DNA from: Myxococcales bacterium | Lineage (GTDB): Bacteria > Myxococcota_A > Polyangia > Nannocystales > Nannocystaceae | Assembly (NCBI GenBank): GCA_014240065.1 | Contig: JAAZXR010000050.1 | Span: 1 to 32,137, forward strand | DNA length: 32,137 bases | Direction of reading: 5' to 3' | Shown here: one piece after another, positions 1 to 32,137 of the stretch | Numbering within the stretch: position 1 is the stretch's first letter | How the letters are laid out: each line of letters starts with the position of its first letter | Notes under the pieces: model-generated | Databases searched by the model: none | What the model saw: the letters and a program-made list of their open reading frames with translations, nothing else | Told to the model about the DNA's origin: nothing | Position numbers and translations under genes: made by a program

Positions 1-18
1 GATTGCGAGGCTGATGCC

Positions 19-2427
19 ATGCCCTCGAGTCGCATTCCCGCCGTTCGTGTCTCCGTCTTTGCCTGCATGGTCTTCGGTGCCGGCCTCGCCAACATCCCGC
101 AGGTTCGTGCGGACGAGGGTCAGTGGACCCCCGACCAGATCTCCCAGCTCGACTTCGACATGATGCGAGCGCGCGGGCTCGAGTTGAGCGCGGAGCAGCT
201 GTGGGATCCCGAGGGCGACGAGCGTACTGGTGGGCTGATGCGCGCGGCGGTCAACCTCTCCGGATGCAGCGCCTCCTTCATCAGCCCCGACGGGCTCATC
301 GCGACCAATCACCACTGCGCGTACTCGGCCATCCAGGCCAACAGCACGGTGGAGCACGACTATCTCAACGACGGCTACCTCGCGGCGAGCCGCGGCGACG
401 AGCTTCGCGCCACGGGAAAGACCATTCGAGTCCTGCGCTCGGTGCGAGACGTGACCGAGACCATCGACGCAGCGCGGGCCTCGGTGGCGACCGGAGACTA
501 CGAGAGCCCCGACGCCATGTACGTCGCCATCACCAACGCGGTCGACGCGGCGTCCCGCGAGCTCGTGCGCGCGTGTGAAGAGAAATCAGTGGGGCTCCGC
601 TGCAACGTCGCGAGTTTCTACAACGGATCGTTCTTTCGCATCAACGAATACGTGGAGCTCAAAGACGTTCGCCTGGTCTACGCGCCCCCCGCCTCCATCG
701 GCGAGTACGGCGGAGAGATCGACAACTGGATGTGGCCGCGACACACCGGGGACTTCTCGCTCCTCCGCGCCTATGTCGGGCCTGACGGCGCGCCGGCGGA
801 CTTTAGCGAACAAAACGTACCTTACGCGCCAGGGATCCACCTCCAGGTCTCACCCGACGGAGTGACCCCGGGGGATTTCGTCGCGATCTTGGGCTATCCC
901 GGCCGCACCCAACGCTATCAACCGGGGGCGGAGGTCACCCGAGGGGTAGAGCAAGTGCTCCCCTTCATCGTCGATTTCTACGGGGAGTGGATCGCCATCC
1001 TCGACCGACTCGGGGCGAAGGCTCCTGAGGTGGAGCTCAAGGTCGCCTCGCTGAAGAAGGGCCTCGCGAATCGCCATAAGAACGCGCGTGGGATGCTCGC
1101 AGGCATCGCCCAGATGAACCTCACCACGAGGCGCCGGGCGGAAGACGAGGCGCTCCGTGCCTGGATCGAGGAGGGCGGCGCAGAGCGTGTGCGAATCTAT
1201 GGCGACGTCCTCGACAAGCTCACCGCCCTGAGCGACAGGGCGCGCGCCACCCATGAACGCGACGTCATCATCTCCTCACTCCGTCGAGGGCCCTCCCTGC
1301 TCGCCATCGCCATCGATCTCGTCCGGCGGGCACGGCTCGCCTCCGTCGATGACGCGAAGCGACCGTCCGCCTTCACCTCACGAAGGGCGGACGCCCTGTG
1401 GGCCAGGCAGGAGCGACGACTCCGCGACCTCTCCCTCGAGGTCGACGCCGAGGTGTTCACGATGTTCGTGCAACGGCTGCGGAGACTCCCAGACACACAG
1501 CGCCCACAGGGGCTCGAAAAAATCATCGCCGGCGCTGATCGAGCGGCGGACCTCGCCGCCGCCGGAGCGCTTTTCTCCAACACGACCCTCGGCGACATCG
1601 ACGCGCTCAAGGGTCTGTGGGAGGGAGGCGACCTTGAGGCCCTGCGCGGGCTCAACGACCCGCTCATCAACTTGGCTATCTCGCTCGTCCCGCTCATCGA
1701 GACCATCGAGGCCGAAAACAAAGCGAGAGTTGGTGAGGCGAACACCCTCTACCCACCCTATTTCGACATGCTCCGCGCGACGCGGGAGGGCCCCGTGTAC
1801 CCCGACGCCAACAGCACCCTGCGTTTCAGTCACGCGGCCGTCATGGGCTACCAAAAATGGGATGGCGCGCCGCAGACACCCCAGACAATGATGGCTGGCG
1901 CGGTCGCCAAACACACGGGGAAAGATCCCTTCAACCTCCCTAGGAGAGTGCGTCGGCGGGCGCGAGCCGCCAAGACGACGTACTGGTCTGATCCTCGGCT
2001 CGGCGATCTTCCGCTGTGCTTCTTGTCCAACGGTGACACCACTGGAGGAAATTCTGGCTCGCCGGTGATCGACGGTCGAGGGAGGCTCGTGGGTCTGAAC
2101 TTCGATCGTGTGTGGGAGAATATCGCCGGCGACTATGGCTTCAACCAGGGCCATTCGCGGAACATCAGCGTCGACATTCGTTATCTGCTGTGGATGCTCG
2201 ACGAGGTCGAGGGTGGCCAGGCGCTGCTCGCAGAGATGGGCGTCGCGGAGTTCGCGGAAGCTCCGGCGCGCCCCCGCGTTCCTTCTGGGAGTGAGGGGCC
2301 GCCCAACACCCACGCGCCCGCGGGCTGCGCGTGCCATACATCGCGCGGCCACTCCCCGTGGGCGTCGCTTGGATTCCTGGGCGCGCTGCTGCTCCTCGTA
2401 CCGCGTCGTCGGCGCGCTGATCGCTGA
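19..2427 (+). CDS. S46-family dipeptidyl-peptidase (DPP7/DPP11 type) with MYXO-CTERM tail
   Basis: Exported serine exopeptidase that removes dipeptides from peptide N-termini. An N-terminal signal peptide covers about residues 1-31. The chymotrypsin-fold catalytic residues are readable: His98 in TNHHC, Asp245 in the WPRHTGDF block and Ser679 in GGNSGSPV. The Asn236-Trp237 pair of DNWMWP corresponds to the family residues that hold the substrate amino terminus. Arg697, 18 residues after the catalytic Ser in FDRVWE, matches the position that is Arg in DPP11 (Asp/Glu preference) and Gly in DPP7, so acidic specificity is inferred. The protein is about 80 residues longer than typical S46 enzymes. 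The extra tail has a Cys-containing motif (AGCACH, about 769-774), one hydrophobic segment and a final Arg-rich stretch, the layout of MYXO-CTERM surface sorting. ATG at 19 has a GAGG-type ribosome site just upstream. Confidence 0.93.
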   Translation: MPSSRIPAVRVSVFACMVFGAGLANIPQVRADEGQWTPDQISQLDFDMMRARGLELSAEQLWDPEGDERTGGLMRAAVNLSGCSASFISPDGLIATNHHCAYSAIQANSTVEHDYLNDGYLAASRGDELRATGKTIRVLRSVRDVTETIDAARASVATGDYESPDAMYVAITNAVDAASRELVRACEEKSVGLRCNVASFYNGSFFRINEYVELKDVRLVYAPPASIGEYGGEIDNWMWPRHTGDFSLLRAYVGPDGAPADFSEQNVPYAPGIHLQVSPDGVTPGDFVAILGYPGRTQRYQPGAEVTRGVEQVLPFIVDFYGEWIAILDRLGAKAPEVELKVASLKKGLANRHKNARGMLAGIAQMNLTTRRRAEDEALRAWIEEGGAERVRIYGDVLDKLTALSDRARATHERDVIISSLRRGPSLLAIAIDLVRRARLASVDDAKRPSAFTSRRADALWARQERRLRDLSLEVDAEVFTMFVQRLRRLPDTQRPQGLEKIIAGADRAADLAAAGALFSNTTLGDIDALKGLWEGGDLEALRGLNDPLINLAISLVPLIETIEAENKARVGEANTLYPPYFDMLRATREGPVYPDANSTLRFSHAAVMGYQKWDGAPQTPQTMMAGAVAKHTGKDPFNLPRRVRRRARAAKTTYWSDPRLGDLPLCFLSNGDTTGGNSGSPVIDGRGRLVGLNFDRVWENIAGDYGFNQGHSRNISVDIRYLLWMLDEVEGGQALLAEMGVAEFAEAPARPRVPSGSEGPPNTHAPAGCACHTSRGHSPWASLGFLGALLLLVPRRRRADR

Positions 2428-2488
2428 GCGTTCGCGCGTCCTGTCCTGTCTCGCAGGTCACCGCCCGTGAGCCGCCAAACGCCTGTCG

Positions 2489-2509
2489 GTCCCCAAAACG
2501 TTTGGGGAC
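2489..2509. promoter_or_regulatory. Perfect inverted repeat in front of the GHKL operon
   Basis: Two perfect 9-base arms, GTCCCCAAA and TTTGGGGAC, flank a 3-base ACG spacer. It ends one base before the ATG at 2511 and 62 bases after the S46 peptidase stop. There is no T-tract, so it looks more like an operator or an RNA hairpin masking the ribosome site than an intrinsic terminator. Function is inferred. Confidence 0.5.
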
Positions 2510-2510
2510 G

Positions 2511-5471
2511 ATGAACGTTGTCGAGCCTCTGCTACCCTCGTTTATCCCGACGATGTCTCTCTCGACCACCTTCCTGCGACGCGCGCGACTCGAAGCAGAG
2601 CGATATGGCGCCGACCCCTGGGTGTTCGTCCGAGAGTTCACACAAAATGCCCGCGACGCCGCCGCGTCGTGCGTACAAATCGAGGTGGCGTCGACTCCGG
2701 ATGGGACGGCCCTCACGTTCCAAGACGACGGCGAGGGGATGAGCTGGATGCACGCGCAGCGCTACCTCTTCTCCCTGTACTCCTCGAGCAAGTCAGACGA
2801 CCTGCGGACAGTCGGAAAGTTCGGTGTTGGTTTTTGGTCTCACCTGCGGATCAAGCCCGCGGCGATTCATGTCCGTTCGCGACCGCGCCAGGGGCCAGGG
2901 TGGAGCATCTACATCGACAGCTCCCGTGAGACAGCGAGGCGCGGAGACTACGCCGGTCCTGTCGGCACCCAGATCGAGCTCCTGCTCAATCTCCCTGCCC
3001 CGGTCGTGCGTGAAGCCGTCGAAGACACCGCGCGCCAGTCCGTGCGCTACATTCGGACCCTCCGAGGGCACGCGCCGCTGCACGTAAAAATCCAAGGAGA
3101 GTCGATCAACGCCGCCTTCTCTCTCCCTTCCCCGAGCCGATCGTTCACAGACACATCTATCCGCGGTGTCGTGGCGCTCGGTCGCTCTCCGAGGGTCGAA
3201 CTATTCTCACGTGGCATCCGAGTACGGGCCGCAGGCTGCCTCAACGACCTGCTGCGCGACCATCCGAAGCTGAGCTACAGCCGCCTGCAGTTCTCCTCAC
3301 TCCCGGGAGGCCTCGCGCCCCAAGTGCTGCTCGAGGTGGACGATCTCGATCTTGACCTCTCTCGAGCGGACGTCAAGAACGCCGACACCGTCGCGCAGGC
3401 GGTGCGGTTGGCCCGACGACAGCTTGAGCGCCTCGTCGTGGAACAGCTCGACGCGCTCGCACCACCGAGCCTGCTTGAGCGTCTCCGAGGGTGGCTCGGT
3501 GATCTCCCCACGATGGGGGCGTCAAATCGGTGGCGAGTGGCCTCCGGTTTCATCGCTGTCGCCATCGGTCTTGGGGCCTTCGCGAGCTTCGTCCAGCGTC
3601 CTCAGCCTTTGCTCGCGCTCGCGACACAAGAGCGCGCGAGGCTCGCGACCTCTGCGCCCGCGGCGCCGGCCTCTGCCGCGTTCACCGAGCGCGCGCGTCC
3701 ACCCGCGCCCTACAAGGACCTTCGCTCCAGCTACACAGGCCCGGCCTCTCATCCCGCCGGACTGGCCGCGTCATATCAGCCCTTGAATCTCCGATATTCC
3801 CCGAAGGACCGCCGGCTCCATCTGGCGATGCTGCGCATCGTCGACGACCCCCTGGGGCTCGCGAACTTCCGACGCCCCGACCAGCCCTTGCCCGCGGTGG
3901 ACTGCGAGGGTGGATGCATCAAGATCGCCCTCCGAGTCGCGGCGAACAGGGGCTTCCTGCCGCTCCCCACGCCCACGGGTATGGGCGTCCTCCCCGAATC
4001 GATCCGCTTGAAGCAAGCGCCGTTGCGCGGACGCGTGCTGACGGACCGATCGTCGATGCCCATGGTGGAGCTTTCGGAGGCCGCGGACGGCATCATGACC
4101 TACGCGGTCGGGCGTCTCACCCCGAGGACGACCCCGGAGCCGGAGCCGTCTGTGACCAAGACCACCCTCCCGCCGCGCCTCAACGCCGCGGTGGAAGCGG
4201 CGCGCGCCCGGCCTCACGACGAGCGGGCGGCGCTGCTCCTCGATGAGGTTCGGGTGCTCGTGCGCTACGATCTCACACCCGAGGTCGCGTCCCGGCACCG
4301 CGCGCTCGAGGCCGCGGGCGTCGAACCGTTGACGCGGCTGCTGCGCGTCGGTGCAGGGGACTGCGACCTACAAAATGGGCTCCTCACAGTGCTCTTGCAG
4401 GCGACGAACGTGCCGGCGAGGATGGCGGTGGGGCACCTCACCCGCGACGGTCTCCCCCGCCCCTTCGTTCACGCGTGGGTCGAATGGCGAGATGAAGCGG
4501 GCGCGTGGCGCGTCGCCGACGCGTCTTCGACCGACGCGCCCGCGCTCTCGCAGTCACCACCTGGTCTGGAAGACGCCATCGCGTACACCAGCCCCCCCGC
4601 GCGGTTCCCCTCCCGGGCGTCGGCCGACGCCGTCGAAGAAGGTGTCCGGGCCGTCGCCCTCGCGCCCTCTCCTCCAGACGCGTCGGCGCCGCGAGCGCGC
4701 TCGTCACTCTCTGACCGCACATGGATCAGCCCGCCCTACCGCACACGAATCGGGGCCGGCATGTTGTTCTTGATTGTGATCGGGACCGCCATCGCGCTGT
4801 CACGCCGACGCAGACCGATCGACACAGACCCCCCCGAAGTTCTTGAGTTCATTCGAGGCCTCCTCTCGCGCCCCCAAATCCTCCACGACCTCCCCGTGCT
4901 GGCGACGCGCCCGTTGATCCGCACCCTCGGCGGTCGGAGAATCTCCATCGCGCGATGCCGGGCGCTCGCCACGTCGGGACGACTGTTCATCGCCGCGACG
5001 GAGGCCTCGCGCGCGGTGACCGGGTCACGCATGCGCGGCGACATCCTCGATGCGGGCCACGCGACCTCCCGGTTGGTGGCGACCATGATGGACGCGCAGG
5101 ACCTGGAGTGGTGGGCGCGAGCCATGAGAGACGGCCGGCGCTCGCCGCTCCTCCACAAGGTTGAGGCCCTGCTCAGGACGATAGCTCCGTGTGAAGTCGT
5201 GGCCGTGAGCGGTGTCCACGGCGTCCTCGTCGTCGATCGCAGCGCCCTCCAGACCTCCTCTTCTCCCAAGCTGAGCGTCGCCCTCGACGTCGAACACCCG
5301 GTCCACCAGCGCGCGCGCGCTCTGTACGACCGACACCCCTCCCTCGCGGCGACGATCCTCGTCGAAGCCGTCGCGCCGTCGCTACCCAGCGACCCGCGCG
5401 CCGTCCGCAAGCTCACCACGGCGTCGTCGAGAGGCGCCCTGCGCGAGCTTTTGGAGGAGGCGACGTCGTGA
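2511..5471 (+). CDS. Membrane-spanning GHKL (Hsp90-like) ATPase with inserted transglutaminase-type domain
   Basis: 986 residues, not a family I can name. Residues 1-340 look like an Hsp90-type ATPase: N-box EFTQNARDA (Glu42, Asn46), G1 box DDGEGM (72-77), G2 box GKFGVGFWS (102-110), then a middle-domain-like part with ELFSRG (230-235) and an LDLDLSR loop (about 279-285). TM1 is about 343-361. The next 380 residues include a transglutaminase-like core with Cys618 (GDCD), His654 (HAWVEW) and Asp670 (VADASS), a complete Cys-His-Asp triad. TM2 is about 747-765, followed by RRRRP. Charges place both ends in the cytoplasm and the transglutaminase core outside. The C-terminal 220 residues resemble the C-terminus of the next gene. 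Start is uncertain: TTG 2502, ATG 2511 and ATG 2553 are in frame and none has a good ribosome site. The stop overlaps the next start (GTGA). Confidence 0.8.
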   Translation: MNVVEPLLPSFIPTMSLSTTFLRRARLEAERYGADPWVFVREFTQNARDAAASCVQIEVASTPDGTALTFQDDGEGMSWMHAQRYLFSLYSSSKSDDLRTVGKFGVGFWSHLRIKPAAIHVRSRPRQGPGWSIYIDSSRETARRGDYAGPVGTQIELLLNLPAPVVREAVEDTARQSVRYIRTLRGHAPLHVKIQGESINAAFSLPSPSRSFTDTSIRGVVALGRSPRVELFSRGIRVRAAGCLNDLLRDHPKLSYSRLQFSSLPGGLAPQVLLEVDDLDLDLSRADVKNADTVAQAVRLARRQLERLVVEQLDALAPPSLLERLRGWLGDLPTMGASNRWRVASGFIAVAIGLGAFASFVQRPQPLLALATQERARLATSAPAAPASAAFTERARPPAPYKDLRSSYTGPASHPAGLAASYQPLNLRYSPKDRRLHLAMLRIVDDPLGLANFRRPDQPLPAVDCEGGCIKIALRVAANRGFLPLPTPTGMGVLPESIRLKQAPLRGRVLTDRSSMPMVELSEAADGIMTYAVGRLTPRTTPEPEPSVTKTTLPPRLNAAVEAARARPHDERAALLLDEVRVLVRYDLTPEVASRHRALEAAGVEPLTRLLRVGAGDCDLQNGLLTVLLQATNVPARMAVGHLTRDGLPRPFVHAWVEWRDEAGAWRVADASSTDAPALSQSPPGLEDAIAYTSPPARFPSRASADAVEEGVRAVALAPSPPDASAPRARSSLSDRTWISPPYRTRIGAGMLFLIVIGTAIALSRRRRPIDTDPPEVLEFIRGLLSRPQILHDLPVLATRPLIRTLGGRRISIARCRALATSGRLFIAATEASRAVTGSRMRGDILDAGHATSRLVATMMDAQDLEWWARAMRDGRRSPLLHKVEALLRTIAPCEVVAVSGVHGVLVVDRSALQTSSSPKLSVALDVEHPVHQRARALYDRHPSLAATILVEAVAPSLPSDPRAVRKLTTASSRGALRELLEEATS

Positions 5472-7132
5472 CCTCTGAGGAGCTTGGACTCGACGAGCTG
5501 CTGCGCATCGACGTGGACGCGCAGCTCCTCAAGCTCGCGACTTGCCAACTTGAGGACGATCTAGATCTCGTGATTGAGATCCTCCGCGCCGCCGTGTTCG
5601 CCGGGACGCGTGAAATACAGATCACCCAACGCAGAGGGACCCTGTCGATCACGACGAGCGCGTCGCTGTTGTCCCGCGAGACCTCTCACGCCCTTCAGGT
5701 CGCCGCAGACCCGCGCTCTGACGCGCATGAGCGGCAGCGAGGCATCGAGCTGGTAGAGCACAACGCCGGCGCGGGGTGGCTCGCGCTGCTCGGCCGCAAA
5801 GACCTCACCTCCCACGCGAGATGTTCCCCCGATGGCGCGCCTCCTGATCTGAGCCTCAACCTGCCGACGCACGCCGACGCGCGGGAGATGCCACGCCGGT
5901 CCAGTCTCCGGCGCTCCGGGAGCTTCCTCATCATTCGAGGCCTCAATATTCAGAGGCGATCGTTGCAGCAACGAATCGGTCGGAGGGTGAGTCGCTTCGG
6001 TCCCCGACTCGATGTGTTTGGTCTGGATCCACGCTCGCTCCAACAGGATAAATCCCATGACCCGGTCCACGCGACGCTCCAAATCAACGGGCTTGAACCT
6101 ACGTTGGAGGCGGCCTTTTCGCTGAGCAGGAGCGCGACCGTACGGCCTGCGCGCGTGTTTTTATCCCACGGAGGCTTTGTCCGCGGCGGGATCACGCTGG
6201 AGAACCTCCAGGGGTTCGAGTTGGTCTTGAACCTCGACCCCTTCGGCCCGACGCTCCCGGCCCTTGAGACACTTCGTCGGGGGATTCAAAACTCAACATT
6301 TGGGATCGAAGAGCGGCTCGCGCACGCGGTGACGCGCTGGGCGATCGGATGCTCGAACGGGCGCCTGTCGCGTCTCCGCGAGGTCGTCATCGCGGCGCTC
6401 GCACATCGCAGAGAGAGCCCCCTTCGGAGCGCCAAGGTGTTCGAGTATTTTGATTCCACGGGCCTCCACCGCGCGTCGTGGGACCAGCTCATCTCCTCGA
6501 CACGGGAAGATCCATTCACGTACATAGGACCGGAGTCTCGCGCGTGGCTCCGGCGCCAGACACGCCCCGCGTCAAGCGGTCGAGTATGGATCGCGGCGCC
6601 TGAAACTGCCGCGTTGCTCCGGGATGAATACGCGATCCAGGTCCGAGCGTTCCGAGGCGCGCGCCGCAGGAGCATCGCGAGAGACATCATCGGCGGCGTC
6701 GTTGAAGGCCTCGCGCGCGTCGCCGCCTTCGCCCGCGGTCGTCCGCTCCCTCGAGCGAAGCTGACTGCTCGCGAGGTGTCCGTGCTCGAACACCTCAACG
6801 CGTCGCTGGACCCTCAGCGCTCCAATGGGAGACAGATCGAGTTGAGCGGCCACCGAGGATCCCTCCGGTGCACGAGAGAACACTGGCTGTTGCCCCGGGT
6901 GGCCCCGGGGACCAGAGAATTAGTGGCGGCGGTCCATGCCCACCAAGACACCGCGCACCTGGCCATCCTCGCGCTCGGACACCCAGACGCGGTCCCCAGC
7001 GTCCAAGCGACCTCACGCTTCCATCAGCTGGTCTCGAGGCTGACTCACGAGCGCTCCCCTGACCCATCGCGAGGCCCATCATCGGGGCGCCTCCCACCAG
7101 CGGAGCGCTCCAAAGAGGAGGCGCTCTCGTGA
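5468..7132 (+). CDS. Degenerate Hsp90-like partner paralogue of the upstream ATPase
   Basis: 554-residue soluble protein with no family I can name. It aligns by eye with its upstream neighbour. A helix-strand region at 34-60 sits where the N-box should be but lacks the Asn. The G1 region has no DxGxG. NAGAGWLALLG (99-109) resembles a decayed G2 box. RVFLSHGGFVRGG (229-241) and FELVLNLD (250-257) match the neighbour's middle part. SSGRVWIAAPE (369-379) matches TSGRLFIAATE, and the EHWLLPR...AHLAILALGHP region (471-506) matches the neighbour's LSVALDVEHP region, with similar spacing (about 100 residues) between these last two motifs. It lacks the membrane and transglutaminase insert. GTG 5468 overlaps the previous stop by four bases and follows GGAGGAGG. 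Likely a non-ATP-binding partner in a complex; function is unknown. Confidence 0.75.
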   Translation: MTSEELGLDELLRIDVDAQLLKLATCQLEDDLDLVIEILRAAVFAGTREIQITQRRGTLSITTSASLLSRETSHALQVAADPRSDAHERQRGIELVEHNAGAGWLALLGRKDLTSHARCSPDGAPPDLSLNLPTHADAREMPRRSSLRRSGSFLIIRGLNIQRRSLQQRIGRRVSRFGPRLDVFGLDPRSLQQDKSHDPVHATLQINGLEPTLEAAFSLSRSATVRPARVFLSHGGFVRGGITLENLQGFELVLNLDPFGPTLPALETLRRGIQNSTFGIEERLAHAVTRWAIGCSNGRLSRLREVVIAALAHRRESPLRSAKVFEYFDSTGLHRASWDQLISSTREDPFTYIGPESRAWLRRQTRPASSGRVWIAAPETAALLRDEYAIQVRAFRGARRRSIARDIIGGVVEGLARVAAFARGRPLPRAKLTAREVSVLEHLNASLDPQRSNGRQIELSGHRGSLRCTREHWLLPRVAPGTRELVAAVHAHQDTAHLAILALGHPDAVPSVQATSRFHQLVSRLTHERSPDPSRGPSSGRLPPAERSKEEALS

Positions 7133-7911
7133 GACCACCGCGACAATCGCAGCTTCGCGACCGCTTCCTTCGGGAGGATCAAATCGTGATCGAAGGTCGA
7201 TTCGCCGTCTCGCGCGCGCTGGAGTCCGGCTACCAGCCTGAGCTCATCTTGACCACGAAGGAGACGCTGCATGCGCTCCCACCGACGCCATCAAAGACGG
7301 TCACGGAGATCCTGTCACGACTCGAGCTCTCGCAGATCTCCGGCTACGACTTTCACCGGGGATGCCTCGCGCTGGGTCAACGACCTCAACCAACCCGCTG
7401 TCTTGAATCGGCGCTCGATCGGCTCATCTCGAACACCGCTGAGTCATGGGAACGCACCGTCGTCTTGCTGGAGCGGATCGCCGACCCACAGAATCTTGGC
7501 GCCATCTTGCGCACCGCTCAGGCCCTCGGCGTACGCCAGGTGTTCTTGTCGAACGAATGCGCAGACCCTTGGTCGCGGCGGGTCATCCGAACCAGCATGG
7601 CCAACGTCTTCGCGTCGCCGCCGATCATCTCGGACGATCTCTTTAAGGTCGCAGATCACCTCGCCAAGGAGGCGAACGTCACGCTCGTCGCCGCCGCGCT
7701 CACAGAGCAGGCGCTACCTATCGACGCCTTCCGCCCTCCCGACACGCCGCTCGCGCTCATGCTCGGAAACGAGGGCGACGGGCTCTCGCGCGCGCTCCTT
7801 GATCGCGCCCACGTCACGGTCAAGATCCCTGTGCGGGACGTCTCTGACAGCCTCAACGTCGCCGTGGCCGCCGGCATCTTGATCGATCGGTTGCGGACGC
7901 GTCGAGGCTGA
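7129..7911 (+). CDS. SpoU/TrmH-family 2'-O-ribose RNA methyltransferase
   Basis: 260 residues, the usual length for an RlmB/TrmH-type enzyme, which transfers a methyl group from S-adenosylmethionine to a ribose 2'-hydroxyl in rRNA or tRNA. All three SPOUT knot motifs are present: DPQNLGAILRTAQALG (motif 1), LMLGNEGDGLS (motif 2) and IPVRDVSDSLNVAVAAGI (motif 3). An N-terminal substrate-binding part carries IEGRFAVSRALESG. The RNA target cannot be told from sequence. It starts at GTG 7129, overlapping the upstream stop by four bases (GTGA), with AGGAGG seven bases upstream, so it is probably translated together with the two Hsp90-like genes. It converges on queG with 11 bases between stops. 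Confidence 0.92.
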   Translation: MRPPRQSQLRDRFLREDQIVIEGRFAVSRALESGYQPELILTTKETLHALPPTPSKTVTEILSRLELSQISGYDFHRGCLALGQRPQPTRCLESALDRLISNTAESWERTVVLLERIADPQNLGAILRTAQALGVRQVFLSNECADPWSRRVIRTSMANVFASPPIISDDLFKVADHLAKEANVTLVAAALTEQALPIDAFRPPDTPLALMLGNEGDGLSRALLDRAHVTVKIPVRDVSDSLNVAVAAGILIDRLRTRRG

Positions 7912-7922
7912 GCGGCCTCACG

Positions 7923-9026
7923 TCACTCCGTCGGCTCGCGCTCACCGCGACGCGCGCGCGCGCGACGTGCCCACGCACGAAGCTCTGGATCGTCACCGTC
8001 CGCCACCGTCCCTAACACTCGCGTTTCTTCGGCGCTCAGCGGGCCTTCCACGTTACCGAGGGCGATTAAGGCGTTGCGTCGAAGCTCACGCCGTGGGATC
8101 CGGTTCAACGCGGAGTGCCTCACAAAACCTTTGTGCTGGTTGTTTCCGACGCCCGCGAGCGCCGCCAAGCTGAGCTCGCGATCCCGATCTCCAGGGACAG
8201 GCGGCAGCCGCTGGTGCGGCTCGGTCTTGCTCGGTAAGGATGGGCTCGCGTTGTGTGGGCACACCTCCTGGCAGACATCGCAACCCGCCACGCGAGCCCC
8301 CATCTGCATCGCGAGATCTTCGTCAATGACGCCTCGGTGCTCGATCGTCAGATAGGAGATGCACCTGCGCGCGTCGAGCGTCGCCGGTCCGACGAAGGCA
8401 TCCGTCGGGCAATCGTCGAGGCACGCCCGGCACGACCCGCACGCGTCCCACGGCGCCGCGGACGAGCCTGGGCTGCTCTCTTCGCGCGCTTTGTCGTCGC
8501 TGACGTCCAGCGTCGCGGTCGTCAAGATCGCGCCGATCACGACGTAGCTGCCGAGGCCGGGCACGATCAGACACCCATTTTTTCCTTGAAATCCGATCCC
8601 GGCGAGCATGGCGAGGGATCGCTCTGGTACGGGTTTTGTGTCCACACAAATCTTCGAGGTCACCTCGGGGAGCAGCTCGGAGAGCCGCGCCACCACCGTC
8701 TCCAACCGACGATGAACGATGGTGTGATAGTCGGCCCATTGGGCGTATCTCGCGACGGGTCCTCGCACTCCCCCATACGCCATCACGCCCACCAACGCGG
8801 TCTTGGCCCCCTCCAGCAGGAGCGCCGCGTCATCTCGCATGCCCTTCGTGGTCGTCAGAAATTGCATCTCGCCTTCGTGACCACGCGCGAGGAATGACTC
8901 GAACGCCTCCCTTGAACGCTCAAGCCGAGGATCGTCGAGGCGCGCTGGCGAGAATCTCAACAGACCCGACTCGCGCGCGACGGTCGACAGCGCTTCAAGA
9001 ATCGAGTCGGTGATCGAGTCGGACAC
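7923..9026 (-). CDS. queG: Epoxyqueuosine reductase
   Basis: Cobalamin-dependent iron-sulfur enzyme for the last step of queuosine synthesis, reducing epoxyqueuosine to queuosine in tRNA. Two [4Fe-4S] motifs are visible: CGSCRACLDDCP and, after it, CDVCQEVCP, with the family segments DTKPVPERSLAMLAGIGF and ARRCISYLTIEHRG. The C-terminus has the short helical repeat part (LRRNALIALGNV) seen in the family. I chose GTG at 9026 (367 residues) because GGAGAGG lies about seven bases upstream and the start is then next to the stop of the upstream Nudix gene. An ATG at 9068 would add 14 residues and overlap that gene by 41 bases. Confidence 0.95.
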   Translation of the reverse strand: MSDSITDSILEALSTVARESGLLRFSPARLDDPRLERSREAFESFLARGHEGEMQFLTTTKGMRDDAALLLEGAKTALVGVMAYGGVRGPVARYAQWADYHTIVHRRLETVVARLSELLPEVTSKICVDTKPVPERSLAMLAGIGFQGKNGCLIVPGLGSYVVIGAILTTATLDVSDDKAREESSPGSSAAPWDACGSCRACLDDCPTDAFVGPATLDARRCISYLTIEHRGVIDEDLAMQMGARVAGCDVCQEVCPHNASPSLPSKTEPHQRLPPVPGDRDRELSLAALAGVGNNQHKGFVRHSALNRIPRRELRRNALIALGNVEGPLSAEETRVLGTVADGDDPELRAWARRARARRGEREPTE

Positions 9027-9027
9027 G

Positions 9028-9651
9028 CTACACCTCTCCAACCAACGACGCGCGGACGAGGAGTTCATAGGTCATGCGCGCGGTCGCCCCCCACAGTGGG
9101 GGATCGTGGATATCGAACTCGTGGAGCCGATACTCGCGTCCCCTCCACCGACGAGTGTCGGCCACGCGATGGAGACTCGGATCGCACAGCTCGCTCAACG
9201 ATGGCGTGAGGATCTTCGCTACTTCAGCGCTGCAAGCAGATGGCTCCCACGTTGAGACGAGGCGCCCGACAAATGGCACGATGAAAAAACCGGTCGGAGT
9301 CGGCACCGGCTCGAGGCGCCCGAGGACCTGCACGCTCCCGCGGTCTAGCCCGATCTCTTCGTGGCTCTCGCGCAAGGCCGTGTCGAGCAGATCCCGGTCC
9401 TCAGGCTCACGCTTTCCTCCGGGGAAGGCCAGCTGTCCCGCGTGGGTGTTGAGGCCCTGCGCGCGCTGAATCAGCAGCAGGCGCTCCCCACGAGCGTCGA
9501 CCTCCGGCAGGATCAAGGCGAGCACCGCGGCGTGTTGGAACGACCCGGAATCGGGGAGCGGCGCTCCGACTAGATCGAGTCTCCTCCCAAGATCTTCAGG
9601 AAACGCGACCGGCTTCGTTCCTTCGCTTCGCAACGAGGGAGAGTGTCGCAC
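9028..9651 (-). CDS. Nudix hydrolase, CoA-pyrophosphatase type
   Basis: 207 residues. The Nudix signature is complete: FPGGKREPED then ALRESHEEIGLD, with the REx2EE catalytic core that binds magnesium. The preceding stretch LLIQRAQGLNTHAGQLAFPGG is the extra motif of the NudL/NUDT7 group, which cleaves coenzyme A and its derivatives to phosphopantetheine and adenosine 3',5'-bisphosphate. Start is GTG 9651; no ATG lies nearby. Its stop is one base from the chosen queG start, so the two are probably co-transcribed. It is divergent from the membrane-protein gene at 9740, leaving an 88-base shared promoter region. Confidence 0.88.
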   Translation of the reverse strand: MRHSPSLRSEGTKPVAFPEDLGRRLDLVGAPLPDSGSFQHAAVLALILPEVDARGERLLLIQRAQGLNTHAGQLAFPGGKREPEDRDLLDTALRESHEEIGLDRGSVQVLGRLEPVPTPTGFFIVPFVGRLVSTWEPSACSAEVAKILTPSLSELCDPSLHRVADTRRWRGREYRLHEFDIHDPPLWGATARMTYELLVRASLVGEV

Positions 9652-9739
9652 ACCGCGACTACCGCATGGTCGTGTCCCACCGGGCGTCGTTTTGAGTCAA
9701 CGCCATGCCCCGGCGGCGCCGACGTGCTAGTTTCTTCAC
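9652..9739. promoter_or_regulatory. Divergent intergenic region
   Basis: 88 bases between two divergent starts (Nudix on -, membrane protein on +). It must hold promoters for one or both sides, but I cannot pick convincing -35/-10 pairs by eye. Confidence 0.3.
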
Positions 9740-10351
9740 ATGCGGCGCGAACTACGCCCTCTCCCTCTCGTCGAGGCGACGCACAGCAACATCGACGCTG
9801 CGATCGGTGGGCTGTGGTCCGTGCCCCTCGTCCTCAGTTGCCTCGCGGCCACGTACGGACTTGGCCATCACGCCGGCAGCGCCCCTGTCCACGCGGCCGA
9901 GGTTCCGGGCGCCGACCTGCTCGGCCTCGGCGAGCTGCTCGAGCGCATCATCTCGCTGCTCAGCCGCGGCGGGGCGATCTTCGCGCTCATCGTGAGCGTC
10001 GGCTTCATCGCTACATGGGCGGTGTGCCATCTCCGGTCACCACGCGCGAACTCGACCGCGACCCCGCGGGTTTTGCCCTTCGTCGCGCTGTGTTGCAGCG
10101 CGGTGCCGGTCGCGCTGACACTCGTCGCCGTCGCCACCCGGTTCTTTCCCGGCGCCCTCCCTTTAACCCTGAAGATCTTTGGCGTCTCGGTGATCGCCGG
10201 CGCCGTCAGCTGGACGCTGAGCGTCCTGGCCATCTTCGTCGGTGGCGACCGCCAAGATTTACGTCGCGCCCGACGAGCCGTGCTGCTCTCCGGTGCGCCC
10301 TGGTACGCCCTGACGCTCTACCTCGCCTCGCTCATGGGCGCGTCCGTCTGA
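9740..10351 (+). CDS. Small integral membrane protein, unknown family
   Basis: 203 residues, starting at ATG 9740. I do not recognise the family. Hydrophobic segments appear at about 23-50, 76-95, 109-133, 140-167 and 180-202, suggesting four to five membrane helices. Loops are short and there are no motifs pointing to a substrate. It is the only plus-strand gene between 7.9 and 32 kb. Its 3' end overlaps the convergent lipoprotein gene by 34 bases. Confidence 0.65.
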   Translation: MRRELRPLPLVEATHSNIDAAIGGLWSVPLVLSCLAATYGLGHHAGSAPVHAAEVPGADLLGLGELLERIISLLSRGGAIFALIVSVGFIATWAVCHLRSPRANSTATPRVLPFVALCCSAVPVALTLVAVATRFFPGALPLTLKIFGVSVIAGAVSWTLSVLAIFVGGDRQDLRRARRAVLLSGAPWYALTLYLASLMGASV

Positions 10352-10764
10352 GGGGCTGACTCCTCAGCGGCCGTGGTCGGCGAGCCCAGCTGCGAGGACA
10401 TCGCGAGCGCCCGCGGCTCCGCAGGATCCAGCGCGAGGGCCCGCGCCAACGCCAGGTCACCCGATTCGACGTCACCGATGGCGTAGGACGCTTCGGCGCA
10501 CGAAACCCAGAGCAGGGCCTCATCGGGATCGAGGGCCGCCGCGCGACGGAAGTGAAGTTGGGCCTCCGCGGGACGGGCGGGCAGCGCCTCCATCGCGAGC
10601 AGCCCCCGCAGGTACGCCTCGTATGCCGCCGACGGCGCGTTGGGTGTGCGCACCAGGGCCCCGTCGACAACGTGAAGGTCGCGGGCCGCTCGCGGAGACG
10701 CGCAGCCCGCCGTGACCGTCATGACCACCATCAGCGCCCCTCTCCACGATCGGCCGAGGCTCAC
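10318..10764 (-). CDS. TPR-like lipoprotein
   Basis: 148 residues. Residues 1-20 are a lipoprotein signal with lipobox TAGC (Cys21). The mature part has about two and a half TPR-like helical repeats ([20 protein letters not shown] and [19 protein letters not shown]), so it is probably a small protein-binding lipoprotein. Start GTG 10764 overlaps the stop of the upstream carboxylase gene (GTGA), which argues for co-translation, though no functional link to the carboxylase is evident. Its 3' end overlaps the convergent membrane-protein gene. Confidence 0.75.
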
Positions 10765-12374
10765 AGGGGGATGTTCCCGTGTTTCTTCTTGGGGTTGACC
10801 TGCCGTTTGTTCCGCAACAGCCGCAAGGACCTGCTGATCTCACGACGCGTCTCCTCGGGCTCGATGACGCGATCGATGAAGCCCTGCTCTGCCGCCTTGT
10901 ACGGGCTCGCGAACAGCTCCCTGTACTCTTGGGTCAGCTTCGCGCGCAGGGCGTCAGGATCGTCGGCCGCCATGATCTCTCTTCGGTAGATAATGTTGAC
11001 GGCTCCATCTGCGCCCATCACCGCGATCTCTGCGGTCGGATACGCGAGGTTGATGTCTCCGCGGATATGCTTGCTCGCCATGACGTCGTAGGCCCCTCCA
11101 TAAGCCTTGCGCGTCACCAAGGTGATCTTCGGGACGGTCGCCTCCGTAAACGCGTAGAGGAGCTTCGCCCCGTGTCGAATAATGCCGCCGTGTTCTTGAT
11201 CTGTTCCGGGCAAGAAGCCGGGGACATCAACCAGCGTCAACAGCGGGACGTTAAACGCGTCACACATCCGCACGAACCGGGCGGCCTTCACCGACGCGTC
11301 GATGTCCAAGCAGCCGGCCAGGACGAGCGGCTGGTTGGCGACGACGCCGACAGGCGCCCCATCGACTCGGATGAAGCCGATCACCATATTCTTCGCGAAG
11401 TGCTCTTGGACCTCCAAGAAGCGCTCATCGTCCGCGACCCCCTTCACGATCTCTCGGATGTCGTAGGGCTTCGACGGATCGAGCGGCACCAGCCCCCGAA
11501 GCCCCTCACAGTCGCGGTCGCCGGGATCGGTCGTGGCCTGGCGCGGAGGATCCTCCATATTGTTCGAGGGGAGGTAGGCCAGCAGCTCGCGCGTCATGGC
11601 CATCGCCGCGGCCTCGTCTGGGCACGCGAAGTGTGCCACGCCGCTCTTTCCGTTGTGTGCCATCGCGCCGCCGAGCGCCTCTTTCGTGACCTCCTCGTGC
11701 GTCACCGTCTTGATGACGTCTGGCCCGGTGATGAACATGTAGCTCGTTTCTTGAACCATCAACGTGATGTCGGTGATGGCCGGTGAATACACGGCGCCCC
11801 CGGCGCACGGACCCAGGACCACCGAGAGCTGCGGCACGACACCAGAGGCGAGCACGTTGCGCTTAAAGATCTCGGCGTAGCCAGCGAGGCTCGCGACCCC
11901 CTCCTGGATCCGCGCACCTCCCGAGTCATTAAGACCGATCACGGGAGCACCAACCTCCATCGCCTTGTCCATGATCTTGCAAATTTTCATGGCGTGCGCC
12001 CAGCCCAGGCTCCCGCCGAAGACGGTCGGCCGCTGCGCGAACACAAACACCGGCCGTCCATGAACTAAGCCGTGGCCTGTGACGACCCCGTCCCCATAGG
12101 GTTGTTTGTCGAGCATCCCGAAGTCCGCGCATGGGCTCGTCACGAACTGATCGAACTCCGTGAACGATCCCGGGTCGAGCAGCGCGTGAATGCGTTCGTG
12201 CGCTGTGGCCCGGCCGGTCGCCTCCACGCGCTCCGCCGACGCCTTCGACTTCGCCCGGATGGCGTCGAGCGTGGTCGCATCGGCGTCGAAGGCCCGCGGT
12301 CCCGCCCCCATCTCTCCGAGCGCTACGCGCCGCGCCAATTCTTCTCGTGGGTTCTTGGTCGATTTGTCGGCCAT
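10761..12374 (-). CDS. Biotin-dependent acyl-CoA carboxylase, carboxyltransferase subunit (propionyl-CoA type)
   Basis: Carboxyltransferase subunit that moves CO2 from carboxybiotin to acyl-CoA, most likely propionyl-CoA to (S)-methylmalonyl-CoA. From ATG 12374 it is 537 residues, a normal PccB length. Both crotonase-like halves are present: the first has GGARIQEGV and [15 protein letters not shown], the second has [27 protein letters not shown] and [15 protein letters not shown]. The ending KKKHGNIPL is typical of the family. A GTG at 12401 would add nine residues but has no better ribosome site. No biotin carboxylase or biotin carrier gene is in the window, so the partner must be elsewhere. 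It lies 82 bases downstream of hisB on the same strand. Confidence 0.93.
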
Positions 12375-12456
12375 CGCCGGGACTCTAGCAAGAGCCCCCA
12401 CGTTGGTGAACGCCGACGACCACAGAACTCGCCTCGATCGGGCAAACTCGGCCGGA

Positions 12457-13068
12457 TTAGAGCGTGCCCTTGGTGGAGGGGACCGAGCCCGCGCTCGCCG
12501 CGTCTCGCGCGCAGGCCATCCTCAGCGCCTTCGCGACGGCCTTAAATGTCGCCTCTACCACGTGATGGGCGTTCCCACCGCTGCGCTGTCGGATGTGCAA
12601 ATTCATGCGCCCCTGCACGCTCAACGCCTGAAAGAACTCGCGCACCAAATCGCAGTCGAAGGTGCCGATCCACTTCCCTTCGATGGCTGGCAGTTCAAAG
12701 ACCAGGTACGGGCGGCCGCCGAGGTCGATCGACACGTCCACCAGGGTCTCATCCATGCACAGCGAGAAGTGGCCGTACCGGTAGATCCCTGAACGATCAC
12801 CGAGCGCCTCGTCGATCGCGCTCCCGAGGACCAAGCCCACATCCTCCACGGTGTGGTGACCGTCGATCTCCACGTCTCCCGCAGCCGTCACCGTGAGGCC
12901 CATCGCGCCGTGCTTGCCGAGCGCCTCGAGCATATGTGTCAAGAACGGCACCGGCGTCTCGATCTTCGGGGGACGAGGCGCGTCTCCGGGCAAGACCAGC
13001 TCCACCACGATTTGCGTCTCCTTCGTATCTCGCGCGACGCGGGCGCCTCGGTGCTCATGGCTCGTCAT
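12457..13068 (-). CDS. hisB: Imidazoleglycerol-phosphate dehydratase
   Basis: 203 residues, the monofunctional form without the N-terminal phosphatase. It dehydrates imidazoleglycerol phosphate to imidazole-acetol phosphate in histidine synthesis. The manganese-binding His motifs are visible: [23 protein letters not shown], and [14 protein letters not shown] near the end. The start ATG 13068 overlaps the J-domain gene stop (ATGA), with GAGAGG six bases upstream. No other his gene is nearby; being translationally coupled behind a dnaK and J-protein pair is unusual. Confidence 0.95.
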
Positions 13069-13583
13069 TTGGGGCCTCTCGAGCGAACCATGCGCCGAAC
13101 TGCCTCCGTGTGCAAGTCCTTGAGGACGTCCGCGTGCTCAACGCTGAGCCCCAACTCCGCGTCGATGGCGGCGCCTTGCCAGTCCTCTGCGTCAAACTTT
13201 TTCTTCGCCGCGTTGAGGTAGACACGGGCGAACGAGCTCGTGAGCGCGCGCGCGTCGCCGGTGAGTCGACGCGCCCGTATGTCCGGGTCGAGACGCGTCG
13301 CCCCCACCCGGAGGCCTTCGTCGTAGGCCACCCGAAGCTCGGGATCAACAAGCACCCGATACGCCTCTGTCATGCGCTTGTAGACCGCGTAGATCTTTGA
13401 GCGATCGCCGTCGAATGCTGCGCCCAAGAATCGGTCGGGGTGGTAGCGCTGCGCGCACTTATGGAACTGAGCGCGCACCTCAATATAGTCGACGCTCGAA
13501 TCCAAGCGCAGGATCGCGTAGTAGTCGAGCGCTTCGAGGTTGGATGCGAGCTGCTCAAAGTCTTCTGGTAGTTGTTTCGCCAC
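13065..13583 (-). CDS. J-domain co-chaperone-like protein
   Basis: 172 residues. A J domain spans about 18-86 with the Hsp70-stimulating HPD motif at 48-50 (YHPDRF). The usual G/F, zinc-finger and C-terminal DnaJ domains are absent. The remaining 85 residues look like a short TPR-type helical pair (VYLNAAKKKFDAEDWQGAAID). Start is GTG 13583 with GGAGG five bases upstream. It follows the short dnaK by 38 bases and overlaps hisB by four, so it probably serves the neighbouring Hsp70 as a dedicated partner. Confidence 0.88.
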   Translation of the reverse strand: MAKQLPEDFEQLASNLEALDYYAILRLDSSVDYIEVRAQFHKCAQRYHPDRFLGAAFDGDRSKIYAVYKRMTEAYRVLVDPELRVAYDEGLRVGATRLDPDIRARRLTGDARALTSSFARVYLNAAKKKFDAEDWQGAAIDAELGLSVEHADVLKDLHTEAVRRMVRSRGPK

Positions 13584-13596
13584 ACCCGCCTCCTAG

Positions 13597-13624
13597 ATCA
13601 CCGCCCACATCACCGCCCACATCA
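13597..13624. repeat. Short tandem repeat between dnaK and J-domain genes
   Basis: Two perfect copies of the 12-mer ATCACCGCCCAC (13597-13608, 13609-13620) and the start of a third that runs into the dnaK stop codon. It lies in the 38-base gap. Probably a slippage product; no function is evident. Confidence 0.6.
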
Positions 13625-15265
13625 CCGCCGCACGACGCTGCCCTCATGACCATCTTCACCGAGTAGACCCTCCGACTCTGCCTTTGAGATCATCGCGTCC
13701 ACGTCCTCGGGGCTCATACCGCCGAGCACCTTCATCGTCGCGGTCTGCTCTTGGCCCGTCTGGCTGTCGAGCGCGCGCACCTCGAGGAGGCCGTCGGTGT
13801 TGATCTCAAACGTCACCGAGACAGAGATCTCTCCCCGCCGCGCGGGCCGAATCCCCGAGAGCAAGACTTCACCGAGCTTGGTGTTGTCATCGAAGGATGG
13901 AGACTCCCCTTGGCACACCTCAATCCGCACATACTTTTGATTGTCTACCGTGGTCGTAAACAGGCGCGTCTGCTCCACCGGCACCACCGAATTCCGCTCG
14001 ATGATGCGATCCACGTGACCGCCCAACGTCCGGACCCCCAAGCTCCGCGGGGTGACATCAAGCAAGACCGCGGTCGCGTTCATACTCGGCGCAGACACCC
14101 CCCCATCGGCCATCGGCACCAACAGGCCGACGAGCGCCGCCCCTTGAATGGCCGCGCCGACCGCCACCACCGACATGGGGTTGATCGACGTCTGCGGCGG
14201 TCGATTGAAGACCGCCCGCACCGTCTCTCGCACGATGGGAATTCGCGTCGTGCCCCCAACGAGCACGATCTCGTCAATCTGCTCGGCTCGAATCCCCGCG
14301 ATCTTCATGGCCTCCTCGCACACCGGGATGGTCCGGTTCACGATAGGACCGATCAGGTCGCGCAGCGACGTCTCCGTGAGGGAGAAGTTGAGGCTCTTCC
14401 CCTGATCGGGCAGCACCCCTTCGATAAACCGAGAGACCTGGGCGGTCTCGCTGAGCTCGATCTTCAGCTCCTCGGCGACGGAGCGCAGCCGCGCCCGAGC
14501 CACCGGGTGTTCCCGCAGGTCGATCCCGTGCTCCTCGTTGAATTGCTCGATCATGGCCCCCAAGATTGCCTCGTCGAGGTCGTCTCCCCCGAGAAACATC
14601 TCGCCAGAGGTGGCGAGCACCTCAAACACATTCTGGGTGATCTCGAGGATCGTGACGTCGAAGGTGCCTCCGCCGAAGTCGTAGACGGCGATGCGACGAT
14701 CCATGTCCTCGATATAGCCGTAGGCGAGCGCCGCCGCCGTCGGCTCGTTGATGATGCGGATGACCTCAAGTCCCGCGAGCCGCGCCGAAATTCGCGTCGC
14801 GCTGCGCTGCGAATCCGTAAAATTGGCGGGCACGGAGATCACACACTTTCGAATCCGCTGGCCAAGCGCCTCCTCCGCCATCTTCCGCAGATACTTCAGC
14901 ACGTAGGACGAGACCTCGACGGCGCTGAGCTTCCGGCTGCCAAAGCCCACCATCACGGACTCATTGCGCCCCTCAAAGATCTTGTAGGGGACCGTCTCGA
15001 TCATCTTCGTGACTTCGGGCGAGGAGAAACGACGACCGATCAGGCGCTTCGCGCTGTAGATCGCGTTCACAGGATCTAGAATTCGCTCCCGTTTCGCCTC
15101 CAAGCCGACCGCCATGGAGCCGTCCGCCCGGGCGGCGATCATGGACGGGATGATCCGATCCTCGCCCCGACGTACCACGCTAGCGCTCCCCTCCTGAACG
15201 ACTGCACAGGCCGAGTTCGTGGTCCCCAGATCGATACCCAGCACGAATTGATGATCTTGTGCCAT
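13622..15265 (-). CDS. Short Hsp70/DnaK-family chaperone without a full lid
   Basis: 547 residues from ATG 15265, which has GGAG five bases upstream; the longer reading from 15304 has no support. The nucleotide-binding domain is complete: GIDLGTTNSACAVV (phosphate 1), NEPTAAALAYG, VYDFGGGTFDVTI (phosphate 2) and VGGTTRIPIVRE (adenosine). The interdomain linker region reads TAVLLDVTPRSLG, and the beta-sandwich substrate domain follows (ARRGEISVSVTFEINTDG). Canonical DnaK is about 640 residues; here the chain stops about 30 residues after the beta domain, so most of the helical lid is missing. It may be a specialised Hsp70 with its own J protein downstream; the client is unknown. Confidence 0.92.
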   Translation of the reverse strand: MAQDHQFVLGIDLGTTNSACAVVQEGSASVVRRGEDRIIPSMIAARADGSMAVGLEAKRERILDPVNAIYSAKRLIGRRFSSPEVTKMIETVPYKIFEGRNESVMVGFGSRKLSAVEVSSYVLKYLRKMAEEALGQRIRKCVISVPANFTDSQRSATRISARLAGLEVIRIINEPTAAALAYGYIEDMDRRIAVYDFGGGTFDVTILEITQNVFEVLATSGEMFLGGDDLDEAILGAMIEQFNEEHGIDLREHPVARARLRSVAEELKIELSETAQVSRFIEGVLPDQGKSLNFSLTETSLRDLIGPIVNRTIPVCEEAMKIAGIRAEQIDEIVLVGGTTRIPIVRETVRAVFNRPPQTSINPMSVVAVGAAIQGAALVGLLVPMADGGVSAPSMNATAVLLDVTPRSLGVRTLGGHVDRIIERNSVVPVEQTRLFTTTVDNQKYVRIEVCQGESPSFDDNTKLGEVLLSGIRPARRGEISVSVTFEINTDGLLEVRALDSQTGQEQTATMKVLGGMSPEDVDAMISKAESEGLLGEDGHEGSVVRR

Positions 15266-15285
15266 CGTCACTCCAGGGTACCCCC

Positions 15286-15300
15286 TATCGCGATTATCGC
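15286..15300 (-). promoter_or_regulatory. Candidate -10 element inside a palindrome upstream of dnaK
   Basis: On the minus strand GATAAT (near consensus for a sigma-70 -10) lies inside the perfect 11-base palindrome GCGATAATCGC (15290-15300), about 25 bases before the dnaK start. An operator over the promoter is plausible. No clear -35 element or heat-shock CIRCE repeat is seen. Confidence 0.35.
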
Positions 15301-15402
15301 CCAATGAAGGCCTGAAACCGGCCCGACCTGCGTGCTCCCGGTGCGGCCGCTGCTAGGGGCGCCGCCGTGACAGACGCTCTGACGGGCGGTCCACCACCCG
15401 GG

Positions 15403-15996
15403 CTATAGCGGAGACTCTGGGACGAAGACGATGTCTCCGGGTTCGAGCGGCACGTCTTGCGCCTTCCCAGCGGTGATCTCCTCCAGAGATATCTGGTACG
15501 TCTCCGGACCATCTGGGCCCTTGCGAATGAGTTTCACGCGGCGCGGCGCGGCGACTGGACCGAGGCCGCCCGCCTCGGAGATCGCCTGGACGAGGCTCAG
15601 GCGCTCGACGAACGGGAACGTGCCGGGCTTCGCGACCTCGCCGAGCACAGAGATCTCCACGCTCTTCCGCTCGAGCACGATGACCGTCACGCTGGGGTTC
15701 TTGAGCAGGCCGTCCGCGAGGCGCTCCTCAAGGGCCGCGGTCGCTTCCCCCTGCGTGAGGCCCTCGAGCGTGACGCGCCCGACCAAGGGGAACTCGATGG
15801 TCCCATCTTCTTGGACCTGGAATTGGCCAGACAGCTCCTCCTCATCAAACACCCTCACTTCGAACACGTCGCCCGGCACGAACCGAGGCGCGGACCGGAC
15901 GACGCCCACACCCTCCGGTCGCAGCGGTGGCGATGGAGTCGCGCAAGCCGCCGCGGCGGCCAGGCACGAGACAAAGAAAAAAAGTAGTTTGGACAT
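15403..15996 (-). CDS. Short OPX (Wza-type) polysaccharide export lipoprotein
   Basis: 197 residues, about half the length of enteric Wza. A lipoprotein-like signal ends at Cys18 (AAAC). A polysaccharide-export domain follows (FVPGDVFEVRVFDEEELSG to SVTVIVLE, about 38-105). One SLBB-like domain comes next (ISVLGEVAKPGTF...RLSLVQAISEAGG, about 110-190). The C-terminal amphipathic helix that makes Wza's own outer-membrane pore is absent; the protein ends at DIVFVPESPL. In Myxococcus such short OPX proteins work with a separate outer-membrane porin, and the adjacent barrel gene fits that. It starts three bases after the barrel gene's stop. Confidence 0.87.
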   Translation of the reverse strand: MSKLLFFFVSCLAAAAACATPSPPLRPEGVGVVRSAPRFVPGDVFEVRVFDEEELSGQFQVQEDGTIEFPLVGRVTLEGLTQGEATAALEERLADGLLKNPSVTVIVLERKSVEISVLGEVAKPGTFPFVERLSLVQAISEAGGLGPVAAPRRVKLIRKGPDGPETYQISLEEITAGKAQDVPLEPGDIVFVPESPL

Positions 15997-15999
15997 CGC

Positions 16000-17502
16000 T
16001 CAGTACCTCAGCGCGCCAAACAGCCACGCGATATGCCGCGTGAACTTGCCTGGCGCCACGAAGCCGTTGTTGTAAAGGGTGACAAAATCGGTGTTGTTCA
16101 GTTGAAGGTCATAGCGGGCCACGAGCACGAACATCTTCCCAAACGGCTGCTCAACCTGCGCTGACGCGGCCACCAGTAGATCCGTTCGCTTAAATCCGGG
16201 GGCGGCCTGATATGCGGCGATGACAGGATCTTCGACACCTGGGACCGGGAGCGCGAAGAAGCTGCGCTGCGCAACCGTGAGGCCCGCGCGCATGTCCATC
16301 TTCCACTTAAAGCGCTGCTGGATCCCTAGCGAGCCCCCGAGATCTGAGGCGTAGTTCCCAACGAGGCTGTCTCGAAATCGATAGAATCCGCGCATGCTTA
16401 ATTGAGTCCTCGGCGTGGGGAAATAGGTCAGGGCCGCTTCGAAGTTCGGGCGACTGAAGCCCACGCCGTTGATGTCATTGTAGTAGATCCCCTTGCCGTA
16501 GCCAGCGAGGAGCTCGACGTCGATTTTTTTCGCGATTTGCCCGATAAAACCCGCCTGGACGATGTGATGGTCGGAGTCTTCGTTCCTGCCGACGCCGATC
16601 TCCGTACAACATATGTAGATATTGTTGGTGAAGCGGTACCTGGCGACCAACGCGGAGCGGTCTCGAAAACGCCACTTCAATTCCGCCTTGAGGCCGTTCA
16701 CCGTGCGGTCGCTGGTGTTCTCTTGGCAATCGCCCTCCGACGCGCCTTCGGGGCACGGGTTCGCGTCCAAAAAATACAGCATCTCGGTGATGTAGCCGAG
16801 CTCGAGAACCAACCTCCCACCACCGGGCCGAAGCAGGAAGCGAATCAAGCCGCGATGGTCAAATCGGTTGAGATTATATTCGGCGGTCGACTCGTATTGT
16901 CGCGGCTGACCGAGCACCAAGAACGTCTCGTCAATCCCGAAGCTGAACCGACGTTTGGGGCTCGTGAGGACATGCAAGGTGACGCCTCCACTCGGCTTCC
17001 CCGCCGCGCGAACACTCTCCCTCGAGTTCGTATAAAATCGCCACCCGAAAAATGCCTGAAGGTTGTAGTCCGCCTTGCGCTCACCTCCCTTGAGAGAGGT
17101 GTTCATTCGCTGGTTGATCATGCGGCGATTGCCGATGCTGAGCCACGCAGCTGGCTGGACGAAGACGCTGCCGAATTTGGCACCGACACCGTCGTTGGAG
17201 AAAACATTGGAGTCGTAGCCCACCGCTACGGCCGCGCCGCCGTGAAAGGTCGAGCGCTTACCGACCTTCACGCCGGGACCGTCTTGAGAAATTGGCAGGC
17301 CCACGTACGCGTCGGGTTCACCGGCCTCTGCAAGATTGCTCCAGCCGAGCGCGCAACACAGCAAGACGAGCACGGTGCAGATCCGCCAACCGCTCGACTT
17401 GGCTCTAGCGCTCGGTCCCCCAAGAGAGCTGCAACCGCGCGACGAGCGGAGGGGTTTATCCCGCCGGTAGCGTCCGATCCGATGTCGTGCGTGGAGAGTC
17501 AT
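16000..17502 (-). CDS. Outer-membrane beta-barrel protein, probable polysaccharide porin (Wzp-like)
   Basis: 500 residues. A long, basic N-terminal region leads to a hydrophobic core (CTVLVLLCCALGW) and a cleavage site around AEA-GEPD (about 61), so it is exported. The rest alternates short amphipathic strands and turns rich in Tyr, Phe and Arg (for example FGWRFYTNS, LSMRGFYRFRD, VLVARYDLQLNN) and ends in an aromatic strand HIAWLFGALRY, typical of outer-membrane barrels. A hydrophilic loop has a Cys pair (NPCPEGASEGDCQ) that may form a disulfide. Its pairing with a short OPX gene suggests it is the porin half of a Wzx/Wzy-type exporter, like WzpX/S/B of Myxococcus; this is inferred from layout, not from a domain search. 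Confidence 0.75.
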   Translation of the reverse strand: MTLHARHRIGRYRRDKPLRSSRGCSSLGGPSARAKSSGWRICTVLVLLCCALGWSNLAEAGEPDAYVGLPISQDGPGVKVGKRSTFHGGAAVAVGYDSNVFSNDGVGAKFGSVFVQPAAWLSIGNRRMINQRMNTSLKGGERKADYNLQAFFGWRFYTNSRESVRAAGKPSGGVTLHVLTSPKRRFSFGIDETFLVLGQPRQYESTAEYNLNRFDHRGLIRFLLRPGGGRLVLELGYITEMLYFLDANPCPEGASEGDCQENTSDRTVNGLKAELKWRFRDRSALVARYRFTNNIYICCTEIGVGRNEDSDHHIVQAGFIGQIAKKIDVELLAGYGKGIYYNDINGVGFSRPNFEAALTYFPTPRTQLSMRGFYRFRDSLVGNYASDLGGSLGIQQRFKWKMDMRAGLTVAQRSFFALPVPGVEDPVIAAYQAAPGFKRTDLLVAASAQVEQPFGKMFVLVARYDLQLNNTDFVTLYNNGFVAPGKFTRHIAWLFGALRY

Positions 17503-18001
17503 TCAGAAGAGAGGAGGAAGAGCAGAGAGAGGGCTGCGTCGTGGTTCGACGAAGTGGCAGCGCCGCTGGCCCGCGCGGATCTCCGGGCAAGCAAAGGTGG
17601 GCTCGCGCTTTTGCGCAACCCGAGAAGGATGAGTGGATTCAAGTGCTCGTGTTCGGCTACAAGTTTGCCAGTTCAAGGCTCGTATGACGAAGATGTGGAC
17701 CGTTTGGAACCCCGTCAGTCTTGCGCGGCTCCCCCACCCACACCGGCGTACCCTGTCGCGCCTATCGTCGGATCGTCCCACGAGGGGCGACATCGTCCCT
17801 AAACGGGCAACCTGAACACGGGTGCTGGTCTCGAGCAACCACGGCCGACCGGTCAGCCATGGGACCGTGGACCCAGGCGCACATTCGCGTGTCTCATACC
17901 AAGCCGTGACGGGAGTTCAGCGCCCCTACGGGTCCATGAACGCGCCACCGGCCATCCGAAGCACAGAGCATCACGCGCCGCACAGCGACGCGCGAAAGCG
18001 G
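17503..18001. other. Intergenic region without a supported gene
   Basis: About 500 bases upstream of the barrel/OPX pair and downstream of the exported coiled-coil gene. Open frames here are short and have no protein-like composition. A GC-rich imperfect hairpin lies at 17599-17621 (GGG and GCGC pair with GCGC and CCC around a TTTT loop). An 8-base direct repeat reading GGGACGAT on the minus strand occurs twice near 17775-17800. It should contain the barrel gene's promoter, but I cannot place it. Confidence 0.5.
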
Positions 18002-18553
18002 CTAGAGGATGGGGCTGACGGCGGCTGGCCACATATCCGTCGTCGGCGGGATGATCAGCAAATCCGCGACAGAGCTGGTTGGATCATCGAGCGGAATCGT
18101 CTTCGGCTCGTCACTCTTCGTCGTGGTCACGTCATCCGACTCCTCGGGCCCAAGGCTTTGCTCGAAGTTCTGGGCTCGCTGCACGATCTTCTCAAGCTGT
18201 TCGGCCGCAGCCGCAAGTTTTTCCGCCGCGAACACTCTGGCTTGTGCGGTCTGGTTTGGGTCGTTGATGACCTGCAGCTCTTCGTCGATGAGACGAAGTG
18301 GCTCGGTTACGCGCTCTCGCTCTGCCTCGACATGCGCGATTCGAAGCACATCGCCGGACCGCGTTGCCCGCGCCGCTTCCTCGGCAAGCGCAGAAAGCGC
18401 CTGCTCAATTCGCAGCTGCGAAGACTCCGCTGAGGGGACATCGCCAGTGGCGCTGACCTCCCGGGTGGCGGACACCGGAGGCGCCGCGATCGCCAAGCCC
18501 TGCACACCTAACGTGAGCAAAGAAAGGCTCCATATCGCTGCACGCGCCCTCAT
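18002..18553 (-). CDS. Exported coiled-coil protein of unknown function
   Basis: 183 residues from ATG 18553; an upstream in-frame start at 18625 would put 24 polar residues before the signal peptide and is less likely. Signal peptide about 1-24 (AIWSLSLLTLGVQGLAIAA). Residues 45-130 are Ala/Glu/Arg/Gln-rich with long helical, probably coiled-coil, character (LAEEAARATRSGDVLRI, AEKLAAAAEQLEKIVQR). The acidic, Thr/Pro-rich tail looks disordered. I do not recognise the family. It is the last gene on this strand before the polysaccharide pair, 271 bases after the GltG-like gene, and may belong to the same envelope machine. Confidence 0.7.
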   Translation of the reverse strand: MRARAAIWSLSLLTLGVQGLAIAAPPVSATREVSATGDVPSAESSQLRIEQALSALAEEAARATRSGDVLRIAHVEAERERVTEPLRLIDEELQVINDPNQTAQARVFAAEKLAAAAEQLEKIVQRAQNFEQSLGPEESDDVTTTKSDEPKTIPLDDPTSSVADLLIIPPTTDMWPAAVSPIL

Positions 18554-18824
18554 CGTGATTAAGCGTACCACATTCTTTGGGTCAGTTCGTTTCGAGCGGC
18601 GAAAGTTCGCACTTTGCACCAGCACCCGCCTGCGCCGTCCTCGCCGCCCCGACCGCGCCTGCGACCGCGCCTGCGACTGTGGCCCTTACGCTGCGGCCCA
18701 CGCGGTGTCCGATGCCGGTCGCAAAGCGCCCGTCTTGTGGCGGCGTTGAGCACCCCCTCGCTTCGCGAGCCGCAGCTCCTCTTCGCTACCCGGCGGCCCT
18801 AGATGAACAAGCGCGCGCCGATGA
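18554..18824. other. Gap between GltG-like and coiled-coil genes
   Basis: No gene seen. It has a small hairpin CTCGCTTCGCGAG (18757-18769, 5-base stem) just after the GltG-like stop, without a T-tract, and a short tandem repeat around GACCGCGCCTGC near 18650-18675. It may hold a promoter for the coiled-coil gene. Confidence 0.4.
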
Positions 18825-20615
18825 TCAGGCCTGCGAGAACACGACCGAGAAGGTGACCTCGCTGGAGTCTTCGGCCCCTTCCACGGGGAAACGCCAGCCC
18901 TTAATCTTCGCCTTGCAACAGCTTAGCGTCGTGGAATCGCCGAGCGTATCACCCTCGACCGATACCTTCACCACGCGCCCAGAGGTGCTGATCATGATGG
19001 TGAACGTGATCTTCCCTTTAAGAGCGGACTGGCTCCGAAGCGATTTCTCGTAGCAAGATTGGAGAGCGCCCATGCGACGACGGATGGTGGCCTGCACGAG
19101 CTTCTTGTCCACGTCTCCGTAGACCTCGGAGGTCGAGCTCTTCACCTTGCCCTTGATCTTCTTTTCTCTCTTCTTCTTCTTCGCGACCTCTGGCTGATCG
19201 TCGGTTGTTTTTAGCCCCTCGGTTCCAACGAGGGCGCCGCTCGCCGTGATCCCCTCTCCGCCCGCGACAAAATCTGACACCTCCGTGCCATCGGCGTCCA
19301 CGACGCGACCCATGCCCTTGTCGAAGAGTGAATCGAGGTTGTTCTCCGTGGACTCGATCACGTCGAAGACGGTCCCCTCTCCCGGCCCACCGTAGGTGCC
19401 CAACACCCGCGCGACACCGACACCCCGCGCCTTCTTCGTCGCTTCTTCGGAGAACTTCTTCGGCTTGGTCTTCACGACTTTGTCGGGTTCAACCTGCTTT
19501 TTCTCCTGCTTTTCTTCAGGCTGCTTGAGCTCCTCGTCCTCCGGCTCTGGCTCCTCTTCCTCCTCGAGCTCTGGCTCTTCTTCTTGCTCGTAGACGACCC
19601 CCATCGCCTCCACAAAGCGCTGATCGATCTTGACGACCGTGGAAGGTTTCACGCCGAAGGCCGTGTACATCCCCCCGGTTCCAAAGATCAGCACACTGCC
19701 CAGGAGGATCGCCGCGAACAGCGGGTCACGCTGGCGCTGGAGGACCAGGTTGACGGCCGCTCCCACCGCCAAGCAACCAACGAGCCCGATGGGGCCGAGG
19801 AGGAATCCGATCACTCCGATCGAAGCGACCATCCCCAAGAGCATCCCGTAGGCGAGCGGCAGCGGCGTACCTGACAGGCCATAGCCTCTCAGCGGTCGAA
19901 GCGTCGGGCTCTTCCGCTTCGGCCGCGCGAACTGAAACAAAACGATGCTATCCCCGAGGAGGATCTTCCCCTTTGCGGTCGAGCGGAGCGCCACCTGCAC
20001 GCGCGCCGACCCCTGCTTTCGACGCAGCTGCTTGACCGTATAGGCCCGCTTCCCCTTCGCGAGGGTCACCTTGCCGCGCGCCTCCTTGGGGAGATTCAGG
20101 TAGTAGCGCCCACCCCGATACTCGAACAAGGTGACGCTCTCGGGCGCGACACGCTTCGGTTTTTTCCTTCGACCCTTCGGGGGGTTCAGCGCCGGTGACC
20201 GCAACCCTGCGATCCCGCCGACGAGCGGCGCGAGCCCCATCAAGAGCAACGTCAAGCCGATGAGCGCAAGATCGGGCCCCTCCGTCTCGCTCCCGTAATC
20301 ATAGACGTCGAAGCTGTTCGCGTCTTGGCCCTCCAGCGCCTCTTGTCGGGCGGCCTCCTCGGCGGCGTAGCGATTGACGTCGGTGACGAAGAGTCCGAAC
20401 CCCGACAGCAACATCAGCATCGCCATCGCCAACAGCGGCTTCGCGATCTTCCTCGGATCCCGACGCCGATCCACGCTGTCGTGGACGACCAGGTCGTTGT
20501 GAAGACCCCAGCCGACCTTGAGCCCGCCAGGCTCCGTTTGATGAAGCTCCCCGCACAGCTTGTCTTCAACGACTATGGCGGCCCGAAGAACCCGGCTGGA
20601 CTTGCGCTGTGGCAT
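18825..20615 (-). CDS. GltG-like motor-coupling protein: split FHA-like domain, five TM helices, AgmX/PglI C-terminal domain
   Basis: 596 residues from ATG 20615; GTG 20660 would add 15. It begins with an FHA-like half (LRAAIVVEDKLCGEL...NDLVVHD, about 10-46), then a hairpin of two TM helices (about 60-78, 115-137). The rest of the FHA-like fold follows (VTLFEYRGGRYYLNL...GKILLGDSIVLFQF, 161-229), then three TM helices (about 252-275, 276-292, 299-320). A Glu/Pro/Lys-rich TonB-like spacer and a C-terminal AgmX/PglI (TonB-fold) domain with SCYEKSL, LKGKITFTIMISTSGRV and IKGWRFP complete it. The odd number of helices puts the C-terminal domain in the periplasm, as needed to pass motor energy outward. 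Closest known relatives by layout are GltG/PglI and NfsG of Myxococcus. Confidence 0.85.
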   Translation of the reverse strand: MPQRKSSRVLRAAIVVEDKLCGELHQTEPGGLKVGWGLHNDLVVHDSVDRRRDPRKIAKPLLAMAMLMLLSGFGLFVTDVNRYAAEEAARQEALEGQDANSFDVYDYGSETEGPDLALIGLTLLLMGLAPLVGGIAGLRSPALNPPKGRRKKPKRVAPESVTLFEYRGGRYYLNLPKEARGKVTLAKGKRAYTVKQLRRKQGSARVQVALRSTAKGKILLGDSIVLFQFARPKRKSPTLRPLRGYGLSGTPLPLAYGMLLGMVASIGVIGFLLGPIGLVGCLAVGAAVNLVLQRQRDPLFAAILLGSVLIFGTGGMYTAFGVKPSTVVKIDQRFVEAMGVVYEQEEEPELEEEEEPEPEDEELKQPEEKQEKKQVEPDKVVKTKPKKFSEEATKKARGVGVARVLGTYGGPGEGTVFDVIESTENNLDSLFDKGMGRVVDADGTEVSDFVAGGEGITASGALVGTEGLKTTDDQPEVAKKKKREKKIKGKVKSSTSEVYGDVDKKLVQATIRRRMGALQSCYEKSLRSQSALKGKITFTIMISTSGRVVKVSVEGDTLGDSTTLSCCKAKIKGWRFPVEGAEDSSEVTFSVVFSQA

Positions 20616-20687
20616 GGATCGAAATGCAGAGAAGCCTAGGCCAGCCTCAGGGGAGGCCACCAGAAACGAGGGTTACGCTGCGAACAG

Positions 20688-20696
20688 AGCATAACA
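20688..20696 (-). promoter_or_regulatory. Candidate extended -10 promoter for the GltG-like gene
   Basis: On the minus strand TGTTATGCT matches an extended -10 (TG, one base, TATGCT). It lies 73 bases before the chosen ATG 20615. If transcription starts about seven bases downstream, the GTG at 20660 would sit about 20 bases inside the message. No good -35 is seen. Confidence 0.35.
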
Positions 20697-21055
20697 GGGG
20701 GATCTCTAAAGGTGTAGTGGAGGGACACTTTGGCTGAGGGTAACGCGAGGATCGGTCAGACTCTAAAAACACGTCGGAACACAAAAATGCGCCCCTACAT
20801 CGCGATAATGGGCACGCACCGCTGATTCTCCGGCGTTGCTTTCAGAGGCGATTCTGCGCGCGCTCGTCTCAAAACGCACCGAACAGCAGATCAGGTTCGA
20901 CGCGGATGGAACTCCGCAGGTTTCAATGTGGGTTCCTTTCACACCGACGGGCCGCTCCGCGCACTCTCCGGCGCGGCGTCACGACGCCCAGCGGGCTTCG
21001 CCTCCACGGGCGAGGCGCCATATGCGTGCGGGAAGACGAGCTCGCCATAAGCGAA

Positions 21056-21085
21056 GGCCGGCGCGTGAACGAGTCACGGCCGGCC
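21056..21085. terminator. Strong hairpin downstream of the ExbD pair
   Basis: Arms GGCCGGCGCGTGA (21056-21068) and TCACGGCCGGCC (21074-21085) pair with one bulged base around a 5-base loop, about 30 bases after the ExbD stop. No T-run follows on the minus strand, so it may be a Rho-type or RNA-stabilising structure rather than a classic intrinsic terminator. Confidence 0.45.
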
Positions 21086-21115
21086 CTCCCTCCCACGGGA
21101 CGTTGGAGTCCCGCG

Positions 21116-21640
21116 TTAGCCTTGGCGAATGACGCAGAACGCGTATTCGGTGAATTCGGCCTTTCCAGCCGTGAACATCACCTTCACCAGGGTCTCGAAC
21201 GGGAGTCGCTCGTCACCAACGAGGATGAGTCGAGCATCCCACGTCGTCTTGCGATTCTCCGCCATCTGCTTGGCCTTGTCCGCCTCCTCCGCGAGGACGT
21301 CGTACAAAGGCCCGATCAGCTGACCAGAGACATCGGCCGGGGTCTTGCCCGCCTCGAGCACCTGGACCTTCTTCTCCAGCACGATGATCGCGCGGTCGGA
21401 GAGGTAGACCGGAGTGCCCTCCTGGATCGGTGAATCCACCCGCGACATCGGGATCTTCTGATCCGCGATGGGCGTAATGAGCACCGGATCGGACGCGTAG
21501 GACTTGAGAAGGTAGATGACGATGATGGACACGATGTCCATCAAAGAGGTCAGACCCATGCCCGCCTCCTCGACCGCTTGACCGCGACGATTCGCCTTCT
21601 TCAGCGCTTTTTTCTGCTTGAAAAATTCTTCAGCGTTCAC
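21116..21640 (-). CDS. ExbD/TolR-family proton-channel subunit with ion-site Asp
   Basis: 174 residues from GTG 21640, which has AGGAG about six bases upstream and lies eight bases after the previous stop. A longer reading from 21691 overlaps the upstream gene and is unlikely. A short basic cytoplasmic part is followed by one TM helix (GLTSLMDIVSIIVIYLLKSY) holding Asp35 in the position of the essential proton-carrying Asp of ExbD and TolR. The periplasmic part follows, ending in a DxRLxLVGDERLPFETL stretch like the family's DKxxxxGxxxxVxxxG region. It should assemble with the TolQ/ExbB-like subunit and the second ExbD to form a proton-driven motor, like AglQ or AglS. Confidence 0.88.
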   Translation of the reverse strand: MNAEEFFKQKKALKKANRRGQAVEEAGMGLTSLMDIVSIIVIYLLKSYASDPVLITPIADQKIPMSRVDSPIQEGTPVYLSDRAIIVLEKKVQVLEAGKTPADVSGQLIGPLYDVLAEEADKAKQMAENRKTTWDARLILVGDERLPFETLVKVMFTAGKAEFTEYAFCVIRQG

Positions 21641-21648
21641 GGTGACTC

Positions 21649-22254
21649 CTACCCTGCTCCAGCCTCGATGATGGGCTGCCAAAAATAGCACTCAGGCGGG
21701 ATCTCTTCCCCTGCCTTCATGGCTTTCATGAGTTTGCAATCGCTCCCTCGCATGGCGTCCATCGTCTGCACCAACACCTGCATGGGGATGGTGTTGATGG
21801 CGCTGATGGTGACGACCTGCTCGTGTTCCGCACGACTCTTGTACTCTTTGGCCTTGGCCTCGAGCCCTGGGAAGTCGTACTTGCAGTAGTCACGATACGC
21901 CTCTTTTCCGTTCATACACTCATCGGTGGGTTTCCGATTCGGAATCGTGGGCTTGCTCGAGTCGACCTCCTTGCCCGCTTCGGCGCCGTCTTGCTGACCA
22001 GACGCCTGAAGACGGAAGCCTTCATCCATGATGAAGACCTTGAGCTTAAGAGGCTTTTCCTTCTTCTCTTCCTTCTTTTGCTCCTCTTTCGGGGGTGCCG
22101 CCGCGAACTTGGGCGGGGACACCACGATGGCGGCCATGGATGCGACCTCCATCGCGAGCAGAAGCGCCGGAATGAGCAAGAACATGATGTTCATGACTGG
22201 GAGCACATTTGCTTCTTCAACAGCGATCTCTTCGTCTTTTTTCCTTCGTGCCAT
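21649..22254 (-). CDS. ExbD/TolR-like subunit with Asn at the ion-site position
   Basis: 201 residues. A charged cytoplasmic N-terminus (RRKKDEEIAVEE) leads to the ExbD-type helix ANVLPVMNIMFLLIPALLL and a periplasmic domain with a Lys/Glu-rich linker (PPKEEQKKEEKKEKPLKL). Two to four Cys residues (for example DECMNG, DCKLM, ECYFW) may form disulfides. The family pattern N-x-x-P-x-x-D has Asn22 instead of Asp, so this copy probably cannot carry protons itself and may be a structural partner of the second ExbD. The periplasmic domain is longer than in standard ExbD (about 140 residues). ATG 22254 has AAAGGAGG four bases upstream. Confidence 0.85.
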   Translation of the reverse strand: MARRKKDEEIAVEEANVLPVMNIMFLLIPALLLAMEVASMAAIVVSPPKFAAAPPKEEQKKEEKKEKPLKLKVFIMDEGFRLQASGQQDGAEAGKEVDSSKPTIPNRKPTDECMNGKEAYRDYCKYDFPGLEAKAKEYKSRAEHEQVVTISAINTIPMQVLVQTMDAMRGSDCKLMKAMKAGEEIPPECYFWQPIIEAGAG

Positions 22255-22300
22255 GACGCCTCCTTTCGTTGTGAGCTAGTTGGTTCCTAAGATGGGCGAG

Positions 22301-22317
22301 GCCTCACTTCGTGAGGC
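22301..22317. other. Hairpin between tolQ-like and exbD-like genes
   Basis: Perfect 7-base stem GCCTCAC/GTGAGGC around a TTC loop in the 118-base gap. A second, imperfect hairpin (arms around GCGCTGAC and GTCAGAGCGC) lies at about 22331-22356. There is no T-tract. They may set the relative amounts of the channel subunits by partial termination or mRNA protection. Confidence 0.45.
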
Positions 22318-22372
22318 TCCCCGTGGAGCCGAGCGCGCTGACACGACGGTCAGAGCGCCCGACAGGTGAGGC

Positions 22373-23005
22373 TCAGCCGAGGCGGAACCGAGCAGAGAGG
22401 AGGTTCTCAAGCTTCACAGAGTAAAGCTCGACGCTGTCCTTGATGCTCTTGGCGACGTTCGACACGATGATGTGCGACGCGAGGAGAGGGATGGCGACGA
22501 TCAGACCGAAACCGGTGGTGTTCATCGCGATACCAATGCCGCGTGCGAGCGCCGTCGACCGTTGGTCGGCGGGGGCGTTGGCCACAGCCTCGAACGCTGC
22601 GAGCATCCCGAAGATGGTTCCGAGGAGTCCGATGAGGGTCGCGACGTTGGCGACCGCTGCGATCATCGAGACGCGCTTGTCGATTTGCGGCATCACCTCA
22701 AGCATCGACTCTTCGATGGCTTGCGACACTTGCTGCTCGTCCTTGGTGGACTTGGTGAGGCCCGCCTTGATCACGCGTGGCAGCGCCGCTTGTGCGTTGC
22801 GGTCACACAGCTTGATCGCGGTGTCGATGTTGTTGGCCATGACGCACTTTTGAACTTGCGCATAGAACTTGGCAGCCTTCGTATTCGCTTTGAACACCAG
22901 GTAAATGATTCGGTCGGCCATCGCCGCGACCCCGATAATCCCGGTGAGCAAAATGAAGTGCATGAACGCACCACCTTCTTGATAAAACTTGGCAATATCA
23001 CCCAT
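22373..23005 (-). CDS. MotA/TolQ/ExbB-family proton-channel subunit
   Basis: 210 residues with the three expected TM helices: FILLTGIIGVAAMADRIIYL (about 17-36), MIAAVANVATLIGLLGTIFG (about 112-135) and GIGIAMNTTGFGLIVAIPLL (about 154-178), with the family hallmark GLLGTIFGM and the TTGFGLIVAIP stretch. The cytoplasmic loop between TM1 and TM2 is about 75 residues. It would form the pentameric stator around the ExbD helices. ATG 23005 has AGAGGAG seven bases upstream. It is an AglR-like component of the presumed Glt/Nfs-type complex. Confidence 0.93.
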   Translation of the reverse strand: MGDIAKFYQEGGAFMHFILLTGIIGVAAMADRIIYLVFKANTKAAKFYAQVQKCVMANNIDTAIKLCDRNAQAALPRVIKAGLTKSTKDEQQVSQAIEESMLEVMPQIDKRVSMIAAVANVATLIGLLGTIFGMLAAFEAVANAPADQRSTALARGIGIAMNTTGFGLIVAIPLLASHIIVSNVAKSIKDSVELYSVKLENLLSARFRLG

Positions 23006-23060
23006 GACTTTGTCTCCTCTTGGTGTGCGGGTCTGCCCCGCTCGTCTCTGCTCCGGCGCT

Positions 23061-23128
23061 GCCGGTCTTGAAAGTGTGATGGCCCTAAGGCCGGTCTAGG
23101 TTTGTCAGTTGAAAAAACTTGGCCGGTC
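23061..23128. repeat. Three direct repeats upstream of the tolQ-like gene
   Basis: GCCGGTC occurs at 23061-23067, 23090-23096 and 23122-23128, spaced 29 and 32 bases apart, close to three DNA turns each. They lie 56 to 123 bases before the ATG at 23005, in an AT-richer stretch that probably contains the promoter. Regulator binding is inferred from spacing only. Confidence 0.4.
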
Positions 23129-23202
23129 GAAGTAGAGCGGCTGTGTTGTAAAAGTGGAACTTAATTTCCGGGCGTCCGGTGTGGGACCCTGCGGCTGACG
23201 GA

Positions 23203-23583
23203 TTAGAACAACGGATCTTGCACAGACTCAAGTACCAAAGGCGACAATCGCGCATCTAGCCGCGCCCAGTCGTAATCTAGGGCCGAACGCCGAAGAATAT
23301 AAAAAGCGCTAGGTTTTTCCAGGGTTCCTTCCACGGTAAACGTGTCATCAAGGGTGATCTTCTTGCCGGATCCGCTTAAAGCGCCGTCTGATTCCGATTG
23401 CCGGGCATCGGCGGTCGCGTCCTTATCGGCCGCCGGTGGCGCTGCTTCGACCACCTGTGGGCTCACACTAGCGAACGCCACGAGCACTGCCAAGACGCGT
23501 AATCGCGACGAGCATGGGCCTTGAATGCTTCGTAACCGGCCGTACAGCAGCGGCAATATCCAAGCGTCGGTGAGCGTTTTCAT
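23203..23583 (-). CDS. Small exported protein of the envelope cluster, unknown family
   Basis: 126 residues from ATG 23583; a longer reading from 23646 adds 21 residues before the signal and is less likely. A basic, hydrophobic N-terminal segment (RVLAVLVAFASVSPQVVEAA) is probably a signal peptide ending near AAPPAADK. The acidic linker is followed by a compact C-terminal motif (TFTVEGTLEKPSAFYILRRS, then LSPLVLESVQDPLF). I think similar small proteins with the EGxxxKPxAFYIL motif sit in myxobacterial Glt/Nfs-type clusters, where this could be a GltF-like part, but I am not certain. It ends 197 bases before the tolQ-like start. Confidence 0.65.
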   Translation of the reverse strand: MKTLTDAWILPLLYGRLRSIQGPCSSRLRVLAVLVAFASVSPQVVEAAPPAADKDATADARQSESDGALSGSGKKITLDDTFTVEGTLEKPSAFYILRRSALDYDWARLDARLSPLVLESVQDPLF

Positions 23584-23916
23584 GATCAATTTTTCTCTAG
23601 TTTCCACGTGGGTGTTCCCCGGCAATCTCCCGAACGGACGTTCCATCCCACGGGTTTACAGCGGCCTCTCCTGCTCGGTTCGGTCGAAACGGCGCGGTGC
23701 GCGTCACTGAGATCGCCGAGCTCGGACGATGCTCCGTGCGCCAAACGGGCACGTCTCGACCCAACCTTGTTGGACATTTTTTCTGACGTGAGGCTTCCCT
23801 CAACGATCCACGAATTCCGATGATTCTGGCCGAAGCGTCGCCCGCCCGGCGTGGGCGCAAAGAATGCATACGACGCAGCGAGGCGCATAATTCCGTGAGA
23901 TCTCGCGCGGAAGACG
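23584..23916. other. Intergenic region downstream of the GltE-like gene
   Basis: 333 bases without a supported gene. A 6-base-arm inverted repeat CCGTGA/TCACGG (23893-23922) overlaps the GltE-like stop codon and includes GAGATCTC. An A6 run on the minus strand near 23776-23781 is the most AT-rich point. It should contain the promoter of the small exported protein, but no clear elements are seen. Confidence 0.45.
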
Positions 23917-25473
23917 TCACGGTTGCTGACCTCCCGATGGCTGCTGCGGCGCTGGCTGCTGCGGCGCTGGCTGCTGCGGCGCTGGAGCCTGCGGCGCTGG
24001 CTGCTGTGGCGCTGGACCCTGCGGCGCTGGACCCTGCGGCGCTGGTTGCTGCGGCGCTGGTTGCTGCGGCGCTGGACCTTGCGGCGTCGGATCTTGCGGC
24101 GTCGGATCTTGCGGCGCTGGTTGCTGCGGCGCTGGACCTTGCGGCGTCGGATCTTGCGGCGCTGGACCTTGCGGCGTCGGATCTTGCGGCGTCGGATCTT
24201 GCGGCGTCGGCGTCTCGCCTCCATCGACCGACGGCTCGTCCGGCGCCATTTCTTGCGCCCCTGAATCTTCGGGGACGAGCGCGGCCGCCTCCGCCGCCTC
24301 CTGGGCCTCCTTCGCCTCTCGCTCCTTGCGCTTCACACCGCGTTTTTTCCGCCGCTCCTCGCGCTCGAGGTTTTTCTTGGCGACCCCGATATACAGATCC
24401 GCCTGCTCAACAGAGACGAACTCGCGCCCCGGCCCGGTCTCGAGGGCGACGGTCCACGTGTCCACCCCTCCCTTCGCCGCGGGCGCGCGGGTGAGGACCA
24501 CCTCCTTGTACCGAGTGAACGCTTGTACCGCGAGGTTCAGCCGCTCGGTGGCTTCGATATTCGGGAAGGGATCGGCGTCGAGGTACAACACCCCGAGATT
24601 GAAATGGGCGTCGGCGCTCTGCGGATCGAGCTTCAAAATCTCGCTGAATGTTTGTCGCGCCTCTACGATCTGGCCGAGCGCTCGCTGCGCCGCGCCGAGG
24701 TTCAAACGCGCGCGCCGAAACTTCGGCTGGAGCTCCACCGCGTACTGAAAACACCCAATGGCGGTCCCGTAGTCGCCCTTGACCATAAATTGCACGCCCA
24801 GGTTGTTCCACGCCGCCGCGTTTTGCTCGTCGCCCTCCGCCGCTTGCCTGAACATGTTCAGCGCCGCCGTCGAATTCGCCTCCGCGAGGTAGGCGAAACC
24901 CCGGAGATTGAACGCTTGCGAGGCCTCCTCTGGCGTGAGCACCTTCGGGTCAATTTGCAGCGCGAGCCCCCCGACGGACTGCGCGATCTCATACTTCCCC
25001 TGCTTATAAAACGCCTCCGAGATGACGAGCATCGCCTCCACATTTTGCTCGTGAATCTTGAGCGCTTGCCGCGCCTCCCGGATCGCCCGATCGAGGTTAC
25101 CGAGCTTGAGCTGGGCCATCGCCTTCGAGCTTCGATCTCGTGACAGAGACATCTTCCGCTTCTCCTCCTCCGGATCGCGGTCGCGAGAGACCGGGATCTC
25201 GATGGGCTTCACCGGCGTCAACTGCTCCTCTTCGGCGGAGTCCTCTGTGTCCGCCTTCGCCACCTCCACGGGCGCCGCTTGCGTCGTCGCTTGCTCCGAC
25301 ATACGCGGCGCGCGGGTGCTCTCGAGTTGGACCTTTCGACGCTCTTTCGCCTGCTCTTGGAGTCCCGCCGGTGCCTCGGTCTGTACCGCGGGCTCTTCGA
25401 CGGCACACCCGCCTCCGGTCGTCACCGTGAACGCGGCGGCGAAGAGCGCGCGACGAAGTGCCTCGCCCCTCAT
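23917..25473 (-). CDS. GltE/AglT-like TPR lipoprotein with Pro-Gln repeat tail
   Basis: 518 residues. A signal ending TTGGGC suggests a lipid-anchored Cys23. After an acidic linker, residues about 115-320 hold TPR helices (AMAQLKLGNLDRAIREARQAL, LVISEAFYKQGKYEIA, AAWNNLGVQFMVKGDYGTAI, SADAHFNLGVLYLD). A charged helix (EREERRKKRGVKRKEREAKE) and a disordered tail of 18 five-residue repeats, PAPQQ/PTPQD/PAPQG, end the protein. TPR lipoprotein plus its place after the GltD-like gene matches GltE/AglT, an outer-membrane part of the Myxococcus machine. The ATG overlaps the upstream stop (ATGA), so translation is coupled. Confidence 0.82.
   Translation of the reverse strand: MRGEALRRALFAAAFTVTTGGGCAVEEPAVQTEAPAGLQEQAKERRKVQLESTRAPRMSEQATTQAAPVEVAKADTEDSAEEEQLTPVKPIEIPVSRDRDPEEEKRKMSLSRDRSSKAMAQLKLGNLDRAIREARQALKIHEQNVEAMLVISEAFYKQGKYEIAQSVGGLALQIDPKVLTPEEASQAFNLRGFAYLAEANSTAALNMFRQAAEGDEQNAAAWNNLGVQFMVKGDYGTAIGCFQYAVELQPKFRRARLNLGAAQRALGQIVEARQTFSEILKLDPQSADAHFNLGVLYLDADPFPNIEATERLNLAVQAFTRYKEVVLTRAPAAKGGVDTWTVALETGPGREFVSVEQADLYIGVAKKNLEREERRKKRGVKRKEREAKEAQEAAEAAALVPEDSGAQEMAPDEPSVDGGETPTPQDPTPQDPTPQGPAPQDPTPQGPAPQQPAPQDPTPQDPTPQGPAPQQPAPQQPAPQGPAPQGPAPQQPAPQAPAPQQPAPQQPAPQQPSGGQQP
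23941..24210. repeat. 18 tandem 15-bp repeats in the GltE-like gene
   Basis: 270 bases of in-frame 15-base units (plus-strand form CTGCTGCGGCGCTGG and variants). Each codes one PAPQQ, PTPQD or PAPQG unit. Copy number should vary by slippage without breaking the frame. The repeats create long spurious open frames in other phases. Confidence 0.95.
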
Positions 25474-28400
25474 CGGAGGTCCTCCAGCTGCAGCACGAGC
25501 GCGGCGTCTCGAAGGAGCGGGAACTCCTCGGGTTTGTACTTATTCAGGCGCTCACGGGCTCTCCGCGTCCAAATCGTATTGACCTTAAACTCGGCCGAGC
25601 GACGAATTAATGCCTCGTAGAGCAAGATGGACTTGTCTTCAAATCGTTGGGCTTCGCTCGCGACGATGTCCTTGTAGGCGAACCACGGCTCGCTGAACTC
25701 TTTGAGTTGCTTCGGTACTGGCGCCGTCCGAATTTTCTCTGCCACATCTTCGAACGCGAAGCCGCGGCGATACATCCCCGCCAACGTCCAATCTAGTCGC
25801 CGAAACGGGAACACCTTGTCGTAGGCTTGGGAGGCGGCGAGGACACGATCGAAGAGGCTCTTCACCGACTTCTCCATCTTCTTTCCGGTACCTGAGATCT
25901 TCACCTTCAACACATCCTTGAGGGTGCGCTCGGCCAGCAGGAACTGAGCCTGCGCCGGGAACTCCGCCGCCTCGGAGGCGGGCTCAAGCCCCCGCCGGTT
26001 GAATTCTCCAACGCACGCGCGGTAGGCCTTGTCCGCGTCCTTGCGACGCCCCATTTCCTCGTAGGCGAGCCCGATCTGAAGCTGCGCCTCCACCGCCCGA
26101 GGGCCCTCCGTCGCGTCGTTGCCGTGCTTCGCCAGGTAACGCTTGTACGCATTGACCGTCGCCCGATGCGCGCCCCGTTTGCCGGTCACCACAGCGGCGC
26201 GAAACAACCCTTCCGCCCGTTCATTCGGATCCTCGGATTTCTCGGACCACTTGCGGAACAATTCAGCCGCGCGCTCGTAGTCTTGCAGGTTCTCCATCAA
26301 CGCGGCGGCGTTCTTCAGCGCGATGAGTCGATGCTCGCTCGTGGCGTAGCGCTCGTCCTCCGCGAGGACCAGGTACTTCGTCACCGCCTGCTCGTACTCA
26401 AAGAAACGCGCGTGGTTGAACCCCGTACGCAGCAGCGCATCGTCGGCGAACTCGCTGTCTGGATAGTCGGTGTAAATCCGCTCGTAGGTGCGCGTGGCCG
26501 AGCCAAAGCGCCCGACCTCCTCGTACGCCACGGCGGCGTTGTTGAGCGCGCGGTCCGCCTGGGAGTCGTCGGGCGCCTCGTCGACGAGCGCGACGTAGCG
26601 GTCCGCCGCGGCCTCGAACGCCCCCGCCTCGAACAGCACCTGCGCCTCTTGAAAACGCACAGCGTTCCCGATGGTGCGCAGCTCGCCGGCGAATCTCGCT
26701 CGCTCCTCATCCGACCCGCAGTTGCGAGAAGCCAGCTCTTCGGTCCACGTGCGCGTGCCCTCAAGATCACCGCGTACGACGTGGGCGTCGATGATCGCGT
26801 AGCCCGCGTTGATCGCGATATTCTGGCTGCAATGGTTGTCCAAAATCGCGACGTAGCGCGCCTCCGAATCGTTGAAGCGGATGTAGCGCTGGCTCAGTGA
26901 GGCGGCCTCGTAGCGGAACTGCGCGGTCGATTTGCTGTCCGGGAAAATCCCGATGAAGTCGTCGTACGCGCGCTGAAGCGCCGCCACCACAGGAGGCAAC
27001 TTCTGCGGCTTAAGCTCGGGTCCTTGCCCCTCCATCCCGTCCTTCGGCATCTCGGGCAACTCCAATTCGCCGCCGTCGACGGCCTCTTGCATCGCCGCGT
27101 CGAACGCGAAAATGACGCCCTCGGCCGCGTCTCGCTGCAGGCGGTTGTCGATGTTCGAATCGCGAACCTCCGCGTAGTTTTGGGCGGCGAGGTCATACTG
27201 ATCGCTGTAGTACAGGCTGTCCGCGTACTGGAATCGATACTCGTACGAGCTCTCGGTGTTCGGGAAGCGCTCTAGATAGGCTTGATACGCCTTTCCAGCG
27301 ACCAGATACTCTCGCTTCGCGCCCGCGAAATCGCCCTCGGAGCGATACGCTTGCGCCTTCTCGTGATGCTCGACCGCCGTCGCGACGAGCGCGTCCTCGG
27401 CGAGCTCAAAGCCCCGCGCGATGGCGTCGGGGTCGCTCTCGTTGGCATAAAACCACTCCGAGCCGCGCAGGTATTGGGTCGCGAGCTTGTCGCGCGCAGC
27501 GGCGGCCGCGTCGCGCTCGGTCAGCAAGGCGTACGCCTGCATAATCCGCAGCTGCACATCGGGGGCGGTTCGCGTCGTCGGCCAGCGGCGGAGCGTCTCC
27601 TCCCAGATCTCGATGGCCTCTACAAAATCGGTCTGATAGGCGTACAAGCCCCCGAGCGCCGCGTAGATTTCGGGGACGTGGACCTCTTTCGCGCGGGCCT
27701 TGTAGTCGCGATCGAGGCGCGCCAGACCCCGCACCGGATCGAAGCGGCCGTCGCCATCCCAATCCTCCTCCACGTACGACTTCGCGATGTACTTCACCGC
27801 GTCATCACGCAGCTCGGCGGTGCCGAGCCCTTCCTCTGTCCCCTTCACCTTGTCGGCGTAGCGCACGAACTCGTCGAGCCGCGTCACCGCGCCTGCGAAG
27901 TCGCGGCGCAGATACAAGGTCCACGCCATACGAATGAGCGCCTCGTCATAAAAGTCATTGCGCTCGTCGCTCGCGGCCTGCTGATAGGCGGCCAGCGCCT
28001 GATCGAGCTCGTCCATGTCGTAGTGGAGCTCTCCGATGCGCAGCCACGCCTCGTTCACGTACCTCCCGTCGGGCTTGGACGGCCTGCACCCGTCGTCGTA
28101 ACTCTGGGGCATCACCTTATAAGACGGGATGACGTTGCTGCTGTCCTCCTCCGGGGCGTCGAAGCGGTTGCTGCACCCGAGGGCGAGGAACGACTGCCTC
28201 GCGCCGTCGAAGTCGCCTTGCTCGAGCAGCAAGAAGCCCATCATGTACAGCGCGGCGTCGATATTGGCGTAGTCGGGGAAGCCCACCGACGCCCTGCGGA
28301 ACATCGCGATCGCCTCCGAAAAGTCTGCCTCCGGCGCCGCGGGCGCCTCTTTGACCTTTTCGCCCGCGTCTTCACGTTCGCGATACGCGGCGAGCTCTTT

Positions 28401-29069
28401 CTCCCACGCCTCTTCTTGCAGTCGAAACCGCTCGCTTGAGCTCTCGAACAACAGCTGCCCGAGCCGCAGCATGATCTCGGGCGTCCAGACAGGATCGTTT
28501 GGATGCAACGCGAGGAATTCTTCGTAGCGCGCCACCGCCTTCGAGCGCAGCGCCCGGACCTTGGCGGCGCGGGCGCGGGTCTCTGCGTCGTAGTACTTGT
28601 TGATGGCGTCGCGCCCTTGCTCGCCTTGGATCGTGAGCAGATCTCTGAGGCTGTCGCTCGTCGCGTTTGATGCCGCGTCGTAGCGCCCGAACAACCGCTC
28701 CATCTCTGCGAGCGCCGCGGTCTCTGCGGGGCTGCGCGCGCGACGTGGCAGCGGCGCCACGAGCAGCGCGGGGTCGACCTTGCCGAACGTCTCGCGCGGG
28801 ACACCCGAGCCCGGCTCTCCCCCCAACGCAGAGTCCCGGGCGCTCGTCTCTGAGTCAGTGACACCGCCGTCCTCTGGCGCCGCGCCCGCCTCCTCGCTCG
28901 GGTCGCCCTTCGCGGTCTCGGAAGCGGTCCCGCGCTCCCCCGCGGGCTCCTGGTGGTGACGCACCGCGGCGCCCGCCGCGTGCGCGTCCGGGATCGACGA
29001 CAACGCGGTCACCACGAGCGGCACGGCCAGGAGCTTCCCGACCCCGCGACGAGCGCGCCGCCGCATCAT
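25470..29069 (-). CDS. GltD/AgmU-like large periplasmic TPR protein
   Basis: 1199 residues, close to the length I recall for AgmU/GltD of Myxococcus. Signal peptide about 1-32 (LLAVPLVVTALSSIPDAHA). An acidic low-complexity linker is followed by about 20 helix-turn-helix TPR-type repeats along the whole chain (for example AALYMMGFLLLEQGDFDGARQ, AWLRIGELHYDMDELDQAL, YRFQYADSLYYSDQYDLAA, ALNNAAVAYEEVGRFGSA, QLQIGLAYEEMGRRKDADKA). Tyr-rich spacing is typical of outer-membrane-assembly-type TPR proteins. One Cys pair lies in the segment near residue 305-330 (LGCSNRF, DDGCRPS). It is likely a periplasmic scaffold bridging motor and outer membrane. ATG 29069 (in ATGATG) overlaps the upstream stop (ATGA), with GGGGGAG five bases upstream. 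Confidence 0.82.
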   Translation of the reverse strand: MMRRRARRGVGKLLAVPLVVTALSSIPDAHAAGAAVRHHQEPAGERGTASETAKGDPSEEAGAAPEDGGVTDSETSARDSALGGEPGSGVPRETFGKVDPALLVAPLPRRARSPAETAALAEMERLFGRYDAASNATSDSLRDLLTIQGEQGRDAINKYYDAETRARAAKVRALRSKAVARYEEFLALHPNDPVWTPEIMLRLGQLLFESSSERFRLQEEAWEKELAAYREREDAGEKVKEAPAAPEADFSEAIAMFRRASVGFPDYANIDAALYMMGFLLLEQGDFDGARQSFLALGCSNRFDAPEEDSSNVIPSYKVMPQSYDDGCRPSKPDGRYVNEAWLRIGELHYDMDELDQALAAYQQAASDERNDFYDEALIRMAWTLYLRRDFAGAVTRLDEFVRYADKVKGTEEGLGTAELRDDAVKYIAKSYVEEDWDGDGRFDPVRGLARLDRDYKARAKEVHVPEIYAALGGLYAYQTDFVEAIEIWEETLRRWPTTRTAPDVQLRIMQAYALLTERDAAAAARDKLATQYLRGSEWFYANESDPDAIARGFELAEDALVATAVEHHEKAQAYRSEGDFAGAKREYLVAGKAYQAYLERFPNTESSYEYRFQYADSLYYSDQYDLAAQNYAEVRDSNIDNRLQRDAAEGVIFAFDAAMQEAVDGGELELPEMPKDGMEGQGPELKPQKLPPVVAALQRAYDDFIGIFPDSKSTAQFRYEAASLSQRYIRFNDSEARYVAILDNHCSQNIAINAGYAIIDAHVVRGDLEGTRTWTEELASRNCGSDEERARFAGELRTIGNAVRFQEAQVLFEAGAFEAAADRYVALVDEAPDDSQADRALNNAAVAYEEVGRFGSATRTYERIYTDYPDSEFADDALLRTGFNHARFFEYEQAVTKYLVLAEDERYATSEHRLIALKNAAALMENLQDYERAAELFRKWSEKSEDPNERAEGLFRAAVVTGKRGAHRATVNAYKRYLAKHGNDATEGPRAVEAQLQIGLAYEEMGRRKDADKAYRACVGEFNRRGLEPASEAAEFPAQAQFLLAERTLKDVLKVKISGTGKKMEKSVKSLFDRVLAASQAYDKVFPFRRLDWTLAGMYRRGFAFEDVAEKIRTAPVPKQLKEFSEPWFAYKDIVASEAQRFEDKSILLYEALIRRSAEFKVNTIWTRRARERLNKYKPEEFPLLRDAALVLQLEDLR

Positions 29070-31468
29070 TGTAGCTCCCCCAGTCCTTGGTCGAGGTTGC
29101 GCTCGATCTCCCGCAGGTCCCGGGCCCGGTTCATGTCGAGCCGGCGAATCTCCTCCATCTCAGACTCTTGAATCGACCATGCCACGTCCAGCAGGCCGAC
29201 CTCTGAGCGGGTCACCAGGTTCAACACCTCGCCGATGACGTCGTTGATCGCGGCCTCCAACACTTCGCCCGCCAACACGCGGGTCTCCTCGTTGGTCCCG
29301 TTGATCTCCAGGCGATAGCGGTCGAGATTTTCACGCTCCTCAGTGACGATCGCGATGGCCCGCACGAGCCGCTTGCCCGCGGCCTGATCGAGGAGCCCCC
29401 GCGCTTCAGCGATCCGCCCCTCCGCGCTCTTGATCCGCCGGAAGGCCACGTTTTCTTGCTTCGCCTTCGTGGTCCGCGCGAGCTCTTCCATCATCAAGTC
29501 GAGGTAGCGCGAGTAGGTCGCGATGGCGCGGCGCTCCTCGGCGGCCCATGGGTCCTCAAACCGCATCCGGGTCCGCAAGGCCTCCAGCGCGTTCTCGAGC
29601 CGCTTGGATTCACGCTGGAGGATTCCCACTTCGTCCCGAAGCTCGGCGAGCTGTCCCAGATACGCCGAGCGATCGATGCGCTGACGCGCCCGCGTCTGCT
29701 CGTAGTAACGCTCCGTGCCGAGGAGCTGAGCGCGCAGCGCGGCGACCGTCAGATCGTATTTGTGCGCCCGCTCGGACAGCTCCTCAATCTCGGTCGTGAT
29801 CTCCCCTCGCCGCTTCCCCTGCAACGACTTGTCGAGGACGCGCCTCGCCTCTTTGCGTTGGGACTCGAGGGTCTGGGCGCGCGGTGAGTTCTTCCGTACG
29901 CGCACCGCGGAGATGAGCCGCTCTTTGATCCCTACGACGTTTAACGTCACCGCATCCATCGACGCCAAGAACCCGCCGAGATCCTGAAACAAGCGCGCGC
30001 GCTCGGGCGCGCGGACCGCCTGCTCCATGCGCACCAACAGCGCGTTCGTCTCGGTGAGCTGCGCGTCCAGCTCTCCGAGGCCGCGCACGAGTTTTTCGGT
30101 CTGCACCGCGCGAGGGACACGGTGCGCCACCGCGACCGCCTCCACCGGCAGCACCGAGTCCAAGCGAAAATGCTCCATGTCCTGGGCGACGACGGCGGAG
30201 AAATACTCCTTGGAGTCGCCCCGCGAGGTCAGCTTTCCGACGAGGCGTTTGGCGAGCGCGTCGAACTCTTTGCGGAGCGCGATGAACTCCTCTTCGGCGG
30301 CGCGATAGTCTCGCGACCGGATCTTGATCTTCCCGCGAAGCTGCTTGATCTCCCAAGCGATGGACGACTCTGGATCGTAGATGAGCAGCAGGTCCAGCGC
30401 TTGGACAGCCCTGTCGAAGGCCTCGTCGCGCAGCAAGATCCACGCGGTCTCGTACAGCGCCTCCTTGAACAGGGGAGAATCGCGGCTGATCATTCGGTAC
30501 GCGGTGATCGCCTCGTCGAAGCGGCCCGCGTCGTGGTGGATTCGACCCTGGGCCATCCACGCGAGCGAGACGATTTCGTCGTCTGCCTCGCTCGCCGCCT
30601 TGAGGCTGACCGCGAACTTAAACAGCTCGAGCGAGATCTCCTCTTCGTCGCGCCCGAGCGCCGAAGCCCCGGCGATATAGCCTGCCCGCAAGGCGATCGA
30701 TTCGGCCCTGCGGTCGCCCTCCTCCGGTTCGAGCAGGGCGGCGAGCTCCTCGTAGGCGGCCGCGAAATCATCGAGGAGGAACAGCGCGCGTCCGAGCTCG
30801 TAGCGCAATTCCAGCTCACGCTTCGCCGCCGGCACGGACCGAGCCCACGCCAACACGCGCTCTCCGTCGATTTTGGAGAGCACCGAGTCACGCAGCCCGA
30901 GCTCGACGCGGCCCCCGAGGGAGCGAATGCGGGCTCTCCTCTCCGGCGTCGCGCTGAGCCCAGGGCTGCGAGCGAAGCCTTCGTCGCGGGCCGGGGTCAG
31001 CAAGCGCAAGAGCTGCGCCACGCTCTGTTGGTGGTAGCGGCGACCGTCCGGCGTCGAGTCGCCGAGATTTCGTCCGAAGCACTCGGTCGCCCACGGCGCC
31101 ATCTCAAGCTCGACCAGCGCGCGCCCGAGGAAGAACATCGCCTGCGAGGCCGCGGGGGTGCCGGGGTGGTTCTCCACCAGATCCAAAAATACGATCGCCG
31201 CGCGCTCCGTGTCTCGCTCGGCCAACAAGAGCTGCCCCTCCACCAGTCGGCGAGCGAGCGCCTTGACCGACGTGGGCTCTTGCGCCTTCGCGCCCTCTTC
31301 GGCCTCCGTGACCATGCGCTCCACGTCCAGCGTGCGCAGCTCGACCGCCTTCAAGCGCTCGCTCGGAGTCGGCGCCGAGTGGGCCACCGCCGGCGAGAAA
31401 AGCGCGACCACAGCGAGCAAGCCTCGAGCCCTCGCGCGCGCCTTCCGAGCTTTTCTCCTGCTGCTCAA
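29066..31468 (-). CDS. Large exported TPR/coiled-coil protein, possibly GltC-like
   Basis: 800 residues from TTG 31468, the only start that keeps the signal peptide (LLAVVALFSPAVAHSA). The first 400 residues carry TPR-like repeats (QAMFFLGRALVELEMAPWA, ELRYELGRALFLLDDFAAAYEEL, AWMAQGRIHHDAGRFDEAI, ALYETAWILLRDEAFDRAVQ). The second half is long charged helix with coiled-coil spacing (LESQRKEARRVLDKSLQG, RDEVGILQRESKRLENALEA, ARDLREIERNLDQGLGELQ). It lies six bases after one gene and overlaps the next by four (ATGA), so it is firmly in the operon. GltC of Myxococcus is also a periplasmic TPR protein beside the core, but the match is by layout only. Confidence 0.75.
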   Translation of the reverse strand: MSSRRKARKARARARGLLAVVALFSPAVAHSAPTPSERLKAVELRTLDVERMVTEAEEGAKAQEPTSVKALARRLVEGQLLLAERDTERAAIVFLDLVENHPGTPAASQAMFFLGRALVELEMAPWATECFGRNLGDSTPDGRRYHQQSVAQLLRLLTPARDEGFARSPGLSATPERRARIRSLGGRVELGLRDSVLSKIDGERVLAWARSVPAAKRELELRYELGRALFLLDDFAAAYEELAALLEPEEGDRRAESIALRAGYIAGASALGRDEEEISLELFKFAVSLKAASEADDEIVSLAWMAQGRIHHDAGRFDEAITAYRMISRDSPLFKEALYETAWILLRDEAFDRAVQALDLLLIYDPESSIAWEIKQLRGKIKIRSRDYRAAEEEFIALRKEFDALAKRLVGKLTSRGDSKEYFSAVVAQDMEHFRLDSVLPVEAVAVAHRVPRAVQTEKLVRGLGELDAQLTETNALLVRMEQAVRAPERARLFQDLGGFLASMDAVTLNVVGIKERLISAVRVRKNSPRAQTLESQRKEARRVLDKSLQGKRRGEITTEIEELSERAHKYDLTVAALRAQLLGTERYYEQTRARQRIDRSAYLGQLAELRDEVGILQRESKRLENALEALRTRMRFEDPWAAEERRAIATYSRYLDLMMEELARTTKAKQENVAFRRIKSAEGRIAEARGLLDQAAGKRLVRAIAIVTEERENLDRYRLEINGTNEETRVLAGEVLEAAINDVIGEVLNLVTRSEVGLLDVAWSIQESEMEEIRRLDMNRARDLREIERNLDQGLGELQ

Positions 31469-31474
31469 CCGTGA

Positions 31475-32137
31475 CTAGTCCTTGGCATCCGACGACGCGC
31501 CGCCGCGCTCTCCACGGGTACGGGGTAGCGGCCGACCTGCCGCGTCGAGGGGGACTTCTTGCCAACTCACCGCGGGTCGGTCCCGCATCTCAGTGCTGAA
31601 GTTGCCCCGCTCATAGCCCACGGACATCAGCTTGATCGCGCCGTTTTCGGGGGCGGTGAAGCTGTGCGAGCTCCGAGAGTCGAAGGAGTATCCGTTGAGG
31701 TAGCTGAAGACCCCGAAGCCTTGCCCGCGATACTCCATCTGCACAGTGATGCTGTGGGGTCCCGGGACGAGGTTCCCGTCGTAGACGGTGACCTCGTCTT
31801 CGCTGTCGAGCGCCCCGCTCTCGTCGGTTCGAGCGTAGATTTGTGCGCCGTCCAAGGAGATGACAAGCCGCACGAGTTGAAACTGCGAGCCCATGCGATT
31901 GCGGTGCACGAGCACCACCCGGCTCCCAGCGAGCACGCCCTTGAGCACGGTCTCCTTGAGCAAGGCGAGACGAGCCTTGCTGCGAAAGATCCGGTCCTTT
32001 AAGGACTCGACGTCCGATTTGAGACCGTCGAGCTGCTCGCCGTAGACCTCGCTGCGACGCTTGCTCACGTCAATGTCGTATTTGTCGTCATCCGCCGCCG
32101 CTTGGGGGCTCGCCGGGGCCTGCGCCTGCGCCGGGGC
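31475..32137 (-). CDS. Hypothetical protein, 5' end outside the window
   Basis: The frame stays open to the window edge, so the true start is beyond 32137. The GTG at 32068 is internal or at best an alternative: the 23 residues before it read AP/AQ-rich then ADDDKYDIDV without a stop. The visible 220 residues have an Ala/Pro-rich linker, a helical segment (EQLDGLKSDVESLKDRIFRSKARLALL) and a beta-rich part (VVLVHRNRMGS, LVRLVISLDGAQIYART, VTVYDGNLVPGPHSITVQMEYRG, SFTAPENGAIKLMSVGYE) that looks like a beta-sandwich. I do not recognise the family. It lies six bases upstream of the GltC-like gene and is therefore in the same operon. Confidence 0.7.
   Translation of the reverse strand, partial: APAQAQAPASPQAAADDDKYDIDVSKRRSEVYGEQLDGLKSDVESLKDRIFRSKARLALLKETVLKGVLAGSRVVLVHRNRMGSQFQLVRLVISLDGAQIYARTDESGALDSEDEVTVYDGNLVPGPHSITVQMEYRGQGFGVFSYLNGYSFDSRSSHSFTAPENGAIKLMSVGYERGNFSTEMRDRPAVSWQEVPLDAAGRPLPRTRGERGGASSDAKD

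Follow-up and report, generated by a model that had tools for sequence, protein, structure and literature searches.

What do two overlapping genes do when both resemble Hsp90 and one of them has lost its ATP site? Genes A and B lie in a 32,137-nucleotide stretch (the window) from a Myxococcales bacterium of the family Nannocystaceae. The original prediction had described a catalytic, membrane-bound Hsp90-like protein and a decayed, soluble paralogue, forming a heteromeric machine joined to an RNA methyltransferase gene. A re-check of the open reading frames reproduced both genes, their coordinates and their 4-bp GTGA overlaps, between A and B (Table 1) and between B and the methyltransferase gene (7129–7132). 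Taken as a whole, the earlier observations are partly confirmed and their interpretation is partly supported. Absent from that reading were a transmembrane hairpin and a transglutaminase domain in A. With a TgpA-like transglutaminase, predicted to be periplasmic, inside the middle domain of A, the likely function differs from the one first proposed.

Table 1 Features of the A/B locus in the window (aa, residue numbers; TM, transmembrane segment).
Feature	Coordinates	Strand	Basis and remarks
Gene A	2511..5471	+	986 aa; Hsp90-type ATPase with TM–transglutaminase–TM insertion; ORF, Pfam, structure model, 61 relatives
A, N-terminal GHKL ATPase domain, Hsp90-like, aa 18–200	2562..3110	+	Structure and profile
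A, N-box E42..QN46..D49	2634..2657	+	E and N in 48/48 rows having the column; D49 in 48/49
A, DxGxG box D72–G76	2724..2738	+	D72, G74, G76 invariant (48/48)
A, G2 box GKFGVGF, aa 102–108	2814..2834	+	G102, G105, G107, F108 invariant (50/50)
A, first part of middle domain (S5-like), aa 201–340	3111..3530	+	TRAP1 structural alignment
A, Arg285 in LDLSRAD	3363..3365	+	Equivalent of Hsp90 middle-domain catalytic Arg; invariant (52/52)
A, TM1, aa 343–361	3537..3593	+	Hydropathy
A, TgpA-like beta domain and transglutaminase, predicted periplasmic, aa 402–678	3714..4544	+	Structure, Pfam
A, catalytic Cys618	4362..4364	+	Triad with His654 (4470–4472) and Asp670 (4518–4520)
A, TM2, aa 745–763	4743..4799	+	Hydropathy; followed by RRRR (inside-positive)
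A, rest of middle domain and C-terminal domain, aa 765–986	4803..5468	+	Homologous to B 291–554
A/B stop/start overlap, GTGA	5468..5471	+	Sequence; exactly 4 bp in 33/51 loci
Gene B	5468..7132	+	554 aa; pseudo-Hsp90, soluble, retaining all three regions (N, M, C); ATP site absent
B, degenerate N-box EILRAAVFAG	5576..5605	+	Glu kept, Asn and Asp lost
B, degenerate DxGxG (TSASL)	5654..5668	+	A/B alignment, B relatives
SpoU/RlmB-type RNA methyltransferase gene	7129..7911	+	Pfam, 116 bits; non-core part

Gene A is a split Hsp90-type ATPase

Gene A is an Hsp90-type ATPase. Pfam recognizes two domains in it, HATPase_c_3 (GHKL) and Transglut_core. In the structural model, the N-domain resembles those of GRP94, HtpG and Hsp90 (VIA Z ~15.4, 157–162 residues), and HtpG was the top match of its profile search (E 6e-10). 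A single-protein scan of genome contigs with A returned no relatives; an alignment-based scan found 61. Among those aligned, the ATP-site residues are invariant, with the one exception at D49, bearing out the claim that A keeps a full site. Over greater length, the model of A matches TRAP1 from residue 17 to 978 (Z 16.5, 413 residues), the structural alignment pairs A 11–865 with TRAP1 86–550, and the span of the C-terminal part against full-length Hsp90s reaches residue 978–984. The segment around Arg285 pairs with LPLNVSRE of HtpG (HtpG 327–357), a pairing that is non-significant as a separate local alignment (E 0.26). A thus has the full-ATP-site GHKL N-domain, the catalytic arginine loop and the N-M-C order of HtpG, TRAP1 and GRP94.

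A contiguous N-M-C chain, however, was not found in A: a transmembrane hairpin (aa ~341–764) splits it inside the middle domain, an insertion of ~425 residues that sets A apart from those Hsp90s. The exact insertion point is approximate, owing to a model pTM of 0.42 and low confidence (pLDDT) in the first middle-domain lobe (aa 203–288). Ordinary sequence searches find the Hsp90 similarity in the N-domain alone. The Pfam HSP90 model PF00183 has no match listed for A at E ≤ 1, and the C-terminal part gave no significant profile match to HtpG, represented by a single sequence.

The N-domain also matches models of other GHKL proteins. The closest named one is the NCBIfam sacsin/SACS-type model NF047352, at 47.6 bits below its cut-off of 50. 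Sacsin likewise has Hsp90-like modules, of debated ATPase competence, but is a giant cytosolic chain without transmembrane segments or transglutaminase. The NCBIfam mutL equivalog model scores 24.8 bits, short of its cut-off of 180. Together with matches to the PADLOC TmtA models (E 3e-13), the sacsin score could point to a role in anti-phage defence or conflict, as a GHKL module of sacsin-like or paraMORC kind. We rejected this reading, which is very improbable, because the PADLOC matches cover only the generic GHKL domain. Moreover, 27 of 29 Nannocystaceae genomes carry the pair, and its two genes are co-inherited, unlike patchy defence islands, and nuclease or restriction–modification genes were not seen recurring beside it among the neighbours listed.

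The insertion carries a putative TgpA-type transglutaminase

By fold and catalytic triad, the insertion of A carries a putative transglutaminase of the TgpA type. Its model superposes on Pseudomonas TgpA (6g4h; VIA Z 16.7, 249 residues, r.m.s.d. 3.7 Å), Pfam places Transglut_core at aa 571–671 (30.2 bits against a cut-off of 23), and the Cys-His-Asp triad is invariant in 52 of 52 sequences. Transmembrane segments both precede and follow the transglutaminase in 50 of 51 relatives, and Lys and Arg are more frequent on the Hsp90 sides; the predicted location of the enzyme is the periplasm, beyond the inner membrane. B has no transmembrane segment; the earlier assignment of A to the membrane and B to the soluble fraction therefore holds.

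Transglutaminase activity has been shown for TgpA (PMC3507681). With the TgpA/DUF3488-Transglut_core protein of P. aeruginosa (PA2873, PDB 6g49/6g4h), A shares the periplasmic beta domain and transglutaminase core, the inner-membrane anchor, the triad and a tie to a chaperone-type ATPase, TgpA genes usually lying beside MoxR and DUF58. It differs in having no Pfam match to the multi-TM DUF3488 region and normally only the two flanking helices, and in carrying the enzyme inside an Hsp90 chain rather than in a separate gene beside AAA+ MoxR.

A periplasmic domain between two transmembrane segments joined to a cytoplasmic GHKL domain is also the layout of sensor histidine kinases. A could accordingly act from the outside in, the TgpA-like domain binding or processing an envelope ligand and controlling the cytoplasmic Hsp90 ATPase and its clients, with B as an adaptor. 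We regard this as unlikely: a mere sensor fold has no need of an invariant triad, and Pfam (E ≤ 1) lists no HisKA or His-phosphotransfer phosphoacceptor domain in A.

Gene B is an ATP-dead paralogue of A

B is a soluble, full-length Hsp90-fold paralogue of A in which the ATP site is absent. With aa 341–764 of A removed, the two chains align over their full lengths by profile–profile comparison with null controls (probability 98.9%, E 1.4e-17, 433 columns); the N-terminal parts (probability 97.7%) and A 765–986 against B 291–554 (hhalign 91.7%, E 8e-7) align separately, and the transglutaminase of A against B gives a null result. Profiles are required, as single-sequence BLASTP of A against B yields nothing significant (E ≥ 0.4 throughout). 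Against known Hsp90s, B has no significant sequence match, its closest solved sequences being MutL (E ~0.02), and no significant profile match to HtpG (a single sequence on that side). Its Hsp90 likeness comes from homology to A and from an AF2 model (pLDDT 74) that would place the fold over the whole length of B: Foldseek matches the model to TRAP1 (E 4e-12), and B 1–506 resembles full-length Hsp90s (VIA Z 12–13 over 338–430 residues). A GHKL/S5 fold, named earlier as the feature to check in B, is thus present in its Hsp90 form. Elsewhere the B profile gave weak 36–174 matches; HtpG was expected, but those inspected were mostly MutL.

The ATP site of B has gone, as originally read. Asn46, Asp49, Asp72, Gly74 and Gly76 of A correspond to Ala41, Phe44, Thr63, Ala65 and Leu67 of B, and among 52 B sequences the N-box Asn, the N-box Asp and GxxGxG are each found in none. 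The DG of DxGxG, retained by most relatives, is missing from the B of this window. Profiles, models and residue counts therefore agree that these are Hsp90-like paralogues, one with its ATP site intact and one without.

The shared motifs that had suggested this relationship are weak evidence by themselves. Of the four proposed pairs, the G2-like box (A 102–110, B 99–109) and the middle-domain motif (228–239, 229–241) are in register in the profile–profile alignment; the other two are not. TSGRLFIAATE (A 821–831) had been paired with SSGRVWIAAPE (B 369–379; E 0.91 in direct BLASTP), but its true partner is B ~348–358; LSVALDVEHP pairs with B ~473–482, and the GHP at B 504–506 has no correspondence. 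Nor is the motif spacing the same in both proteins, as had been stated: the transglutaminase-bearing insertion of A accounts for a difference of ~430 residues in the distance from the second motif to the third.

A and B are strictly linked

The conservation of the pair elsewhere, proposed earlier as a check, is strict: A and B are adjacent in 51 of 51 public loci where a contig end does not cut A. These loci span at least four phyla (Myxococcota, Acidobacteriota, Fermentibacteria and Eisenbacteria). A phylum-wide search with B found 4 of 189 genomes; beyond the Nannocystaceae the pair is therefore patchy in its distribution. Distances among A and among B correlate (r = 0.954; 0 of 2,000 permutations as high), as would also be expected from plain vertical inheritance of both genes. 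B has drifted further, with a mean identity of 26% against 32% among A sequences.

Faster evolution and a missing ATP site are what a functionless, decaying duplicate of A might display. Such a fate is hardly credible for B, whose reading frames are intact (383–597 aa), keep some positions (D15 and E97, for example) almost invariant and stay beside A across all these phyla. The same drift would suit another arrangement, in which A is a homodimeric Hsp90-type ATPase, as canonical Hsp90s are homodimers, and B a separate client or co-chaperone-like adaptor that inhibits or loads it. We give this little weight, since B keeps all three Hsp90 regions and always adjoins A, as expected of a matching half-clamp.

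The RNA methyltransferase gene does overlap B here, but only part of the Nannocystaceae have it downstream of the pair, mostly without overlap, and it was rejected as a part of the system, being a family-level neighbour only. Among the neighbours listed, none was seen to accompany the pair from phylum to phylum in the way that A and B accompany each other.

Proposed mechanism

That A and B constantly travel together suggests that a chaperone-type motor controls an enzyme on the other side of the membrane. We put at about an even chance the proposal that both proteins are subunits of one Hsp90-like machine embedded in the membrane, and that the ATP cycle of A gates the periplasmic transglutaminase. 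On the evidence of models and profiles, the cytoplasmic chain of A runs through the N-domain and the first middle lobe into a helix leading outward, displays the TgpA-like transglutaminase on the predicted periplasmic side, returns through the second helix and completes the middle and C-terminal domains; B is the same chain minus the hairpin and the ATP site. The two would dimerize through their Hsp90-type domains, and an asymmetric A:B clamp would close and open as A, the only subunit to do so, binds and hydrolyses ATP. Since both helices start from the middle domain, which moves, we propose that clamp cycling acts as a switch or a drive for the transglutaminase, whose target would be an envelope substrate; candidate reactions are protein cross-linking, deamidation or amide cleavage. 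Co-function of A and B may also lie behind the linkage without any complex.

Such inside-out control would parallel the MoxR (AAA+) chaperone encoded beside DUF58 and TgpA in an ordinary operon. Asymmetric GHKL-S5 partners have a precedent in MutL-alpha (MLH1/PMS2) and other GHKL heterodimers, although both MutL-alpha subunits bind ATP and neither membrane segments nor an enzyme insertion is present. An ATP-dead subunit and an obligate gene pair likewise separate A/B from HtpG, TRAP1 and GRP94; all Hsp90s known to us are homodimers, either soluble or lumenal. The parts are known; their combination is undescribed. A search of literature outside subscription journals, in which absence is weak evidence, found neither an Hsp90/GHKL–transglutaminase chain nor this pair. 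Somewhat less probably than not, A and B represent a new transmembrane class of Hsp90, an obligate ATPase/pseudo-ATPase heterodimer whose cytoplasmic ATP use drives or gates a far-side transglutaminase in the moving middle domain, and a branch of a wider family of active/dead Hsp90-like pairs.

If so, an Hsp90 with a transmembrane enzyme in its middle domain and a dedicated ATP-dead partner would offer a probe of the work done by clamp motion, because the clamp and the enzyme that it drives are covalently joined. For bacteria with large genomes, among them the Nannocystaceae, the machine would in addition be a candidate for ATP-powered control of envelope cross-linking. Function hypotheses would follow for unnamed gene pairs in this family (Nannocystis exedens, Plesiocystis pacifica and Enhygromyxa salina among the carriers) and in Acidobacteriota.

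The genome itself has a normal HtpG (at C165, the sole match of a genome-wide PF00183 search) and a normal MoxR-DUF58-TgpA-type operon, MoxR and DUF58 being named by sequence appearance and position. A/B is thus an addition, a housekeeping copy of neither. Several related genomes hold a second, soluble ATPase/pseudo-ATPase pair, A'/B' (L088-L098). As in A/B, a GHKL ATPase gene (A', ~540–620 aa) is directly followed by a partner with a degenerate GHKL N-domain, its N-box Asn replaced; unlike A/B, this pair has no transglutaminase match, and B' continues for ~1000–1600 aa after its pseudo-ATPase start.

Architecture and topology of A

A, B and the methyltransferase gene overlap in succession, with GTGA at each junction. 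Pfam detects HATPase_c_3 at residues 37–113 of A (39 bits against a cut-off of 25) and Transglut_core at residues 571–671 (30.2 bits against 23); the original prediction had recognized the ATPase and overlooked the transglutaminase. B has no match in Pfam or NCBIfam.

Positions of the genes of the window and of A′/B′-type genes
Feature	Position	Strand	Kind
Peptidase S46	19–2427	+	
Gene A, 986 aa	2511–5471	+	ORF
Gene B, 554 aa	5468–7132	+	ORF
SpoU/RlmB-type methyltransferase	7129–7911	+	ORF
Hsp70 protein, 560 aa	13622–15304	−	
Three TPR-repeat proteins	23917–31468	−	
Example A′/B′ pair	L090:4966–6606 and L090:6585–11126		ORFs
Lone A′-type protein, 587 aa	L076:5119–6882		

The closest sequence-profile relatives of the N-domain of A are Hsp90s, HtpG first. 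In the model of A (pLDDT 70, pTM 0.42; one middle-domain lobe of low confidence), residues 402–678 match TgpA over its periplasmic domain (6g4h; Z 16.7, 249 residues, 3.7 Å), and residues 17–978 match full-length TRAP1 (7exp; Z 16.5, 413 residues) with a deviation of 11.4 Å, so domain orientation in the model is unreliable. TRAP1 N–M fragments align with A 11–865, which places the insertion within the middle domain, roughly at TRAP1 ~443–456. In 50 of 51 A proteins, the transglutaminase sits between hydrophobic segments. Lys/Arg averages 2.98 and 4.18 on the Hsp90 sides of these segments versus 1.52 and 1.78 on the transglutaminase sides. This layout predicts a periplasmic transglutaminase and two cytoplasmic Hsp90 halves. 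The B of the window has no TM segment, and the proposal of a membrane-bound A and a soluble B agrees with these predictions.

A and B as paralogues

As modelled by AlphaFold2 (mean pLDDT 74), B matches TRAP1 (Foldseek E 4e-12) and full-length Hsp90s (VIA Z ~13, 338–430 residues, covering B 1–506), followed by the ATPase regions of GyrB and topoisomerase IV. The modelled fold of B is thus of the GHKL/S5 (Hsp90) type, as had been proposed.

Direct BLASTP between A and B gave no significant match, so the four motif pairs of the original prediction were insufficient on their own to carry its claim of paralogy. Profile–profile comparison aligned A 35–310 with B 30–290 (97.2% probability, first alignments). 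Profiles built from the window and the 51 pairs aligned the two N parts at 97.7% and the two C parts at 91.7% (E 8e-7). With residues 341–764 removed, A aligned with B over 433 columns (98.9%, E 1.4e-17); control comparisons of the transglutaminase part with B, and of the C part with the N part of B, were empty. Thus, the insertion is the chief difference between the proteins, and we are highly confident of this architecture for A and of full-length paralogy between the two. The G2-like box and middle-domain motif are in register, whereas the other two pairings were shifted: TSGRLFIAATE of A pairs with B ~348–358, and LSVALDVEHP with B ~473–482.

Intact and degenerate ATP sites

Among rows having the relevant columns, Glu42, Asn46, Asp72, Gly74 and Gly76 of A are kept in 48/48, Asp49 in 48/49 and the G2 box in 50/50. 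Cys618, His654 and Asp670 are present in 52/52, as is Arg285, whose motif LDLSRAD aligns with LPLNVSRE, the catalytic loop of HtpG; this local alignment alone is non-significant (E 0.26), and loop position and order are consistent with the HtpG loop. None of the 52 B sequences has the N-box Asn, the N-box Asp or the GxxGxG motif. The N-box Glu is retained in 33; of the DDG motif, the second Asp is retained in 33 and the Gly in 47, both being lost from the B of the window. These counts bear out the anticipated intact site in A and its loss in B. B therefore counts as a conserved pseudo-ATPase rather than a pseudogene.

Distribution and linkage

In 59 related genomes, full-length relatives of A occur throughout most of the window's family and extend to a second one, and every significant B match accompanying an A orthologue lies immediately 3′ of it. 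Pooling A and B matches, 27 of 29 family genomes carry A and/or B; the two others (G011, G019) are members of a single small-genome genus. B reaches E <= 1e-20 in just 4 of 189 genomes sampled across the phylum; the pair is thus close to universal within a single family, and its distribution outside that family is patchy.

Scanning 84,980 species genomes with an alignment yielded 61 A loci, from Nannocystaceae (Nannocystis, Plesiocystis, Enhygromyxa, Paraliomyxa), other Myxococcota, Acidobacteriota (Vicinamibacteria, Thermoanaerobaculales, Holophagae), Candidatus Fermentibacteria and Candidatus Eisenbacteria. Of these loci, 51 have an A that no contig end truncates, and in every one of them a B homologue lies directly 3′ on the same strand, with a 4-bp overlap in 33; this supports the pairing originally put forward. 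Pairwise A and B distances correlate (r = 0.954; reached in 0/2000 permutations), which vertical inheritance of both would equally produce. In Nannocystis pusilla Na p29 (L067/L175), A and B are each broken across reading frames, probably through sequencing errors.

Soluble A′/B′ pairs

In related genomes, the B profile also detects a second pair type. Eleven loci (L088–L098), selected for closely spaced A- and B-type matches and hence proving existence, not frequency, each encode a GHKL ATPase of ~540–620 aa without a transglutaminase match and, immediately after it, a protein of ~1000–1600 aa (from the pseudo-ATPase start) beginning with a B-like domain, in whose N-box LVQAAV or similar replaces QNxxD. 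Pairing an active with a dead GHKL gene thus seems to be a design that these bacteria use repeatedly. Lone A′-type genes occur in L076, L104, L105 and L107; the first is on contig C33 of the window's genome, with no B′ detected beside it in the 11-kb stretch examined. B-like pseudo-GHKL domains without an A-type neighbour in the stretch examined occur in L099, L100 and L101 (G032, G049, G078), the last in an ORF also holding DUF3592.

Possible mechanism

The window's genome has an ordinary HtpG on contig C165 and a run of ORFs on C173 that fits MoxR, DUF58 and TgpA (the first two identified by sequence look and order, without a profile); A/B is thus neither of these. The MoxR–DUF58–TgpA arrangement offers a functional parallel: in it, the gene for a chaperone-type ATPase adjoins that for a TgpA enzyme. 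The PA2872–2875 cluster has been described in work addressing P. aeruginosa viability (PMC3507681).

Architecture, paralogy, residue conservation and linkage are established at the level of sequence and model. We propose that A and B would together make a clamp binding ATP in A alone; such a heteromer is reasonably probable. The Hsp90 middle domain moves on clamp closure, and both TM helices of A emerge from it, which could allow the ATP cycle to gate or drive the predicted periplasmic transglutaminase. That control runs in this direction has about an even chance.

Genomic surroundings

The proposed methyltransferase coupling did not generalize: this gene lies 3′ of B in some Nannocystaceae loci (~10), usually ~70–620 bp away, and was not seen elsewhere among the neighbours listed, none of which recurs across phyla like A and B. 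Directly 5′ of A lies a lipoprotein-like secreted ORF of 533–585 aa in several Nannocystaceae genomes (L050, L062, L063 and L065, from G003, G007, G022 and G013). Different genes precede A in other genomes: an AarF-like kinase ORF in G051/G043, and in three Deltaproteobacteria MAGs an ORF for an ABC-F-like ATPase. In the window the place directly 5′ of A is taken, on the same strand, by the S46 peptidase (DPP7/DPP11 type, 651 bits), whose C-terminal tail resembles a MYXO-CTERM sorting signal. The Hsp70 gene (530 bits), ~5.7 kb past the methyltransferase gene, encodes a protein shorter than the usual DnaK, and the TPR-repeat proteins (518, 1199 and 800 aa) are encoded by overlapping genes in series.
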